Below are positions 1 through 64,000 of a stretch of 64,000 nt of DNA, piece by piece. Position 1 is the first letter of the stretch. Each line of letters begins with the position of its first letter. The notes under the pieces were generated by a model. That model saw only the letters and a list, made by a program, of their open reading frames with translations. It searched no databases and had not been told where the DNA came from. The stretch lies in contig NZ_VNHY01000002.1 in NCBI RefSeq assembly GCF_008124865.1, forward strand, positions 806,001 to 870,000, written 5' to 3'. Source of the DNA: Fodinibius salinus (lineage in GTDB: Bacteria > Bacteroidota > Rhodothermia > Balneolales > Balneolaceae). The position numbers were made by a program, and so were the translations under genes.

Positions 1-53
1 TCAGGAACTTCCAGATGGTATTCTTTGAACTTCTCGGCTTGTTGGGATCCCAT
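1..53 (-). CDS. Possible 5' end of a reverse-strand gene (partial)
   Basis: Reading the reverse strand from an ATG at 53 gives 17 codons of ordinary composition (MGSQQAEKF, then KEYHLEVP) that run off the left edge. No ribosome binding site is obvious, which is normal for this genome. The forward strand is also open from 1 to 123, so an alternative is the 3' end of a forward gene served by the terminator at 196-226. The family cannot be recognised. Confidence 0.3.
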   Translation of the reverse strand, partial: MGSQQAEKFKEYHLEVP

Positions 54-195
54 GGGTGAGCTTAAAATGAAAGATTTATGTAATGAAATGTTAAAGTACA
101 AAATTTCTGGATTTTTTTTGTAAGGATTGCCTTCCACAATGGTCTTACTAGTGACTGATCATTAAGATAGACACCTTGAGGACATAACGAATTAA
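54..195. other. Intergenic segment without a clear gene
   Basis: A short AT-rich stretch between the left-edge open frame and the terminator. A forward frame from the left edge closes at 123. Nothing else is recognisable. Confidence 0.4.
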
Positions 196-226
196 GCTCC
201 CGCGACAGCGGGGGCTTTTTTCTTTT
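196..226 (+). terminator. Rho-independent terminator
   Basis: An 8-bp GC-rich stem (196-203 with 208-215, one T-G pair) closes a GACA loop and is followed by a T-rich run to 226. It ends forward transcription arriving from the left, ahead of recN. Confidence 0.85.
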
Positions 227-358
227 AAGAGGTATTTTAATATCGGGGAATCGAGAACATTGTTGAGCTGGTCTTGTAAATCTTATTTAAAAAAAGCCGA
301 ATCGTACTTCTTCTTTCTATATTCTTGTAATACATTCGATTGGTGTTATTCCGTGTTC

Positions 359-367
359 TATTTTTTG
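359..367 (+). promoter_or_regulatory. Possible TAnnTTTG-type promoter box before recN
   Basis: TATTTTTTG lies about 32 bp before the recN ATG. It resembles the Bacteroidetes -7 element TAnnTTTG with one extra spacer base. A TTG lies about 20 bp further upstream. Assignment is by pattern only. Confidence 0.35.
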
Positions 368-398
368 TATTTTAGGATCCAATTAAAGTTCGGCGGTT

Positions 399-2111
399 AT
401 GATACAATCCCTTTACATAAAAGATTTTGCACTGATCGATGAACTGGAGGTCTCTTTTCAGGAGGGGCTCAACATCCTGACAGGTCAGACTGGCGCGGGG
501 AAATCCATTATTATCGGCGCCCTAAATATGATTTTAGGCGAACGGGCCGATACCAATGTGATTCGTCAAGGTGCAGATAAAGCGATCGCTGAGGCCATTA
601 TCGAAACCGGTGAAAATGAGGAGATCCGGCAGATCCTGGAAGAAAATGCGGTAACGATGCGATCGGAAATGATTTTACGGCGCGAAATTCGCTCATCCGG
701 AAGCCGTGGATTTATCAATGATACGCCGGTGACCATTTCGGTGCTCCGGCAAGTAGGCAATTACTTGGTGGACCTGCACGGTCAGCATGATCACCAGATG
801 TTGCTGAAGGAGGAGAACCATCGGTCGGTGATTGATGGTTTTGCGGATGTTCAGCCGGCTTTGGAAGCCTACAAAAAGTCATATCATCAGATGGTAGAGC
901 TTCGCAAAGAGCTGCGATCACTGCGAGAGCGGGAAGAAGAGCTAGAGGAAAAGGTAGAGCTGTATCGTTTTCAGGTGAAAGAGCTTGAAGACGCTGACCT
1001 GGATCCCAATGAAGAAGAGGAGCTCGAAGAAGAAATGCATCTGCTGGATAATGCCGAAGAGCTGGATCAAAAAGCAGCAGCGATAGCAGAGATAGGAGCG
1101 GCTGATGATGTAAATGTGATGGAACTGCTGAATCAAATTAAGCTACACCTGGAGGATCTTGCCCGCATTGAGCCTGATTTTGAGGGATATCGCGAAGAAA
1201 TTTCATCAGCACGTATTAGTATCCAGGAAACGATACAATTTGCGGAACGGTATCGGAGTAAGATTGAGTTTAATCCCAATCGGTTAGAGGAGCTTCGACA
1301 GCGTCAAAATAAGTTGAACAGCCTCCAAAAAAAGTATCACCGTAGCATCCCCGAGCTGATAGATTATCTGCATGAAATTAAGAAAGAACTGAGCCTGGCT
1401 GAGAATTTTGATCTGGAAATCGAGCAGCAGGAAGAAAAAATTAAGGATCAGGCCGATGAGCTTTCAAAGAAGGCAAAAGATTTGCACCAGGCCAGGGAAA
1501 AAGTGGGGCAGGCATTGTCTAAACAAATTGAGAATGAGCTCAACAATTTAGGTATTGCGCACGCTGATTTTGAGGTGCGTGTGGACTGGATGATTGCATC
1601 CGAAGAGCAGGGGTGGGTAACCGTTGACGGTCAGCCAGTGAGTTGTACCGAGCACGGTTGCGATGAAATTCGACTTTATATTTCTACGAATAAAGGTGAA
1701 GAGCCCAAACCATTGGCCAAGATTGCTTCCGGCGGAGAAATCAGTCGCGTGATGTTGGCCCTAAAATCTATTATTGCCCGCGAGCAGAGTTTGCCAGTGA
1801 TGGTTTTCGATGAGATTGATACCGGCATCAGCGGTGAGGTATCAGAAAAGGTGGGCCGCACGATGCGACGGTTGTCTGATCGGTGCCAGATTGTGGCTAT
1901 TACGCATCAGCCGCAGATTGCCAGCCAGGCCCATAAGCATTATAAAGTGAAGAAAGTGGAACGGGATAATCGAACGGTCTCACAAATTATTCCATTAAGT
2001 GAAAATGAGCATGTAACCGAAGTGGCTACGCTGATGAGCGGTGAGGATATTACGGATGCCGCTTTGGAAAGTGCAAAAGAACTAATTAATAAAAATACTT
2101 TTTCAAATTAA
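399..2111 (+). CDS. recN: DNA repair protein RecN
   Basis: SMC-like ATPase that acts early in recombinational repair of double-strand breaks, in the cytoplasm. The 570-residue length is normal. The Walker A loop is at residues 29-36 (GQTGAGKS, where most RecN proteins have GETGAGKS). A long charged coiled-coil region runs from about 150 to 400. The ABC signature SGGEISR is near residue 444, and Walker B VMVFDEIDTG near 467. The AITHQPQIA switch segment follows. The ATG at 399 places the nucleotide-binding fold at the usual distance from the N-terminus. No Shine-Dalgarno sequence is seen. The gene looks monocistronic, with a terminator before it and a palindromic repeat after it. Confidence 0.97.
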   Translation: MIQSLYIKDFALIDELEVSFQEGLNILTGQTGAGKSIIIGALNMILGERADTNVIRQGADKAIAEAIIETGENEEIRQILEENAVTMRSEMILRREIRSSGSRGFINDTPVTISVLRQVGNYLVDLHGQHDHQMLLKEENHRSVIDGFADVQPALEAYKKSYHQMVELRKELRSLREREEELEEKVELYRFQVKELEDADLDPNEEEELEEEMHLLDNAEELDQKAAAIAEIGAADDVNVMELLNQIKLHLEDLARIEPDFEGYREEISSARISIQETIQFAERYRSKIEFNPNRLEELRQRQNKLNSLQKKYHRSIPELIDYLHEIKKELSLAENFDLEIEQQEEKIKDQADELSKKAKDLHQAREKVGQALSKQIENELNNLGIAHADFEVRVDWMIASEEQGWVTVDGQPVSCTEHGCDEIRLYISTNKGEEPKPLAKIASGGEISRVMLALKSIIAREQSLPVMVFDEIDTGISGEVSEKVGRTMRRLSDRCQIVAITHQPQIASQAHKHYKVKKVERDNRTVSQIIPLSENEHVTEVATLMSGEDITDAALESAKELINKNTFSN

Positions 2112-2125
2112 TTTATCCATGTCTC

Positions 2126-2192
2126 CCTGAACTTGTTTCAGCGTCTAAGCGGTTATAGAATTAATGGCAAGAGATTTTGAAACGAGTTCAGG
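2126..2192. repeat. REP-like palindromic element
   Basis: CCTGAACTTGTTTCA (2126-2140) and TGAAACGAGTTCAGG (2178-2192) are inverted copies matching at 14 of 15 positions, 37 bp apart. The arms have the look of the small dispersed CTGAAAC/GTTCAG palindromes seen in many bacterial genomes. It fills the gap between recN and the rhodanese gene. Confidence 0.6.
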
Positions 2193-2218
2193 ATAACATC
2201 ATCTTAACAATTTCTATT

Positions 2219-2593
2219 ATGGGAAAACATCACTCTGATCGATTTGTAACGCTTGTTGACGATGCCAAGACCCGCATTGAAGAAATAAATCCCGAGGAAG
2301 TGAAGCAGAAATTTGATGCCGGCGACGATTTTGTTCTGGTGGATGTACGTGAGCAGGATGAATGGGGGAAGTCCCATATCGCCGGAGCAGAATACTTGGG
2401 GAGGGGTATTATTGAACGGGATATTGAGGAAGAATATCCCGATGTAGATCAAGAGATCATATTGTATTGCGGCGGCGGCTATCGATCGGCATTGGCGGCC
2501 GACAACCTGCAAAAAATGGGTTATAATAACGTTAAATCTCTGGCTGGTGGATTCCGTTCCTGGATCGAAGCCGGACTACCGATCAACAAATAA
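2219..2593 (+). CDS. Rhodanese-like domain protein
   Basis: Single-domain sulfurtransferase of 124 residues from the ATG at 2219 (MGKHHSDRF). An upstream in-frame ATG at 2177 would start inside the right arm of the palindromic repeat and adds an unconserved leader, so I prefer the internal start. It has the rhodanese features FVLVDVREQDEWGKSHI and the active-site loop CGGGYRS, with the catalytic Cys that carries persulfide. The family moves sulfur from thiosulfate or other donors to thiols. There is no signal peptide, so it is cytoplasmic. The true substrate cannot be told from sequence. A hairpin follows the stop codon immediately. Confidence 0.93.
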   Translation: MGKHHSDRFVTLVDDAKTRIEEINPEEVKQKFDAGDDFVLVDVREQDEWGKSHIAGAEYLGRGIIERDIEEEYPDVDQEIILYCGGGYRSALAADNLQKMGYNNVKSLAGGFRSWIEAGLPINK

Positions 2594-2626
2594 AAACGGG
2601 ATTGAATGCGGTGATATTCAATCCCG
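2594..2626 (-). terminator. Intrinsic terminator for the cupredoxin gene
   Basis: A perfect 11-bp stem (2597-2607 with 2616-2626, loop GCGGTGAT) lies between two convergent genes. On the reverse strand it is followed by TTTTTATTTG, so it terminates the leftward transcript. The forward side lacks a T-run. Confidence 0.8.
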
Positions 2627-2678
2627 TGAGCCGATAATAGAAAAGGATACAGGCTGCTGAGGTGAAATTACTTAATTT

Positions 2679-3107
2679 TTAATAGTCTCCGCCTCCACCT
2701 CCCCCGCCACCACCGCCTCCGCCGGTGGAAGGATTCCCGGTTACAACAGTATGGTTATGGCTTTCTTGATTCACCCAAACCACTTTGGTATTGGGAGTAA
2801 CAGAAAGTTGTTGAGGCTGAAATTGGTTATTACTCATCAATACGGTATCCGGATCTGTACTATTAGCACTGGAGGTAACGGTAATTTTACCTTGCATATC
2901 CGGTTTATGAAGCTCGCAATAATATTCTACTTCCCCTTCATTTTCGAATGTATAGCTGTATGTGCCATTTGGACTGATAGTCCCACTGTCAAAAGTGACC
3001 GAGGGATCATTTTCGCTGTCGGTGGAATTACTACATCCCCCTACAACAATTAGCAGCGCAACAACTGTGAATGCTAACAAACTGTGCTGATGGGTATCAA
3101 TAGTCAT
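2679..3107 (-). CDS. Cupredoxin-like lipoprotein, apparently circularly permuted, poly-Gly tail
   Basis: A 142-residue lipoprotein with a signal peptide and lipobox VGGC (Cys25). Residues 37-78 look like the C-terminal half of a plastocyanin-type copper protein, including the Cys64, His67 and Met71 ligand group. Residues 85-124 look like the N-terminal half (QFQPQQLSVTPNTKVVWVN, then SHNHTVV, with His117 or His119 as ligand). The halves are therefore in reversed order compared with ordinary plastocyanin. The protein ends in twelve glycines and DY. A role as a periplasmic or surface electron carrier is inferred from the fold only. The gene is monocistronic and convergent with the rhodanese gene, sharing the hairpin at 2597-2626. 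Confidence 0.85.
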   Translation of the reverse strand: MTIDTHQHSLLAFTVVALLIVVGGCSNSTDSENDPSVTFDSGTISPNGTYSYTFENEGEVEYYCELHKPDMQGKITVTSSANSTDPDTVLMSNNQFQPQQLSVTPNTKVVWVNQESHNHTVVTGNPSTGGGGGGGGGGGGDY

Positions 3108-3254
3108 GATGTGGGTTGTTTATTGGAATTGATTGCCTATATAGTATTGCCTATACAGCATTTTGATGCCTGGGGTTGCCTGTGGAGGGAGATAAAATTT
3201 TTGAGGATGTTGCTAGAGAAACTTCTCGAAAGGAAAAGATTGGGGATTGGCTTT

Positions 3255-6125
3255 TTAATCCATCAGGATTTCAGCTGGATGGGAAGCTGTTCGGCCGGTG
3301 CCATCCATAATTTGATGGCGACAAGAGAATCCAGGTGCGCAGATAGTAGTATCTTCCGGCAGATTGTGAAGAGCTGGGAACAGACGCAATTTGCCTATAT
3401 CCATTGATACGTCATAATGATCTTCTTCATAGCCAAAGCTGCCTGCCATGCCACAGCAGCCAGTGTCAAGAACAATAGGTTGGAACCCGGCTCGTGTCAG
3501 TAACTTTTTTATGGCCGAATTCCCGATCAGTGATTTGGTATGGCAGTGTCCATGGATATATACTTTTTCTTTTTTGGGGGATGATGAAGGCTGATTGTTT
3601 TTATTGAGGATCTCGGCAGCAAACTCTTCAAACGTAAAGCTGTGGTCGGCTACAAACTGGGCTTGTTCTAGCTGATCGTCGTCACAGAGATCAATATACT
3701 CATCCCGCAGCGTAAGAATTTCAGAAGGTTCTAGTCCGATAATAGGCAGCCCACGATCAGCAAAAGAAGTAAGCTTTGGCAAATTTTGGTTGAGAATATT
3801 TTTGGCGTGCGTGAGCATACCTTTTGAGATTTGCGGGCGGCCTACTTCATGAAAATCAGGTACCGTAACCTTATATCCATAAAATTCTAAAAACTGAACT
3901 GCCGCTTTACCAATATGTGGTTCATGATAATTAGTAAAAATATCGATGAGCAGCACGACCTCTTCTCCGGCAGCTGGATTTGTTGTGGGACGAGTGTTAA
4001 ACCAATCCATAAAGGTTTCTTCGGCAAACTGCGGTAGGTTACGGCGTTTGTCGATCCCCAAAAATTGCTGCAGTAATTCTTTAACGACTGGCTGTTTTAT
4101 TATCCAGTTGGACAGATTGGGAAACAGGTTGGCCAGAGGATACAATTTTGCGGCTTGAGCGAAAAATCGTTCACCCAGTGAAATGCCGTGTTTGTTGTGC
4201 CAGCCTTGAGTGAATTCGGCTTTCATTCGTGCCATATCCACATTGGCAGGACATTCGCTTTTACAGGCTTTGCAACTTAGGCAAAGGTCCAGTGCATCCT
4301 TCAGCTCTTCGGATTGGAAAGCCTCTTGTTGTTTGCCTGAAAAAAGTTGTCGAAATAGATTTGCACGTCCCCGGGTAGAGTCCTTTTCCTCTTTGGTAGC
4401 CATATAGCTGGGACACATGGTACCACCGCTGTCGGAAAGCTTGCGGCATACCCCCGCGCCATTGCAAAGCTCCAATGCGTTGCCAAAACTATCTTCCTTG
4501 CGCCAGTTGAACTGGGTGTCTATCTCAGGTTTTTGATAGGAGGGGGAATACCGCAGGTCTTCTTCTAATGGTTTGGGACTGGTAATTTTCCCGTAGTTGA
4601 AAATACCGTGCGTATCCCAAATTTGTTTTACTCTTTTGAGCAGTGGCATCATTTCGGAACCGAGCACTTTCTCAATATAAGGTGCCCGTGCCCGCCCGTC
4701 GCCGTGCTCTCCCGAAAGTGACCCGCAATAGCTGCAAACCAGTTCTGCAATCTCACCGGCCATTGTTTTCATCTTCTGGATACCCTCGGGTTGCTGAAGA
4801 TCAATCTGGGGACGAAGGTGTAGTTCTCCTACTGAGGCGTGAGCATAGAATACGCAGTTGGTATCATGCCGATCTAAAATTTGTTGAAAGTCGTCGATGT
4901 AGTCGGGAAGGTCGGACACGCGGACAGCGGTATCTTCACAAAACGAGGGTGTTCGTCCTTCAGAACCGAGTCCCATGAGTAAGCCGAGTCCTGCCTTTCT
5001 GAGGTTCCAGACCCGCTCTTTCTTTTTATCATCTGTGATAATGGGAGCTGAATTACTTAGTGATTGTTCTTGTAAATGACGGGCCATTTTTTGGGCCTTG
5101 CGAATCAGCTTCTGCTGATCATTGCCGTCAAATTGGATGATTAAAATACAGTGTGGTTCTCCATCCAAAAAGAAACGATTTTTGCGCTGCTCAATATTAT
5201 CTTTAGTGGCATTCAGGATAATGTGATCAACAAGCTCGGCTGCAGCGGGATCCATTTTAACGACTTCGGAAGTGGCTTCCAGCGCTTTGCGGATGGAGGA
5301 GAAGTGGGGCACCACAATGACGGATTCGGGATCCTGAGGAACGAGATTTACTTTAGCTGATGTGGTCATGGCTAGTGTACCTTCACTGCCGCAGAGTAGC
5401 TCAGCCATGTTAAATTTTCTTCCATCGGGCACAAAGGGTTGCATCTCACATAGGCGGTCAAGGGCATAGCCGGTATTACGGCGGATGATATCGGGATGTG
5501 GATAATGCTCGAGGATTTGGTCTCGATTTTCGCGAATCAAAGAAATGATTTCGCGATAGATATAACCTTCGAGCGTGTCAAGTTTTTGTTTTTTTGCTAG
5601 CTCCTGTTGTGTCAGTGGTTTAAAAGTGGCGCGAGAGCCGTCGCTCAGCACGGCGTCAATTTCGAGGATATGTTCCCGTGTGGTTTTATGCTTGATGGAG
5701 AAAATGCCGCAAGAATTGTTGCCAATCATCCCACCCAGCATGCAGCGATTGGTGGTGGCTGTATCAGGTCCAAACTCGAGGTTGTACTGATCAGTTTCAC
5801 GGTTTAATGAATCCCGAATAACACCCGGTTGCACCTGCGCCCACTGTTGTTCGCTATTAATTTGTTGGATACTGTTCATGTGCCGTCCCACATCTATGAC
5901 GATGCCTTCACCGGTTGTTTGACCTGCCAGGCTGGTACCGGCTCCCCGTGGAGTAATGGATTCCCCCTCTTTTTGAGCCTGCTTGACGATAGCAACAATA
6001 TCTTGTGTGGAAGAGGGAAAGGCTACGCCTTTTGGGAGTTCTTCGTAACTGGAGGCATCATTGGCATACAGCCGGCGTGTTTGGTCATCTGTGTGGATCT
6101 TGGGCGATACATCAGTGTTATCCAT
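3255..6125 (-). CDS. FAD-linked oxidase / Fe-S (CCG-domain) fusion oxidoreductase
   Basis: A 956-residue fusion of the D-lactate or 2-hydroxyacid dehydrogenase type (GlcD plus GlpC-like, as in YdiJ). The N-terminal part is a PCMH FAD-binding domain (TPRGAGTSLAGQ near residue 57, GGMIGNNSCG near 130). An FAD-oxidase C-terminal domain follows, with SGEHGDGRAR near 470. Next come ferredoxin-type cysteines, including CLSCKACKSECP, and then the CCG domain (HGHCH and DTGCCGMAGSFG) in the last 100 residues. It probably oxidises a D-2-hydroxyacid on the inner face of the membrane and passes electrons to quinone; the substrate is not defined. It lies 125 bp upstream of nothing co-transcribed on its 5' side, and the adjacent lhgO gene also handles a 2-hydroxyacid. 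Confidence 0.93.
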   Translation of the reverse strand: MDNTDVSPKIHTDDQTRRLYANDASSYEELPKGVAFPSSTQDIVAIVKQAQKEGESITPRGAGTSLAGQTTGEGIVIDVGRHMNSIQQINSEQQWAQVQPGVIRDSLNRETDQYNLEFGPDTATTNRCMLGGMIGNNSCGIFSIKHKTTREHILEIDAVLSDGSRATFKPLTQQELAKKQKLDTLEGYIYREIISLIRENRDQILEHYPHPDIIRRNTGYALDRLCEMQPFVPDGRKFNMAELLCGSEGTLAMTTSAKVNLVPQDPESVIVVPHFSSIRKALEATSEVVKMDPAAAELVDHIILNATKDNIEQRKNRFFLDGEPHCILIIQFDGNDQQKLIRKAQKMARHLQEQSLSNSAPIITDDKKKERVWNLRKAGLGLLMGLGSEGRTPSFCEDTAVRVSDLPDYIDDFQQILDRHDTNCVFYAHASVGELHLRPQIDLQQPEGIQKMKTMAGEIAELVCSYCGSLSGEHGDGRARAPYIEKVLGSEMMPLLKRVKQIWDTHGIFNYGKITSPKPLEEDLRYSPSYQKPEIDTQFNWRKEDSFGNALELCNGAGVCRKLSDSGGTMCPSYMATKEEKDSTRGRANLFRQLFSGKQQEAFQSEELKDALDLCLSCKACKSECPANVDMARMKAEFTQGWHNKHGISLGERFFAQAAKLYPLANLFPNLSNWIIKQPVVKELLQQFLGIDKRRNLPQFAEETFMDWFNTRPTTNPAAGEEVVLLIDIFTNYHEPHIGKAAVQFLEFYGYKVTVPDFHEVGRPQISKGMLTHAKNILNQNLPKLTSFADRGLPIIGLEPSEILTLRDEYIDLCDDDQLEQAQFVADHSFTFEEFAAEILNKNNQPSSSPKKEKVYIHGHCHTKSLIGNSAIKKLLTRAGFQPIVLDTGCCGMAGSFGYEEDHYDVSMDIGKLRLFPALHNLPEDTTICAPGFSCRHQIMDGTGRTASHPAEILMD

Positions 6126-6250
6126 AGAAACGAGGTTAGCAATATTTTATCCCCATTGCAATCTCAATAAGGAAACTACCCCTGAAGTAGTTGCAAAGAG
6201 ATAAGATCTTTCGCGGAATTTTGTAAATGCTTTGTTTTTCCGGTATTAAA

Positions 6251-7456
6251 CTACAAAGCAAATGCTTGTTCTGCCCGTTCTAAAATCTCGTCACCTATAG
6301 CCAGCCCGGCTGTGGCAGCAGGACTTGGGGCATTGAGCACGTGGATCTCATTTTTGGTCGTTTCATAGTGAAAATCGTCCAGAATCTCACCGTTCGGCTT
6401 TAATGCCATGGCTCGTACGCCTGAGGGTGATTTTTTGAGATGCTTGGGACGAATGGCAGGAATCAAATCTTGTAATCCTTTGACAAAAGCTTTTTTGGAG
6501 AATGAACGATACCACTCGTCGAGCCCCATCTTCCAGTGCTCTTGCGCTAGCTTTTGAAAGCCGGGAAAGTTGAGCGTTTCTATGGTTTCGTTCAGATTAA
6601 AGGAAAGTTTTTCATAGCCCTCACGTTCAAAAGCAAAGACAGCATTGGGACCGCATTCGATAGCACCGCTGACCATTTTGGTAAAGTGGACCCCCAAAAA
6701 GGGAAAAGCCGGATTGGGCATGGGGTAAATTAAGCCGTTCACGAAATGTTCGGCTTCGGGTTTAAGCTCAAAGTACTCACCCCGAAAAGGTACAATTTGA
6801 ATATCCGGAAATACTCCTGCTGTTTCGGCTACATGATCACTATACAGGCCTGCACAGTTAATCAAATATCGGCTTGAAAATGAGCTTTTATCGGTAGTAA
6901 CGGAAAGGTCTTTTTGTGAATTATCTATTTTTTTGACCTCTTGTCCACATGTTACGGCATTTCCTTTTTCTTCGATAAGCGACCGTAGTTTTTTACAAAC
7001 ACCCACGTAGTCAACAATGCCGGAGCAGGGCACGTGAATACCTTTTACACTGTTCGTTACATAGGGTTCAATTTCAGTAACTTCCTGTGGACTGATTTTT
7101 TTGATACCTTCAATGTCATTTATTTTGCCGGTCTCAAAAATATTGTCCAGGCGGGGGATGTCATCTTCTTCGGTAGCCACAATAACCTTTCCACATATTT
7201 CATGATCTACATCGTATTGCCGGCAAAAATCAACCAGCTGATGGCGACCTTCCACACAGTTTTTAGCGCGGTAGCTGTTGGGCTCGTAGTAGATACCTGA
7301 GTGGATGACTCCCGAATTGTTACCCGTTTGGTGAGCTGCTACTTCATCCTCTTTTTCGAGGACGAGGATATCCAAGTCGGGGAATGATTCGGATAATTTA
7401 TAGGCCGTAGATAGCCCGACAATGCCGGCACCAACGATGATGAAATCGTATGTCAT
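6251..7456 (-). CDS. lhgO: L-2-hydroxyglutarate oxidase (LhgO)
   Basis: A 401-residue FAD enzyme of the DAO family. It oxidises L-2-hydroxyglutarate to 2-oxoglutarate, clearing a metabolic side product and feeding electrons to the respiratory chain. The dinucleotide-binding motif VGAGIVGLSTA is at the N-terminus. The family-typical HQTGNNSGVIHSGIYY follows, and further typical segments are GVHFTKMVSGAIECGPNA and the C-terminal APSPAATAGLAIGD. Length and start are normal. It is transcribed toward the FAD/Fe-S oxidoreductase gene with 125 bp between, so the two could share a transcript. Both act on 2-hydroxyacids. Confidence 0.95.
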   Translation of the reverse strand: MTYDFIIVGAGIVGLSTAYKLSESFPDLDILVLEKEDEVAAHQTGNNSGVIHSGIYYEPNSYRAKNCVEGRHQLVDFCRQYDVDHEICGKVIVATEEDDIPRLDNIFETGKINDIEGIKKISPQEVTEIEPYVTNSVKGIHVPCSGIVDYVGVCKKLRSLIEEKGNAVTCGQEVKKIDNSQKDLSVTTDKSSFSSRYLINCAGLYSDHVAETAGVFPDIQIVPFRGEYFELKPEAEHFVNGLIYPMPNPAFPFLGVHFTKMVSGAIECGPNAVFAFEREGYEKLSFNLNETIETLNFPGFQKLAQEHWKMGLDEWYRSFSKKAFVKGLQDLIPAIRPKHLKKSPSGVRAMALKPNGEILDDFHYETTKNEIHVLNAPSPAATAGLAIGDEILERAEQAFAL

Positions 7457-7647
7457 GTAGAAAAGATTCTGTTCATCCCTAAAATTAGTCGCTCAAAATA
7501 CAAAAACACAGGATAGGGATAAATTAAAAAAGCTATTGCTTGTTAGTTATTGTGCTATTTCAAAAGGCCAGAGAATTTGTTCTAATGGATAGAAGAGATT
7601 TTTTGTATTTTTAAACGGTAACTTTTGACTTAATTTATTCAACAGAT

Positions 7648-8208
7648 ATGTACAAAAATAATTTTTCAAGATTATTAGTAGTATTATTATTTAGTTCTCT
7701 TTTGGGATGTAATTCTTCTGACGAATCTGCAAAAAAGAATTCATCTAACTCTAAGACAGCTACCGAATACGTTAAGACGGCTTCCTTTACTGATCTGCAG
7801 GGTAATAGTGTATCTTTCTCAGATTTTAAAGGTAAGGTAGTGTTAATAGATTTCTGGGAAACTTGGTGTAAACCTTGTATTGCAAGCTTCCCTACGATGC
7901 AAGAGTTGCAGGAAGAGTACCCTAATAAGTTTCAAATCTTAGCGGTAACACCCGGCTTTACGGATACTCGTGAAGATGCTCGTTCTTTTGCTGAAAACCA
8001 CGACTATGATTTTAATTTCCTGATAGATTCAAACAATTTACATCAAAAACTGGGTGTGCGAGGCATTCCACATAAAGTGTTTGTAGATACCGCCGGAAAG
8101 GTAATTAAACAATCCGTAGGAACTTCAGGCGCCGAAGAAGATTATAAAAAGGTTAAAAAAATTATTGAGAAACATACGGATTCGACAGGAGAGGAAAGTG
8201 AGACATGA
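7648..8208 (+). CDS. TlpA-like thioredoxin-fold lipoprotein
   Basis: A 186-residue lipoprotein with a short signal peptide and lipobox SLLGC (Cys21). A TlpA/ResA-type redoxin domain covers about residues 45-175. The active site is WCKPC (Cys74 and Cys77) and the cis-proline loop is GIPHKVF. Such proteins reduce or isomerise disulfides in the periplasm, for example during cytochrome c assembly, but the partner is unknown here. The composition is AT-richer than the next gene. It lies 108 bp before ahcY, which starts from its own leader, so a shared operon is uncertain. Confidence 0.93.
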   Translation: MYKNNFSRLLVVLLFSSLLGCNSSDESAKKNSSNSKTATEYVKTASFTDLQGNSVSFSDFKGKVVLIDFWETWCKPCIASFPTMQELQEEYPNKFQILAVTPGFTDTREDARSFAENHDYDFNFLIDSNNLHQKLGVRGIPHKVFVDTAGKVIKQSVGTSGAEEDYKKVKKIIEKHTDSTGEESET

Positions 8209-8316
8209 AAAGTAGCTTTGCGTCTCTCGTTTTACAGTTCAGGTAGTTGATTGAACGAAAGCGGATAAAATCGTATTTTAGAAGACTAAGAAATTTAAAC
8301 CTAGAATAATATTTTC

Positions 8317-9627
8317 ATGGCACAGAAGGTAAAAGAAAAACTTCCTTATAAAGTTAAAGATATTGGTCTGGCAGAGTTTGGCCGCAAAGAGATTCGTTTG
8401 GCTGAGGCCGAAATGCCTGGGCTGATGGCACTTCGTGAAGAATATGCCGATGAGCAGCCGCTAGAGGGCGCACGTATCGCAGGCTGCCTACACATGACGA
8501 TTCAAACAGCAGTACTTATTGAAACGCTTGTTGAGTTGGGAGCCGAAGTACAGTGGTCATCCTGCAATATTTTCTCAACGCAAGATCACGCTGCAGCAGC
8601 TATTGCCGATCAGGACATTCCGGTGTATGCCTGGAAAGGAATGAACGAAGAGGAATTCTGGTGGTGCATCGAGCAGACGCTGTTTTTTGAAGATGGTGAG
8701 CCACTAAACATGATTCTGGATGACGGTGGAGACCTTACGAAATTGGTACACGAAGATTATCCTGAATTACTTGACGGTATCAATGGAATTTCTGAGGAGA
8801 CAACGACCGGCGTTAATCGTCTTTATAAGATGGCAAAAAATGACACGCTCGGATCACCAGCCATCAACGTGAATGATTCTGTTACCAAGTCGAAATTTGA
8901 TAACAAGTACGGCTGCCGCGAGTCTTGTGTGGATGCGGTTAAGCGTGCCACCGATATTATGCTTGCTGGAAAAGTTGCCGTTGTTGCTGGGTACGGAGAT
9001 GTCGGTAAAGGGTCTGCTGCTTCACTGCGCGGTGGCGGAGCTCGTGTTATCGTTACTGAAATCGATCCTATTTGTGCACTGCAGGCCGCGATGGAAGGCT
9101 ACGAAGTGATGAAAATGGAGGATGCCATTCCCAAAGCTGATATCGTAATTACGGCTACCGGTAATAAGGACATTATTACTGAGGAGCACTTCAAGAAGAT
9201 GAATGACAAGACGATTGTCGGTAACATTGGTCATTTCGATAATGAGATTGATGTAGCTTGGCTCAAAGAAAATGCTGAGCGCGACAATATTAAGCCGCAG
9301 GTTGATCTTTTCAAGATGGATAACGGCAAAGAAGTGATATTGCTTTCTGAAGGTCGTCTGATGAATCTTGGAAACGCAACGGGACATCCATCTTTTGTGA
9401 TGTCGAATAGCTTTACCAATCAAACACTGGCGCAAATTGCACTCTGGAATCGTCCGGAAGATTTTGATCTGGAAGTGAGTGTGTTGCCTAAAGACCTGGA
9501 TGAGAAAGTTGCTCGTCTACATCTCAAGAAAATTGGCGTAGAACTCGAAGAACTTAGTGATGACCAGGCTGAATACATCGACGTTCCCAAAGAGGGACCC
9601 TATAAGCCGGATCATTATCGATATTAA
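8317..9627 (+). CDS. ahcY: Adenosylhomocysteinase (S-adenosylhomocysteine hydrolase)
   Basis: A 436-residue NAD-dependent enzyme that splits S-adenosylhomocysteine into adenosine and homocysteine, relieving inhibition of methyltransferases in the activated methyl cycle. Very strong family motifs are present: [29 protein letters not shown], the NAD-binding loop [11 protein letters not shown] and the C-terminal PDHYRY with the conserved Lys-Tyr region. The start at 8317 gives the expected N-terminus. A bidirectional terminator follows the stop codon by about 24 bp. Confidence 0.99.
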
Positions 9628-9650
9628 TCTGAGATAAAAAGGAATAAAGA

Positions 9651-9685
9651 AAAGCCTCTATCTGAGTAGGATAGAGGCTTTCTTA
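9651..9685. terminator. Bidirectional intrinsic terminator
   Basis: A 12-bp stem AAAGCCTCTATC / GATAGAGGCTTT (9651-9662 with 9670-9681) with a 7-base loop lies between the convergent ahcY and the lipoprotein gene. T-rich tracts occur on both strands (TCTTATTT on the forward side, CTTTATTCC on the reverse). Confidence 0.9.
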
Positions 9686-9729
9686 TTTAAAAGAAGTTTC
9701 AGAAATTTGGATCAGACTACTGAATACAA

Positions 9730-10713
9730 TTAGTAACTGTTCAGTTTGGTAGAAGCATCATTTCCAAAATCTTGCAGTGTACTTCGATACATCAACTCAC
9801 CATCAGTACTGGAGGTTTCGTACTTTAAAACGCTGCCGGGGATGGCCTTATCTTTAGCCTTCCAGATGTTCAGGGATATCTCTGGGGCAACACCGTATTT
9901 AAGAAGATTGGCCATAAATGTTCCTTTTGGGATGATAACTTCAACATTTTGTTTGCTGAGGGCACCTTCTTGTGATTCTTTAGTAAGCTCAGTAGGAGAG
10001 GTGTACCATCCTTTTGAAACAGGTTTTTCCTGGGCTTCGTTATCTCCTATTTTTTCACGGTAGCGGACGATTGAATCTCTATTTTTAGCAAATAAGACTT
10101 CGGCAATATAGTTGCTGCCTTCATCATTGACATCCTTTATTTCTATCTGCCACCATTGCTGACCATTGTCCAATTCTTTGAGAAAGGCTTTAGACATAAT
10201 CATCGTATCCTCATTTTCACCGGTATTAATCGCCCACGATGTCCATTGCCCTGCTTGATAGTCATTTATCTCTAATCCGTATCCATAGCTGCTAAACATA
10301 TAGTTAAACATCAGTGGATAGAGATTGGCTGATCCAAAGGTAATGCCTGTAAATTCAATAGGGTCGGCCAGCCGTGCCGTAATTGTGTCACCGCGATCGG
10401 TTGGCATGGTAACGATAAAGTTATTAGGCATGTGGTTATCAGCAAGTACGGTTATGGAGTGGATACCCACACTGCCGAAACGGACATTCGCTTTGCCATT
10501 GGCATCGGTAGTTGTCTGGCGTCCGTTGGAGGCTTCAATTTGTGCACCACTAATCGGGTTATCATTCTGATCGACAACCTTAATATTAACTGAGTTGACC
10601 GGTACCTTATTTAAGAGTCGTGTTTCGGATGTACAGCTTAAGTTCAAGGATGCAAGAAGCACAGTTGTAACGAGCAGTATCGCTTTACAAGTAAAATAGT
10701 TTGACGTTTTCAT
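9730..10713 (-). CDS. Lipoprotein with carboxypeptidase-regulatory-like domain
   Basis: A 327-residue protein with a signal peptide and lipobox LNLSC (Cys27). Residues about 42-118 form a beta-sandwich of the CarboxypepD-regulatory or Ig-like type (VVDQNDNPISGAQIEAS, then TTDANGKANVRF). The rest, about 120-327, is rich in aromatic residues and beta strands and shows no family I recognise. The regulatory-like domain usually serves as a scaffold or binding module in surface proteins. The gene stands alone, with its 3' end at the shared terminator. Function is unknown. Confidence 0.85.
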   Translation of the reverse strand: MKTSNYFTCKAILLVTTVLLASLNLSCTSETRLLNKVPVNSVNIKVVDQNDNPISGAQIEASNGRQTTTDANGKANVRFGSVGIHSITVLADNHMPNNFIVTMPTDRGDTITARLADPIEFTGITFGSANLYPLMFNYMFSSYGYGLEINDYQAGQWTSWAINTGENEDTMIMSKAFLKELDNGQQWWQIEIKDVNDEGSNYIAEVLFAKNRDSIVRYREKIGDNEAQEKPVSKGWYTSPTELTKESQEGALSKQNVEVIIPKGTFMANLLKYGVAPEISLNIWKAKDKAIPGSVLKYETSSTDGELMYRSTLQDFGNDASTKLNSY

Positions 10714-10836
10714 ACCGATAGATGATTTAAGAATTAGGGTGATTACATAGTTATATGCGTATTTGTTTATAAAAAGGGGTCATGTTGAGGTATCTGCTTT
10801 AGATAAAAGAGAAATTAACTGTATTTTAATCCTCGT

Positions 10837-10844
10837 TAATTTTG
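10837..10844 (+). promoter_or_regulatory. gldC: TAnnTTTG promoter box for gldC
   Basis: TAATTTTG is an exact match to the Bacteroidetes -7 consensus. It lies 19 bp before the preferred ATG at 10863, implying a very short 5' leader. No clear -33 element is seen. Confidence 0.45.
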
Positions 10845-10862
10845 CATAGCAAAGCACTATTT

Positions 10863-11198
10863 ATGAGTGACAAAACAAAAGAAATTAGTATCACTGTAGA
10901 ACTGGATGATAACGATGTCCCTGAAAAGATAGACTGGAATGCTACGGATAAAGCAGGAGAAGGTATTGCAAATTGCAAAGCAATGCTGCTATCAATGTGG
11001 GATCCTAAAAAGAAAGACACCCTGCGCCTGGATTTGTGGACCAAGGAAATGACCAAGGAGGAAATGAAGATCTTTTTCCACCAGACGCTGGTAACCATGG
11101 CCGATACGCTTCAAAACGCAACTGAAGAAGAGGCTATGGCTGAGGACATGCGCGATTTTACATCCTACTTTGCTGAAAAAATGGAAATTATGGAGTAG
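10863..11198 (+). CDS. gldC: Gliding motility-associated protein GldC
   Basis: A small cytoplasmic protein of 111 residues from the ATG at 10863 (MSDKTKEIS). An upstream in-frame ATG at 10842 would overlap the promoter box and adds an unconserved MHSKALF. The conserved GldC blocks are present: VPEKIDWNATD, KAMLLSMWD, LRLDLWTKEM and FHQTLVTMADT. GldC was first linked to gliding in Flavobacterium but is retained in many non-gliding relatives, so the name does not prove motility. No other gld genes are present in this window. Confidence 0.93.
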   Translation: MSDKTKEISITVELDDNDVPEKIDWNATDKAGEGIANCKAMLLSMWDPKKKDTLRLDLWTKEMTKEEMKIFFHQTLVTMADTLQNATEEEAMAEDMRDFTSYFAEKMEIME

Positions 11199-11249
11199 AC
11201 AATTGGCAGTTTGCAGTGGACAGGGGGGGGGCTGCCCAACGGATTGTTA

Positions 11250-12485
11250 TTAACTGTAAAGAATAGAGCCAAATGTTACGGCACTGTCACGCTCTTGTTG
11301 ATCCCACAGATCGTAGCTTAGTACGCTGCCCCTGAGATCTGGCATACTTTGCAAAAAGGTATAGAGCGGCGGAAAGCCACAAATACGATAGCTGTCCATG
11401 TTGGATTGCATCAGATTCAGCATTTCTTCTTTTTTATTTGCTGAACCATAGTCCAGGAATTGTTCATCAAAACCTTCGACTTCATCAAACATGGTGGAAG
11501 CTGCCGACTGATCTCCAAACTTTTTACCGAAATGAGCAAGGTCTCCGCTGATCAAAAAGAAGGTGTCACCATCGTTACCAAACTCTTGATTAAGTAAGGT
11601 GGAAAAATTATTGAGTTGTTTACCAAGATGACCGTCCTCCATATAGTAAAGATCGTCAAGTCCGCGCGTAAGAAAGGGGACAATACTAAAATCGTGGTCC
11701 CACAAATAACTCAGGAACAGTAGGTGTAGTTCAATACTGTGTTCCATACGATGAGCTCGGTCGTGTGTTGTTATGCCAAATTTTTGCCCACTGTCTCTCA
11801 GTTTGTTGATTGACTTTTGGTCTCGTTTGACGGATCCCAGAGGTAATTCAAAATCCTTGTCCACCAAGATAAAGGGCTCTTCTTTATAGTGCTCAGGATA
11901 AAGTCCGGCATAGTGTGATGTTGCCAGGATTACTACGCGTTTGGGGTTCAAATTTCTGATGGGCGCGAACGCCTTTACATAGCTGTCGAGAGCTACCCGC
12001 GGATCAATATGCGGTGCATAAAGCGCCTTGGCATTCTCAATAGGATCAATTCTTTGTTCAGAAAAAGCTTGATCCAAATAGTCTGTAAGTTGTTCCGGAT
12101 CAGCAGGATAGGAGGCACCGGCAGTTACCGATTCATGTACAGAAGAATGTTCATAGTTAGTTTCGATTTCTTTGGCATGATGCTCCAAATGGTCGGAGGC
12201 AAGCAGCCGATTTTTGTCCAGAAATTGAATAAAATCCAGCAGATCTTCTTTGGTTACATCATCTCCCAGATAGGATTCCAGATCTTCAATACTTTGTTGT
12301 CCGTCGATCAGATTAAGCAGTGTGCCCACTTGTTGCTGCAGCGCCAGGTCGGGCGTGGCATAGCCGCGCTCATCATGAAAGTACAGGTACGAACTACCGT
12401 TCTCTTGAATGGGAATAACCTGCAGGTCTCGGCGTAGCGTTGGGATGGGATCAGAAATCGAATTAAAAATGGAATTAGTACTCAT
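11250..12485 (-). CDS. amrB: Memo-family (AmmeMemoRadiSam system protein B-like) protein with N-terminal extension
   Basis: A 411-residue protein. Residues about 125-411 form a Memo domain related to class III extradiol dioxygenases, with YAPHIDPR, ATSHYAGLYP, MEHSIELHLLFL and SGDLAHFG carrying the potential metal-site histidines. The first about 110 residues (VIPIQENGSSYLYFHD, then LLNLIDGQQSIEDL) resemble a PqqD-like winged helix often fused to this family. The biochemical role of the bacterial members is unsettled. The usual partners, an AMMECR1 protein and a radical SAM protein, are not in this window. It starts one base after the nth stop codon, so it is very likely co-transcribed with nth. 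Confidence 0.9.
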   Translation of the reverse strand: MSTNSIFNSISDPIPTLRRDLQVIPIQENGSSYLYFHDERGYATPDLALQQQVGTLLNLIDGQQSIEDLESYLGDDVTKEDLLDFIQFLDKNRLLASDHLEHHAKEIETNYEHSSVHESVTAGASYPADPEQLTDYLDQAFSEQRIDPIENAKALYAPHIDPRVALDSYVKAFAPIRNLNPKRVVILATSHYAGLYPEHYKEEPFILVDKDFELPLGSVKRDQKSINKLRDSGQKFGITTHDRAHRMEHSIELHLLFLSYLWDHDFSIVPFLTRGLDDLYYMEDGHLGKQLNNFSTLLNQEFGNDGDTFFLISGDLAHFGKKFGDQSAASTMFDEVEGFDEQFLDYGSANKKEEMLNLMQSNMDSYRICGFPPLYTFLQSMPDLRGSVLSYDLWDQQERDSAVTFGSILYS

Positions 12486-12486
12486 A

Positions 12487-13200
12487 CTACTCGGCGGCTT
12501 GTCTCATTTCTTGGCATTCACAGTGGATACCGTATTGTTCACAAAGAGGATGATCGGGCGGTTCGGAAATGCGTGCCTTACAGGCATTACGTCCGTGATG
12601 AATCATTAGGTGTGAAAGATCAGTCCAGGTATCGCGCGGGAACAATGCCATTAAATCTCGTTCAATCTTGTCGGTATTTTTTTCGTGTTCGGTAAGCCCG
12701 TATCTATTAGAAAATCGGCGGACATGCGTATCCACTACAACTCCCACATTGATATTAAAAGCATTACCGAGTACTACATTTGCCGTCTTGCGAGCGACGC
12801 CATAAAGTTCTAGCAGAGCATCCATGTTTTGGGGAACTTGCCCGTCGTGTTTTTCAACAATTGTTTGTGATGATCGCTTAAGTGCTTTTGATTTATTGCG
12901 ATAAAATCCGGTGGATCGAACCAGCTCATGGAGTTCTTCATCAGGTGCTTCTGCCATTAGTTCGGGCGTGGGATAGGCTTCAAAAAGGTCGGGTGTTGTT
13001 TTGTTAACGCGAACATCCGTGCATTGGGCACTCAAAATAGTAGCACAGAGCAATTCGAATGGATTGCGATGATCTAATGCACAATGTGGGTTGGGATAGT
13101 GCTTGTAGAGCTCATCCAAAATTTTTTGTGCCCGCTCTTTTTGTTTCTCTGTTTTTTCAGGCAGTTTTGGGAGATCTTCGTATTGCTTGGTTTTAGGCAT
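12487..13200 (-). CDS. nth: Endonuclease III (DNA glycosylase/AP lyase)
   Basis: A 237-residue base-excision enzyme that removes oxidised pyrimidines and nicks abasic sites. Family blocks are clear: LLCATILSAQCTDVRVN, the helix-hairpin-helix LYGVARKTANVV with the catalytic Lys, and VVVDTHVRRFSNR with the catalytic Asp. The hairpin turn differs from the usual PGVG. The C-terminal iron-sulfur region is unusual: the cysteines (207, 220, 227, 229) are spaced C-x12-C-x6-C-x-C instead of C-x6-C-x2-C-x5-C. It lies immediately upstream of the Memo-like gene and is divergent from the MFS gene. Confidence 0.96.
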   Translation of the reverse strand: MPKTKQYEDLPKLPEKTEKQKERAQKILDELYKHYPNPHCALDHRNPFELLCATILSAQCTDVRVNKTTPDLFEAYPTPELMAEAPDEELHELVRSTGFYRNKSKALKRSSQTIVEKHDGQVPQNMDALLELYGVARKTANVVLGNAFNINVGVVVDTHVRRFSNRYGLTEHEKNTDKIERDLMALFPRDTWTDLSHLMIHHGRNACKARISEPPDHPLCEQYGIHCECQEMRQAAE

Positions 13201-13287
13201 TATTGTTGCTTAGTGTTCTAAATTTAAAACGTACATTCAGGTAGATTTCCAGGGGGTATTTTTCCTACCTTTTGTTTCATTAAATAA

Positions 13288-14577
13288 ATGAAAGCAATCC
13301 AAATGTCTCTACCAAAAGAGAAGGCAAAAAAAATGATTTCCAGCCCTTATGCATGGCTGGTGCTGGGACTGTTGACACTTATTTATATTTCCAGCTTTGT
13401 GGATCGTCAAATTATTGCTGTATTGGCACCGCAGATTCAGCAAGAGTTGTCACTTACCAACTTTCAAGTGGGACTGATGTATGGCACCTCCTTTTCTATT
13501 ATCTATGCTATTTGTGGTATCCCCATGGGGCGGCTGGCAGATATTTACTCCCGAAAAATAATGATTGTTGCCGGGCTGCTCATTTGGAGTCTGATGACCT
13601 TCATCAGTGGATTTGCCAGTTCCCTAACATTCTTAATTACGGCCCGATTTTTTGTGGGAATTAGTGAATCGGCCTTAAGTCCGGCGGTGTATTCGCTGCT
13701 TTCGGATTATTTTCGTCCCGACCAGCGGGCCACGGTCTTTTCTATTTATGCGGCCGGCATTTTTGTAGGGATTGGCGTAGCTTTTCTGGGAGGGGGATCT
13801 ATTGCACAGGCCTACAACTGGCGAACGGCGCTGATGGCAGTAGGTGTACCGGGATTGTTTATTGCTGGTATTGCATGGTTTGTGATCCGGGAACTTCCAC
13901 GTGGCATTACGCAAGAAAATCAACGGTTTGATACCAAAGCTAGTTTTACTGAGGTGGTGTCGTATATCCTTAAGAAGAAAACGGTGCGTTATCACTTTCT
14001 GGGATTTTCGTTCTTGGCCTTTACCGGTTATACAATCCTCGGGTTTATAGGTATTGTGCTTACCGATATTCATGATGCCGGTTCACTGGTGCCGCAGTAC
14101 GGTTGGTTTATGATGGCTACAGGACTCAGCGTGATGGCATCTGGCAAAGCCGCGGATTGGCTGGCTCAACAATGGGATGCTTCGTACCGTTTTGTGATGG
14201 GGATGGTGGCCGGACTTTTTTGTTTGCCGTTTTATTACCTTGGATTATTTGCCGAATCAGCAACTGCTGCTTTAATTCTAATCGGATTAGCAAACGTAAT
14301 TTCATCATCCTACAACGGAATTGCGGCCGCCATTTTGCAATATCTGGTAAAACCGAATATGCGGGCGCTGGCCGGGGGGTTGTATTTATTTGTTATCAGC
14401 GTAGTGGGATTTGGGGTCGGACCGCCGTTTACCGGCTGGCTGATGGATACGATATTTACAGGTAGTTACGGTGCAGCTAAAGCGCTAATGCTGGTCTTTA
14501 CGTGCTGCGGCATTCTGGGTAGCATCTGCTTTTGGAGGGCTATGCAAACATATGAGCAAGAGGTGGAAGATGATTAG
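13288..14577 (+). CDS. MFS transporter, Spinster-like
   Basis: A 429-residue inner-membrane carrier with about 12 predicted membrane segments. The N-terminal segment FVDRQIIAVLAPQIQQEL and the loop GRLADIYSRK are typical of the Spinster branch of the major facilitator superfamily, together with RFFVGISESALSPAVYSLLSDYF. Substrates in this branch include sphingolipids, hexuronates and other organic anions; none can be assigned here. The short N-terminal leader before MISSPYAW suggests the start could also be the ATG at 13303 (MSLPKEKAKK). A box close to TAnnTTTG (TACCTTTTG) precedes it by about 20 bp. No neighbour gives a pathway context. Confidence 0.93.
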   Translation: MKAIQMSLPKEKAKKMISSPYAWLVLGLLTLIYISSFVDRQIIAVLAPQIQQELSLTNFQVGLMYGTSFSIIYAICGIPMGRLADIYSRKIMIVAGLLIWSLMTFISGFASSLTFLITARFFVGISESALSPAVYSLLSDYFRPDQRATVFSIYAAGIFVGIGVAFLGGGSIAQAYNWRTALMAVGVPGLFIAGIAWFVIRELPRGITQENQRFDTKASFTEVVSYILKKKTVRYHFLGFSFLAFTGYTILGFIGIVLTDIHDAGSLVPQYGWFMMATGLSVMASGKAADWLAQQWDASYRFVMGMVAGLFCLPFYYLGLFAESATAALILIGLANVISSSYNGIAAAILQYLVKPNMRALAGGLYLFVISVVGFGVGPPFTGWLMDTIFTGSYGAAKALMLVFTCCGILGSICFWRAMQTYEQEVEDD

Positions 14578-14717
14578 ATAAACTAAGGTTCAAATACCCC
14601 TTCGTGTTTTGAGTTTAGTATTTAACTTATGAAGTGATTTAACTATATGAAGTGAGTAGAGTCTTGTGAGGGTCCGTGAGAAGAAACAGTTCTTTGGGCG
14701 TAATAAATGCATCGTTC

Positions 14718-15686
14718 TTAAATCTGACTATAGAAGAAGTCCCAAATAATTTCTGAGGCATTAAAGTCTTGACTTATATTGCCTACCAAAAATCTGGAGC
14801 GATATTTAACACTCCCGGGCCACGTGTGGCCACCGTTTTTTACCACAACGCTTATGACCTTTGATTTGGTTTGGCAATCCTCATAGCGTTTGATGACGGT
14901 TGAAGTTTTATCATTACTGGTATCTGGGATGGCTTTGTCTGTGAACTTAGAACTACAGTTGTTAAGGGATAAAAATTTGTCAATTGCATAATTATGGCTT
15001 ACAATTTTTCTCTTTTCTTTTTGTACGCCGTTGAAATTCGTGATAGGGTCGCTCGTACCTTGAATGAGCATAAAGGGCTTAGGGGTATCTAAGCTGCAAT
15101 TGTCGATTACGTTCTTGACGGCAGTACTTGCAACGGCTGAAATAGCCTTGATATTACTACTTTCGCATCCCAGGCGTACAGACATGGTTCCTCCATTCGA
15201 TAAGCCGGTCGCAAATACACCATTTTTATCAATGGAGTATTGAGTTTTTAAAGTATCAACAAGGCTTTCAATAAATTTTATGTCATTAATTGTTGAGTCT
15301 GCATTGGCTCTGCCATCATTCCAAAATTTACCTGTAGAGGCAGGGTAAACAGTTATGAATTCAGTAGATGATTTCTGTGTGTGAAAGTTGGTTATTTGCT
15401 CCATTGCCTCCGGGCTCCCTCGACCTCCGTGAAGTACAAATACTATCGGTAGTGTTGAAAGCTCTTCTTGATTATGAGGAATATGCAAAATGTATTCCCG
15501 AACGTTGCCATCCACTTTAATTGATTGAGAAAGCCGTTCCGTATCCTTAGTCATGGGTTTGGCACTATCCTCATTGCCGCAAGAAATCAGGAATAGAAAT
15601 AACAAAGGGAAAAGAAGAAATCGGTAGATGAAATAAGAGGAAGGTTGCAAATCTAATCGGCGGCTTTTGCGATTTTTATAACACAT
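14718..15686 (-). CDS. PHB depolymerase-family esterase lipoprotein (LpqC-like)
   Basis: A 322-residue alpha/beta-hydrolase with a signal sequence and lipobox FLISC (Cys36). The family features are the oxyanion segment FVLHGGRGSPEAM, TVYPASTGKFWNDGR, the nucleophile elbow GLSNGG and the catalytic histidine in GGHTWPG. Members include feruloyl esterases and polyhydroxybutyrate depolymerases; the substrate is not predictable here. As a lipoprotein it probably acts in the periplasm or at the outer membrane. Codon use is AT-richer than the upstream pnt genes. The 294 bp on its 5' side suggests its own promoter. Confidence 0.92.
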   Translation of the reverse strand: MCYKNRKSRRLDLQPSSYFIYRFLLFPLLFLFLISCGNEDSAKPMTKDTERLSQSIKVDGNVREYILHIPHNQEELSTLPIVFVLHGGRGSPEAMEQITNFHTQKSSTEFITVYPASTGKFWNDGRANADSTINDIKFIESLVDTLKTQYSIDKNGVFATGLSNGGTMSVRLGCESSNIKAISAVASTAVKNVIDNCSLDTPKPFMLIQGTSDPITNFNGVQKEKRKIVSHNYAIDKFLSLNNCSSKFTDKAIPDTSNDKTSTVIKRYEDCQTKSKVISVVVKNGGHTWPGSVKYRSRFLVGNISQDFNASEIIWDFFYSQI

Positions 15687-15980
15687 TATTTAGTTGATGC
15701 AATATCTAAATTTACTACTGGCAATCTTGTTAAAAGATATGTTCCCATCTTGAAATATTTAAAGAATTACATACGATGAAATTTAATAAACTTTTGATTT
15801 TTGCTATCAGGGTTCAATGTCCATCGATTGTTACTACGGTAAAACATTTAAGTTGATGGTAGATTTAATAATATGTTGGATGGGGTTGCTACGTATCGAT
15901 AACTAAAGGCTTTTATCTTATCTAAGCGGATATCGGGCTATGGCTGATTGTATCGGTACATATCCGCGTAGATTTGCCGT
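15687..15980. other. Intergenic region between pntB and the esterase gene
   Basis: About 290 bp of AT-rich sequence without a credible reading frame. It contains a perfect 8-bp inverted repeat GCGGATAT / ATATCCGC (15926-15933 and 15960-15967) just downstream of pntB on the reverse strand. There is no convincing T-run, so it is at best a weak terminator or a binding site. Confidence 0.4.
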
Positions 15981-17405
15981 CTATTTTACATCCTTAAGTG
16001 ATTGGGAAAGTGCTTGCAGTGAGTCTTTCGCATCGCCAAAGAACATCTGGTTGCTTTCAGCATAAAAAAGCGGATTGTCAATACCCGCAAAACCGGGATT
16101 CAGGCTTCGCTTAAAAATAATTGTTCGGTCAGCGTCATCTACATTCATAACAGGCATGCCGTAAATAGGACTGCCCGGCTCAGTTTTGGCAACGGGATTA
16201 ACCACATCATTGGCACCAATAATGAGTACCACATCCGTGGATGAAAACTCGGGATTGATTTGTTCCCTATCATATAACTGGTCGTAAGGCACATCTGCTT
16301 CGGCTAACAGTACGTTCATGTGTCCGGGCATGCGTCCTGCGACGGGATGGATACCGTATTTCACTTCTACACCTTCCTCTTCTAGCTTATCTGCTACTTC
16401 TTTGAGTACATGTTGTGCTTGTGCAACGGCCAGCCCATAGCCGGGTACGATAATGACTTTGTTAGCATAGGTGCACTGTAGGGCTACATCATCAGGGGTC
16501 GTTTCGCGCACTGTTTTGTCAGTATCGGAAGCAGGACCAGAGTCTGAACTATCACTGCCACCGAATGCACCAAAGAGCACATTGGTGAGTGTACGATTCA
16601 TCGCTTTACACATGATATTTGTGAGGATGAGTCCCGCAGCACCAACCAGTGCACCGCTGATAATCAGCAGGTTGTTATTGATTACAAATCCGGCCATGGC
16701 AGCAGCAATGCCGGAATAGGAATTAAGTAAGGAAATTACTACCGGCATATCGGCCCCGCCAATGGGTATAACGGTGAGGATCCCGAGTAGAAGTGCAATG
16801 CCAAATAATAGCCAGAACACCAGCTGGTTAGCTGGGTTAACCGTTAGCAACCCCACTAGCACGAGTGTGCCAACCGTCAATAGCGCATTAAAAATGTTGT
16901 GACCCGGAAAGGTAATGGGGTTACCGCTGATGAATCCTTTGAGCTTCCCAAAGGCAATAAAGCTACCAGTGAAGGTTATGGACCCGATGAGGATACTGAG
17001 TCCAATAGTTATTAGATCTTGTGTACCAAGTAGGGTAGGGTCACTGATGCGCACAAACTCACCCCATGCCACCAGCGCTGAAGCGCCACCCCCAAAACCG
17101 TTAAAGATGGCCACCATTTCGGGCATGGCCGTCATTTCTACCTTTTTGGCAGCAAAGACACCAATTGCCGATCCCACCACAATTCCACCGATAATGTATT
17201 CAAATGACATTATTTGTTGATCAAAGAGAGTAACAACAAGGCCAATTAACATCCCCAGCGCTGCCAGCTGATTGCCCGACCGGGCGGTGGCCGGAGAGCC
17301 GAGCCGCTTAATCCCAAAAATAAATACCCCGGTAGCTATAAGATAGCAAAGCTGTATGATGTTGGGCAGTATCGACTGTATAGACGGAGGTAAGAAATTA
17401 CCCAT
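15981..17405 (-). CDS. pntB: NAD(P) transhydrogenase subunit beta
   Basis: A 474-residue subunit of the proton-translocating transhydrogenase, which uses the proton gradient to make NADPH from NADH. About nine membrane segments precede a C-terminal NADP(H)-binding domain. That domain has the typical VPGYGLAVAQAQHVLKE, GIHPVAGRMPGHMNVLLAEA, IGANDVVNP and KRSLNPGFAGIDNPLF. The start overlaps the last codons of pntAB by 8 bp, indicating translational coupling. The order pntAA-pntAB-pntB matches the three-subunit form known from Rhodospirillum. Confidence 0.98.
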   Translation of the reverse strand: MGNFLPPSIQSILPNIIQLCYLIATGVFIFGIKRLGSPATARSGNQLAALGMLIGLVVTLFDQQIMSFEYIIGGIVVGSAIGVFAAKKVEMTAMPEMVAIFNGFGGGASALVAWGEFVRISDPTLLGTQDLITIGLSILIGSITFTGSFIAFGKLKGFISGNPITFPGHNIFNALLTVGTLVLVGLLTVNPANQLVFWLLFGIALLLGILTVIPIGGADMPVVISLLNSYSGIAAAMAGFVINNNLLIISGALVGAAGLILTNIMCKAMNRTLTNVLFGAFGGSDSSDSGPASDTDKTVRETTPDDVALQCTYANKVIIVPGYGLAVAQAQHVLKEVADKLEEEGVEVKYGIHPVAGRMPGHMNVLLAEADVPYDQLYDREQINPEFSSTDVVLIIGANDVVNPVAKTEPGSPIYGMPVMNVDDADRTIIFKRSLNPGFAGIDNPLFYAESNQMFFGDAKDSLQALSQSLKDVK

Positions 17406-17700
17406 CGTTATCCTCTTTTTTCTTAAACATTTCGAGCATGCGGTCGGTTACCATAAATCCGCCCACGACGTTGATAGTGGCAAAGACAATAGCAGCAAAA
17501 CCAATAATTTGAGCTACTTGCTGATCGATTTGTCCGGCAATAATAACAGCTCCGATGATGGTAATTCCCGAAATGGCATTAGCGCCGGACATTAGTGGCG
17601 TGTGCAATGTCGGTGGAACCTTTGAAATAAGTTCAAAGCCTACAAAAGAGGCGAGCACAAAAATAAAGAGATTAAAAATGAGTCCGGACATAATTAACAA
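17398..17700 (-). CDS. pntAB: NAD(P) transhydrogenase subunit alpha part 2
   Basis: A 100-residue membrane subunit with about three hydrophobic helices, the short piece that is fused to the alpha subunit in Escherichia coli. Typical blocks are SKVPPTLHTPLMSGANAISGI and the C-terminal FMVTDRMLEMFKKK. The second in-frame ATG at 17691 (MSGLIF) may be the real start. It overlaps pntB by 8 bp and follows pntAA after 100 bp. Confidence 0.97.
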   Translation of the reverse strand: MLIMSGLIFNLFIFVLASFVGFELISKVPPTLHTPLMSGANAISGITIIGAVIIAGQIDQQVAQIIGFAAIVFATINVVGGFMVTDRMLEMFKKKEDNDG

Positions 17701-17800
17701 CTATTTAAGGAGCGCGGATAAAACGGATTAAGGAAAATATCCACGGAAAATTATATGTTAATTTGAATCTTCTTCTGTGTAAATTAGCATAATCTGCGTT

Positions 17801-18925
17801 CTATTCTTTCAGTATTGGACTAATAATGTCGCCCTGATGCGTTATTGTTGTTTTTAGGGTGATCTCATCATCAAAATCAAATTCCGGGGTACCGTCTTCA
17901 TCAAGCAGATGATTGAGTAATGCCAGCATATTTTTTGAATACATTTGGCTGGCATGATAAGCCAACATGCTGGGTATATTTAATGGACCAATAACTTTTA
18001 CTTCATCAGTAACCGTAGTTTCTCCCGGTTTGGTAACTTCACAATTACCGCCTTGCTCGGCTGCCAGGTCAACAATAGCAGCACCGGCATGCATATCTTT
18101 CACCATTTCTTTCGTTACCAAGAGCGGAGCCGGCTTTCCGGGAATGAGTGCCGTAGTAATAATAATGTCCGATTTTTTAGCGTGTTCATGAATTATTTGT
18201 CGCTGCCGTTCTTGTTCATCCTCGGCCAGCTCTTTGGCATATCCACCTTCAGTTTCTGATTCATCATCAAGATCAGGTACTTCTATAAAGGTCGCTCCAA
18301 GGCTTTCAACTTGTTCTTTTACAGCAGGACGAATATCAAAAGCTTCGACGACAGCCCCTAGTCTTTTGTTGGTGGCGATAGCTTGAAGCCCCGCTACGCC
18401 GGCTCCCAATACAAGTACTTTAGCAGGAGCAATAGTACCGGCAGCAGTCATCATCATGGGCAAGTAACGATCCAGTTCATTGGCGCCAATAAGGGCTGCT
18501 TTATATCCTGCAATAGAGCTCATCGACGATAGCGCATCCATATTTTGAGCACGTGAAATGCGGGGGATGGCATCCATTCCCAAGGCGGTGATATTTTCTT
18601 TTTTGAGAAGAGTAACGGTTTCCTCGTTTTGCAGTGCCCATAAAAAGCAGATTAAAATACTTTCCGCTTTCATCTGTTCAAGATCTTCTTTGGGCGGTGT
18701 TTGAATGCTAATAAGAATGTCTGCTTCTTTAAAAAGTTTGTTTCGGTCTTTTACAATTTCAGCTCCTGCCTCTTGATAGGTCTCATCCAGGTAGTTAGCA
18801 GCACGACCGGCATCCGATTCAACCCGTACTTCTAATCCCTTCTCGACAAGATTAGCAATAGTTTCGGGAATCAGGGCTACTCGTTTTTCGCGCTCGGCCG
18901 TTTCTTTGGGGATAGCTACAATCAC
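17801..18925 (-). CDS. pntAA: NAD(P) transhydrogenase subunit alpha part 1
   Basis: A 374-residue soluble NAD(H)-binding subunit related to alanine dehydrogenase. Strong motifs: IPKETAEREKRVALIPE at the N-terminus, the NAD-binding loop VLGAGVAGLQAIATNKRLGA and the family-specific LDDESETEGGYAKELAEDE. DIIITTALIPGKPAP and VDLAAEQGGNCE follow. First gene of the pnt operon, transcribed divergently from trxB with 223 bp between. Together these genes link NADPH supply and thioredoxin reduction. Confidence 0.98.
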   Translation of the reverse strand: MIVAIPKETAEREKRVALIPETIANLVEKGLEVRVESDAGRAANYLDETYQEAGAEIVKDRNKLFKEADILISIQTPPKEDLEQMKAESILICFLWALQNEETVTLLKKENITALGMDAIPRISRAQNMDALSSMSSIAGYKAALIGANELDRYLPMMMTAAGTIAPAKVLVLGAGVAGLQAIATNKRLGAVVEAFDIRPAVKEQVESLGATFIEVPDLDDESETEGGYAKELAEDEQERQRQIIHEHAKKSDIIITTALIPGKPAPLLVTKEMVKDMHAGAAIVDLAAEQGGNCEVTKPGETTVTDEVKVIGPLNIPSMLAYHASQMYSKNMLALLNHLLDEDGTPEFDFDDEITLKTTITHQGDIISPILKE

Positions 18926-19148
18926 AATTGGTTTCCGCCTGTTTTAAATTGGATCGTAACTTATTGAAAAGTTGGAATATTACAAACGGAAAATGATGTA
19001 AGATATAAGGTTTCCAGTACGTCTAAAGTTTAAGTAATCATAGGTGAATTGTCTTATTCTATCAATCCAATAGAAAATTTCGACTCTATCCTTTGAACTA
19101 ATTTTTGTACTTTTAGATCGAACAATCTTAAAAAACTTTTTTGTACTG

Positions 19149-20117
19149 ATGGAAGATATTGCTGGAAAAACATTTGATGTCGTTATTGTAGGAAGCGGTC
19201 CCGCAGGTTTGACGGCCGCACTATATGCTTCACGTGCTGATTTAGATCCTCTTGTTTTTGAAGGACCCGAACCCGGCGGGCAGCTCATGCAAACTACTGA
19301 TGTAGAAAATTATCCCGGGTATCCCGAAGGTGTAATGGGGCCCCAAATGATGCAGGACTTTCGCGAACAGGCCGAGCGATTTGGTGCCGATTGCCGCTAC
19401 GGTATGGTCACAGATGTTGATTTCGAGGATCGTCCTTATAAGCTGGAAGTGGACGAGGAAACCACACTTTTTGCAAACTCACTTATTGTTTCTACAGGTG
19501 CATCTGCCAAATGGCTGGGGCTTGAAAGTGAACAACGTTTGCGTGGCCAGGGTGTATCAGCATGTGCAACCTGTGATGGCGCCTTTTTCCGTGACGAACA
19601 TGTAATTGTCGTTGGCGGCGGTGATACCGCGATGGAAGAAGCTACATTTCTAACTAAGTTTGCCAGCAAAGTTACCATCTTGCATCGTCGGCAGGAGCTT
19701 CGAGCATCCAAGACAATGCAACAGCGTGCATTTAACGATGAAAAGATTGAGTTTATGTGGGATACTGAGCTCGAAGAAGTTCTTGGTGATGAAGCAGTGG
19801 ACGGTGTTAAAGTAATCAATAACGAAACGCAAGAAATTACTACCCTGGAGGATGTGACAGGCGTTTTTATTGCCATTGGACATAAACCTAATACTGATTT
19901 GTTTAAGGGCGTTCTCGAAATGGATGATGTAGGTTACATCCAGACAAAGGGACAGTCAACAGAAACGGATATGCCCGGCATTTTTGCGTGCGGTGATGCG
20001 ATGGATCCGGTATATCGCCAAGCTGTTACCGCAGCGGGTACGGGATGCCGCGCGGCACTTGACGCCGAAGGATTTTTAGCCGAACAAGAAGTAAAAGAAA
20101 AAGCGTTGGCAGAATAA
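19149..20117 (+). CDS. trxB: Thioredoxin reductase
   Basis: A 322-residue FAD enzyme that reduces thioredoxin with NADPH in the cytoplasm. It shows the FAD loop GSGPAGLTAALYASRA, the redox pair CATCDG (Cys139 and Cys142), the NADPH loop GGGDTAMEEA with downstream HRRQELRASK, and the C-terminal FACGDAMDP. Length and start are normal. The sequence TAATTTTTG about 40 bp upstream resembles the TAnnTTTG promoter box. It is divergent from pntAA and convergent with the DUF4342 gene, with a long hairpin between. Confidence 0.98.
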   Translation: MEDIAGKTFDVVIVGSGPAGLTAALYASRADLDPLVFEGPEPGGQLMQTTDVENYPGYPEGVMGPQMMQDFREQAERFGADCRYGMVTDVDFEDRPYKLEVDEETTLFANSLIVSTGASAKWLGLESEQRLRGQGVSACATCDGAFFRDEHVIVVGGGDTAMEEATFLTKFASKVTILHRRQELRASKTMQQRAFNDEKIEFMWDTELEEVLGDEAVDGVKVINNETQEITTLEDVTGVFIAIGHKPNTDLFKGVLEMDDVGYIQTKGQSTETDMPGIFACGDAMDPVYRQAVTAAGTGCRAALDAEGFLAEQEVKEKALAE

Positions 20118-20125
20118 GCTTTAAT

Positions 20126-20172
20126 GAGTGATGAGTAACGAGTGAGATAGTTCTACTCGTTACTTATTACTC
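20126..20172. repeat. Long hairpin between convergent genes
   Basis: An 18-bp imperfect stem (20126-20143 with 20155-20172, 16 of 18 matched, core AGTAACGAGT / ACTCGTTACT) with an 11-base loop. It covers the stop codon of the DUF4342 gene. There is no adjacent T-run, so it may act as an RNA-end stabiliser or as a weak bidirectional terminator. Confidence 0.55.
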
Positions 20173-20571
20173 CTCACTATCTTTTCCTATTGTTTTATTT
20201 ATTTCTTCATCATCTTCTTGTGCTGCAGAAGACGTATCATTTTCCTCATCCTCGTCACGGATTTCAATAAAGTCAGCTTCCACCTCGTATTCATCGCCAT
20301 TCTCGTATCGCTCAACGATAATTTTCACATCATTCATAAATAGAGCGAACATGCTTATGGCCGAAACTACGGGCGCAATGGTGGTTAATACTGCAGCCCC
20401 GCCTACGCCAATTGTCAGCTGGGTTTGAAAAAGCACTTTCCCGTTTTTGTCTTCGATGATGACGCGGCGCGCATTTCCTTCTTTAATCAGTCTCTTAACC
20501 TGGCTGATGATTTCTGTTATTGTGCCTTGCAGTTCTTGGCTAAATGTTTTCCGGCTGTTTGAAGATTCCAT
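20167..20571 (-). CDS. DUF4342 domain protein
   Basis: A 134-residue protein from the ATG at 20571 (MESSNSRKTF); an upstream ATG at 20613 is possible but adds an unconserved leader. Residues about 15-85 match the DUF4342 pattern: a short helix, then VKRLIKEGNARRVIIEDKNG, then a hydrophobic hairpin around VGGAAVLTTIAPVVSAISMFA. The C-terminal 50 residues are strongly acidic and probably disordered. The domain is widespread and uncharacterised; a small membrane-associated protein is likely. It is convergent with trxB. Confidence 0.85.
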   Translation of the reverse strand: MESSNSRKTFSQELQGTITEIISQVKRLIKEGNARRVIIEDKNGKVLFQTQLTIGVGGAAVLTTIAPVVSAISMFALFMNDVKIIVERYENGDEYEVEADFIEIRDEDEENDTSSAAQEDDEEINKTIGKDSEE

Positions 20572-20693
20572 AATATTACTTTGATCTGTTAAAAAGCTGT
20601 TTTTCGCAATCAATTTAATTCCTTTTGTAAGGAATGAGTCGCTACAGGGTCTTACTACGTAAAAGAACAGTTAAAGATTCATATCAAGAATTT

Positions 20694-22238
20694 ATGCTTT
20701 CACGTGTTTATTGTGCTTCTACCATTGGCGTTGATGCCAGACTCATTGAAGTTGAAGTTAACAGATCGGGCGGCGGTATGCCCAAATACTTTTTAGTGGG
20801 ATTGCCTGATCGGGCCGTCAGTGAATCCAGTGACCGGATTGATGCTGCTCTTAAAAACTCCGGTGCTGAGTTCCCGGACGGACGCATCACCGTAAACTTA
20901 GCGCCGGCTGATCTTCCTAAAGAGGGTAGTGCCTTTGATCTGCCCATTGCCGTAACGTTGCTAAACGTATCGGGACAAATAAAGACAGATAAGCTTGAGG
21001 ATACGCTCATCTTGGGAGAGTTGGCACTGGATGGAAAGTTGCGTGCTGTTAAGGGTGTGCTGCCCATGGCTGTGCAGGCACGCGACAAAGGATTAAAAAA
21101 TATGGTAGTGCCTTCCGAAAATGGCCCCGAAGCAGCGGTCGTTGAAGGTATTGATGTGTATTCGTTTGAGCACTTAACCGAAGTGATGGAATGGCTGCGT
21201 GATGAAGATAGTCACGAGCGGCTCGATGTAGATGTAAAAGAAATGTTTCGTCAGAACGGAGAGGGTAAGGTGTTAGACTTTAGTGACGTGCGCGGACAAG
21301 AAAATGTAAAACGCGCAATCGAAGTAGCGGCGGCCGGAGGACATAATGTCATTATGGTAGGTCCGCCGGGGTCGGGCAAGACAATGATAGCTCGACGCCT
21401 GCCTGATATTTTACCACCACTAACGCTTGATGAGGCATTGGAGACTACGAAAATTCATTCTGTTTCGGGTTTGCTACCTGGTGGTAAAGCCCTGGTAACA
21501 GACCGCCCCTTCCGGTCTCCTCACCATACAGTTTCGGATGTTGCCTTGGTTGGAGGTGGTAGTATTCCAATGCCCGGCGAAATTTCTATGGCACATAATG
21601 GAGTACTCTTTTTAGATGAGCTACCTGAATTTAAACGCAGCGCCCTCGAAGTAATGCGCCAACCGCTGGAGGACGGTTCTGTTAGTATTTCTCGTGCGCG
21701 CATGAGCGTGAGTTATCCAAGCCGTATAATGCTCGTGGCGTCGATGAATCCTTCTCCCACGGGTGACTGGTACGATCCGGCAGACCCGGGCGGGGCATCA
21801 CCTTCGCAAATGCAACGGTACCTCAGTAAGATAAGTGGTCCTATGCTCGATCGTATTGACCTGCATATTGAAGTACAGAAAGTGAGTTATGATGAACTGT
21901 CTAGCAAATCAAAAGGAGAATCTTCGGCAACCATTCGCCAGCGTGTGGTAGAAGCACGGGACTTGCAGACACAGCGATTTGAAGGAATAGAAGGCGTGTA
22001 TTGCAATGCACAAATGAATACTAAAATGTCTCGAAAGATTTGCACTCTCGATGAGACCAGTGCCCAAATGCTCAAAAAAGCTATTACTTCATTGGGACTT
22101 TCGGCACGTGCCTATGATCGAATTCTAAAAGTATCGCGTACTATCGCCGATCTTGAGGACAGCGAAGAAATTCGATCCAATCATATTGCAGAGGCTATTC
22201 AATACCGCAGTCTGGATCGTGAAGGGTGGTTGGGGTAG
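20694..22238 (+). CDS. comM: YifB/ComM family Mg chelatase-like AAA ATPase
   Basis: A 514-residue protein from the ATG at 20694 (MLSRVYCAS), which is the usual N-terminus of the family; an in-frame ATG at 20634 would add 20 unconserved residues. Domains: an N-terminal ChlI-like region (GLPDRAVSESSDRIDAAL), a central AAA module with Walker A GPPGSGKT near residue 223 and the FRSPHHTVSD segment, then a C-terminal lid. ComM is a hexameric helicase that promotes branch migration during natural transformation in other bacteria. No other competence genes are nearby. Confidence 0.96.
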   Translation: MLSRVYCASTIGVDARLIEVEVNRSGGGMPKYFLVGLPDRAVSESSDRIDAALKNSGAEFPDGRITVNLAPADLPKEGSAFDLPIAVTLLNVSGQIKTDKLEDTLILGELALDGKLRAVKGVLPMAVQARDKGLKNMVVPSENGPEAAVVEGIDVYSFEHLTEVMEWLRDEDSHERLDVDVKEMFRQNGEGKVLDFSDVRGQENVKRAIEVAAAGGHNVIMVGPPGSGKTMIARRLPDILPPLTLDEALETTKIHSVSGLLPGGKALVTDRPFRSPHHTVSDVALVGGGSIPMPGEISMAHNGVLFLDELPEFKRSALEVMRQPLEDGSVSISRARMSVSYPSRIMLVASMNPSPTGDWYDPADPGGASPSQMQRYLSKISGPMLDRIDLHIEVQKVSYDELSSKSKGESSATIRQRVVEARDLQTQRFEGIEGVYCNAQMNTKMSRKICTLDETSAQMLKKAITSLGLSARAYDRILKVSRTIADLEDSEEIRSNHIAEAIQYRSLDREGWLG

Positions 22239-22325
22239 TAATTATATTTGTGAAGGGAGCATATTTTCTCCCTAAAAAAATATTAGTATAATGAAATGAC
22301 ATAAATTCTAATTAGATATACCAAG

Positions 22326-22709
22326 ATGAGATATTTAAAGACTGTATTCCCAATTATTTTATTTGCTTCCTTATTTGTTTTTAGTTGTTCGTCGAGTGGC
22401 GATATGCAAAAAAAAGGAAGCAAGGATTTAACACTCCGTCAACATTTAGAACGATCGGGCGGGGTTTCTCTTGAAGGATATGACGAAAATACACGTGTTC
22501 GCTTACGTGGTGAAAAATCCGTTAAGAACAGGGGGAAACAGCCGCTTTTTGTTGTGGATGGTAAGCGATGGGGTCGTGATTTTTACGATGTACACACCGC
22601 ATTGTTAAATCAAACAATAACATCTGTACGTGTACTATCGACACCAAGTATGTATGGTAACCAGGGAGCATATGGGGTAATAGAGATCCGTACAGAAAAG
22701 GGAAAATAG
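22326..22709 (+). CDS. Stand-alone TonB-plug-like lipoprotein
   Basis: A 127-residue lipoprotein with a signal peptide and Cys21 in a lipobox-like VFSC. After a charged linker the sequence SVKNRGKQPLFVVDGKRWG, then ITSVRVLSTPSMYGNQGAYGVIEIRTEKG looks like the second half of a TonB-dependent receptor plug domain (the P-FVVDG and YG--GA-GVI-I-TKKG pattern). There is no barrel. Such free plug-like proteins occur in Bacteroidota genomes, but their role is not clear to me. It lies just before a terminator and convergent with the SusCD pair, whose receptor has its own plug. Confidence 0.85.
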   Translation: MRYLKTVFPIILFASLFVFSCSSSGDMQKKGSKDLTLRQHLERSGGVSLEGYDENTRVRLRGEKSVKNRGKQPLFVVDGKRWGRDFYDVHTALLNQTITSVRVLSTPSMYGNQGAYGVIEIRTEKGK

Positions 22710-22734
22710 TGTTATAGTTTATTTAATAAAATAA

Positions 22735-22765
22735 AAAAGCCCCCGAAATTCGGGGGCTTTTAATT
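22735..22765. terminator. Bidirectional intrinsic terminator
   Basis: The stem GCCCCCG / CGGGGGC (22739-22745 with 22751-22757), extended by flanking A and T pairs, lies between the plug lipoprotein and the convergent SusD-like gene. A-tracts and T-tracts on both sides allow function in both directions. Confidence 0.93.
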
Positions 22766-22783
22766 TTATTGAGATCATCAAGC

Positions 22784-24232
22784 TTAGTTTTGATCCCAGA
22801 AAAGCTTAGTGGTTAATTCATCTCCACCTATTGCAGAAGCAGCACTATTGTAGTTCTGCTCATTAAAGTTCTGCTCATCAGCTGGATAAGTAAACCGAGT
22901 AGGTACAGCCGAAGCTTGTGCATTTGGTGGAAGTACAAGCTTGGGGTAGTCCAGCCGTCTTGCTACTGTCCAACCTTGAATCCCCTGCAGAAAACTTCCC
23001 AGCCATTTCTGGGTACCAATTTTTTCTTTCCAGGTACCCGGAGCCGTAGAATAATCTACACTGGTTTGCGCCAGATAGGTGTTTATATCTGAATTGCTGA
23101 CGCCCCAGAATTCCATATCGGCTCTGATCGCCTCATTGTAATGGGATTGTGCTGTACCACTAACGCTATAACCGCGTTCTACAGCTTCGGCCAAAATAAA
23201 TTCAACTTCGCTGTAGCTCAGAATCATCCCGGGTCGATCACGCCGCTCTATCTCAGACGAAAAGTGAGAAAAAGCAGGATAATCATTTTGTTCTCCGTAA
23301 GGAGCCCCCACGAATTCTGGGTTGTCGATATTGTCATCCGTAGTGTCAACCTTAGTTATGAATATCGGACGACGCGGATCATTGAGATTGTTCATTTTAT
23401 CCACCATCGTGTTGGCGGGCAGATAATCATCACGTCCACTTTGTACTAGTGCTTCCCAAACCGGGTTCGTAGTTGGAGGAGATGACTGAAATGGAATAAG
23501 TGCATTATCTGCATTGGAAGTAAAGGCATTCGGCGCAGCGTTTTGAATAGCCTTTTGTGCCATGCTGGGCTTGGCGTCTGCCATTGTAATGGCTAATCGC
23601 ATTTTAAGCGAGTTGGCAAATTTAACCCATTTGTCAACATCACCATTATAAAATACATCAGCACTTCCAAAGCTGGCAGCGTTGGTATCAAAATTACCGA
23701 TAGCGGTATTCAACCGACTCATCAGATTCTCATATATTTCTGCGTCATCGGTGTATGATGGCTGAGTATTTTTTGGATCCAGCGCTTCCTTACCATAAGG
23801 CACATCCCCGAATATTTTAGCCAATGTTGAATAGGCTAGAACATTCATCACCTCGATGGTGGCTATTTTATTCTTCTTTTCGCCAGCTGGGATGAATTCA
23901 TCATTTTTAATTTTCGCTTTGGATTCCTGCAGATCAACTAATACATCTCGATAGAGTGTAATCCAGACATTATCCGGAATTGCTCGTGTATCGATTTCGT
24001 ATCTTGGTTCTGCAGTATAGGTTGTGGTTGTCCACTGCTGAGATATCAGTTTGAATATGTTTACATTCACATTCGTGTTATGCAGGAATGTACCCATATT
24101 CACTTGTGCATTAGAAAACAAGGGTTCCCCGGGAACATCCGAGGGATCCTTCTCATTTTTATTCAGTTCTGTTAAATCGCATGAACCTAGCAGAAAAGCT
24201 AGTGCGAGTAGTGAAATTATTAGTTTTTTCAT
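22784..24232 (-). CDS. SusD/RagB-like outer-membrane lipoprotein
   Basis: A 482-residue lipoprotein with a signal peptide and lipobox LLGSC (Cys18). The features match the SusD-like family with TPR-type helices: LTELNKNEKDPSDVP after the Cys, KIATIEVMNVLAYSTLAKIFGDVPY, WVKFANSLKMRLAITMAD, and the C-terminal RLDYPKLVLPPNA and RFTYPADEQNFN. SusD proteins sit on the outer face and hand ligands to the SusC channel. No glycosidase, peptidase or sensor gene is adjacent, so the ligand is unknown. It starts 11 bp after the SusC-like stop codon and is co-transcribed with it. Confidence 0.95.
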   Translation of the reverse strand: MKKLIISLLALAFLLGSCDLTELNKNEKDPSDVPGEPLFSNAQVNMGTFLHNTNVNVNIFKLISQQWTTTTYTAEPRYEIDTRAIPDNVWITLYRDVLVDLQESKAKIKNDEFIPAGEKKNKIATIEVMNVLAYSTLAKIFGDVPYGKEALDPKNTQPSYTDDAEIYENLMSRLNTAIGNFDTNAASFGSADVFYNGDVDKWVKFANSLKMRLAITMADAKPSMAQKAIQNAAPNAFTSNADNALIPFQSSPPTTNPVWEALVQSGRDDYLPANTMVDKMNNLNDPRRPIFITKVDTTDDNIDNPEFVGAPYGEQNDYPAFSHFSSEIERRDRPGMILSYSEVEFILAEAVERGYSVSGTAQSHYNEAIRADMEFWGVSNSDINTYLAQTSVDYSTAPGTWKEKIGTQKWLGSFLQGIQGWTVARRLDYPKLVLPPNAQASAVPTRFTYPADEQNFNEQNYNSAASAIGGDELTTKLFWDQN

Positions 24233-24243
24233 AGTGGTCTATC

Positions 24244-27200
24244 CTAAAAGTTCAATTTCAGATTGAGAGTGACGTTTCGGGCAGAAGGTAAGTTCCCTCC
24301 CTGGTATCCTTGAACGTTACTTCCGGCAAGGTTCTGCTCGGGATCGGCATGGGGAATATTTTTGTGAATAATCCACAAGTTTCTACCCTTGGCCGAAATA
24401 GAAGCAGAGGTAAGTACGCCTGATTTATTTATCAAGCTTTGCGGCAGATTGTAGGTAATGCCCACTTCACGCAGTTTCACATAGCTACCGTCATAAATAT
24501 AAGCTGCACTTGGATTACTGAAGTAGCCGTATGGTCCAGCATAATTAACCGGAGCATAAACATCATTCTTACTACCGTCTGCTTGCACACCGTCTAATCG
24601 AGCGCCACCGCCCTGAGCAACCGGATCTCGTTTGGGATTTCCCTTGTCATTTAATCCGGCTGTTACAGGATAGAGCCCAGTACCTTGTCCGTACCATTGG
24701 TCAAGCGAAAAGATGTCTCCGCCCCAACGCACATCTACTAGTACGTCTAAGGTCCAATTCTGAACGTTCACTGTATTTGAAATACTACCACGCCAGTCAG
24801 GATTCATATTCCCAATAACGTTATTGGAAGTAGTGGTGCTTTGGTAATAACCGCCGGGCCCCACAACAGGTTCGCCGCCGTCTTGATTTACGGGATTACC
24901 GTCAACATTTATGAAATCTGATCCACGAATGGCACCATATGGACCACCTTCAAGAGCTCCAATACTAACACCACCTTGTGGTGAAGCAAGTTCATAATAG
25001 TTAACATTTGGAGCAAGTGCTTTAACGGTATTCACATTTTTACTCCAGTTTGCCGTAATACTCCATCGGAGATTACGTGACTGAACGGGAATACCTGTAA
25101 AGCTCACTTCTACGCCACGGTTTTCGACGTTTCCGGCATTAACAAATTGTGAGGTATAACCGGAAGCAGCAGATACGTTTACAGGAAGAATTTGATCGAT
25201 TGTATTTTCATCATAGTAGCTGGCATCTATGAAAATACGGTCCTGAATAAACCCTAACTGTAATCCAACCTCCCAACTCTTTGTTCGTTCGGGCTTTAGG
25301 TCTGGATTATTTTTGGTTGAAGGTAAGGTGTAACGTCCTGCTGAACCAAAGTTGCTTGGGCGTTGATAGGTATCTTGAAGACTAAATGCAGGTGCTGTGT
25401 TCCCAACTTCAGACCAACTTCCTCGAATTTTACCGAAGCTTAAAAGATCATTGTTAAGGAACTCACTGAATGTAAAACCAAGTGAAGCTGATGGGTAATA
25501 ATAAACATTCTCTCCATCAGGCAGGCTAGAAGATTTATCTCTTCTCCCTGTTAATGAGAGGTTCAAATAGTCATTATAGTTAACATTCAGCTGAGCAAAA
25601 TATCCGTTCACACCCAACTTGCGATCTGTTTCGCCAGGATATTGAATGGAGCTAGCAGAATTATCCAGCGAGTAAAGTCCGGGAACTAAAAGTCCGCCGG
25701 TAGTACTGGCTGAGATACCTTCTGTGTAAGAACGTCTAATATTGGCTCCTACAACACCATCAATGGCCACAGACTCATTAAGGCGTTTGTTGAAGTTTGC
25801 CAAAAGATCAAAATTATATTCCGAGAATGATTCCGTTTGTCGGAAATAAGAAGATACTCCAACGCTGTTAACATTTTGCCGTTCCTCGATAAGCTGGTTG
25901 TAGCTGTCAAGTGCAACACGACCGGTAAAACTTAACCAATCGACTACTTCGTACTTCACTTCAGCACTACCAACATAACGGTCCCGCTCATCACTGGCGT
26001 AATTTTCATACTGTTCGAAGTATGGGTTATTCCAGTAAAAAGCACCGGCTTTATCTGAGGTCAAGTTCCATGTGTTATTCTTTCTATTGCGGAAATAAGA
26101 TTGCCGTTGTTTTTCTATATCAACGTTTGTTTGCCACCACTGGCGAAACTCAGACATGATGGTACTGTATCCACGTTCTGGTCGTCCCTGACCACTGGTT
26201 TTAGAATAATTGATGGAGGCGCTTACCGTAACTTTATCACTTACTTGGTACCCTCCTTTGAAATTAAGCTTGTATTTATCAAGCTCGCTGTTTGGTAACA
26301 TTCCGCGAATGTTACTTTGGCTATAACCAATATTATAGTAACCACCATCCGAAATACCACCGTTTATAGAAATGCTATTTTGAACATTTGTCCCGGTTTC
26401 GAAAAATTCAGATGGCATATTTTCAGCTGCGGTCCAAGGTTCTGGCTGAGGGTTGTCAGAATAGAGTGACTCCCACTGATATACCATGCGGTTAGAGTCA
26501 AAGGCAGGTCCAAATGAAGCATCTGCAGTGTATCGAGCAACCTCATCTGGATTACCATCTCCATTGATATCTTCAGAGAAGAAAGAAGGTACATAGCCTG
26601 CACCGTATTCTTTTTGGTAGGTGGGGAAGGTGTTTGAGTTCATCATGTTTACCCCGACACTGGACTTGAACTGAACTTCAACATCCTTTTGTCCAGGGGT
26701 ACCCTTTTTGGTTTCAATAACAATAGCACCGTTAGAAGCACGTGATCCATAAAGAGCTGCAGCTGCAGGACCTTTAAGGACGTTCATAGATGCAATATTA
26801 TCGGGATTAATGTCAACACCGGTACTGCCGTAATCATATCCAGCAGACCCTTCTTCGGTAGCTTCAGAGTTAAACCTATTATTGGCATAAGGCACACCGT
26901 CAACAACAAATAATACTTGGTTGTTACCGGTTAGTGAATTATAACCACGCAGTACAATATCCGTAGAACCGCCCATTCCGCTGGCAGATTGGACCTTCAG
27001 GCCGGAAACGCGTCCACTGAGTGCACTGATGAAATCATCACTTCCGGTTTCGCTAATTTGTTCCGTATCAACGCTCTGTGCTGAATACGGAAGGTCATTA
27101 ACTTCTTTTTCAACTCCGTATGCCGTCACCACAACATCTTCAAGTTCTTGTGTAGAGGCAGAAAGAGAAAAGTCGAGATTAACAGTTGATTGATCAACTG

Positions 27201-27462
27201 TAACTTTTTGTTCGACTGTTTTATAACCAACGAAACTGGCTCGAATAGTATATGTACCATATTCGACCCCTTTGATGGTGTATTCGCCGTCGGGGTTTGT
27301 TGCAGTACCCTGCTGTGTATCAACGATAAAAATATTGACACTGGGTAGCGTCTCACCCGAACTTTGGTCGGTTACTGTACCTGTAATAGTTCCCGTCTGC
27401 GCAAATGCGCTTGCGGAAAATATCAGGCAGAACGTAAATAGAGATAGTATTTTCTTCACCAT
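24244..27462 (-). CDS. SusC/RagA-family TonB-dependent outer-membrane receptor
   Basis: A 1072-residue receptor. A signal peptide (cleavage after SASAFA, about residue 21) is followed by a carboxypeptidase-regulatory-like domain (residues about 24-110, GTVTDQSSGETLPSVNIF). The plug domain has VVTAYGVEKEVNDLPYSAQ, LRGYNSLTGNNQVLFVVDG and AAALYGSRASNGAIVIETKKG, and a large beta-barrel follows. It imports a ligand across the outer membrane with TonB energy, capped by the SusD protein encoded next. Substrate unknown. First gene of the pair; its upstream region is shared with priA, which is divergent. Confidence 0.96.
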   Translation of the reverse strand: MVKKILSLFTFCLIFSASAFAQTGTITGTVTDQSSGETLPSVNIFIVDTQQGTATNPDGEYTIKGVEYGTYTIRASFVGYKTVEQKVTVDQSTVNLDFSLSASTQELEDVVVTAYGVEKEVNDLPYSAQSVDTEQISETGSDDFISALSGRVSGLKVQSASGMGGSTDIVLRGYNSLTGNNQVLFVVDGVPYANNRFNSEATEEGSAGYDYGSTGVDINPDNIASMNVLKGPAAAALYGSRASNGAIVIETKKGTPGQKDVEVQFKSSVGVNMMNSNTFPTYQKEYGAGYVPSFFSEDINGDGNPDEVARYTADASFGPAFDSNRMVYQWESLYSDNPQPEPWTAAENMPSEFFETGTNVQNSISINGGISDGGYYNIGYSQSNIRGMLPNSELDKYKLNFKGGYQVSDKVTVSASINYSKTSGQGRPERGYSTIMSEFRQWWQTNVDIEKQRQSYFRNRKNNTWNLTSDKAGAFYWNNPYFEQYENYASDERDRYVGSAEVKYEVVDWLSFTGRVALDSYNQLIEERQNVNSVGVSSYFRQTESFSEYNFDLLANFNKRLNESVAIDGVVGANIRRSYTEGISASTTGGLLVPGLYSLDNSASSIQYPGETDRKLGVNGYFAQLNVNYNDYLNLSLTGRRDKSSSLPDGENVYYYPSASLGFTFSEFLNNDLLSFGKIRGSWSEVGNTAPAFSLQDTYQRPSNFGSAGRYTLPSTKNNPDLKPERTKSWEVGLQLGFIQDRIFIDASYYDENTIDQILPVNVSAASGYTSQFVNAGNVENRGVEVSFTGIPVQSRNLRWSITANWSKNVNTVKALAPNVNYYELASPQGGVSIGALEGGPYGAIRGSDFINVDGNPVNQDGGEPVVGPGGYYQSTTTSNNVIGNMNPDWRGSISNTVNVQNWTLDVLVDVRWGGDIFSLDQWYGQGTGLYPVTAGLNDKGNPKRDPVAQGGGARLDGVQADGSKNDVYAPVNYAGPYGYFSNPSAAYIYDGSYVKLREVGITYNLPQSLINKSGVLTSASISAKGRNLWIIHKNIPHADPEQNLAGSNVQGYQGGNLPSARNVTLNLKLNF

Positions 27463-27709
27463 AGCTCTGATTATTTATTTTATGATTAGTTAGATTATGA
27501 TTAGTTATTAAAATTTGATCCTTTTGTTAGGAAAACGTTAACGCCTGTATATATATATATAATTCCGTAAAGAATAAAATCTTAATAAGAATCAATAATT
27601 GTTGTTCTCATGGTTTATTCAGGCAGTGTAAAATGGGGGTCTGATCTTGCTGTTTAATTTTTTATTATGACCACTTATGACAGTGACGGATGCTTTTCTA
27701 ACTAGATAA
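27463..27709. other. Divergent intergenic region between the SusC gene and priA
   Basis: About 250 bp of AT-rich sequence. It includes a (TA)n tract at about 27548-27562 and repeated TGATTAGTTA words near 27484-27508 just upstream of the SusC start. It should hold promoters for both genes, but I cannot place a confident box. Confidence 0.4.
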
Positions 27710-30157
27710 ATGATTTCAGTTTTGCCTACATTTGCCGACATTGCTTTCCCCACAGCTGTACGCCAGCCGTTTACCTATAAACTGCCTCAAGAACTTCAGG
27801 AACAGGCAGGGGTAGGTAAACGCGTTTGGGTACCCTTACAAAAACACAAAGCGGTGGGGATGGTTGTAAATATTCATCATGAAAAGCCGGACTTCAATAC
27901 TCGTCCTGTTGAGCAAGTTTTGGATGAAGAATCCATTGTATCTGATGAGATTCTACAACTGACAAAATGGATGCATCGCTTTTATTACTGCGGATGGGGA
28001 GAGGTAATACAGGCTGCCCTGCCGCATGGACTTAATTTTTCATCCGAAGAACATCTTGAGGTTGGGATGGAACAATTACCCGCTCATCTCAATGAGAAGC
28101 AGGTGGAGATTGTCAGGCAGATTAAAGAAAAAGAATCCTATCCATTAAAAGAGGCCGAAAAGCGATGGGGAGATGGCATTATCGATCAGTTGGTTCGGCA
28201 AAAAGTGTTAGGAATATGGGAAAAGCCCATTCAAAAGACGGCTCCGAAGACAGAAAAGCTATGGATGTGGACCGACCTATCATCAGTTGAAGAAGCGCGT
28301 GATCTTGTATCGCAATACAAAGAAAACGACAACTTTTATAAATGGGTACAAGCCCTGGAGGTACTTACAGAAACGGAATTGCCGGAGTTCCAAAAAGACC
28401 TGACATCCCACAGCTTGTTGGAGTACTATACTTTGCAGCGGATTTCTGAAGAAAACTTAATTACTTTTGAAGAGGTAGAACGTAACAATCTAAGCATTCG
28501 GTATGAGTATAGCCCCGATCAGCTGCATACTCTTAATGAGGAGCAACAGCAGGCCTTTACCCAAATTACATCAGTATTGGATAAAGGTGAATTTGGCAGC
28601 TTTCTGCTTTACGGAGTTACCGGCAGCGGAAAAACTGAAGTATATATCCATGCTTTAAAACGGGCACTGGAACAGGGAAAGGGTGGACTTGTGCTGGTGC
28701 CCGAAATAAGTTTAACACCACAGATTGTAGAGCGATTTTATCAAATTTTTGGGGATGAAATTGCCGTGTTGCACAGTCGTCTGACAAACCGAGAGCGTTA
28801 TGATGCGTGGCGGTCATTGCAGCAGGGAGAAAAGAGTATAGCTATTGGGGCACGCTCAGCGGTATTTGCTCCTGTCCCAAATTTAGGAATCATTATAATC
28901 GATGAAGAGCACGATGCTTCTTATAAGCAAGAAGACCCGGCACCGCGATATCACGGTCGGGATGTGGCTATTATGCGTGCTCATATTAACGATGCAACAG
29001 TTGTAATGGGCTCGGCGACGCCGAGCATGGTATCATTGCAGGGGAGCCGAACTGGAAAAAGCAAACTGCTTACACTTGCCGAACGACCTTTGGATTCTAC
29101 CATGCCAGAGGTACAGGTGCTGGATCTAAAGCAGTACCGTTCAGCGATGCGGGGTCCTATTGCTGTACCTCTTTATCAGGCAACAAAAGAAGCACTTGCA
29201 GAAGATGAGCAGGCGATATTTTTATACAATCGTCGTGGCTTTTCTTCTTATCTGCAGTGCCAACATTGTGGTGAAATACCGGGATGTCCCAATTGTTCGG
29301 TAAGTCTGACATTTCACAAATCAAAAAAACAGCTGCGTTGTCATTACTGTGGATATTCGCAGCGGCAGCCCAGACAGTGCAGTGAATGTGGACATGAAGT
29401 GGTTACGGCTCAAGGCAGCGGCACACAGCAGCTTGAAGAGCAAATAACAGAATTGTTTCCGCATGCCGAAACGCTGCGCATGGACTTTGATACAACATCA
29501 GGTAAAAACGCACATGCCAATATTCTCAATGCCTTTGGGCGCAAAGAGGCAGATATTTTAGTAGGTACACAGATCGTGGGTAAAGGGCTTGATTTCCCGG
29601 ATGTGACGGTGGTGGGGGTTATTGATGCCGATACGGAGCTGGCCTTCCCATCTTTTCGGTCGGGGGAGCGTATGTATCAGTTGTTGAGCCAGGTAGCAGG
29701 ACGTTCGGGCCGGGCTGAAAAAGAAGGTAAAGTGTTTTTTCAAACATGGCAGCCCGATCACCCGGCAATACAAAAGGCCCAAAAGCATGATTATGAAGCT
29801 TTTGCGGAACAAGAACTTGACCAGCGAAAACAACTTCAGTACCCGCCTTTTTCGCGCATTATCCGTTTTATCTTTAAAGGGAAAAAAGAACGCAGGGTAC
29901 AACAGGTAGCACAGGTATTTACCGAAAGCCTCATCAAAGTATTAGGGCAATCCGGTCCGGTACTGGGTCCATCGCCTGCTGCTATTGGAAAAATGCAGAA
30001 TTATTATCGATGGGAGACATTTATCAAAATAAAACCCGGGAACGGAGCCGGTGCCATTGAGAAGCTTATTGATGACGTGTTTGATGATTATGACGAGCAT
30101 AAACCCCAAGGGGGGAGTTCTGTTCGAATTAATGTAAATGTAGATGCGCTGGAATAA
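27710..30157 (+). CDS. priA: Primosomal replication protein PriA (helicase)
   Basis: An 815-residue superfamily 2 helicase that reloads the replisome at stalled forks. It has an N-terminal DNA-binding region (FAYKL-type start, here PFTYKLPQEL), Walker A GVTGSGKT at about residue 302, and the DEEH box at about 398 with the following YKQEDPAPRYHGRDVA. Zinc-binding cysteine pairs fall between about 517 and 561 (CQHCG, CPNC, CHYCG, CSECG). The C-terminal helicase blocks are GTQIVGKGLDFPDV and QVAGRSGRAEKEG. Length and start are normal. It stands alone, with 128 bp before the next gene. Confidence 0.98.
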   Translation: MISVLPTFADIAFPTAVRQPFTYKLPQELQEQAGVGKRVWVPLQKHKAVGMVVNIHHEKPDFNTRPVEQVLDEESIVSDEILQLTKWMHRFYYCGWGEVIQAALPHGLNFSSEEHLEVGMEQLPAHLNEKQVEIVRQIKEKESYPLKEAEKRWGDGIIDQLVRQKVLGIWEKPIQKTAPKTEKLWMWTDLSSVEEARDLVSQYKENDNFYKWVQALEVLTETELPEFQKDLTSHSLLEYYTLQRISEENLITFEEVERNNLSIRYEYSPDQLHTLNEEQQQAFTQITSVLDKGEFGSFLLYGVTGSGKTEVYIHALKRALEQGKGGLVLVPEISLTPQIVERFYQIFGDEIAVLHSRLTNRERYDAWRSLQQGEKSIAIGARSAVFAPVPNLGIIIIDEEHDASYKQEDPAPRYHGRDVAIMRAHINDATVVMGSATPSMVSLQGSRTGKSKLLTLAERPLDSTMPEVQVLDLKQYRSAMRGPIAVPLYQATKEALAEDEQAIFLYNRRGFSSYLQCQHCGEIPGCPNCSVSLTFHKSKKQLRCHYCGYSQRQPRQCSECGHEVVTAQGSGTQQLEEQITELFPHAETLRMDFDTTSGKNAHANILNAFGRKEADILVGTQIVGKGLDFPDVTVVGVIDADTELAFPSFRSGERMYQLLSQVAGRSGRAEKEGKVFFQTWQPDHPAIQKAQKHDYEAFAEQELDQRKQLQYPPFSRIIRFIFKGKKERRVQQVAQVFTESLIKVLGQSGPVLGPSPAAIGKMQNYYRWETFIKIKPGNGAGAIEKLIDDVFDDYDEHKPQGGSSVRINVNVDALE

Positions 30158-30248
30158 TGTGTACCTCGTATATATTAAAAAATAGGTAATCCCCACTACT
30201 GAATATCGTAGCTGAAACTTGCATTCCGTACAATAAATTCGATTATTG

Positions 30249-30270
30249 TAACCATTAACAGCTATGGTTA
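30249..30270. promoter_or_regulatory. Inverted repeat before the ligase-CBS gene
   Basis: TAACCAT (30249-30255) and ATGGTTA (30264-30270) form a 7-bp inverted repeat with an 8-base spacer, ending 15 bp before the start codon. It may be an operator or a leader hairpin. No regulator can be named. Confidence 0.3.
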
Positions 30271-30285
30271 ACCAAATTTTCATTT

Positions 30286-32229
30286 ATGGGTGAAGCAAGG
30301 GTAAAATTAGCCGACAGCCAGGAGGAAGTTCAGCAGTTTATGAAGTATGTGCTGAAAGACCTGCGGGCGATGGATCGTATGTTGGAAGAGGATGATTGGT
30401 TCGAGACAGACCCTATCCGTATTGGAGCCGAGCAGGAACTTTGCTTGGTCGATCAGCATGCCAAAGCTTGGCCCAAGGCAATGGAAATTTTGGATCAGCT
30501 GCAGGACGGTGATAATAGCCCATATACTACGGAGTTTGCTAAATTTAATTTGGAGATTAATCTTAGTCCGCTCGAATTTACCGGTGATTGCTTATCGCAG
30601 ATGGAAGAAAATTTGCAGGGCCATATTGATGAAGTGCGTTCTGTAACGGAAGAAATGGGTGGAGAGCTATTGTTGACAGGCATTCTGCCAACAATTAGAA
30701 AGATGGATGTGGATTTAAAGAACTTGACTCCATTGCAACGGTATCGTGCGCTATGCGAAGCGATCAACAAGCTGCGCAGCGAAAATTTCGATCTCCGCAT
30801 CCAGGGAATGGACGAACTGCTGATGAAGTTTGATTCTCCCCTTCTTGAGGCTTGTAATACTGGTTTCCAGGTGCACTTGCAGGTTGGTCCCGATGAGTTT
30901 GTGCCCAAGTATAATATTGCTCAGTTGATAACGGCTCCTGTATTGGCATGTACAGTCGGTTCACCCATCTTGTTTGGCAAACGGCTTTGGAATGAAACAC
31001 GTATTGCACTTTTTCAACAATCTGTCGATACACGTACTGTGGGTGATCACCTGCGTGAAAGCAGTCCACGGGTAACATTTGGTAATAAATGGGTGGATGA
31101 AAGTATCCTCGAAATATTCCAAGAAGATACTGCACGTTACCGCGTGATGCTGAGTTCTGAGGTAACTGAAGATGTGGGAAAGTTGTTGGATGAAGGCACG
31201 CCACCGGCTCTTAAAGCTCTGCAGGTTCATAACGGAACGGTGTATCGATGGAATCGACCCTGTTACGGTGTCATCGACGGGAAGGCACATCTGCGGATAG
31301 AAAATCGTGTATTTCCGTCTGGTCCCACGGTCACTGATGAAATGGCGAACTCCGCTTTTTGGCTGGGGCTCATGAATCAGATGGAGGAGTATTATCCGAA
31401 TGTATCCGAGAAAATGGACTTTGATGATGCGCGTATGAACTTTGTGGCTGCCTCTAAGCTGGGGTTGGATACCAAGTTTCGTTGGTTTGGTGATAAGCGT
31501 GTCAATGCTGTTGATTTAATTACGGAGGAGCTGCTGCCTATTGCACGTGAAGGACTTGAAAAGGCAGATATTATTGATCAGGATATTACGGAATATCTCG
31601 AAATTATTGAGGAGCGGGTTACCGCGGGTCAGACTCCTTCTTATTGGATGCTTAATAATTATGCCTCACTGATGAAAGAGCATGATTCCAAAGAACAGAC
31701 GCTGGCAGCTATTACTACGGCCATGATCAAAAATCAGAAAAAAGGAGAGCCGGTGCATAAATGGGGACGAGCACGTATGGAAGACTTGGAGCATTGGAAG
31801 CCTTCGAGCCTGATTGTGGAAGAGTTTATGACAACTGACCTGTTTACAGTACAAAAAGATGATATTTTAGAATTTGTAGCAAATCTGATTGACTGGCGCA
31901 GCATACGGTATGTGCCGGTAGAGAATGATAAAAAGCACTTGGTGGGGCTTGTTACCATGCGAATGCTTTTTAATGAATACAGCAATGCCGTTAACCATGA
32001 TGAAGAGGTCGTGCAGTCGGTCGAAGATTTTATGATCAAGAACCCGATTACTGTACATCCCGAGGCATCGATTATGGAGGCGATGGAAATAATGGATAGC
32101 CAACAAATTGGATGCTTGCCGGTAGTAAAAAATAACAGATTAGTTGGAATTATTACCGAGCAAAATTACATGACAACAGTAGCACGGCTACTTAAACAAT
32201 TACATGCGAACGATACATCTGATGAATGA
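30286..32229 (+). CDS. GCS2-type carboxylate-amine (glutamate-cysteine) ligase fused to a CBS pair
   Basis: A 647-residue fusion. Residues about 25-450 carry glutamate-cysteine ligase 2 features: IGAEQELCLVD with the metal-binding glutamates, TTEFAKFNLEINLSP, GFQVHLQV and SPILFGKRLWNETR. Residues about 507-562 and 579-637 are two CBS repeats (FMTTDLFTVQKDD with HLVGLVTM; FMIKNPITVHPEAS with LVGIITEQNY), which usually bind adenine nucleotides and gate an enzyme. The family joins an amino acid to an amine or Cys using ATP; gamma-glutamylcysteine synthesis is possible but not proven. It overlaps the next gene, a deacylase-like enzyme, by 8 bp, so the two are translationally coupled. Confidence 0.9.
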   Translation: MGEARVKLADSQEEVQQFMKYVLKDLRAMDRMLEEDDWFETDPIRIGAEQELCLVDQHAKAWPKAMEILDQLQDGDNSPYTTEFAKFNLEINLSPLEFTGDCLSQMEENLQGHIDEVRSVTEEMGGELLLTGILPTIRKMDVDLKNLTPLQRYRALCEAINKLRSENFDLRIQGMDELLMKFDSPLLEACNTGFQVHLQVGPDEFVPKYNIAQLITAPVLACTVGSPILFGKRLWNETRIALFQQSVDTRTVGDHLRESSPRVTFGNKWVDESILEIFQEDTARYRVMLSSEVTEDVGKLLDEGTPPALKALQVHNGTVYRWNRPCYGVIDGKAHLRIENRVFPSGPTVTDEMANSAFWLGLMNQMEEYYPNVSEKMDFDDARMNFVAASKLGLDTKFRWFGDKRVNAVDLITEELLPIAREGLEKADIIDQDITEYLEIIEERVTAGQTPSYWMLNNYASLMKEHDSKEQTLAAITTAMIKNQKKGEPVHKWGRARMEDLEHWKPSSLIVEEFMTTDLFTVQKDDILEFVANLIDWRSIRYVPVENDKKHLVGLVTMRMLFNEYSNAVNHDEEVVQSVEDFMIKNPITVHPEASIMEAMEIMDSQQIGCLPVVKNNRLVGIITEQNYMTTVARLLKQLHANDTSDE

Positions 32230-33175
32230 AGCTTTAGCAAAAGATAGCAAATCTGACGTTTCAGAGGAACGGATTATTGGATCTATAGAAGGACTTCAGC
32301 CCGGCCCAACTGTAATTGTGCTGGGGGGCGTGCATGGCAATGAGCCGGCGGGAGTGCGGGCTATCTCCAGTGTATTAGATACACTCAAAGATGTTGAATC
32401 GCCCATCCGCGGGCAACTGTTGGCGCTGCGGGGCAATATTAAAGCACTCGAACAAAATGTGCGATATATTGATGAGGATATGAACCGTATCTGGTTCCCG
32501 TCTATCCTGCAAGACATTCGAAATACACCGGAATCACAGCTGCAGTCGAGCGAGCGCAGGGAGGTTAAACAGCTGCTTTCGGTTTTGGATGATATCAACA
32601 ACCAATCTGAGAGCCCCGTTATTTTAGCTGATATTCATACTTTTTCGGCTGAGGGCTGGATGTTTACTATCACCAGCTCAGACCCCCGGCAGCGAAAACT
32701 GCTGTCCAATCTGCATGTACCTATGGTGTTTGGGATTGAGAAAACACTTCGCGGTACGGCGTTGGGCTATTATCAGAAGCAGGGATTTATATCATTTGGG
32801 CTGGAGGGTGGTCAGCATACCAACGATATGACGGCCTATAATACTACGGCATCGCTAATGTTGTTGCTACAGGCAGTGGGCTGTATTGAAGAGCAGTATG
32901 TTGATGAGTTGAAGGAATATGAAAAGCACCTACAGTCGCACACAAAATATTTACCGACAGAGACTAAGCTTATTTATCAGCATATTATAGAGCCCGGTGA
33001 TGAGTTTCGGATGCGGCCCGGCTACAAGAATTTTCAGCATATCAAAAAAGGAGAGTGGCTGGCTAGCGACAAGGATGGTAAAATTATTGCCGATTGTGAT
33101 GGCTATATCCTGATGCCCCTTTATCAGGATCAGGGCGATGACGGTTTTTTCATCATTATTGAGCACGAGGGGTAA
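32222..33175 (+). CDS. Succinylglutamate desuccinylase/aspartoacylase-family hydrolase
   Basis: A 317-residue zinc hydrolase of the AstE/AspA family (M14-like fold) from the ATG at 32222; an ATG at 32204 is also in frame but lies deeper in the upstream gene. Zinc ligands fit GGVHGNEPAG (His and Glu) and DIHTFSAEG (His), with a catalytic Glu in FGLEGGQH. Family members remove N-acyl groups from amino acids or cleave related amides. Its start ATGAATGA overlaps the stop of the ligase-CBS gene by 8 bp, which suggests the pair makes and breaks, or transfers, the same amide. Substrate unknown. Confidence 0.9.
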   Translation: MNEALAKDSKSDVSEERIIGSIEGLQPGPTVIVLGGVHGNEPAGVRAISSVLDTLKDVESPIRGQLLALRGNIKALEQNVRYIDEDMNRIWFPSILQDIRNTPESQLQSSERREVKQLLSVLDDINNQSESPVILADIHTFSAEGWMFTITSSDPRQRKLLSNLHVPMVFGIEKTLRGTALGYYQKQGFISFGLEGGQHTNDMTAYNTTASLMLLLQAVGCIEEQYVDELKEYEKHLQSHTKYLPTETKLIYQHIIEPGDEFRMRPGYKNFQHIKKGEWLASDKDGKIIADCDGYILMPLYQDQGDDGFFIIIEHEG

Positions 33176-33185
33176 CATTTTTTAT

Positions 33186-33193
33186 TATCTTTG
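33186..33193 (+). promoter_or_regulatory. scpB: TAnnTTTG promoter box before scpB
   Basis: TATCTTTG matches the Bacteroidetes -7 consensus and lies 41 bp before the scpB ATG, in the 58-bp gap after the deacylase gene. It suggests scpB-rluB has its own promoter. Confidence 0.45.
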
Positions 33194-33233
33194 GGGTGTA
33201 GATTCCAAATAAAAATAGCAAAGGCAGTTGGTT

Positions 33234-34046
33234 ATGGAAGATTATCAATTTGTTGATGGTACGCGGCTTTCATCGGTTATTGAGTCGCTTATCTTTGCCA
33301 GCCCAGAACCGATATCAGAGCAAAAAATTTGTGAAGTCATTGCTAAAGGTGAAGAGAATCTCGGTTTGGAGACTGACGCTATTGCTCCTTTTGTTGAAAA
33401 GCTGAATCAACGCTATGAAGAAAACGGTTTGGCTTTTCGGATAGCAAATGTAGGCGGGGGATATACCTTCTCTACGCGCAAGCGCTTTGATCCCTGGCTT
33501 AGTATATTTCAGCACGAAAATGCCTATCGAAAGCTATCACAGTCGGCTATTGAAACACTTGCAATTGTAGCCTATAAGCAGCCGGTGACCAAGCCTGAGG
33601 TGGATGATATTCGTGGTGTAGATTCAGGATATATTCTGCGCCAGCTGCTTGAAAAGGTGTTAGTTGAAGTATCCGGCCGCCTGGATGCACCCGGAAAGCC
33701 TCTGTTATATGAGACTACCCAACACTTTTTAAAACACTTTGGCATTAATTCTATTGACGAGTTGCCCAAACCTCGCGAAATTGAAGAAATTCTCAGAGAT
33801 GATGACATGGCCGAACACCGGCAGTTCCTGTTTGATCGTCAGCTCGAACTTAAGGATTTGCAAGAAAAAGTGGATGATGAGGATACGGCCGAGACGGCGC
33901 TTTCATTGATTGAAGCCGTTGAAGATATGGATGAGGAAGAGGTGCCGGATTTGGAGGAATATACCGCCGAAGAGCTGCTACTTGATGAAGACCAAGAAGA
34001 ACAGGAAGAATCACAATCTGATACAAACAGTACTGAAGAAGAATAA
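33234..34046 (+). CDS. scpB: Segregation and condensation protein B
   Basis: A 270-residue protein from the ATG at 33234 (MEDYQFVDG). ScpB dimers bind ScpA and Smc in the condensin complex that organises chromosomes. Two winged-helix domains span residues about 10-180; the family block LSQSAIETLAIVAYKQPVTKPEVDDIRGVDS is clear (read here in short pieces: ETLAIVAYKQPVT, EVDDIRGVDS). The C-terminal 90 residues are strongly acidic (many Glu and Asp) and probably disordered. The rluB gene follows after 4 bp, a common scpB-rluB arrangement. The scpA gene is not in the window. Confidence 0.95.
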   Translation: MEDYQFVDGTRLSSVIESLIFASPEPISEQKICEVIAKGEENLGLETDAIAPFVEKLNQRYEENGLAFRIANVGGGYTFSTRKRFDPWLSIFQHENAYRKLSQSAIETLAIVAYKQPVTKPEVDDIRGVDSGYILRQLLEKVLVEVSGRLDAPGKPLLYETTQHFLKHFGINSIDELPKPREIEEILRDDDMAEHRQFLFDRQLELKDLQEKVDDEDTAETALSLIEAVEDMDEEEVPDLEEYTAEELLLDEDQEEQEESQSDTNSTEEE

Positions 34047-34050
34047 TTAT

Positions 34051-34830
34051 ATGAGTAATAGACAAGAGCCATCGCACGCGATTGATCAGAATTACAGCAA
34101 AGAAGAAGACATCCGCCTGAATAAATATATTGCCCACTGTGGATTTTGTTCACGTCGTGATGCGGACGACTATATTGCTGCCGGAAAAGTGGAAGTTAAT
34201 GGAGAGGTCGTCACCCAAATGGGAGTTAAAGTCAAACGGTCGGATAAGGTTGTGGTAGAAGGGCAGGCACTAAACTTGGAAAATTTCGTTTATATCCTGC
34301 TTAATAAGCCTAAAGATACTATTACTACCACTGACGATCCCCGCGGGCGCGACACGGTGATGGATAAGATAGAAGAGGCGACTGATAAGCGAGTTTATCC
34401 AGTGGGACGCCTCGATCGGCACACCATGGGACTCTTGCTGTTAACGAACGACGGAGATCTGGCCAACCGGCTCATGCATCCCAGCTACGAGGTGCGCAAG
34501 ACATATGAAGTGGAATCTGAACCTGGTTTAAAGGGAGATGAGCTTGATCAGTTGGCAAGGGGTATTGAGCTTGAAGATGGTCCTGTAAAGGCACAATCAT
34601 TGCAAGCCACCCCCAATGGGTTTGTGCTCTCCATCTTTGAAGGTCGTAATCGGCTGGTGCGGCGAATGGTTGAGTATTTCGGATCTTCGGTAACAAAGTT
34701 AAAACGTATTGATTATGCCGGTTTGACGCTCGAGGGGGTAAAAATGGGACGTTGGCGTTATCTCAAAAAAGGAGAAATAAACGCACTGCGAAAAATGGTA
34801 AAACTAAATGCATTGAACTTTGAAGGATAA
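34051..34830 (+). CDS. rluB: Pseudouridine synthase, RluB/RsuA family
   Basis: A 259-residue enzyme that isomerises uridine in 23S (RluB) or 16S (RsuA) rRNA. I take the ATG at 34051, four bases after the scpB stop codon; a longer frame back to 33910 overlaps scpB and gives non-homologous residues. It has an N-terminal S4 RNA-binding domain (RLNKYIAHCGFCSRRDADDYI, in pieces), then the catalytic domain with GRLDRHTMGLLLLTNDG, where the Asp of GRLD is the nucleophile, and EGRNRLVRRM near the end. RluB is the more usual scpB partner. Confidence 0.95.
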   Translation: MSNRQEPSHAIDQNYSKEEDIRLNKYIAHCGFCSRRDADDYIAAGKVEVNGEVVTQMGVKVKRSDKVVVEGQALNLENFVYILLNKPKDTITTTDDPRGRDTVMDKIEEATDKRVYPVGRLDRHTMGLLLLTNDGDLANRLMHPSYEVRKTYEVESEPGLKGDELDQLARGIELEDGPVKAQSLQATPNGFVLSIFEGRNRLVRRMVEYFGSSVTKLKRIDYAGLTLEGVKMGRWRYLKKGEINALRKMVKLNALNFEG

Positions 34831-34844
34831 TACTTTTTGATTTT

Positions 34845-35720
34845 ATGATGGATTTTGGGACACAAAAGAAATCAGGTGCGATATCATCCACAGAAGGATT
34901 ACCTATTTATTATGATTGTCACCTGCCGGAAGAATACTCCGAAAAGTCATTGCCTGTTATCATTTTCGTACATGGTTTTAAAGGATTTAAGGATTGGGGG
35001 GCATTTTCTGAAGGTTGTGCCTTTCTTAGTTCTGCTGGTTTTGCCGTGGTGGCGATTAATTTTTCGCTGAATGGTGTAGGCGAAAGTATGAGCGAATTTG
35101 ATGAGTTGGATCGGTTTTCGCGCGAAACTTTTAGCCAGGACCTTGATGATCTGGGATCTGTAATCAAAGCCATTAAAGATGGAGAGATTAATAGTGGTAA
35201 GGCAGTGTTAAAATCGGATAGCATAGGGTTGATTGGCCACTCCCGTGGTGGACATACCGCAGTGACGGCAGCCGCTGAATACCCTGAAATATCCTGTCTG
35301 GTTACGTGGTCGGCAGTAGCAAATTATAACGAACGCTGGAGCGAAGAAATGATTACTGATTGGGAATCAAAAGGCGTAACGGAAATCAAAAATGGCCGCA
35401 CTGGTCAAATGATGCCGTTGAAAAAAGTGGTTTATGATGATGCTCAAGCGAACGCTGATAGATTAATGGCTGATAACCGGGCAGGCGAACTGGCAATTCC
35501 GGCAATGTTTATCCACTCAAAAGGGGATGAAGCTGTATCTTATAATAATGCAGAAAAATTGTATCAAAGCTGTTCATCAAATAAGAGAGAACTGGTGCTT
35601 ATCCCGGATTCCGGACATACTTTTGATACCGCTCATCCGTTTGAGGAAGATGATTTCCCCGAAGCGTTTCAGCAGGTATTGCGCCGCACCAAGCAGTGGT
35701 TTACGGATAATTTATTGTAA
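34845..35720 (+). CDS. Alpha/beta hydrolase (dienelactone-hydrolase-like)
   Basis: A 291-residue cytoplasmic hydrolase. It shows an N-terminal strand pair, the oxyanion segment VIFVHGFKGFKDWGAF, the nucleophile elbow GHSRGGH, an acid region in FIHSKGDEAV and the catalytic His in IPDSGHTFD. The order matches the esterase/lipase and BAAT-type branch of the superfamily. Substrate unknown. It follows rluB by 14 bp, so it probably shares the transcript, although no functional link to rRNA modification is evident. It is convergent with the frameshifted propeller lipoprotein. Confidence 0.92.
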   Translation: MMDFGTQKKSGAISSTEGLPIYYDCHLPEEYSEKSLPVIIFVHGFKGFKDWGAFSEGCAFLSSAGFAVVAINFSLNGVGESMSEFDELDRFSRETFSQDLDDLGSVIKAIKDGEINSGKAVLKSDSIGLIGHSRGGHTAVTAAAEYPEISCLVTWSAVANYNERWSEEMITDWESKGVTEIKNGRTGQMMPLKKVVYDDAQANADRLMADNRAGELAIPAMFIHSKGDEAVSYNNAEKLYQSCSSNKRELVLIPDSGHTFDTAHPFEEDDFPEAFQQVLRRTKQWFTDNLL

Positions 35721-35726
35721 TAATAT

Positions 35727-35877
35727 TTACAGTTCGATTAGGTAGCGCCGGATGATGTTCCCCTTTGTTTCGCTTCGATGGATGGTATATACCGTCTTCC
35801 CACGGATCTGCTCGATACTATCTTCTTCGGGCAAGGTGGATTTACCGACTGGACCACTGTTTAAATCCACTACAACT
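35727..35877 (-). pseudogene. Frameshifted C-terminal tail of the propeller lipoprotein
   Basis: Downstream of the premature stop, the reverse strand continues in another frame with VVVDLNSGPVGKSTL, EEDSIEQIRGKTVY and TIHRSETKGNIIRRYLIEL before TAA at 35727. This is the expected C-terminal end of a 6-bladed propeller protein of this type. A single missing base near 35873-35877 (AAGTT where AAGGTT would keep the frame) accounts for the break. It may be a natural mutation or an assembly error. Confidence 0.8.
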
Positions 35878-36868
35878 TATTTAGGTTGTCCTTCTTAGTT
35901 TCATCCGTTTTGAGCCAGATATGGTCTTGGGTAGCCCATACATCAAGATAGAGTGGTTTATATTCACTCACTCTCGCTTCGATATTCGATCGTATTTTTC
36001 GGTCCACATGGTCAAGTGCATAATCTAAATCATCATCTCTCACCGGTCGCTTTTTGATGGGTAGCGGTATGCGGTTTTTAAGCCGTTGGTTTTGGTCATA
36101 AACGAAAAGAGCACTGCTGTCTGGTCGAGCAACGAGAAAGGATCCATCTTCAAGCATTGTAAAATGATCATTATATCGATAAGGAACACGATAAGCTCGA
36201 ATCATTTTATTATCCTTTGTAAAGTGATAGGTCCCTTCTTTTAATAATAGTAATGAATCAGTGACAATATCTCCCTCAAGATTAGTGGTCACTAACCTAG
36301 TTTTTTTGTATTCGTTAGCATTTTTTGTGGCGTCTTGGATGTTTGTTAACCAATTGTTGATTCTGGCATAATAGGTAGAGTCTGATTTCTGGGCTAAAAT
36401 TTCAGCGTTTTTCTCTTTGTTGTCTTCTGTAACTGTTGAACGTACAAACTGATAGACTCCATTATTTCCCTGTGCAAAATATTTTTTTTGCGCGGATTGT
36501 TGATTCGTCACCAATAGGGTATCAGAGCGGAAGCTCTGCATTGAAAAGTATTGCGCCAGTTCTCCCGGTCCGCCTCCCTTTTGAGCCACTGTAGCCACAA
36601 AATTGCCTTCACTATCAAACTGGCTAATGCTCGTGCTTGCCCCGTCAGATACGATTATATCACCCTCTGAATTAACAAAAAGGTCTCTTAGTCGGCCCGG
36701 CAAAAACTGTTCACTTTCCCCGATTTCTAAAGTAGTTTTAAAATCTACTTTTTTAAGATCAGTATAATTTATTTTTTGTTCCCCGGTAGAAGAACTGCAG
36801 CTTGTGATAAGGAATACTAAGGAGATGTAAAGAAAATTACGAATAGTCATAAATTGTTTTGGATTCAT
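35870..36868 (-). CDS. 6-bladed beta-propeller lipoprotein (C-terminus frameshifted)
   Basis: A 332-residue reading frame with a signal peptide and lipobox ITSC (lipid Cys about residue 24, counting from MNPKQF; the second ATG, MTIRNF, is an equally good start). NHL or BF3164-like propeller blades are visible (LRDLFVNSEGDIIVSDGAS, then FDSEGNFVATVAQKGGGPGEL). The frame stops early in KDNLNKL, and the last about 48 residues are in a second frame downstream. The family is common in Bacteroidota as surface or periplasmic lipoproteins of unknown role. With the frameshift the protein lacks its last blade strand and may be non-functional. Confidence 0.85.
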   Translation of the reverse strand: MNPKQFMTIRNFLYISLVFLITSCSSSTGEQKINYTDLKKVDFKTTLEIGESEQFLPGRLRDLFVNSEGDIIVSDGASTSISQFDSEGNFVATVAQKGGGPGELAQYFSMQSFRSDTLLVTNQQSAQKKYFAQGNNGVYQFVRSTVTEDNKEKNAEILAQKSDSTYYARINNWLTNIQDATKNANEYKKTRLVTTNLEGDIVTDSLLLLKEGTYHFTKDNKMIRAYRVPYRYNDHFTMLEDGSFLVARPDSSALFVYDQNQRLKNRIPLPIKKRPVRDDDLDYALDHVDRKIRSNIEARVSEYKPLYLDVWATQDHIWLKTDETKKDNLNKL

Positions 36869-37028
36869 TGAATTTACACCATTTTATAATAAAAAAATAT
36901 TACTATCAAGTTAGTAAGGAAGGTGTTATCTATTCATTTATTTGCAATAATGAATAGCTGCACTTTTCGTTATAAGACCGTATGAAAATGACACGAGAAT
37001 TATGAACGTATTAAATCACCAGATATAA

Positions 37029-38189
37029 ATGGTAATACGAAAGCTTCTTTTCGTCTTTGTTATTATAGGCACACTGCTCTCGACTGCTAATGCCCAAGTT
37101 CCCGAACTAATTAAGAAGCCACAGTTTCGGTCAGATGCCAAAGCAGCAGTAGATTCTATGTATAATTTTCAATTTTCTGGTGCAGAACAGGCAATAGCCG
37201 AATGGAAGCAAAAATACCCCGAACACCCCATCTGGATGCTGCTTTCAGGTATTGAGTTTTGGTGGAAAGTGCTGTCGGATTTAGAAACGACTGCCCACGA
37301 TAAGCAGTTTTTTGAGATAATGAAGAAAACCAGTTATCAGGTTGAAAAGTTGCTGTATAAACAACCATCTCATGCTGACGGCTTGTTAATTAAAGCCATT
37401 GCTAATGGATATGTGGCGCGGCAATATGCCAATCGCGAAGAATGGCTAAATAGCCTGCAATACGGACGGAAGGCGATGAGTGCTCATGATTACCTAATGA
37501 ACTTACAGCCCGAGATGGATGATCTAAAGCTGGCAGAAGGATTAAAGAAGTACTACCTTGCTCACTTGCCCGAAGAATACCCTATTGTTAAAACCGTATC
37601 TTGGGCCTTGCCGAAAGGGGATAAAAAGCAGGGTTTGTCATTAATTAAAGAAGCTTCTCAACAGGCGGTATTTGCCCGTGCCGAGGCTACTTATTTTTTG
37701 GGGAATATCAACTTTAATTATGAGGATAATTTAGAGGTAGCGGTTAACAATTTTGAGAAGCTTGCCCAAAAATATCCCCGAAATAATTTTTATGCGCGTC
37801 GCCTGGTAAAAAGTTATTACCAGAACGGTCAGAAAGAGAAAGCACTGCAATTTATTAATGCTACTCTGCAACGCTGGGATGATAATCAGCTGCCGTACTT
37901 GGCGATTATGCAGGAAGAGCTGTTGACGTGGAAGGGACGTATCTTGGAACAACGCGGCAAGGACAAACAAGCACTGGATTGCTATCGCCGTGCTTTTGAA
38001 AAGAGCGGTACATTGCCCAACCCGGCTGAACGTTCGTTTTATGTGATTTCGGGATATGCTGCCGGAAAAATATTACACAAACAAGGGAATACCGCCCAGG
38101 CAAAAACATATTTGAATGCTATTGCTGGTGCCCGGGCCGAATCCTCATATCGACAGGAAGCTAAAGAATTGCTTTCTGCCGGAAAATAA
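37029..38189 (+). CDS. Secreted tetratricopeptide-repeat protein
   Basis: A 386-residue protein with a signal peptide (cleavage after TANA, about residue 22). From about residue 40 it is almost all helical, with TPR-like hairpins such as AEATYFLGNINFNYEDNLE, AVNNFEKLAQKYPRNNFYAR and ALDCYRRAFEKSG. It probably acts in the periplasm as a protein-binding scaffold; no enzymatic domain is visible. It ends 9 bp from the stop codon of the convergent DUF4412 gene, with no room for a separate terminator. Confidence 0.88.
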   Translation: MVIRKLLFVFVIIGTLLSTANAQVPELIKKPQFRSDAKAAVDSMYNFQFSGAEQAIAEWKQKYPEHPIWMLLSGIEFWWKVLSDLETTAHDKQFFEIMKKTSYQVEKLLYKQPSHADGLLIKAIANGYVARQYANREEWLNSLQYGRKAMSAHDYLMNLQPEMDDLKLAEGLKKYYLAHLPEEYPIVKTVSWALPKGDKKQGLSLIKEASQQAVFARAEATYFLGNINFNYEDNLEVAVNNFEKLAQKYPRNNFYARRLVKSYYQNGQKEKALQFINATLQRWDDNQLPYLAIMQEELLTWKGRILEQRGKDKQALDCYRRAFEKSGTLPNPAERSFYVISGYAAGKILHKQGNTAQAKTYLNAIAGARAESSYRQEAKELLSAGK

Positions 38190-38198
38190 ATCAAGCAG

Positions 38199-38852
38199 TT
38201 AGTTTTGGTTAGGATTCATCATCCCGCTCATGTCTTTGTAACCGTCCGGAATTTTAAATAGATCAGCAGAAAGAGATTTTTCTTCAATTTTAACAGCCTT
38301 CATTTTTGTACTTTTCCCCTCATCTGTTATTGCAATAACTTCTAAAGGCATAGCTTCGTTAGCCATTAATTTCTTTGCCCAGTCAGGCTGACTTCCTTTG
38401 CTCATTGGACTTTTAGGCATCATAAATGAACCCATACCTTTTGCCATACAGACTTCCATGGTTTTACCATCGGATTCTATCTTCCAAACCTTGCAGTTTT
38501 TACCGGCTATTGTTTTGGTTTGTCCGGTTTGGGTGGCATTCCCATCCTTTCCTGTATTTATATCATCTCGGGTTTCTGTATCCATGGTCATGTAGCCGTT
38601 CATTTGATCTATTAAAATGACCGTCTTTGATTGCTCAGGCATAAAAAGCATGACTCCTTTTTGTTGTCCTCGATTTAATTCCATGCGTACTTTATTGCCT
38701 TTTACCATATAGGGCATTTGGCCCATTCCTTGTTGAGTCATTTCAGGAATTTCGTAGTGGATAATACCTTCAAAATCTTGCGCTACGGATGTTTGGGTAG
38801 CACAAAAAAGTAGTATGCAAAACGAAAAGATTACAGATAGATATGTTTTCAT
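38199..38852 (-). CDS. DUF4412 domain protein, secreted
   Basis: A 217-residue protein with a signal peptide (cleavage after TSVA, about residue 24). The mature part starts DFEGIIHYEIP and continues through MVKGNKVRME and MLFMPEQSKTVILIDQMNGYMT, the pattern of DUF4412, a periplasmic beta-sheet domain related in shape to lipoprotein carriers. It is rich in methionine and has two cysteines (GKNCKVWKI and MEVCMAKG) that could pair. Function unknown; a metal- or lipid-binding role is only a guess from the methionine content. Confidence 0.85.
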   Translation of the reverse strand: MKTYLSVIFSFCILLFCATQTSVAQDFEGIIHYEIPEMTQQGMGQMPYMVKGNKVRMELNRGQQKGVMLFMPEQSKTVILIDQMNGYMTMDTETRDDINTGKDGNATQTGQTKTIAGKNCKVWKIESDGKTMEVCMAKGMGSFMMPKSPMSKGSQPDWAKKLMANEAMPLEVIAITDEGKSTKMKAVKIEEKSLSADLFKIPDGYKDMSGMMNPNQN

Positions 38853-38977
38853 AATGTTTGTACTCTCTGTTGTTGTTAGCAGTTAGATGGAATAATATTA
38901 TTAATTTGTTTGGTCTTTACCCAATTTCATTGATAAAATTTTTGCCTAATCAAGTGATCAGTTTTCTATAATTGCAA

Positions 38978-38992
38978 AGGAGCTATGCTCCT
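38978..38992. repeat. Short inverted repeat
   Basis: AGGAGC-TAT-GCTCCT, a perfect 6-bp stem with a 3-base loop, first of the hairpin series in this gap. Confidence 0.5.
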
Positions 38993-39021
38993 GCTGTTGC
39001 TTACAGGTGTGCAGTTCCCTT

Positions 39022-39059
39022 AGAGTTGAGTTTCCCTGGAGCTCCGAACTCTCAACTAA
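39022..39059. repeat. Nested palindromic repeat
   Basis: Outer arms AGTTGAG / CTCAACT (39024-39030 and 39051-39057), inner arms GAGTT / AACTC and a central GGAGCTCC. It is a compound palindrome of the kind found as dispersed intergenic repeats. Confidence 0.5.
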
Positions 39060-39061
39060 CT

Positions 39062-39093
39062 AACTCTGACAGGATTCGAAATCTCTCAGAGTT
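39062..39093. repeat. Palindromic repeat AACTCTGA...TCAGAGTT
   Basis: Arms AACTCTGA (39062-39069) and TCAGAGTT (39086-39093) around a near-palindromic core GATTCGAAATC. Its form resembles small dispersed CTGACAG-type palindromes in Bacteroidota genomes. Confidence 0.55.
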
Positions 39094-39110
39094 AATAAAA
39101 ATGTCACCCA

Positions 39111-39149
39111 TTATAAAACCCGGTAGGCCACCAAAGGCCTTGCCGGGTT
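39111..39149 (-). terminator. Probable intrinsic terminator for the repeat lipoprotein gene
   Basis: Stem AACCCGG / CCGGGTT (39117-39123 with 39143-39149), extended by AGGCC / GGCCT (39125-39129 with 39136-39140). On the reverse strand it is followed by TTTTATAA. It lies 48 bp downstream of the surface lipoprotein stop codon. Confidence 0.65.
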
Positions 39150-39197
39150 CCAGCTACTAACTTATTTTTGATTATTACTAAACCTTGGAAGGTCGTG

Positions 39198-41006
39198 CTA
39201 CGGACTGGGGCACGTTCCCCACTGCGGCTTATTGCTGTTTGTAAGCGGACTACCCGTTGAAAAGTTATTAGGCTCTGAAGAAATATTGGATACGCACCAT
39301 CCGCTAAGGTCTTGATTAAAGGAACTGCTGTTATTAAACATAAAACCCATATTGTTTACCGAAGAAACATCCCAGCTTCCAATGTCCTGATTGAAAGAGC
39401 TCGCGCTCTTAAAGGTTGAATACATGGTACTTACTGATGATACATCCCAGCTTCCAATGTCTTGGTTAAAGGAGGAGCCCCCATCAAACATATAAGCTAT
39501 ATTAGTTACTGCTGAAGTATTCCAACTGCTGATATTCCCGTTAAAGGCCGTGGCATTTTGAAACATCCCTGTCATGGAAATCACAGATGAGACATCCCAG
39601 CCGTTTAGATCCTGGTTGAAGACATCCGCTCCCTCAAACATTCTGATCATGTTGGTGACTGATGAAACGTCCCAACCGCCAATATCCTGGTTAAAGGCGC
39701 TGGCACCACTAAACATATAACTCATGTCCGTAACGTTACTAACATCCCAATTGCTGATATCGGTATTAAATGCCGCAGCATTTTGGAACATCTTACTCAT
39801 ATTAGTCACACTGGACACATCCCAACTGTTCAAATCTCCATTGAAAGAGGAGGCATTCAAAAACATTTTTCTCATAGTCGTTACAGAGGATACATCCCAG
39901 CTATTGAGGTCTATATTAAACGAAACAGCGCCTTCAAACATCGTGCTCATATTCGTTACGCTGGAGACGTCCCAACCGCTTATATCTTGATTAAATGACG
40001 AAGCATAAGCAAACATTCTTCCCATCCTCGTAACGTTGGAGACATCCCAACTCCCGATGTCTTGGTTAAACGAATCGGCCCCGTTAAACATAGTGCCCAT
40101 AATCTGCACATTCGAAACATCCCAGCTGCTGAGATCACCGTTAAAGGAGTCAGTACTAACAAACATACTACCCATATCCGTTACGCTGCTCACATCCCAG
40201 CTGCCAATATCCCCGTTAAAGGCATGGGCAAAGGCAAACATCTCACTCATATCAGTAACGGACGAGACATCCCAATGGCTGATATCTCCGTTAAATGAGC
40301 CGGCCCCATTAAACAAATTGTTCATATCCGTGATGCCGGAGGTGCAGGTGGAGGGGGCATTGGCTGGGGTGATCTGTCCGACACTTCGTTTGGTATAGGT
40401 GGTGCCGTTGATCGTGCCGGTATCGCCCACGCTGGCGTTCTCACACTTAATAGTTACTCCGTTGGAGGCCAGGTAAAATGCCGCTTGTCCAAATACGGCC
40501 GTCACTTGTTTGGGGTCGTCAATGGTGAGCTGCTGGGGATTGGCGGAGCCGGTGATCGCCCCTTGCCATTCGATAAATTCCCAGCCGGTGGCGGGGTTGG
40601 CGGTCAGTTCTACCACTGTGCCGGCCTCGTAATCGGTGGGCTTGGGGGAGACCACTTGTTCATCAACAGTTCCCTGTCCGGTGGTATCCACGGTAAGAGC
40701 ATACTGTTTTTTGGCAAAGATTGCGGTAATGGTTTTATCTGCGTCCATGGTCACCGATGCCGAAGCGCTGGTGCCGCTGTAGTCCCCTTCCCAGTGATCA
40801 AACCGCCACTGTTGGTTGGCGGTGGCGCTGATGGTGACGGTGGTGCCCTCATCGTAGGCGCTGTCGGCCGGGGCTACGCTGCCGCCCTGGCCGGGAGAGG
40901 CACTGAGCGTTAAGGTATGTTGCGGAGTCGAACCCGAAGAGCCGCAGCCGGCCGCCATAAGCAGGGCACCCAGCAATACAATGGGGAATAGTAGTTTGTA
41001 AGACAT
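39198..41006 (-). CDS. BspA-like (DUF285) repeat surface lipoprotein
   Basis: A 602-residue lipoprotein with lipobox MAAGC (Cys21). Two InlB-type B-repeat domains (residues about 30-97 and 100-173, with [12 protein letters not shown] and [12 protein letters not shown]) are followed by a linker. Fourteen tandem 25-residue units occupy about 238-587, with consensus [15 protein letters not shown]. The last unit is degenerate and is capped by two cysteines (GWCVS and WGTCP). The DUF285/BspA repeat makes a leucine-rich-repeat-like solenoid on cell surfaces and is linked to adhesion in other bacteria. The N-terminal third is clearly GC-richer than the flanks, which may indicate domain shuffling or transfer. 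Ligand unknown. Confidence 0.92.
39246..40295 (-). repeat. Tandem 75-bp coding repeats (14 units)
   Basis: The DNA encoding the 25-residue units repeats with a 75-bp period. The words for SWDVSS (CATCCCA on the forward strand) recur in nearly every unit. Units 12 and 13 and units 4 and 5 are the most alike, which is consistent with growth by unequal recombination. Confidence 0.85.
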
Positions 41007-41375
41007 AACAGAAGAGATTTTGTTGATGATTAGTTATGGTCGCTCATGGCAGATAGGGCTAGGTGTTCCAGCTGCCACTATTATATACGTAACCCAGAAC
41101 AAAAAGAGATCAAATTGATCGAAGAAGTACAGACCCCCGTTAGCAAGGCCTAAGGGGCAACTAACAACGAAGAAGTAGCGTGGTAGCAGAAGTACAATGC
41201 TTATAAACTGTCAGAAATCTAGAAATGGGGAGGGGGAGCGCTGTATCGCTTGGCAAATGGCTAACTTCTATCCCCCCCATCTCAGTCTTCCTCTCCAAGC
41301 AGGGCAAGAAGTATGATTTGGGCTTTTACGAATTTGGTTTGAAACAGGATATATATCTGGAGGGGTCAGAGAATG

Positions 41376-41588
41376 CTATGGAGATATGCTGGGGATGATG
41401 GGCACGTAGTGTTTTTGAATCGAGGTTAAACATTCCAAAGGCGTGGCCATTCCTGAGCCGATGGTAGTACCGTCCGGGATTGCCGGTGTCTCTTGGTCGA
41501 AGGGCGCCAATAGCATAATTAGCGGTACGCTCATTACTACAAGGAGTGCCATCCTGAATGGAGCGCAGGGAAACTGATCCCGAAGCAT
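41376..41588 (-). CDS. Doubtful small membrane-peptide frame
   Basis: A 70-codon frame, or 58 codons from the internal ATG (MALLVVMSVPLIMLLAPF). It would have one hydrophobic segment, then a Pro- and Thr-rich tail. The first codons lie inside a palindrome, no homologue is recognised and composition is ambiguous. It may be a remnant. Confidence 0.2.
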   Translation of the reverse strand: MLRDQFPCAPFRMALLVVMSVPLIMLLAPFDQETPAIPDGTTIGSGMATPLECLTSIQKHYVPIIPSISP

Positions 41589-41598
41589 CGGGATCAGT
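41573..41598. repeat. Perfect inverted repeat
   Basis: ACTGATCCCGA / TCGGGATCAGT, 11-bp arms around an AGCA loop. No T-run follows on either strand, so it is not a typical terminator; it looks like a dispersed palindrome or protein site. Confidence 0.55.
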
Positions 41599-41714
41599 AT
41601 GCGCAGTATGACATCATCCTAAAAGAAAATAGAAGTGGAATACATAGCTGGACATGACCTTAATAAATGACTCTAAAAGCTACGATGGAATTACACTTCT
41701 GAGTGAGTTACACC

Positions 41715-42713
41715 CTATAGATTACTGCAAACGGCTTCAGTGAATTTGGTAGTAGATCCACTACCGTCAATGTCAGGTGTGCAAACTGATTTATTCTCGA
41801 GAGTATAATATACTGCTTGGCGGATTCGATCGGCCAGGTTATTTTCATCGAGGTGTTCTAGCAACATTAGTGCCGAAAGTAGAAAGGCAACAGGATTTGC
41901 TATATTCTGTCCGGCAATATCAGGTGCTGATCCATGTACGGCTTCAAATATAGCGGCATCATCCCCGATATTTGCAGCTCCGGTCAGTCCGAGTCCGCCA
42001 ACTAGACCAGATGAAAGATCTGAAAGGATATCCCCAAAGAGATTCGTAGTGACAATAACATCGAATTGTTTGGGATTGAGTACCATCTGCATTGCCATAT
42101 TGTCCACAATGAGATCTTCATATTCAATATCGGGATAATCCTGTGCAACCTCTTCGCCCACTTCCATAAATAAGCCGCAGGTATATTTTAGGATGTTAGC
42201 TTTATGGACAAGCGTAACTTTGTTGCGATTTTTCTTCTTGGCATACTCAAAGGCCGATCGGATAACTTTTTCGCTGGCATCACGAGTAACAACGGCAATG
42301 CTCTCGGCGTGGCTATCTTCTTTAACCCATTTTTCCTTGCCAATATACAATCCTTCAGTATTTTCACGGAACATGACAAGGTCAACATCTTCGTACCGGC
42401 TGTGGATATGCGGCAGTGTTTTGGCGGGACGAATATTGCTGTGCAGATCAAACTTTTTACGCATAGCTACATTCACTGAACGAAATCCGGCACCAACAGG
42501 AGTGGTTAACGGACCTTTGAGTGCAATGCGGTATTTTTCAATTGCATCAATAGTTTCATCAGGCAGGGGATTTCCCAACTCTTCTTGGGCATTGAGCCCA
42601 GCTGTGCATCGAATCCAGTTAATGTCGGCCCCGGCCTTGTCAAGAATAGTAGTCACAGATTCAGTGATTTCAGGACCGATACCGTCGCCCGGTATTAAAA
42701 CAATGTCATGCAT
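41715..42713 (-). CDS. NAD-type isocitrate/isopropylmalate dehydrogenase family enzyme
   Basis: A 332-residue metal-dependent decarboxylating dehydrogenase. Motifs: PGDGIGPEITESV at the N-terminus, TTPVGAGFRSVNVAMRKKFD with the Ser and Asn that contact isocitrate, FRENTEGLYIG, the TNLFGDILSDLSSGLVGGLG metal and substrate block, and FEAVHGSAPDIAGQ. The combination, especially SVNVAMRK, fits the NAD-dependent isocitrate dehydrogenase (Idh3-like) branch better than LeuB; homoisocitrate activity cannot be excluded. It is the last gene of a reverse-strand cluster with an alcohol dehydrogenase, DoxX and a sugar dehydrogenase, but with 92 bp of its own upstream sequence. Confidence 0.92.
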   Translation of the reverse strand: MHDIVLIPGDGIGPEITESVTTILDKAGADINWIRCTAGLNAQEELGNPLPDETIDAIEKYRIALKGPLTTPVGAGFRSVNVAMRKKFDLHSNIRPAKTLPHIHSRYEDVDLVMFRENTEGLYIGKEKWVKEDSHAESIAVVTRDASEKVIRSAFEYAKKKNRNKVTLVHKANILKYTCGLFMEVGEEVAQDYPDIEYEDLIVDNMAMQMVLNPKQFDVIVTTNLFGDILSDLSSGLVGGLGLTGAANIGDDAAIFEAVHGSAPDIAGQNIANPVAFLLSALMLLEHLDENNLADRIRQAVYYTLENKSVCTPDIDGSGSTTKFTEAVCSNL

Positions 42714-42769
42714 ATAACAAAAAATTTTCTACAGATTATAACGTTCAGTTCTTCGTTTTCAATAAGCCC

Positions 42770-42777
42770 CAAATATA
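42770..42777 (-). promoter_or_regulatory. TAnnTTTG promoter box before the isocitrate dehydrogenase gene
   Basis: On the reverse strand TATATTTG matches the Bacteroidetes -7 consensus, 57 bp before the ATG. It suggests separate initiation from the upstream alcohol dehydrogenase gene. Confidence 0.4.
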
Positions 42778-42805
42778 CAAATAAAAGCACGTGATGTCAG
42801 AAAAA

Positions 42806-43813
42806 TTAATGGTCGTTTATTCCCTCGGATGATACTTCGAGCACGGCAGACCCATCAAAATCACCGTTTCTAAGATTGTTGAGTGCTCGGTTAGCATCTG
42901 AAAGGGGATAGGTGGTAACGTGAGACCGAACAGGAATTTTTGGTGCCAATTGCATAAAATCGATACCGTCTTGGCGCGTTAAGTTTGCAACTGATTCAAT
43001 TGAGCGTTCCTCCCAAAGATCACCGTAAGGGAAGCTCGGAATATCACTCATATGGATGCCGGCACAAATTACCTTACCTCCTTTTTTAATTGATTTAAGT
43101 GCTTGGGGAACCAGTTTGCCAACCGGAGCAAAGATAATAGCTGCATCAAGTTTTTTGGGAGGCATTGTCTCGGAACTGCCTGCCCAGCTGGCGCCGAGTG
43201 ACCGTGCAAACTGTTGTGTTTCGTCGTCACCGGGCCGCGTAAAAGCCAATACTTCTTTATTTTGGTGTGAGGCTACTTGGATAAGGATATGAGCAGCAGA
43301 GCCAAATCCATAGAAGCCGAGTGTATGAGCATTGTCTGTCTTACGCAGCGAGCGGTAGCCAATGAGACCGGCGCAGAGCAACGGAGCGGCCTGGGTGGCA
43401 GGGTAATGATCCGGAATAGGAAAGCAAAAACGGCTGTCGGCCACAGCATATTCGGCAAAGCCGCCGTTTTGGGTATAACCGGTGAATTCGGCATTGTTGC
43501 ACAAATTTTCTTTTCCTGATGAGCAAAACTCACACTGTTGACAGGTATAACCGAGCCAGGGCACACCCACCTTGTCGCCAACAGTAAAGTTAGATGTGTT
43601 AGTACCAACCTTATCAACAGTACCTACAATTTGATGACCGGGAATAAGCGGTAGGTTAGGTTGGTTAAGGTCCCCATCCAGAATGTGCAAATCGGTGCGA
43701 CAAACTCCGCATACTTCAACTTTGATTCTGACTTGTTGGTCGCCGGGTGATGGTTTAGGCAAGGTGGTGGGTTGCAGCGGATCCCCTTGCTCTTCTAAGA
43801 GCATTGCTTGCAT
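42806..43813 (-). CDS. Zinc-dependent alcohol dehydrogenase
   Basis: A 335-residue medium-chain dehydrogenase. The catalytic zinc region has CGVCRTDLH (Cys38) and PGHQIVG (His60, with Gln where many relatives have Glu). Four structural-zinc cysteines lie in CQQCEFC and the nearby LC. The NAD-binding strand is TLGFYGFGSAAHI. It is close to the AdhA-type enzymes that interconvert primary alcohols and aldehydes. It lies 41 bp downstream of the DoxX gene on the same strand, in a likely redox cluster. Confidence 0.93.
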   Translation of the reverse strand: MQAMLLEEQGDPLQPTTLPKPSPGDQQVRIKVEVCGVCRTDLHILDGDLNQPNLPLIPGHQIVGTVDKVGTNTSNFTVGDKVGVPWLGYTCQQCEFCSSGKENLCNNAEFTGYTQNGGFAEYAVADSRFCFPIPDHYPATQAAPLLCAGLIGYRSLRKTDNAHTLGFYGFGSAAHILIQVASHQNKEVLAFTRPGDDETQQFARSLGASWAGSSETMPPKKLDAAIIFAPVGKLVPQALKSIKKGGKVICAGIHMSDIPSFPYGDLWEERSIESVANLTRQDGIDFMQLAPKIPVRSHVTTYPLSDANRALNNLRNGDFDGSAVLEVSSEGINDH

Positions 43814-43854
43814 TATAACAGTTTGTTAGTTGGTCAGGATAAATTTGTTATTCT

Positions 43855-44289
43855 CTAGTATCGGCGCCTGCGTTGATGTTGGAGTTTTTGGTCAAGGCTA
43901 TATTTGCCGGGACCAATAAACAGCAGGGCTATAAAGACGGTCCCTAATTCAATACTGTGAGAATAGCTGGCAAAACCGTCGCCCAGAGCGATATGTTTGG
44001 CAGTGGCAACAATCATAACGATCAGTAAAAAGGAAACTGTAGGTGTAAAGAATAGTCCGCCAACTAAAAATATACCACCAAAAAATTCGGTGACGCTGGC
44101 CATAAATCCAAAAAACATGGGAGCAAAATCGATTCCTACATATTGCATCGATGCGCCTACTTCGGTCCACATATCTGGCCCCCCAAACATTTTAGGATAT
44201 CCGTGTAAAATAAACATAATGCCCAATCCGAGTCGAAGGATTAGATATCCAATCTGGCGGTATTCATTGTTTTTTCGTTTGTTTAGCAT
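43855..44289 (-). CDS. DoxX family membrane protein
   Basis: A 144-residue protein with four hydrophobic helices. The DoxX pattern is visible (LILRLGLGIMFILHGYPKMFG, in short LRLGLGIMFILHG and KMFGGPDMW, then ASVTEFFGGIFLVGG). DoxX proteins are small inner-membrane proteins often near oxidases or redox enzymes; the reaction is undefined for most. The C-terminus is basic (QHQRRRRY). It follows the sugar dehydrogenase gene by 14 bp and precedes the alcohol dehydrogenase, so it is probably co-transcribed with both. Confidence 0.92.
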   Translation of the reverse strand: MLNKRKNNEYRQIGYLILRLGLGIMFILHGYPKMFGGPDMWTEVGASMQYVGIDFAPMFFGFMASVTEFFGGIFLVGGLFFTPTVSFLLIVMIVATAKHIALGDGFASYSHSIELGTVFIALLFIGPGKYSLDQKLQHQRRRRY

Positions 44290-44303
44290 TGGATCCTAAG
44301 ATC

Positions 44304-45413
44304 TTATTTGTTATAAGTTATGCGATAAATGGTGCCGCTGAGATCATCAGAGATAAGAATAGAACCATCTTCGAGTTCGAGCAGATCTACCGGTCGGCCA
44401 AGTACAGCTTCGTTATCTTGTAGCCATCCGTGAATGAAGGGACGATACGAGATAACTTCTCCATCTTGCAGCGAAACCTTGGTTATACGATACCCGATTT
44501 TTTCACTTCTGTTCCAACTTCCGTGTTCGGCAATCAGAATTTGATTTTTGTATTCGTTGGGAAGCATCTTTCCGGTATAGAAAATCATGCCCAGTGGTGC
44601 TACGTGTGGCCCCAATTCTTGTGCAGGAGCTCGAAAAGGTTGCTCCATTTTTTTGCCTTGCTCACCAAATTTCGGATCCCAGATATCATTCCCGTGTTTA
44701 AAGGGGTAACCAAAATGCTGTCCAACTTTTGAAAGATGATTTAGCTCACACGGCGGACGGTTATCGCCCAGCCAGTCGCGGCCATTATCGGTAAACCAGA
44801 GGTCAGCTGTTTTAGGATGCCAGTCGAAGCCGACTGAATTGCGAACGCCGTGAGCCACAATTTCGCGTTCCGTTCCATCGGGATTGATACGTGTAATGCT
44901 GGCATAAATCTCGTTATCAGGATCGCAAATGTTGCAGGGGGCTCCAACGGGTACGTAAAGCTTGCCATCAGGACCAAAATCAATGAACTTCCATCCGTGA
45001 TGACCGTCGGTCGGGTAGGTGTCGGTTACAACAACCGGTTCAGGTGGATTTTCAAGACGTTGACCGATCTCATCAAATCGCAAAATTTTACTTACTGCTC
45101 CTACGTATAGGGATCCTTTGTTAAAGGCAATTCCGCTGGGCAGGCGCAGTTCTTCGGCAATGGTATAGACATTATCGGCCTTGTAATCGCCGTTGGTATC
45201 CGTGATGGCATATACGGTTCCGTTATCCCCGAGGGCAAGCTGACGTGCATTGGGTACATTTTCTGCAAAAATGTGGGCCGAAAATCCATCAGGCATTTGT
45301 AATTGCTGGACTACCTTTTGAGGATTCTCCTGCGAAAAACTGCATCCGCAAAAAAAAGCGGCACTCAGCATCCAGCAGAAAAGGACGAGGGCAGAGCGTT
45401 TCAAATAATCCAC
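44304..45413 (-). CDS. PQQ-dependent sugar dehydrogenase-like lipoprotein (soluble Gdh/sorbosone type)
   Basis: A 369-residue six-bladed propeller with a signal peptide and lipobox FFCGC (Cys24). Family blocks: MPDGFSAHIFAENVPNAR, the active-site-like TDGHHGWKFIDFGPDGKLYV, VAHGVRNSVGFDWHP, ELWFTDNGRDW-type text (here DLWFTDNGRDWLGDN), and AEHGSWNRS. The family oxidises aldoses or sorbosone using PQQ or passes electrons outward; PQQ synthesis genes are not in this window. First gene of the reverse-strand cluster leading to DoxX and the alcohol dehydrogenase. Its upstream region contains paired palindromes. Confidence 0.9.
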   Translation of the reverse strand: MDYLKRSALVLFCWMLSAAFFCGCSFSQENPQKVVQQLQMPDGFSAHIFAENVPNARQLALGDNGTVYAITDTNGDYKADNVYTIAEELRLPSGIAFNKGSLYVGAVSKILRFDEIGQRLENPPEPVVVTDTYPTDGHHGWKFIDFGPDGKLYVPVGAPCNICDPDNEIYASITRINPDGTEREIVAHGVRNSVGFDWHPKTADLWFTDNGRDWLGDNRPPCELNHLSKVGQHFGYPFKHGNDIWDPKFGEQGKKMEQPFRAPAQELGPHVAPLGMIFYTGKMLPNEYKNQILIAEHGSWNRSEKIGYRITKVSLQDGEVISYRPFIHGWLQDNEAVLGRPVDLLELEDGSILISDDLSGTIYRITYNK

Positions 45414-45462
45414 GATATTATTGTTTAAGCAAGCCGTTTCGGTTATACCAAATCTCGGACTC

Positions 45463-45531
45463 TGTTAATTAATTATACAATTGAAAACGATGAATTTCGA
45501 ACGGATTTTGTGTTTTGTTAATTAATTAACA
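45463..45531. promoter_or_regulatory. Paired TGTTAATTAATTA sites in a divergent promoter region
   Basis: The 13-bp word TGTTAATTAATTA occurs at 45463-45475 and 45516-45528. The second copy is a full palindrome, TGTTAATTAATTAACA (45516-45531). The copies are 53 bp apart, close to five helical turns, so they lie on the same face. The site sits between the sugar dehydrogenase gene and the photolyase genes and looks like an operator pair for an unknown regulator. Confidence 0.45.
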
Positions 45532-45556
45532 GTTAAGGCTACCGAAAGTAAAATTT

Positions 45557-45790
45557 ATGGCCATTTCTATTCTTTGGTTCCGAAATAATCTGCGATTGCA
45601 TGATAAAAAAGAGGAGTATGTTGGCCACTGGTTGACCGAGCTTGGGGACGTGCCGCAAGAATTTATCCATCAGCCGCATACCATGGCAATGGAGCAGCAG
45701 AAGTTGGCTGGCATTGAAATTGGCAGTGATTATCCCGAGCCGATGATCGATTTGGAAGCGTCGTACAAAGAAATCAGAAATCGAGATTGA
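45557..45790 (+). pseudogene. Photolyase/cryptochrome fossil with internal deletion
   Basis: A 77-codon frame made of the two ends of a photolyase-family protein. The first 16 residues, ISILWFRNNLRLHD, are the typical N-terminal strand of a DASH-type or related photolyase. From residue 19, EEYVGHWLTEL, FIHQPHTMAMEQQKLAG and IGSDYPEPMIDLEASYKEI are the typical C-terminal end. Roughly 400 middle residues, including the FAD site, are missing in frame. The product cannot be a photolyase. It is translationally adjacent to the DUF3253 gene (stop at 45790, next ATG at 45793), so it may now serve as a leader frame. Confidence 0.85.
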
Positions 45791-45792
45791 CG

Positions 45793-46050
45793 ATGTTGGA
45801 CCAAGAGTTACGAACAGTTATTATGGAGTTGATTCGTGAGCGTGGATCAAAGAAAACGATCTGCCCCTCCGAAGTGGCACGTGCATTCGCATCCGATAAT
45901 TGGCGTGAGTTGATGGATGATGTAAGGGCAGTTGCCCGTAATTTACATCAGAAATGGAGAGTACAGATTGAAAAGGATGGAAAATCAGTAGATCCGGATA
46001 ACGTTTCGGGTCCTATTCGCTTGCGTTTGCGGGAGGATTCGGATGAATAA
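45793..46050 (+). CDS. DUF3253 domain protein
   Basis: An 85-residue protein from the ATG at 45793 (MLDQELRTV). It matches the DUF3253 pattern: an N-terminal helix, ICPSEVARAF, then WRELMDDVRAVARNLHQKWRVQI and a C-terminal GPIRLRL. It looks like a small winged-helix fold. Members often lie beside photolyase genes; the role is unknown. It starts two bases after the fossil's stop codon and overlaps the photolyase start by 8 bp (ATGAATAA), so translation is coupled. Confidence 0.9.
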   Translation: MLDQELRTVIMELIRERGSKKTICPSEVARAFASDNWRELMDDVRAVARNLHQKWRVQIEKDGKSVDPDNVSGPIRLRLREDSDE

Positions 46051-47515
46051 TCGCCAGACTATTGATGTGGTATGGTTTAAACGCGATTTGCGTCTGAGTG
46101 ATCATGTACCGCTTAAACACGCTATCGAATCGCCACGTCCGGTGTTACTGCTCTATATTTTTGAGCCATCCCTTTTTGAATCAGATCATTACGGCAATCG
46201 GCATGGGCGTTTTGTATGGGAGTCACTTTGTGACATGCGTGATCAGCTTGAACCATACGATGCTGATATTGTTACTGTATATGATGAGGTTATCCCATTC
46301 TTTGAAAAACTATCGAAAATATACAATATCCACACAGCGTATAGTCACGAAGAAACCGGCATTAATCTGACTTTTGAGCGGGATAAGGATTTTGCTCGGT
46401 TTTGTGATCGTTATGGTATCCGGTGGGAGGAGTCGCCTACGAATGCGGTATTTCGGGGCCTTATGCATCGCGATGGCTGGCGGGATCGGTGGAAAGAACG
46501 TGCCAAAAGGGAATTACATGCACCAGATCTTACGGCCTTGAATGCGATTGGAATCTCATCGGATCAGTGGAATGAGTTTAAGTTGAAGCCAATTCCACAG
46601 TCATTTAAAACACCGAACTTGTTATTTCAGCAAGGTGGCGAAGCGAATGCGTGGCGCTGTCTTGAAGATTTTGTGTATGAACGGGGAAGACGCTACAACG
46701 ATTTAATTTCAAAACCGGCCGGCAGTCGCTATGGATGTAGTCGCCTTTCGCCGTTTTTAACCTGGGGTAATTTGTCTTTGCAGCAAGCTTATCAATTTTT
46801 GTGGGATCAGTATGAAGAGCTGGATCACCAATGGCCGTTACGAAGTTTTGGGTCACGCTTGAAGTGGCATTGTCATTTTATTCAAAAGTTTGAAGCTGAG
46901 CCCCGCATTGAATTTGAGAATTTAAATCGTGGATACAATGACATCCGAACAGAACGAAATGAAGAATTTATTGAGGCTTGGGAAGCAGGTGAGACAGGCT
47001 TTCCGCTTGTTGACGCCTGCATGCGGGCGGTCAAACAAACGGGCTATATTAATTTTCGGATGCGGGCTATGTTGGTATCGGTTTTAACGCATCACCTGTG
47101 GCAGCCTTGGCAGGCGGGAGCACAGTTTTTAGGTCGGCAGTTCCTGGATTTTGAGCCTGGAATCCATTATTCACAGTTTCAGATGCAAGCCGGAACGATG
47201 GGCGTAAATAGTGTGCGAATTTATAATCCTGTGAAACAGGGGTATGACCATGATGCCGATGGAAATTTTATTCGACAGTGGGTACCAGAACTGCGACCGG
47301 TGCCTGTCGAGCTGATCCATGAGCCGTGGCAGATGAGTCCGATGGAACAGCAGATGTATGGCGTTAAGTTGGGCAGTGAATATCCGGAGCGATTAGTAGA
47401 TCATAAGGTTGCATACAATAAGGCTAATGAAACGCTTTGGTCAAAGAAAAATGATCCAAAAGTAAAAAGAGAAAATGAGCGGATTCTCCAGAAACATGTG
47501 AAGACAAGGAGTTAG
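46043..47515 (+). CDS. Deoxyribodipyrimidine photolyase/cryptochrome family protein
   Basis: A 490-residue flavoprotein. The N-terminal alpha/beta domain has VVWFKRDLRLSDH. The FAD-binding domain has SRYGCSRLSPFLTWGNLS, RSFGSRLKWHCHFI, TGFPLVDACMRAV and INFRMRAMLVS. The segment LDFEPGIHYSQFQMQAGTMG differs from the usual W-x-W-x-x-G-T-G-D of class I photolyases, so this belongs to a divergent subgroup. It uses blue light to split cyclobutane dimers, or it acts as a photoreceptor; sequence alone cannot decide. It is the last gene of a coupled fossil-DUF3253-photolyase unit, ending at a strong terminator. Confidence 0.93.
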   Translation: MNNRQTIDVVWFKRDLRLSDHVPLKHAIESPRPVLLLYIFEPSLFESDHYGNRHGRFVWESLCDMRDQLEPYDADIVTVYDEVIPFFEKLSKIYNIHTAYSHEETGINLTFERDKDFARFCDRYGIRWEESPTNAVFRGLMHRDGWRDRWKERAKRELHAPDLTALNAIGISSDQWNEFKLKPIPQSFKTPNLLFQQGGEANAWRCLEDFVYERGRRYNDLISKPAGSRYGCSRLSPFLTWGNLSLQQAYQFLWDQYEELDHQWPLRSFGSRLKWHCHFIQKFEAEPRIEFENLNRGYNDIRTERNEEFIEAWEAGETGFPLVDACMRAVKQTGYINFRMRAMLVSVLTHHLWQPWQAGAQFLGRQFLDFEPGIHYSQFQMQAGTMGVNSVRIYNPVKQGYDHDADGNFIRQWVPELRPVPVELIHEPWQMSPMEQQMYGVKLGSEYPERLVDHKVAYNKANETLWSKKNDPKVKRENERILQKHVKTRS

Positions 47516-47562
47516 CAGATTGTATGGAGGCAGGAACCGTTTGGGAAAATCAGCATTTTATT

Positions 47563-47600
47563 AAAAAAGCGAGAAGCTTAATACTCCTCGCTTTTTTAAT
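47563..47600. terminator. Bidirectional intrinsic terminator
   Basis: Stem AAAAAAGCGAG / CTCGCTTTTTT (47563-47573 with 47587-47597) between the photolyase gene and the convergent DJ-1 gene. T-tracts are available on both strands. Confidence 0.92.
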
Positions 47601-47617
47601 TTTATAGGGCTAAATGA

Positions 47618-48217
47618 TTAAGCCGTTGGTTTCTCGTGATGAGAAATTTTGGTACCCAGCACATCCAAAAATGCAGACAACCATTTGGGATGTCCGGGCC
47701 AGGCAGGAGAGGTTACCAAGTTGCCATCAACCACCACTTCAGTAGGCTGAACATCTTTGTAATTAGCGTCTGCTGCTTCCATTTCAGGACCGCAAGCAGG
47801 GTAGGCCGTTAATGTTTTGCCTTGGATTACATCGGCGGCAGAAAGAATTTGCAGGCCGTGACAAATTGCTGCTACTGGTTTATCCTCATCGAAGAAGTGA
47901 CGAACCATATCCAATACTCCATCTTCGCGACGAAGATATTCGGGGGCACGTCCGCCGGCTACAACGAGTGCATCGTAATTTGCCGGATTTGCCTCATCAA
48001 ATGTTGCGTTGAGGGTAAAATTATGACCCGGCTTTTCGGTGTAGGTCTGATCTCCTTCAAAATCGTGGATCGCAGTTTTTACCGATTCGCCTTCTGATTT
48101 CCCCGGACAAACCGCATGAACAGTATGGCCTACCATTTGCAGTGCCTGAAAGGGCACCATGATTTCGTAATCTTCTCCAAAATCACCAACCAGCATTAAA
48201 AGTTTTTTTCCATCCAT
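47618..48217 (-). CDS. DJ-1/PfpI family protein
   Basis: A 199-residue class I glutamine amidotransferase-like protein. The nucleophile elbow is AICHGLQIL with the conserved Cys and His, and GGRAPEYLR precedes it. Family members include deglycases, chaperones and peptidase-like proteins; the particular activity cannot be assigned. Cytoplasmic. It lies 71 bp downstream of the Nudix gene on the same strand and could share its transcript; both fit damage control of metabolites. Confidence 0.93.
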
Positions 48218-48288
48218 AATATGAACCTTCGTTTTTTAGTATTAGATGTTCCTACTTATCTAACTCCTAGTAAGACATTAACGTTCTG

Positions 48289-48747
48289 CTAGGTGCATTT
48301 ATCCAACAATCGATTCAAGAAAGTCCGTTGCTTGGTATTTATTTTCTTACGTGCCTCAAAAAGGCCAAAATATTCGATACGGTCGATTTCGGGGAAGGTT
48401 TCTTTTTGTCCCGATTCGGGTGGCCATTCGAGCTCAAACTCGTTAGGGACAAAAATAAAGTCATCCGGGATTTGGTATTCTACTGCCCAGCCGTGTACGG
48501 TTTTTCCGCCTTTTTGCTGGATGGATCCCAGTTCGATGTAATCTCCATCGGGTATAAAACCCAGTTCTTCATCAAACTCACGTTTGGCTGCCTCTAGTAG
48601 TTCTTCGTTTTCTTCTACTTCTCCTTTGGGAATAGACCAGGCGCCTTCGTCTTTATCCCACCAATAAGGACCGCCTGGGTGGGCAAGTAATACATGCAGG
48701 TGCGGTTTACGTTTAAAAAGAAGGATACCGGCGCTTTTGTTAGACAA
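48289..48747 (-). CDS. Nudix hydrolase
   Basis: A 152-residue protein with a perfect Nudix box, starting at GEVEENEELLEAAKREF and ending DEELG. The N-terminal SAGILLFKRKPHLHVLLAHPGG and the downstream KGGKTVHGWAVEY are typical of the diadenosine-polyphosphate or NTP-pyrophosphohydrolase group within the family. It hydrolyses a nucleoside diphosphate linked to another moiety; the natural substrate is unknown. It is divergent from the membrane-protein pair. Confidence 0.94.
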   Translation of the reverse strand: MSNKSAGILLFKRKPHLHVLLAHPGGPYWWDKDEGAWSIPKGEVEENEELLEAAKREFDEELGFIPDGDYIELGSIQQKGGKTVHGWAVEYQIPDDFIFVPNEFELEWPPESGQKETFPEIDRIEYFGLFEARKKINTKQRTFLNRLLDKCT

Positions 48748-48809
48748 GGTGGTTGAGATTGTATTTGAAATCTTATAATTATTAGAAAATAAAAATCGAG
48801 GGTCTGAAT

Positions 48810-49451
48810 ATGATAAGAAAAATAATTTGGATTATTGGCGGGCTGGCGATTACTGTTTTAGCGTTCTTTATTGTCGATCGAAGTGGATCAATTTGGCCGG
48901 CTGTAATCACTGCAAGCATTGTTGGAACTATATTTATTATTGGCTTTGCCTTTCGGTGGATTGGTGAGATCAACTCTTCGCTTAACCGAAAAGCCATAAT
49001 ATTGGTTTTAGCTGTAATGCTGTTGGGGTCAAGTGTTTATGCGACACTAATCTACATTGACAGCAATAATCAGCACGATCGGCTTACCCACATTCGTACG
49101 CATATCGAAAAGGAAATACTAAGCACGTATGTTCAAAAGCCGTTGCTTAAAACACTGCGTGACTATCAAACATCTGAAGATGCAAAACAGAATATTGATG
49201 AAACTTTTTATGCAAGGTACGACTCGTTAGTTCAGGATAGAGAATTAATGATTGCAGCTCTTGATGAGAGTGATCTAACAACTGCTTTTTATGTGTATAA
49301 AGCGAATGCTGATACGCTAATTATTGCGGGCGAATCCAGTATTTTGGACGCAAAGTCTGGAGACTTTCAAAACGCTTCGGGAGCACAGGGCAGATTTGAA
49401 ATGCATGGAATATTAACACCTAAGGGAATAAGCTATGAGCGAAGAAACTAA
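48810..49451 (+). CDS. Unknown membrane protein, first of a coupled pair
   Basis: A 213-residue protein I do not recognise. Three hydrophobic helices fall at residues about 5-22, 28-48 and 62-82 (IIWIIGGLAITVLAFF, AVITASIVGTIFIIGFAF, AIILVLAVMLLGSSVYA). A 130-residue domain, probably periplasmic, follows, with a helical start and a beta-rich end (TLIIAGESSILDAKSGDF, then NASGAQGRFEMHG). The last 17 bp overlap the next gene, which has the same plan, so the two are translationally coupled and may be distant paralogues forming a complex. Confidence 0.75.
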   Translation: MIRKIIWIIGGLAITVLAFFIVDRSGSIWPAVITASIVGTIFIIGFAFRWIGEINSSLNRKAIILVLAVMLLGSSVYATLIYIDSNNQHDRLTHIRTHIEKEILSTYVQKPLLKTLRDYQTSEDAKQNIDETFYARYDSLVQDRELMIAALDESDLTTAFYVYKANADTLIIAGESSILDAKSGDFQNASGAQGRFEMHGILTPKGISYERRN

Positions 49452-50247
49452 TAATACTCGGCCTTGGCTACCATGGGCGGTTGCCCTTTCTGTTATAGTC
49501 AGCATTTCACTGGGCATAAAATTTATGGATTGGCCTAACATATTTGTTACACCCTGGCCCCTCGTAAACGGAGTATTTACAATACAGGCGATTGATGCTT
49601 TCGAAAAAATAACGCCACTTGAAGCCGCTCCTTTCAGTGATCAGTTAAGAATTTTAGCAGCAATTTTGTTGCTTTTTATCGTTGGTCCGGCTTGTTGGAT
49701 ATGGGGTGAAATTCGAAGCCAGAAAGAGCATATAAAACTTAAGAGCTTTATCTGGTATGTGGGTGTTATTCTCGTGGGTATGGGATTATTTTCGACTATT
49801 TATGGCACAACAACTCGGTTGATCAGCTTCCAAGACGATAGCGTTCAAAACAATAACAAACTAATTAGGCTTTCAAAAACAGCAGATGAGCTCGAAAGTG
49901 ATCTCAGAAAAATGGCAAGAAAAGCTTATGAATTGTACTACCTGCCTGCTGACAGAGGGGGCGGAGGTCAAAGCTTCTTGGCATTTGAAGATAGTACTGG
50001 TGTTAAGCGCCCCATTCGGTTATCTGATTTGAATGCCCATCTTCAGTCCGATTATATCTTTGTGTTAAAGGAGGTTCAGTCTGACAGCAGTATTACCATT
50101 TATGGGATTAGTGATATATCCGGAGTGGATCCGGATTTTAAAAATGCAGATGGCAGACAGGGATTATTACAGGTTGCAATAAATGTTCATCCCGAAGATG
50201 GGTTTTCCAATATAAATAATAAGGAAAGTAATGTCCCTTTTCGATAG
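49435..50247 (+). CDS. Unknown membrane protein, second of a coupled pair
   Basis: A 270-residue protein I do not recognise. Three hydrophobic helices fall at about 12-30, 68-90 and 105-125. A periplasmic-type domain follows that begins with a coiled helix (LIRLSKTADELESDLRKMA), has a glycine stretch (DRGGGGQSF) and ends with a beta-rich part (ITIYGISDISGVDPDFKNAD, then GRQGLLQVAINV). That end resembles the end of its upstream partner (DAKSGDFQNASGAQGRF). It overlaps the partner by 17 bp and ends 3 bp from the convergent SDR gene. Confidence 0.75.
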   Translation: MSEETNNTRPWLPWAVALSVIVSISLGIKFMDWPNIFVTPWPLVNGVFTIQAIDAFEKITPLEAAPFSDQLRILAAILLLFIVGPACWIWGEIRSQKEHIKLKSFIWYVGVILVGMGLFSTIYGTTTRLISFQDDSVQNNNKLIRLSKTADELESDLRKMARKAYELYYLPADRGGGGQSFLAFEDSTGVKRPIRLSDLNAHLQSDYIFVLKEVQSDSSITIYGISDISGVDPDFKNADGRQGLLQVAINVHPEDGFSNINNKESNVPFR

Positions 50248-50250
50248 TTT

Positions 50251-50973
50251 TCAAAGCCGATCCCACACCCAGTTGGGGATAAGCTTAATCAACCAGCTTA
50301 CCAATCGCCATCTTTTAGGTACATAGGACCAATTTTTTTTACGACGGATGGCATCTGCTATCTGAGTAGCGGCTTCTTCTGTTTCAGCTATCCAAAACAT
50401 ACCCTTTTTGCCGTCGGTCATCTCAGACTTTACAAAGCCGGGCAAAATTGTGCTTACAGCAATATCGGCATCAGAATGATTAGCCTTTTGACGGTATCCT
50501 TGGAGGTAGGTATTTACAAAAGCCTTTGACGCACTGTAAGGAGCACTTAATCCCCATCCAAAAAGAGAGGCTACCGACGAAATGCCCACAATATGTCCGT
50601 GGCCCTGTTTGTAGAACATTGAAAAACTGTACGCCGTTAGGTTCGCAAATCCGCGAATATTAACATCTATAATTTGCAGATCACCTTCGCGCCCCACCGC
50701 TTTTTGATAATTTGAGATACCGGCATTCAGCACAATAGTATCAATACCGCCCATCTTTTGCTTAAGCTGTTCCAGTTGATTAATAGCATTTTCGTGGTTC
50801 GTCACATCCATATATGTGACAGATATGTGCCGCTCAAGTTCCTGTTTAAGTTCTTCGAGCCGTTCTATTCGTCTGCCGGTGGCGCCTATGTGGTGTCCCC
50901 TAGAATGCAGTTCTCGTGCCAAGGCGCGGCCAATGCCCGATGTTGCGCCAATGATAGCGATCTTTTTACTCAT
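50251..50973 (-). CDS. Short-chain dehydrogenase/reductase
   Basis: A 240-residue Rossmann-fold oxidoreductase with the cofactor loop GATSGIGRALA (residues 9-19), LNAGISNYQ, ISSVASLFGWG and the catalytic YSASK. It is probably NADP(H)-linked from the basic residues in TGRRIERL. The hydrophobic C-terminus, VSWLIKLIPNWVWDRL, may attach to the membrane. Substrate unknown. It starts 3 bp after the stop codon of the cobalamin-binding-type gene, so they are co-transcribed, although no functional tie is obvious. Confidence 0.94.
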   Translation of the reverse strand: MSKKIAIIGATSGIGRALARELHSRGHHIGATGRRIERLEELKQELERHISVTYMDVTNHENAINQLEQLKQKMGGIDTIVLNAGISNYQKAVGREGDLQIIDVNIRGFANLTAYSFSMFYKQGHGHIVGISSVASLFGWGLSAPYSASKAFVNTYLQGYRQKANHSDADIAVSTILPGFVKSEMTDGKKGMFWIAETEEAATQIADAIRRKKNWSYVPKRWRLVSWLIKLIPNWVWDRL

Positions 50974-50976
50974 AAA

Positions 50977-51915
50977 TTATAATATGTCTTGCTGAAATTG
51001 ATGCTTATAAAGGTTGATCCAGCCGGAATGGTTATTACCATTTCGAAATTTCGCCGGATGCAGAATTTCTGCAAGAATTTGAGTTGAGTCGACCAGTCTT
51101 GGGCCGGGACGATTAAAAAAGTGATTCCCGTCCATTACAAAAACTTGCTTATTTTTTACAGCCGATAGTTGATCCCATCCCTTGCGACCGGTAAGTATAG
51201 AAATTTCAGAAAGTGTCTGCTCAATGGAATACCCGCAGGGAGTAATAGTAATAATTGGCGGATCCATTTTCTGAACTTTTTGCCATCCCAACGAGGGAGA
51301 ATGTTGGCCTGATTGGGCACCTACAGGATAGCCCCCTGCCAGCTGGATGAGCTCAGGGATCCAGTTGCCCGCCGCCATCAGTGGATCCATCCATTCAAGG
51401 GCCAATACCTCGGGATGATAGAAATTGGTTACAGCTTCCTGTATGCCCTTTAGTTCTGACTTCATTTGTGCTGTTAGTTTTTCTGCTTCTTTACGGGCGC
51501 CAATAGCATCAGCAATGGTCCTAATAGAGTCCACCACTTCAAATAAGTTCGTAGGAGAAACAGAAATGATCTTCACCTCCTTTCCCAGACGGTTACGAAC
51601 GGCTTGTTTTACATCATCAACTGAGGCGGCACAAACCTCACAGTGATCTTGTGTTACAATAATATCAGGATCCAGATCTGCAAGTTGGTTTTCATCAACG
51701 CGATAGATCGATAGTCCTTCTTGCAGCAATGCCTTTATCCGTTGATCAATTTCGTAACTGTTGCCGTCGGCATTGAATTTTGATTCGGTACAGGCAGGTA
51801 AAGATGAGATCCCATTGGGGAAGTCACATTCGTGTGATCGCCCCACAAGTTGGTTCTGTTTACCGAGAGCAGAAATAATTTCGGTTGTACTTGGTAAAAG
51901 AGAGACAATGCGCAT
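50977..51915 (-). CDS. Cobalamin-binding-type (BtuF/helical-backbone) protein without signal peptide
   Basis: A 312-residue protein of the type III periplasmic-binding fold. Family text: RIVSLLPSTTEIISALG at the N-terminus, VGRSHECDFP, PDIIVTQDHCEVCA, VLALEWMDPLMAAGNWIPEL, and the C-terminal FNRPGPRLVDSTQILAEI. BtuF relatives capture vitamin B12 for an ABC importer, but no export signal is visible and no btuC or btuD gene is present. This signal-less group is common and its role is not clear to me. No cobalamin riboswitch pattern is visible in the 70 bp upstream. Confidence 0.9.
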   Translation of the reverse strand: MRIVSLLPSTTEIISALGKQNQLVGRSHECDFPNGISSLPACTESKFNADGNSYEIDQRIKALLQEGLSIYRVDENQLADLDPDIIVTQDHCEVCAASVDDVKQAVRNRLGKEVKIISVSPTNLFEVVDSIRTIADAIGARKEAEKLTAQMKSELKGIQEAVTNFYHPEVLALEWMDPLMAAGNWIPELIQLAGGYPVGAQSGQHSPSLGWQKVQKMDPPIITITPCGYSIEQTLSEISILTGRKGWDQLSAVKNKQVFVMDGNHFFNRPGPRLVDSTQILAEILHPAKFRNGNNHSGWINLYKHQFQQDIL

Positions 51916-52167
51916 TGTTATAAAACTAATTTCAGTGCAGACGGCCGTTTAATATATCCATTACCTTTCGTAAATCTAAGTTACAGCATGCATGAAAAAG
52001 AATATAATATAAATTGTTTTACAACGTTATTTTATTGTGAGGTAAGTACTCAAGTATCGTTTATTCTTATATTCTTAACTCGATTTTATATCGGGTCAAA
52101 TAATCGATATATTTTCGAAACTGTTAGCAAAAATTTTTTTAATTCCAATTTTACTATCACATACTAT

Positions 52168-52680
52168 ATGAAGTTTCTTAAACATTCTATCACTTTTGTA
52201 TTAGGATTTTTTCTTATGGCCGGTGCAGCTGTTGCACAAGGTCAGCAAATGAAAGGTATGCAGAACAATAACAATGCCCAGCCCGACAGTATCTCTGATA
52301 AAGAGCTCAAAAAGTTTGCTGCTGTTATGCAGGCACGTCAGCAAGTTCAGCGAGAATCTATGAAGGAGTTGCAGACGATGTTAAAGGATAAAGACATGAC
52401 TATGCAGCGCATGCAGCAAATAATGATGAGTAAGCGCAACCCTAAAGCTCCTGATTCGTTGAAGCCTACCGAAAAAGAGCAGAAAGTTGTGGAAGAGATT
52501 CGTCCAAAAATGCAAGAAATGCAGCAGAAGTCACGTAAGAAGATGATGTCTGCAATGCAGGAAAATGACTTAAATCCCCAGCGTTTTCAAGCTATTATGA
52601 AAGCGGTGCAGGGCAACCCTGATGTCATGAAACGGTTCCAAAAAATTGCTAAAGGTTCCATGGGTGGAAACCAGCAATAA
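52168..52680 (+). CDS. DUF4168-type secreted protein
   Basis: A 170-residue protein from the ATG at 52168 (MKFLKHSIT); a frame open back to 51988 gives a low-complexity leader and is rejected. The signal peptide is cleaved after AAVA or AQG (about residue 25). The mature part is rich in Met, Gln and Lys and almost all helical, with ISDKELKKFAAVMQARQQVQ and LNPQRFQAIMKAVQGNP, the DUF4168 pattern. It is likely a periplasmic helical protein; function unknown. A strong terminator follows. Confidence 0.86.
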   Translation: MKFLKHSITFVLGFFLMAGAAVAQGQQMKGMQNNNNAQPDSISDKELKKFAAVMQARQQVQRESMKELQTMLKDKDMTMQRMQQIMMSKRNPKAPDSLKPTEKEQKVVEEIRPKMQEMQQKSRKKMMSAMQENDLNPQRFQAIMKAVQGNPDVMKRFQKIAKGSMGGNQQ

Positions 52681-52699
52681 GCTGACCTGGATTTTATTT

Positions 52700-52735
52700 A
52701 AGCCTGTCTTGTTTTCAAGACAGGCTTTTTTTATT
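52700..52735 (+). terminator. Intrinsic terminator
   Basis: A 12-bp perfect stem AAGCCTGTCTTG / CAAGACAGGCTT (52700-52711 with 52716-52727) with a TTTT loop and a T-tract to 52733. It ends the DUF4168 transcript and overlaps the 3' end of the convergent glycosylase gene. Confidence 0.93.
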
Positions 52736-53336
52736 TCTGGCTGATCCATGAGCAGTTTTTGGGATAAAAACGCCACGGTAATGAAGCGTCATCGCCGGCA
52801 TAATCAACTCCAATTCGTGAAGTTGCTGTGAGATTGTCTGATCCAATGCTGGTATCGTGCTTTTCAATCCAGATGCTCTTGCCCGAAAGAGAAGTACTGT
52901 CGTAATCAGTATTGATACCAAGTGCTTCGGTTAATCGGCCGGGTCCGGCAGTGAGTGCTGGAGTATGTGCATTGGCATTGCGCCGATGTAGCATTATGTC
53001 TTCGCCTTCGAAAGGTTTAACGGCTCGGATCAGTACTGCATCAGCCTTGTCTTTAACATTTGTTACTACGTTAAAAAGATGGTGAATACCATAACACAAA
53101 TATATGTAGGCGATACCGCCGGGTTGATACATAGTTTCAGTTCTTTTTGTTCGGGTGCCGCCGCTAGCGTGACAGGCTTGGTCTCCCCGGCCACAGTAGG
53201 CTTCGGTTTCAGTAATAATTCCGCTGGTTTTTTGTCCATTTATATTAGTGCATAATACCTTGCCGACGAGTTGTTGTGCGACATTTACCACATCAGACTG
53301 GCGGTAAAAAGAGAGTGGGATTTTAGAACCGTGCAT
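52731..53336 (-). CDS. mpg: DNA-3-methyladenine glycosylase (AAG/MPG family)
   Basis: A 201-residue base-excision enzyme that removes alkylated and deaminated purines. I choose the ATG at 53336 (MHGSKIPLSF), four bases after the YihY stop codon; a frame back to 53396 would overlap that gene. Conserved blocks: LVGKVLCTNING, ITETEAYCGRGDQACHA with the catalytic Glu, YIYLCYGIHHLFNVVT, LIRAVKPFEG and TAGPGRLTEALGI. Length is normal. It is in an operon with the YihY gene. Confidence 0.96.
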   Translation of the reverse strand: MHGSKIPLSFYRQSDVVNVAQQLVGKVLCTNINGQKTSGIITETEAYCGRGDQACHASGGTRTKRTETMYQPGGIAYIYLCYGIHHLFNVVTNVKDKADAVLIRAVKPFEGEDIMLHRRNANAHTPALTAGPGRLTEALGINTDYDSTSLSGKSIWIEKHDTSIGSDNLTATSRIGVDYAGDDASLPWRFYPKNCSWISQK

Positions 53337-53340
53337 TACA

Positions 53341-54252
53341 TTAAGAAATTTTGGTGTAGGGGTTTTGATAGGCGGGTTCTGGATCGATGAACGCATCCTG
53401 ATAGGCGCGCGCCACTATGGTGGTTATTACAAAAAGCACTGCTGAGTAAAATGCCCAAATACCAATAATAACGAGTATAGTATATCCCTGGTAAAAATAC
53501 CGATAGCCACTTAATGCATATCCCAGGTAATGGCCAACACCAAACTTGGCAATTTCAAATAAAAGGGTATAAAGCGTGCCGGCCACTAATGCGACTTTGG
53601 GCTGCATCCGTTTTTCGCTAATGTATCGAAAAATGATGTAGAAAAGAATGAATGTAAAAAGGATCGGGATAACAAAATTTAAGAACTGGTATATCCAGCT
53701 TAGCTTAAACATCATATCGGTGAAGGGAAGGTTAAGTGGATCGAAAGAGACTAGTGAAATCACCGCAATAATGAGGCTGAAGAAAAGGAACACTCCGCCT
53801 ACCAATCCAAAGGTAAAGAAGTTGTAAACCATTTCGAGGATAGGATGGCGTCGGTCTTGGATCTCAAAAATATCAAAAACCACATGTTTGAGCGTACGAA
53901 AAAATCCCAGCGAGAAAAATCCCAAAATAACTATACCTACGATACCAAAAATACGCCGCGCCCCGATAAGTGGTTGTAGTATTGATTCTATAGTAGCAGT
54001 TCCACGATAAACATCACCTGATTGTGATTCGTAGGCAAAGCTGGGAAAGAGCTCTTGGCCATAGCGTACAATCTCGTTAAAGGCATGCTCGTACGATAAG
54101 ACAAAACCAATGATCGAAATCATCAGCAGAATAAACGGTATGGCACAGATAAAGAGATTAAATGTGATAGCAGAAGCGTTAAAAAAAATGTCGTTATCCT
54201 TTGCCAGGGTTACGATGCGCCGCCAGAAATTCTTATACTTCTGCACTGTCAA
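53341..54252 (-). CDS. YihY/BrkB family inner-membrane protein
   Basis: A 303-residue protein with six hydrophobic helices. The family blocks are DNDIFFNASAITFNLFICAIPF near the N-terminus (read in parts), FFSLGFFRTLKHVVF, and RYISEKRMQPKVALVAGTLY followed by two further helices. These proteins were once called ribonuclease BN or virulence factor BrkB, but most are uncharacterised transport-like proteins. It precedes the glycosylase gene by 4 bp. The short C-terminal tail is acidic then polar. Confidence 0.93.
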   Translation of the reverse strand: MTVQKYKNFWRRIVTLAKDNDIFFNASAITFNLFICAIPFILLMISIIGFVLSYEHAFNEIVRYGQELFPSFAYESQSGDVYRGTATIESILQPLIGARRIFGIVGIVILGFFSLGFFRTLKHVVFDIFEIQDRRHPILEMVYNFFTFGLVGGVFLFFSLIIAVISLVSFDPLNLPFTDMMFKLSWIYQFLNFVIPILFTFILFYIIFRYISEKRMQPKVALVAGTLYTLLFEIAKFGVGHYLGYALSGYRYFYQGYTILVIIGIWAFYSAVLFVITTIVARAYQDAFIDPEPAYQNPYTKIS

Positions 54253-54378
54253 ATTTCGTAAGTTTAAACGTTTCTATTGAAGATGTTTGCCAATTTCTAC
54301 CGGCCAACTTCGAGAAATTGGTATCAAAACAGTGTAAATACTACTTAATAATATAAAGATCAACACAACTGCTTGTCC

Positions 54379-57060
54379 ATGAGTACCAAGACAAAATCGC
54401 TTACGCCGCTGATGCGTCAGTATCATCATATAAAAGAAGAGCATGAGGGTGCGATATTACTATTTCGTGTGGGCGATTTTTATGAGACTTTTGCTGATGA
54501 TGCTGAGCTGGTAAGTGAGGAACTGGGGATTACTCTTACCAAACGAAATAATGGCAGTGATCAAACACCGCTGGCAGGCTTTCCTTATCACGCCCTGGAT
54601 ACCTATCTTCCAAAATTAGTTAAAAAAGGGTATCGGGTAGCCGTATGCGAGCAGGTTGAAGAACCTTCGGAAGCCAAGAATGCCGGCCGAAAAGTAGTGA
54701 ACCGAGAGGTTACCGAAATTACCACTCCCGGCGTTACCATGTCGGAAAAATTACTCGAGCACAAGCGCAATAATTACGCTGCTGCAATCTATTGGGAAGA
54801 CGATCGTGCGGGTATTGGGTTTGCAGATGTGTCAACAGGAGAATTTTCGCTCAGTGAAGTACCTGAAGAGCAGCTTAATGATCTGTTGCAATCTATCACT
54901 CCCGCAGAATTATTGTTGCCAAAGGATTTAAAAAATGATGTACCGGAATTTTTGTTGGATTATAATCTCACCTTTATTGAAGAATGGGTATATGAAGGAG
55001 ATTATGGCTATGATTTACTGACAGATCATTTTGAGACGCACTCGTTGAAAGGATTTGGTGTTGAGGATCAAGAGGTTGCACAAGTAGCTGCCGGCGCACT
55101 GATGCACTATATTCAGGAGACCCAAAAAGCATCACTGGGTCATATCAAGCGCTTGCAAAAGTTCGAAAACAATGACTATATGGCCCTTGACGGTTCTACA
55201 AAACGGAACCTGGAGCTTACCACAACTATCCAGGAAGGGGCCAGTGAAGGTACGCTTATTAATATCCTTGATGATACGGCTACAGCCATGGGTGGGCGTC
55301 TGTTGCGCAAGTGGATCATGCGTCCCCTTAAAAGTTTAGAACCTATCCGAAAGCGATTGAATGCCGTTGAAGCACTGGCGACCCATCACGATGCGCGCGA
55401 AAATTTGCGCGAAGAACTGAATAAGGTAGCCGATCTTGAACGGCTTATTTCACGTATTTGTGTAGGACGAGCCAATGCCCGCGACTTGATGAAGCTTAAA
55501 GAGTCATTGGGACAGATACCGCTCGTTAAGATGCAATTCAATCATCTCGATGAACCGCTGTTGTCTGATATTTTGGATCGCATGGAGCTGCTGATTGAAG
55601 TGCAAGAGCGTATTGAGGAAGCTATTGCCGAAGAGCCCCCTGCCAGCGTGCGCGACGGTGATATTTTTAAGGATGGATTTAATGACGAGCTTGATGAGCT
55701 GCGTAATATTGCTCGTAACGGCAAAGATTATATCGCCGAAATTAAAGATGAACTGGCCGAAGAAACCGGTATCAGCTCACTAAAGGTAGGTTATAACAAG
55801 GTGTATGGATATTATATTGAAGTCACAAATACGCATGCCGACAAAGTGCCGGAAGAGTTTATCCGCAAGCAGACGCTGGTAAATTCTGAGCGATATATTA
55901 CGCCTGAGCTTAAAGAGGTAGAAGAGAAAATACTGTCGTCTGAAGAACAGAGTAAGACGCTTGAATATGAGCTTTTCGAAGAACTGCGCGTTGAGATTGC
56001 CGGTTATGCCGAGCAGATTCAGCAAGTGGCCGAGGCGATTGCCCAAATCGATTGTTTGCAGAGTTTTGCAGAGGTGTCCTACCATAACAATTACTGTAAG
56101 CCTGCTATTGCCGATGATCAGAAAATTGATATTAGCAAAGGACGACATCCGGTAGTGGAGCAGATGCTGCCGCCGGGCGATCCGTTTATTCCCAATGACA
56201 TACATATCGAGAATGAAGACGAGCAGATTCTCATTATTACCGGGCCCAATATGGCAGGGAAAAGTATCATTCTGCGACAGACAGGACTAATTGTGTTACT
56301 TGCACAGATCGGTTGCTTTGTACCTGCCGACGAGGCCCATGTTGGTTTGGTGGATAAAATATTTACCCGTGTGGGAGCATCTGATAATCTTGCTGCGGGC
56401 GAAAGTACCTTTTTGGTAGAAATGAATGAAGCAGCAAATATCCTGAATAACGCTACGCGTAATTCCTTGATTCTATTGGACGAAGTGGGTCGTGGAACTA
56501 GTACTTTTGACGGTCTGAGCATTGCTTGGTCGCTGGCTGAATATCTGCACAACCAGCCTTCGGTGGCGGCAAAAACGCTCTTTGCTACGCACTACCACGA
56601 GTTGAACGAGCTCGAAAATATGTATGAGCATATAGCTAATTATAACGTATCGGTCAAAGAGCATGACGATAAAGTAATTTTTCTGCGGAAGCTGGTGCGC
56701 GGCGGTGCCGATCACAGTTATGGCATACAAGTAGCTGATATGGCAGGCTTGCCGTCCATCGTTATTGAACGAGCTAAAGAAATTTTGTCGAATCTCGAAA
56801 GTCACAGCTTGGATGTGACCGATAGCAACGGTACGCTCGAAGAGGGTGCCCAGAAAAAGAAAGCGGCCGTCAAAAAAGCGGCTGAGGAGATGGAAAAGCA
56901 GGGGCAGATTGCCCAGCCATCACTTTTTCAGGCACAGCTCGATCCCAATACCGAGCAGCTTATCGACAAGCTCGAAGCCTGCGACCCTAATCGGATGACC
57001 CCCATCGAATCATTGATGCTCGTCTCGGAGCTTAAAAAGCTGGTGGATAAACGTAGTTGA
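54379..57060 (+). CDS. mutS: DNA mismatch repair protein MutS
   Basis: An 893-residue mismatch-recognition ATPase from the ATG at 54379 (MSTKTKSLT); a TTG at 54373 is in frame but less likely. The mismatch-reading Phe-x-Glu is in RVGDFYETF near residue 35. The connector, lever and clamp domains are present. Walker A is GPNMAGKS near residue 622, with Walker B and signature in ILLDEVGRGTSTFDG and the conserved FATHYHEL. The C-terminal dimer region follows. Standard MutS1 length. Its stop codon directly abuts the stop codon of the convergent protease gene. Confidence 0.98.
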   Translation: MSTKTKSLTPLMRQYHHIKEEHEGAILLFRVGDFYETFADDAELVSEELGITLTKRNNGSDQTPLAGFPYHALDTYLPKLVKKGYRVAVCEQVEEPSEAKNAGRKVVNREVTEITTPGVTMSEKLLEHKRNNYAAAIYWEDDRAGIGFADVSTGEFSLSEVPEEQLNDLLQSITPAELLLPKDLKNDVPEFLLDYNLTFIEEWVYEGDYGYDLLTDHFETHSLKGFGVEDQEVAQVAAGALMHYIQETQKASLGHIKRLQKFENNDYMALDGSTKRNLELTTTIQEGASEGTLINILDDTATAMGGRLLRKWIMRPLKSLEPIRKRLNAVEALATHHDARENLREELNKVADLERLISRICVGRANARDLMKLKESLGQIPLVKMQFNHLDEPLLSDILDRMELLIEVQERIEEAIAEEPPASVRDGDIFKDGFNDELDELRNIARNGKDYIAEIKDELAEETGISSLKVGYNKVYGYYIEVTNTHADKVPEEFIRKQTLVNSERYITPELKEVEEKILSSEEQSKTLEYELFEELRVEIAGYAEQIQQVAEAIAQIDCLQSFAEVSYHNNYCKPAIADDQKIDISKGRHPVVEQMLPPGDPFIPNDIHIENEDEQILIITGPNMAGKSIILRQTGLIVLLAQIGCFVPADEAHVGLVDKIFTRVGASDNLAAGESTFLVEMNEAANILNNATRNSLILLDEVGRGTSTFDGLSIAWSLAEYLHNQPSVAAKTLFATHYHELNELENMYEHIANYNVSVKEHDDKVIFLRKLVRGGADHSYGIQVADMAGLPSIVIERAKEILSNLESHSLDVTDSNGTLEEGAQKKKAAVKKAAEEMEKQGQIAQPSLFQAQLDPNTEQLIDKLEACDPNRMTPIESLMLVSELKKLVDKRS

Positions 57061-58383
57061 TCAATTATCGGATAATGCCTGCATTTTTCTCTGAAAAATG
57101 TATTCATAACTGCGTCCGAATGAAGATGGAATCTGAAGGTCTTTAAGTTGGTTCTCGATCTTATTTATTCTTTTTTGGAGTGATGCCCCCTTCCATTTAG
57201 TTTTTTCTATTTGTCCTCCCAGCTGTTGTTGTTGATTATTAATTCGTTTTAGTAGATCAAGCCCGCGGCCAGGGTGATAGCCAGCGCGATAGGTATAGGC
57301 TACCGCCCAGTAGTCGGCGTCATATTCATATTCATCCAGCCGATCTTTAACCGTGTATTCATACATCTGATTGGCCAGTTTAGTGAGTTCGGCCTCCACC
57401 TTTTTGTATTTTTCTTTGCGCTCTCCAATCTCTTGGTTAAGCTCTTCAAATTGTTGTTCCGCCTTGATTTTTGGTTTGCGCTTTTCGGTTTCTTTGATGC
57501 CGTGATTATGGACAATATGTGCTAGTTCGTGGGCAGCGAAGAAGGCAAACTCGGCTTCGTTTTTGATCAGTTTAAGTAAGCCCCTGGATACAAATATGGA
57601 TCCATTTGGTGAGGCATAGCCGGTGATGGACGTTGAATCTAAAATATAGACTTGCACGGGGGTTTCGTAGCGGTGTGAATTTTCGGCAATGACAAGCGTA
57701 ATATGAGTTAAATACTGTTGCAGAGCCTCATTTTCGACAAGCCCCTGCTGGGCAATAACATTGGCTATGCCCCATCCTGCTTGTTCTCTAAGTGGATCTA
57801 ATCCCGCAGCTTCATTGGCTTTAAGTTCAAAGCGTGATTGTGCCTTATCCCAACTCCAGTTCTGTAGTCGCTGGTTTCGAAATTCTTTATAGGCCGAGGG
57901 CGAAACAAATCCGTCAAAGTTCTGCAACAGATCTGTATTTTTTGATTCTGTTTTTTGAGAGGTAAAGTCCTTGGCAAAACCTTTGACAGCTGCTGCAACC
58001 TGAGCTTGCGAAGCAGAGGGAGTCCCGGCGGAGTCAGTTTCTCCATCAGCAAGCTCATCAAAAGCATCCTCAGCGCTTGTCTTTACTTGGTCTTGGTCAG
58101 GAGATGTTCGTTTTTCAGTATCTTCGATATAGGTTGATCGCCTTGGAATCCACCCGGTTTTATTAGAGGCTTTAATTTTAAGCCACTGTTGTTCTTCGTC
58201 CATTTTTTTAGCCGTAGCCCCGGATTTTAGCCGAAGCAATAACTTATAATAAGAACCCGGTCCGTTGCGCATATCTACGCTAGACTTTACAGTGATTGGT
58301 GCAATACGGCTTGTGGCTGAAATGGCGGAAAGCCCCAGTACAAGCAAAAGCATTAGAGCTGTATATGTTGATAATCGGTTCAT
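57061..58383 (-). CDS. M48 family metalloprotease with N-terminal SH3 domain
   Basis: A 440-residue exported protein with a signal peptide (about residues 1-24). A bacterial SH3 domain follows (residues about 30-85, SSVDMRNGPGSYYKLLLRL and GWIPR), then an acidic linker and an M48 zinc protease domain. The metal motif is HELAHIVH (His285, Glu286, His289) and the third ligand lies in the EYEYDAD segment. A long coiled-coil insertion (about 300-345) separates the two parts. BepA-like proteases act in outer-membrane quality control, but BepA lacks SH3. It lies 11 bp downstream of the CHASE2 cyclase gene in one operon. Confidence 0.9.
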   Translation of the reverse strand: MNRLSTYTALMLLLVLGLSAISATSRIAPITVKSSVDMRNGPGSYYKLLLRLKSGATAKKMDEEQQWLKIKASNKTGWIPRRSTYIEDTEKRTSPDQDQVKTSAEDAFDELADGETDSAGTPSASQAQVAAAVKGFAKDFTSQKTESKNTDLLQNFDGFVSPSAYKEFRNQRLQNWSWDKAQSRFELKANEAAGLDPLREQAGWGIANVIAQQGLVENEALQQYLTHITLVIAENSHRYETPVQVYILDSTSITGYASPNGSIFVSRGLLKLIKNEAEFAFFAAHELAHIVHNHGIKETEKRKPKIKAEQQFEELNQEIGERKEKYKKVEAELTKLANQMYEYTVKDRLDEYEYDADYWAVAYTYRAGYHPGRGLDLLKRINNQQQQLGGQIEKTKWKGASLQKRINKIENQLKDLQIPSSFGRSYEYIFQRKMQALSDN

Positions 58384-58394
58384 GATGATACTCT

Positions 58395-60560
58395 CTATTT
58401 TGTTTTAAGATGAAATACCCCATTCCAATCATCAGGCGGAGGAGTGTTTTTAAATTCTTCACACCGTTCAATGTAGGTTTGTGAAGGTCCGTCTTCAGGC
58501 AAAATATCAAAGACGTCGCTAAAATGTTTAATTGCCTGATTCCACTGCCGGTTAAGATAGTATTCCATTGCCCGATTATAAATCTCAGTAGCTTCTTTTA
58601 GGGAGGTAAGATCGTTTTCGGATGTCTTTTCCGCCATTAGTTCATACACCTTCACTGGTTCGGTTTTGCCCTTTACAACCAGCAGATCCAGTTGCCGGCA
58701 AAGAAACTGATCTTTAATCTGTTGATACGTAGGTTCGGCAATCATGGCCTTGGTGTTAAATGTTTTGTTAGCAGCTTCAAGCCGGGCAGCTAGGTTTACA
58801 TTGTCACCCAAAACGGTATAGTTAAATCGATTGAAAGACCCAATATTTCCGACAATCATATTGCCAGTAGCAATGCCAAACCGAGCATGAGTAGGAGTAT
58901 CCTGAGGGGTTAGCTGGTCCACTTTTTCAATCATCTGCAGAGCACTGCGGCAGGCCAGTTCAGCATGATTATCCTGGGCAATGGGGGCTCCCCAAAAAGC
59001 CATAACCGCATCACCGATATATTTGTCAACGGTGCCTGCGTTATCAAAGATGATGTTGGTCATGGCACCAAGATATTCGTTTAAAAACTTCACCAGTTCT
59101 TTGGGCGGCTTGGATTCCGAAATGGTCGTAAAACCCGCTAAATCAGAAAAAAGTACCGTAAGTCGTTTTTCATGTCCGCCAAGCGTAAGCAGCTCAGGCT
59201 GATCCATTAACTGTTTTACAAACTCGGGCTGTACATACTGGCCAAATGCTGATTTTATTTCCTGCTTTCGCTTTTCTTCGGCGAAGTATTTATAGGCTGC
59301 ACCACCGCTGTACGTAAGCACACTCACCACAATATACATGCCGGTAGACAGCCAAATCCGCTCATAGGCAAAAAAGGCAATCCCGGCCCCAAGAATAATA
59401 CTTAGTATACCTACCATTGAGATTGCTCCATTTAGTGGACGACTGTAGGCGATGAGGAAGGGAATGCCAAGTGAAAGAAGTAAGAGAATTATTATTTTAA
59501 CAATGGTAGGCCATTGTGTTACAAAATTTTGGCCAATTAAATTATTTAGGATTGTCGCTTGAATCTCCATACCCGGGAAAGCTTCGAGCGAGCTCATAGG
59601 AGTACTCTTTATGTCTCCGAGTCCAGCTGCCGAGGCGCCCACAAGCACAATTTTGCCTTCAAAAACTTCGGGCGGAACGGGGACATCTGCTTGTGGATTG
59701 CGCTTTTTTTGAATAGCACTTTGCACTACAGCGTGAAATGAATAATAGGGAAAGGTGCCGTTTTGTACACCACCCTTTTTGTACCAGTTGATGAGATAAT
59801 CTCCGTTTTCGAGCAGTGGTATTTCTATATTATCTACCCGAAGACCGTCATCGGTCCACTTTATTTCTACAGAATCTGACTTGGTCGCTAAGTAAGCGGC
59901 CATCGAAAGGGTGGGAACAGAGCCTTTGTGAGCCAAGCTGTCGAACAGATGTACTGAACGGATAAGTCCGTCGCTGTCAGGTTGAAGGACTGTATTGCCT
60001 AATGCCTTCGCTGCTTGTCCAAACGGAGTGATTGGACGAGAGTTCAACAGGTGGGGTTGCCTGTATGGGGGTTGGCCCGCGATTGAATAGCTTTTAATAT
60101 TTGGATATTCATGCAGGGCAGAAGTGATGGAATCGGCACTGGGAGTTGATTTAAACGCCAGAATTCCATTCTGGGCATTAGCCAGTGTGTTCGCAAAACG
60201 CCGGTCGCTCGCTGAACCCGATATATTATTACGATTGAAATCAGGTGTATCAAAAAGAATATCGAAGACAGTGAGTTGGGCTCCCGAGTTGGTAAAGTAT
60301 TCAGTTGCAACCTGATAGAACTCACGGGGCCACGGCCAATACATGCCGTTTTTATTGAAGTACGAAAGACTTTTTTCATCAATTGATACTAATACAATCT
60401 TGTTATTGGGATCTTCCTGCTGAAGATATCGGAATTTATAATCGAGTATTAGCTGGTCGAGCGCATCGAAGGTATGGGTAGAAAATCCCACTAGGCTCAC
60501 TATAAAAAAACTGAGACCAAGAAGTATTAGGTGTATGTCCTTGTTGGAACTGCTAATAAT
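58395..60560 (-). CDS. CHASE2-domain class III adenylate cyclase
   Basis: About 701 residues from the GTG at 60500, or up to 721 if translation starts at an ATT near 60560. The longer reading restores an N-terminal membrane helix (LILLGLSFFIVSLVGFS). A CHASE2 sensor (about 15-325) is followed by three membrane helices (about 332-395) and a class III cyclase domain (about 445-625). The metal aspartates are Asp453 (LFSDLAGF) and Asp497 (YIGDAVMAFW); Lys493 and Asp566 are the adenine-type selectors, so the product should be cAMP. A short helical TPR-like tail ends the protein. It shares an operon with the M48 protease gene. Confidence 0.92.
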   Translation of the reverse strand: MISSSNKDIHLILLGLSFFIVSLVGFSTHTFDALDQLILDYKFRYLQQEDPNNKIVLVSIDEKSLSYFNKNGMYWPWPREFYQVATEYFTNSGAQLTVFDILFDTPDFNRNNISGSASDRRFANTLANAQNGILAFKSTPSADSITSALHEYPNIKSYSIAGQPPYRQPHLLNSRPITPFGQAAKALGNTVLQPDSDGLIRSVHLFDSLAHKGSVPTLSMAAYLATKSDSVEIKWTDDGLRVDNIEIPLLENGDYLINWYKKGGVQNGTFPYYSFHAVVQSAIQKKRNPQADVPVPPEVFEGKIVLVGASAAGLGDIKSTPMSSLEAFPGMEIQATILNNLIGQNFVTQWPTIVKIIILLLLSLGIPFLIAYSRPLNGAISMVGILSIILGAGIAFFAYERIWLSTGMYIVVSVLTYSGGAAYKYFAEEKRKQEIKSAFGQYVQPEFVKQLMDQPELLTLGGHEKRLTVLFSDLAGFTTISESKPPKELVKFLNEYLGAMTNIIFDNAGTVDKYIGDAVMAFWGAPIAQDNHAELACRSALQMIEKVDQLTPQDTPTHARFGIATGNMIVGNIGSFNRFNYTVLGDNVNLAARLEAANKTFNTKAMIAEPTYQQIKDQFLCRQLDLLVVKGKTEPVKVYELMAEKTSENDLTSLKEATEIYNRAMEYYLNRQWNQAIKHFSDVFDILPEDGPSQTYIERCEEFKNTPPPDDWNGVFHLKTK

Positions 60561-60574
60561 TCTCTCTTTTTAAA

Positions 60575-60847
60575 TTGATTGATCCCTATTACATCCAACT
60601 AATGATTGCTCTAATGTATAGAATATGTTACAGAAAAAGCAATCAGCAATTGTCGGTTCTGTTTGCTTACCAAGATATGCTTACTTCCAATAAACAACTA
60701 TACTCCCGACTGACATCGAAAAAAATAGCGGAATCGGGGGCATATGAACTGCTCAATAGTATGCTTCATATGATTGATGAGGCGGCACACTTTGTACACC
60801 TTGAAGGCCCCAAAAGTCAATCAGAAAATATTAAACTTTCTAAATAA
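60575..60847 (+). CDS. Small hypothetical frame, possibly a remnant
   Basis: A 90-codon frame. The second half, from the ATG at 60677, has a plausible helical composition (LLNSMLHMIDEAAHFVHLEGPKS). I do not recognise a family. It lies between the cyclase gene and an SDR pseudogene and may be part of the same decay. A doubtful gene. Confidence 0.3.
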   Translation: MIDPYYIQLMIALMYRICYRKSNQQLSVLFAYQDMLTSNKQLYSRLTSKKIAESGAYELLNSMLHMIDEAAHFVHLEGPKSQSENIKLSK

Positions 60848-61170
60848 CTAAAGAAGAATACAGCCATGGGAAATTTGATAATACCACTGTGCTTATTACT
60901 GGTGGTGCCGGTGGTATTGGTCGGGAAATAACACATCAATTTCTTGATCACGGAGCTACTGTAGAGCTTTGGGATTTGGATAGCAAGATGGATAATGACT
61001 ATTACTGAGCAATGGAAGGGGCAAGGACCCACTGCACATTTTGGAAAAGTGGGTGTAACAGATTGCCAGGAAGTTACTGAGGCACGAGATAAACTGTTAG
61101 GTTCGGCTTCAATGGAAAGCCCCTACTGGATTTCTGTAAAATTTAATTTTAACGGATTCCGGTCTTAGCA
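60844..61170 (+). pseudogene. SDR (short-chain dehydrogenase) pseudogene fragment
   Basis: The cofactor-binding start of an SDR is clear: KFDNTTVLITGGAGGIGRE, then ITHQFLDHGATVELWDLD. That frame ends at a TGA at 61006. Another frame continues it with ITEQWKGQGPTAHFGKVGVT, then DCQEVTEARDKLLG, which is the next part of the fold. It then runs into an unrelated tail and stops at 61168-61170. The N-terminus has no in-frame start codon, one frameshift is needed, and the catalytic half is missing. Confidence 0.8.
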
Positions 61171-61190
61171 ATAATACGATATCATGCTAT

Positions 61191-61227
61191 AAAGCCTGTC
61201 ATCTTTTAAGAGCGGGCTTTTTTATGG
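61191..61227 (+). terminator. Imperfect intrinsic terminator
   Basis: The stem AAAGCC / GGCTTT (61191-61196 with 61215-61220, imperfect interior) is followed by a T-tract. It lies just downstream of the SDR fragment and probably was its terminator. Confidence 0.6.
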
Positions 61228-61271
61228 CTTATGCTAGTAGCATGATTTAATATAATGCGTTTTTAAATTCG

Positions 61272-61313
61272 TACTGCGTATTGCGTATCTTCCTGCGTTA
61301 TCTGTAATACGTA
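61272..61313 (+). promoter_or_regulatory. Possible operator of the GntR-type regulator
   Basis: Repeated TGCGTAT and TGCGTTAT words and an AATACG inverse copy (61276-61300 and 61306-61311) lie 10-50 bp before the regulator's start. GntR-type regulators often control themselves, so this is a candidate site; the assignment rests on position only. Confidence 0.3.
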
Positions 61314-61322
61314 ATTTTAGTA

Positions 61323-62216
61323 TTGAAAACTTCTGCCAAATATATTGCCGACCGAATCCGTCTGATGATTGCCACCAAGCAATTTCAGGTGGGAGAGACC
61401 CTGCCATCCACGCGTCAACTTGGGCAACAGCTGGATTCCAGTTTCCATACCGTACGTAAAGCTTATCATATCTTGGCCGATGAAGGACTCATTCGTAGCG
61501 AGCGCGGTAAAGGATTTATTGTAGAGCGCCAGAATACGAACCTTGATAAGGCCGACCGGCTGGAAGTGGGAGCCGATAAGATGCGCAGCCTCTTGGAAGA
61601 ACTTATTGGCTATGGACTGGACGAATCCGAAATTGATGAGCTGTTTCAGGAACAGCTAAGCTTTATGGAGTGGCCGGATCGTATTGAAACATGTGCCAGT
61701 ATTGGAGAAACTGATGAACTGGGAAGCATGTTGGCCGAAGCCATTCAGCAGGAGGTAGGTGTGCGCAGCCGGGTGCTTAATGACAATCAATATAATGAGA
61801 CCGTCAAATATGATGCGTTGTTTGTACCTATCCAGCTGGTGAATAAGTTTAATGATTTTTCAGAGCAAGGACGGCTGTTGCCCATTGTTTATAGCATTGA
61901 TCCCGATACACTGCTTTCAGTTGTGGATCGTGCGGCCATAGAAACAATAGGGCTGGTAACGGCTGACGATGAAACTATCCCTAAAATTATTAAAGAGTTG
62001 AAAGTAAGCATAAAATTCGGAGGCTCATTTGTGGCAGGAGCTACTTATGGAAGTTCACTGCCGCTGTTCGTAAGAGAAACCGATCTGATTTTATATACCT
62101 CTGAAAGTGCTAAGCTTGTAGAGCAGAAAATTCCTGAACGGAGGCGCATCAAGTTGGAGTATCGCATTTCGGAACAGAGCGCAAAAACCATTCGTGCCGA
62201 ACTGTGGGACCAGTAA
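61323..62216 (+). CDS. GntR-type transcriptional regulator
   Basis: A 297-residue protein. The N-terminal 75 residues are a GntR winged helix (IADRIRLMIATKQFQVGE, LPSTRQLGQQLDSSFHTVRKA, GLIRSERGKGFIV). The C-terminal 200 residues do not match the usual FadR, UTRA or MocR effector domains that I know; the part FGGSFVAGATYGSSLPLF looks like a ligand-binding-type alpha/beta fold. The start is TTG at 61323; the nearest ATG would cut the first helix. It is followed after 110 bp by a helicase gene, also with a TTG start. Confidence 0.88.
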   Translation: MKTSAKYIADRIRLMIATKQFQVGETLPSTRQLGQQLDSSFHTVRKAYHILADEGLIRSERGKGFIVERQNTNLDKADRLEVGADKMRSLLEELIGYGLDESEIDELFQEQLSFMEWPDRIETCASIGETDELGSMLAEAIQQEVGVRSRVLNDNQYNETVKYDALFVPIQLVNKFNDFSEQGRLLPIVYSIDPDTLLSVVDRAAIETIGLVTADDETIPKIIKELKVSIKFGGSFVAGATYGSSLPLFVRETDLILYTSESAKLVEQKIPERRRIKLEYRISEQSAKTIRAELWDQ

Positions 62217-62280
62217 AAAATTGAGAATTAAAAATGAAGAATTATAAACGAGTTTGATTTTTATCCCCCATCTTCAATTT

Positions 62281-62327
62281 CCAGTAACCAGTAACCAGTA
62301 ACCAGTAACCAGTAACCAGTAACCAGT
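62281..62327 (+). repeat. Tandem heptamer repeat CCAGTAA
   Basis: Six full copies of CCAGTAA and a partial seventh (CCAGT) run from 62281 to 62327, ending at the TTG start codon of the helicase. The array replaces the normal ribosome-binding region. The unit length is not a multiple of three. Confidence 0.9.
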
Positions 62328-64000
62328 TGTCTGATAAGAAGATCAAAAAAATAATAAATCGAGCTGTTCAGGCGGTGAATGCCGAGATTGAAGCTGTGCG
62401 TGAAAAGCCGGCCCGCGATGTGCTATACGATGGAACCCGGCTCGAGGATCATCCGCCCGATACTTTTTACTACCAGTTCGAATCTCAGAACCGTTCTCTT
62501 CGGTTTGCGGAAGTGATTACAGCTGATATGGATGAAGAAGATGAGCTGGAATTGTATCCCGTTGAAGTCAATGACAAGAAGGTGGTGCTGGATTTCCCTC
62601 ACAATATGGGAGCAAATATTCCAAAAGTGAGTATAGAATGGGAAAACGACTTTGTGCTTCGACGGTTACTTATGGAGCTTAAAAAAATGCTTAGCTCAGA
62701 CAATGATGATCCGCGAAAGCGGATGGAACGGCTGTTTTATCCAGATAATGATGCCCATCACGACGAGGATGACCAAATTCGGGTGTTGGATGACAGCCGC
62801 CGGAACGATGCCCAGCATGAATCGCTGATCAAAGCACTGCAAAATCAGGTGTTGTATGTTTGGGGACCGCCGGGTACGGGAAAAACATCAACGCTGGGGT
62901 TTATGATTGCCAACTATCTTATCAAAGGGAAGCGTGTCCTCTTTGCGGCTAATACCAATCGAGCAGTGGATGTAGGATTATTAAGTGCACTTAAAGCACT
63001 TACATCCGTAGAAAAAGAACATCTGGAAGAAGAGATTACGCGTTTTGGAGAGATAGCGTTAGACAGTGAGCGGCTGGAAGATGTGCTTTTTGAGCAGAAG
63101 ATGCAGAAAAAAGATCGCAAACAAAAAGAGGAAGCTGGTAATCTGGATAACCTGCTGGGCGAATATCAGAAATTGCAGGAAGAGATCGATACGCTCATAG
63201 ATCACGATGAAGAGGTACCAGAGGAACTGGACGAGCGCATTAATATGCTGGGGCAGCGGCTGGATGAGTACGGTGGCGAAGCTGCAGTAGAAGAAAAAAT
63301 AGATCAACTGCGGACTGTCAATGAGCGGGTAGAGCTGGAGCGTATGCAGCTGGTGGCCACGACGTTGGCCAAGGTATGTACGTCGGATCTGTTTAATGGT
63401 CAGCATTTTGATGCAGTGGTTATTGACGAGGCTTCGATGGCAAACTTGCCTTATCTGATGGTGTTGGCGGCCAAAGCGAAATCGCATATCGTGGTAGTGG
63501 GTGATCCTATGCAATTGCCACCCATTGCATTAACGGATGATATTGATGCTCGCAATTTTCTGGAGGAAGATATTTTTACCTTTGCATCCAAAGCTGAAAC
63601 TACTGAAGATTTGTTTGACTGGCACGACCAGCATCGCCCGCTCACTACTTTTTATGATACGCAATATCGGCTTAATGAAGACTTAGCTGAGGTGCTGAGC
63701 ACGGTGTTTTATGAAGGACGGCTGGAGACGGCAAGTCCAGATAAGGAGTCAGATCCGATGATTGGCCAGCAGCAAAGCAGCAATACTACAGTCAATGTTA
63801 TTGACAGTCAAAAATATGGGCCGCGGCTTACCCAAAAAGATGAAGACAAAGGATTTCAGCCAGTCAATGAAGTGCATACTAGAATATTGCTCAAAATACT
63901 CAAACGATTGGTGATAAAAAATCACGTACCTGTGGATGAGATTGGCATTATTGTACCTTTTCGCAGTACAGTGTATGATATCCGTAATGCGCTGTACAAT
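62327..64000 (+). CDS. Superfamily I DNA/RNA helicase (Upf1-like AAA domain), partial
   Basis: An uninterrupted frame of 558 codons that runs off the right edge. I take TTG at 62327 as the start, since an in-frame TAA lies at 62306 in the repeat array. After a 170-residue N-terminal region come Walker A (VWGPPGTGKTSTLG near residue 181), a coiled-coil insertion (about 225-330), the motif II DEASMANL, motif III GDPMQLPPI, and QYRLNEDLAEVL. This order fits the Upf1/IGHMBP2/Dna2-like branch. Its substrate (DNA or RNA) is undetermined. It probably shares a transcript with the GntR-type regulator upstream. Confidence 0.93.
   Translation, partial: MSDKKIKKIINRAVQAVNAEIEAVREKPARDVLYDGTRLEDHPPDTFYYQFESQNRSLRFAEVITADMDEEDELELYPVEVNDKKVVLDFPHNMGANIPKVSIEWENDFVLRRLLMELKKMLSSDNDDPRKRMERLFYPDNDAHHDEDDQIRVLDDSRRNDAQHESLIKALQNQVLYVWGPPGTGKTSTLGFMIANYLIKGKRVLFAANTNRAVDVGLLSALKALTSVEKEHLEEEITRFGEIALDSERLEDVLFEQKMQKKDRKQKEEAGNLDNLLGEYQKLQEEIDTLIDHDEEVPEELDERINMLGQRLDEYGGEAAVEEKIDQLRTVNERVELERMQLVATTLAKVCTSDLFNGQHFDAVVIDEASMANLPYLMVLAAKAKSHIVVVGDPMQLPPIALTDDIDARNFLEEDIFTFASKAETTEDLFDWHDQHRPLTTFYDTQYRLNEDLAEVLSTVFYEGRLETASPDKESDPMIGQQQSSNTTVNVIDSQKYGPRLTQKDEDKGFQPVNEVHTRILLKILKRLVIKNHVPVDEIGIIVPFRSTVYDIRNALYN

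Follow-up and report, generated by a model that had tools for sequence, protein, structure and literature searches.

Recurrence of a CBS-linked GCS2-fold ligase beside an AstE/AspA-type hydrolase suggests an uncharacterised, energy-sensitive pathway in distantly related bacteria

AstE, DoeB, and aspartoacylase are N-deacylases, haloarchaea use gamma-glutamylcysteine that a GCS2 enzyme synthesises, and PafA and Dop, the two enzymes of pupylation, share one fold. CphZ is described as an isoaspartyl dipeptidase whose products are Arg and Asp (JBC 2025, PMC12661447). How does a locus compare in which a ligase and a hydrolase related to these enzymes stand side by side? The window, the whole 64,000-nucleotide stretch of Fodinibius salinus DNA that we analysed (contig NZ_VNHY01000002.1, positions 806,001 to 870,000), encodes on its forward strand a GCS2-fold carboxylate-amine ligase of 647 residues carrying a CBS pair (30286..32229; open reading frame, Pfam, AlphaFold model) and, overlapping its end, an AstE/AspA-type zinc hydrolase (32222..33175, with an alternative start at 32204; Pfam, fold, residues). 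The longer hydrolase reading frame, 32204-33175, encodes 323 residues and contains an internal ATG at 32222; the 8 bp overlap described in the sequence-only reading holds for a start at 32222, and the first ATG, at 32204, gives 26 bp instead. The flanking genes on the same strand, identified with Pfam and NCBIfam, encode PriA helicase upstream (27710..30157) and ScpB downstream (33228..34046) and are lineage-specific context only.

The ligase domain (residues 1-500, 30286..31785, forward strand) contains the conserved blocks GAEQE, NLEIN, WNR, and RIENR. Its match to Pfam GCS2 (PF04107), 26.8 bits where the cut-off is 21, lies above the gathering threshold but is weak and partial: it spans ligase residues 47-162 and, in the profile, positions 2-113 of 291. 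With this model a Chlorobiaceae-type relative reaches 40.8 bits. Sequence profiles started from the ligase reached no solved GCS2 structure, and an hhalign comparison with E. coli YbdK was not significant. The AlphaFold model (pLDDT 86.9, pTM 0.87) matches 1tt4, 1r8g, 2gwc, and 3ig5 with Z of 28-36. Over ligase residues 20-485 it superposes on YbdK (1r8g_B) with Z 35.6 and rmsd 2.6 over 351 residues, and on plant glutamate-cysteine ligase (2gwc_B) with Z 31.5 and rmsd 2.6 over 381; yeast glutamate-cysteine ligase follows at Z 28.1, and Dop and PafA are weaker matches. Among 178 ligases, residues E49, E51, E90, R152, H197, Q199, R239, R262, R324, R337, and R341 are invariant, and E339 is kept in 177, the remaining row reading X; a residue-level alignment of these Glu and Arg positions to a solved enzyme such as glutamate-cysteine ligase or YbdK is not reliable.

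The CBS pair occupies about residues 505-640 (31798..32205, forward strand), as judged from Pfam, the model, and conservation. Pfam finds two CBS stretches totalling 87.1 bits, and structures of CBS proteins match the model over the same region. In CBS2 the T-x-x-D/N motif position is Asp or Asn in 158 of 178 ligases; CBS1 mostly lacks the nucleotide motif (Asp in 13 of 178). Two repeats with at least one nucleotide-site motif, that of CBS2, would make this a nucleotide-type pair. The Chlorobiaceae-type form of the ligase has no CBS domains.

The hydrolase scores 63.6 bits with Pfam AstE_AspA_cat (PF24827; cut-off 25), and its predicted model matches 3cdx_A (Z 24.1), AstE 1yw6_B (Z 22.9), and CphZ 8ein_B (Z 20.7), the matches to 3cdx, 2g9d, and 1yw6 together covering Z 22.9-24.1. 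Numbered from 32204, and with roles assigned by homology, the putative zinc ligands are H44, E47, and H145, the putative catalytic residue is E201, and R87, N94, and R95 are candidates for binding a substrate carboxylate. All 87 hydrolases compared keep the eight selected residues unchanged, in rows that were picked by a profile, which favours invariance. With hhalign, E. coli AstE aligns to residues 26-153 (numbered from 32222), a stretch that includes the selected residues except the catalytic Glu. The cut-offs of the curated models all lie well above this protein's scores: 45.9 bits against 305.65 for TIGR03242 (AstE), 57.6 against 170 for NF003706, and 52.4 against 180 for the AspA equivalog NF002601. 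No ast genes were found by Pfam among the scanned neighbours of the pair. Both fold assignments made from sequence, a GCS2 ligase-CBS fusion and an AstE/AspA-type hydrolase, are supported by Pfam scores above the cut-offs and by the fold matches of the predicted models.

Is the pair more than an accident of one genome? We conclude that it exceeds chance because it recurs in other genomes. In our Bacteroidota sample the ligase is present in 51 of 148 genomes and a close hydrolase in 27, of which 26 also have the ligase and 24 have the two genes adjacent. Among 294 Planctomycetota genomes, 66 have the ligase, 48 the hydrolase, and 46 both, and the hydrolase lies directly downstream of the ligase at 35 of the 65 places inspected; in ligase-bearing Chlorobiaceae-type genomes the ligase adjoins a divergent hydrolase in 9 of 10. 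One-sided Fisher tests, uncorrected for kinship, give p = 8e-14 for Bacteroidota, 2e-4 when the window's own family is left out, and 2.5e-35 for Planctomycetota. In the two Planctomycetota genomes with a hydrolase and no ligase, the hydrolase sits at a contig edge with its upstream side missing. Co-occurrence is therefore far from rare in two phyla, Bacteroidota and Planctomycetota, and the functional coupling proposed in the sequence-only reading is well supported. The ligase is nevertheless often found by itself: nearly every hydrolase genome has the ligase, but the ligase occurs without a close hydrolase in 16 of 51 Bacteroidota (with an unlinked one in a further 2) and without a hydrolase in 20 of 66 Planctomycetota (on a separate contig in 11). 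Across 80 named ligase loci the hydrolase is directly downstream at only 19, several of the 80 ending early at contig ends, and in one genome (G053) the hydrolase adjoins a GshB-type ligase, with no GCS2-type match seen.

The rows behind these counts were chosen as follows. The Planctomycetota search gave 68 match rows and 65 places were inspected, the other three rows being fragments in G391 and G408; for the first 30 places only about 1 kb past the ligase was visible, one record (L213) stops at the ligase, and whatever was unseen counted as a miss. Before counting, we removed rows L180-L183 and L186, which cover the places of L245-L249, together with L097 and L098; the artefact or gapped rows L108 and L165 were removed too. 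At L044 the ORF caller chose an antisense frame, and the ligase there rests on the match in the Bacteroidota genome sample; no ligase ORF was obtained for L052 and L172.

On the ligase tree the adjacency state changes at least 23 times. This figure leaves aside tandem first ligases and five contig-end rows; of 178 rows it scores 169, 72 as adjacent and 97 as not adjacent. The same 23 changes result when both tandem ligases count as adjacent and eight rows, some of them not at contig ends, are unscored. The 22 main-type ligases of the window's family form one clade (support 100), but their neighbouring hydrolases make up two groups, for which a single clade is rejected (AU p 1.9e-6; the grouping had been suggested by an earlier tree). 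A single ligase clade is thus paired with either of two distant hydrolase subtypes.

The neighbours PriA, ScpB, an RluB-like protein, and an alpha/beta hydrolase are common to much of the window's family only. In other Planctomycetota an ATP-grasp protein lies upstream of the ligase at 6 of 65 places and a nickel superoxide dismutase downstream at 5 of 65, and the role of the ligase may therefore vary. We rejected MATCAP (PF08014) and a GshB-type ATP-grasp protein as parts of the module: MATCAP occurs in 9 of 148 Bacteroidota genomes, all nine with strong GshB-like matches. In one family (f19) all 4 genomes with the ligase have it, as do 2 of the 10 without, but it is absent from the sample's remaining 47 ligase genomes. 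No natural fusion of ligase and hydrolase was found, both apparent cases being artefacts. In L165 the 1242-residue ORF contains just the ligase, at residues 603-1236; its frame is open far upstream, and the hydrolase is a separate overlapping ORF. The 867-residue ORF of L108 includes both proteins but crosses an N stretch in the record, and therefore documents gene order, not fusion.

With about even confidence, we propose that the two enzymes form and cleave a gamma-glutamyl-type amide on a single small molecule and that the ligase is under adenine-nucleotide control; the gamma-glutamyl chemistry, the opposed rather than sequential action, and the nucleotide control are what we infer. First, the ligase would use ATP to activate a carboxylate, which by analogy with its structural relatives is most likely the gamma-carboxylate of glutamate, and would join it to an amine, most likely that of an amino acid or short peptide with a free alpha-carboxylate. 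Second, the zinc hydrolase would cleave what the ligase makes, or something closely derived from it, because its fold, like that of AstE, aspartoacylase, and CphZ, is one that recognises a free carboxylate on the amine half. Third, the CBS pair may sense an adenine nucleotide and tune the ligase, such that the two enzymes would not run together.

The two enzymes might instead act in sequence, the hydrolase deacylating an N-acyl precursor to release an amino acid, or trimming the product, and the ligase adding glutamate to give one end product. The same co-occurrence and adjacency fit this order, the N-deacylases AstE, DoeB, and aspartoacylase are among the nearest folds of the hydrolase, and the upstream ATP-grasp protein of some Planctomycetota is placed as for a second building step. 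We nevertheless regard it as unlikely: the hydrolase is nested within the ligase distribution and often absent, and is therefore not an obligatory step, and a control domain on the ligase suits a two-way switch at least as well. It is improbable, too, that the ligase is just a gamma-glutamylcysteine ligase serving thiol protection and that its neighbour has nothing to do with it. Its GCS2 fold and the adjoining nickel superoxide dismutase, which hints at redox stress in those Planctomycetota, would agree with such a role, but it scores 37.1 bits against 409 with the GshA equivalog NF010043, 29.2 against 463.15 with TIGR01436, and 17.5 against 371 with the EgtA model. The one PF02955 (GshB) match in the window genome, at 71.6 bits and above the cut-off, is RimK (359.3 against 331 for NF007764; 72 against 299 for the glutathione synthase model TIGR01380), and no GshB partner was found there. 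In the 18 other genomes of the window's family the best PF02955 matches, taken by score alone, reach at most 80.5 bits, and GshB-like matches of 173-228 bits occur elsewhere in the Bacteroidota sample. The bacillithiol gene family BshC is present in 147 of 148 sample genomes, and the co-occurrence statistics speak against an unrelated neighbour. With these models and the absent partner we reject a glutathione or GshA identity, in line with the sequence-only reading. Slightly more improbable still is a writer-eraser pair for glutamyl-type modification of a protein or peptide, like PafA and Dop or the tubulin glutamylases and CCP deglutamylases, since matches of the ligase fold to Dop (Z 19.1) and PafA (Z 18.0) and of the hydrolase fold to CCP5 (Z 15.6) are far exceeded by those to small-molecule enzymes (YbdK, Z 35.6; AstE type, Z 23-24).

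Returning to opposed action on one small molecule, we tentatively suggest a widespread make-and-break cycle around an unknown gamma-glutamyl metabolite, which the CBS-controlled GCS2 ligase would build when adenine nucleotides allow it and a dedicated isopeptide hydrolase return to its parts. The cell's energy state would set this compound, which could act reversibly as a store, a cap, or a signal; the cycle would extend over Bacteroidota, Planctomycetota, and further groups, the Chlorobiaceae-type bacteria having a form without CBS. More broadly, co-occurrence in distantly related bacteria suggests an uncharacterised, energy-sensitive pathway. If this is true, several bacterial phyla have in common an uncharacterised amide metabolite served by a dedicated synthetase, bearing a built-in nucleotide sensor, and by a dedicated hydrolase. 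Given the pair, the interchangeability of its two hydrolase subtypes, and the conserved residues, two purified proteins would suffice to test the substrate question directly, and the labels glutamate-cysteine ligase and succinylglutamate desuccinylase would be unsafe for these two genes. A search of titles and abstract openings turned up no publication describing the pair; it may have been described before, most likely in a 2009 amidoligase survey by Iyer and co-workers.

Finally, the pair can be set beside the systems that it resembles. The ligase shares with YbdK and the GCS2 ligases the fold across its ligase domain and a Pfam score above the cut-off, but at 14% identity (structural alignment) to YbdK it has a longer domain, a CBS pair, and a hydrolase partner, and it falls outside the NCBIfam glutamate-cysteine ligase models. 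To the plant-type enzyme 2gwc it is alike in fold, with 20% identity over 381 residues, but it lies far under the equivalog cut-off and its genome has no GshB that we could find. The hydrolase shares with AstE and aspartoacylase the fold, the HGNE, R-x(4)-D-x-N-R, and D-x-H motifs, and the conserved Glu, yet scores below both equivalog cut-offs. CphZ, the cyanophycin dipeptide (beta-Asp-Arg) hydrolase, has the same AstE-type fold and likewise hydrolyses an isopeptide joining two amino acids, but serves cyanophycin breakdown and does not stand beside a GCS2 ligase, as our hydrolase does. Pupylation offers the make-and-break idea itself, in distant fold kin of our ligase (Z 18-19); there a single fold provides both enzymes, whereas our pair combines two different folds.

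What are the two overlapping genes, and do they belong together? Open reading frames and Pfam matches bear out the positions claimed in the sequence-only reading. The ligase gene (30286-32229, + strand) encodes a partial match to Pfam GCS2 (26.8 bits, cut-off 21) followed by two CBS repeats, and the hydrolase gene (32222-33175, + strand, with an alternative start at 32204) encodes a match to AstE_AspA_cat (63.6 bits, cut-off 25); the overlap is 8 bp with the start at 32222 and 26 bp with that at 32204. The genome holds a single GCS2 match and a single hydrolase match. Judged by sequence comparison, the ligase is remote from its solved relatives: phmmer returned CBS matches only, a ligase-domain profile search found no solved relative, and hhalign to YbdK gave E 0.13. 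Confident AlphaFold models built from alignments of relatives (pLDDT 86.9 for the ligase, 91.8 for the hydrolase) place the ligase domain near YbdK (Z 35.6, rmsd 2.6, 351 aligned) and plant glutamate-cysteine ligase (Z 31.5, rmsd 2.6, 381 aligned), and residues ~505-640 resemble AcuB and other CBS proteins whose structures were determined with AMP, ADP, ATP or Ap4A. The modeled hydrolase resembles succinylglutamate desuccinylases and aspartoacylases (Z 20-24), DoeB (Z 23.5), and the beta-Asp-Arg hydrolase CphZ (Z 20.7, rmsd 4.3, 278 aligned).

Conservation was assessed in 178 ligases from Bacteroidota, Planctomycetota and others, the set being exclusive of short Chlorobiaceae-type forms, and in 87 hydrolases. 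Residues G47, E49, E51, E90, R152, H197, Q199, R239, R262, W322, R324, R337 and R341 are invariant in all 178 ligases, and H44, E47, R87, D92, N94, R95, H145 and E201 in all 87 hydrolases, an apparent invariance that is favoured because the rows were chosen by profiles. Ligase N88 and E339 are invariant except for one X each; N92 (163/178) and N323 (175/178) are not invariant. In CBS pairs, a T/S-then-D/N motif marks the nucleotide site. The second CBS repeat has D or N three residues past T/S in 158 of the 178 ligases, and the first has D at the corresponding position in 13.

The sequence-only reading proposed surveying genomes for the pair, and the pair recurs: the ligase is present in 26 of 27 Bacteroidota and 46 of 48 Planctomycetota genomes that have the hydrolase. 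Among 148 Bacteroidota genomes (ligase >=200 bits, close hydrolase >=150 bits), 51 have the ligase; 41 matched over the CBS pair and 10, all of family f16, matched in the ligase domain alone. The FMO protein occurs in 15/15 f16 genomes tested, and f16 is therefore Chlorobiaceae-like. The close hydrolase lies directly downstream of the ligase in 24 genomes (19/19 in the window's family, 4/4 ligase genomes of family f19, 1/2 of family f27), and in 9 of the 10 ligase-bearing f16 genomes a divergent hydrolase, ~20% identical to the window's, takes this place, so that adjacency holds in 33/51. The hydrolase is unlinked in two (G037, G064); in the remaining 16, a profile search confirmed no close hydrolase, and four of these have weaker AstE-like matches (<=61 bits). 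Among 294 Planctomycetota genomes (hydrolase E up to 1e-40), 66 have the ligase. At 35/65 inspected ligase places, a hydrolase gene of the same orientation comes immediately after it, and in 11 further genomes the hydrolase is on a different contig; in the two hydrolase genomes with no ligase match, the hydrolase sits at a contig edge with its upstream side cut off. Fisher tests of co-occurrence overstate the evidence because kinship is ignored. Adjacency switches state at least 23 times on the ligase tree, and is therefore not one inherited event.

A GTDB genome scan yielded 592 confirmed ligase loci, of which the best 80 were examined. These include Fodinibius, Gracilimonas, Rhodohalobacter, Roseivirga, Saprospira and many uncultured Bacteroidota, and, as the records are titled, Planctomycetota, Phycisphaerae, Verrucomicrobia, KSB1, Acidobacteriota, Thermoanaerobaculales, Gemmatimonadota and Myxococcales; of these 80, the closest are Balneolaceae. 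The hydrolase directly follows the ligase at 19 of these best 80 loci, eight of them Balneolaceae (Balneolaceae loci L097 and L098 come from contigs already counted as genomes G026 and G119) and others several Bacteroidetes and Cytophagales, Chlorobi L111, Phycisphaerae L153 and Gemmatimonadota L165. An N stretch separates the genes at L108 and a 126-aa ORF at L099, the hydrolase is four genes away at L144 and L146, and it is adjacent in none of the best-80 records titled Saprospiraceae. A ~175-aa gene lies upstream of the ligase in divergent orientation at 25 loci (including L060, L062, L115, L119 and L125), many titled Saprospiraceae; one member scanned gave no Pfam match.

Within the window's family, 22 loci carry main-type ligases that group as a single clade (starred at 100 in a quick tree), with a short hydrolase at 13 of these loci, the window's included, and a long one, with ~70 extra C-terminal residues, at nine. 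This extension is seen in L054, L067, L083 and L153. The two kinds do not group as a single clade (AU p 1.9e-6, log-likelihood 67.6 lower; the grouping tested had been seen beforehand in an earlier tree), and the long kind clusters with f19 and f27 hydrolases. The long-hydrolase label requires three changes on the ligase tree, two of them forced by starred branches, and at 4/9 long-hydrolase loci a second ligase, of the f2/f19/f27 type, just precedes the long hydrolase. We read these loci as having gained a ligase-hydrolase unit, after which the resident hydrolase was replaced and some of the loci lost the second ligase; descent from an ancestor with a double set, by differential loss, also fits. 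Under either history, one ligase type beside two distant hydrolases favours one shared reaction.

Both proteins have other neighbours. In Planctomycetota, an ATP-grasp protein is upstream of the ligase at 6/65 places (L185, L186, L198, L204, L205, L219; 415 aa in L204, ~1.8 kb away in L219), with the hydrolase also present in L186, and possibly performs a second ligation step. Nickel superoxide dismutase is directly downstream at 5/65 (L236, L237, L238, L240, L242), where a weakly alpha/beta-hydrolase-like gene lies upstream, and a carbon-nitrogen hydrolase is downstream at 1/65. Pfam was run on one ATP-grasp protein, two dismutases and one carbon-nitrogen hydrolase, and phmmer assigned the rest. 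Likewise, in Bacteroidota genome G053 (contig C30, locus L086, 3879-7786), an AstE-type hydrolase follows a MATCAP-family protein (PF08014) and a GshB-type ATP-grasp protein, so the hydrolase family is also a neighbour of an ATP-driven ligase with a different fold; MATCAP is found in 9/148 genomes, 9/9 with strong GshB-like matches. Weak AstE-like matches adjoin RimK/GshB-type ATP-grasp matches in G064 C11, G072 C21, G081 C1, G119 C246 and G029 C1, a further ligase-hydrolase pairing.

What might the pair do? Ligases of the GCS2/YbdK fold form gamma-glutamyl amides, and AstE-type hydrolases use an N-R pair to hold the amine half by its free alpha-carboxylate. We propose, as about an even bet, that ligase and hydrolase act oppositely on a single compound and that the CBS pair serves as a brake; a gamma-glutamyl amino acid would suit both enzymes. 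A sequential pathway through ligase and hydrolase is less favoured. Finally, identity as GshA is rejected, the genome's lone GshB-model match (71.6 bits, over cut-off) being RimK (NF007764 359.3 vs 331; TIGR01380 glutathione synthase 72 vs 299). BshC, in 147/148 Bacteroidota genomes, suggests that bacillithiol may be the thiol here.

Both protein families are known; their combination was not found described in the literature searched, which gave no paper on the pair. PMC12661447 describes CphZ, of AstE-type fold, acting on an isopeptide. A gamma-glutamyl amino acid would satisfy the demands of both folds and agree with this precedent, which favours opposed action.
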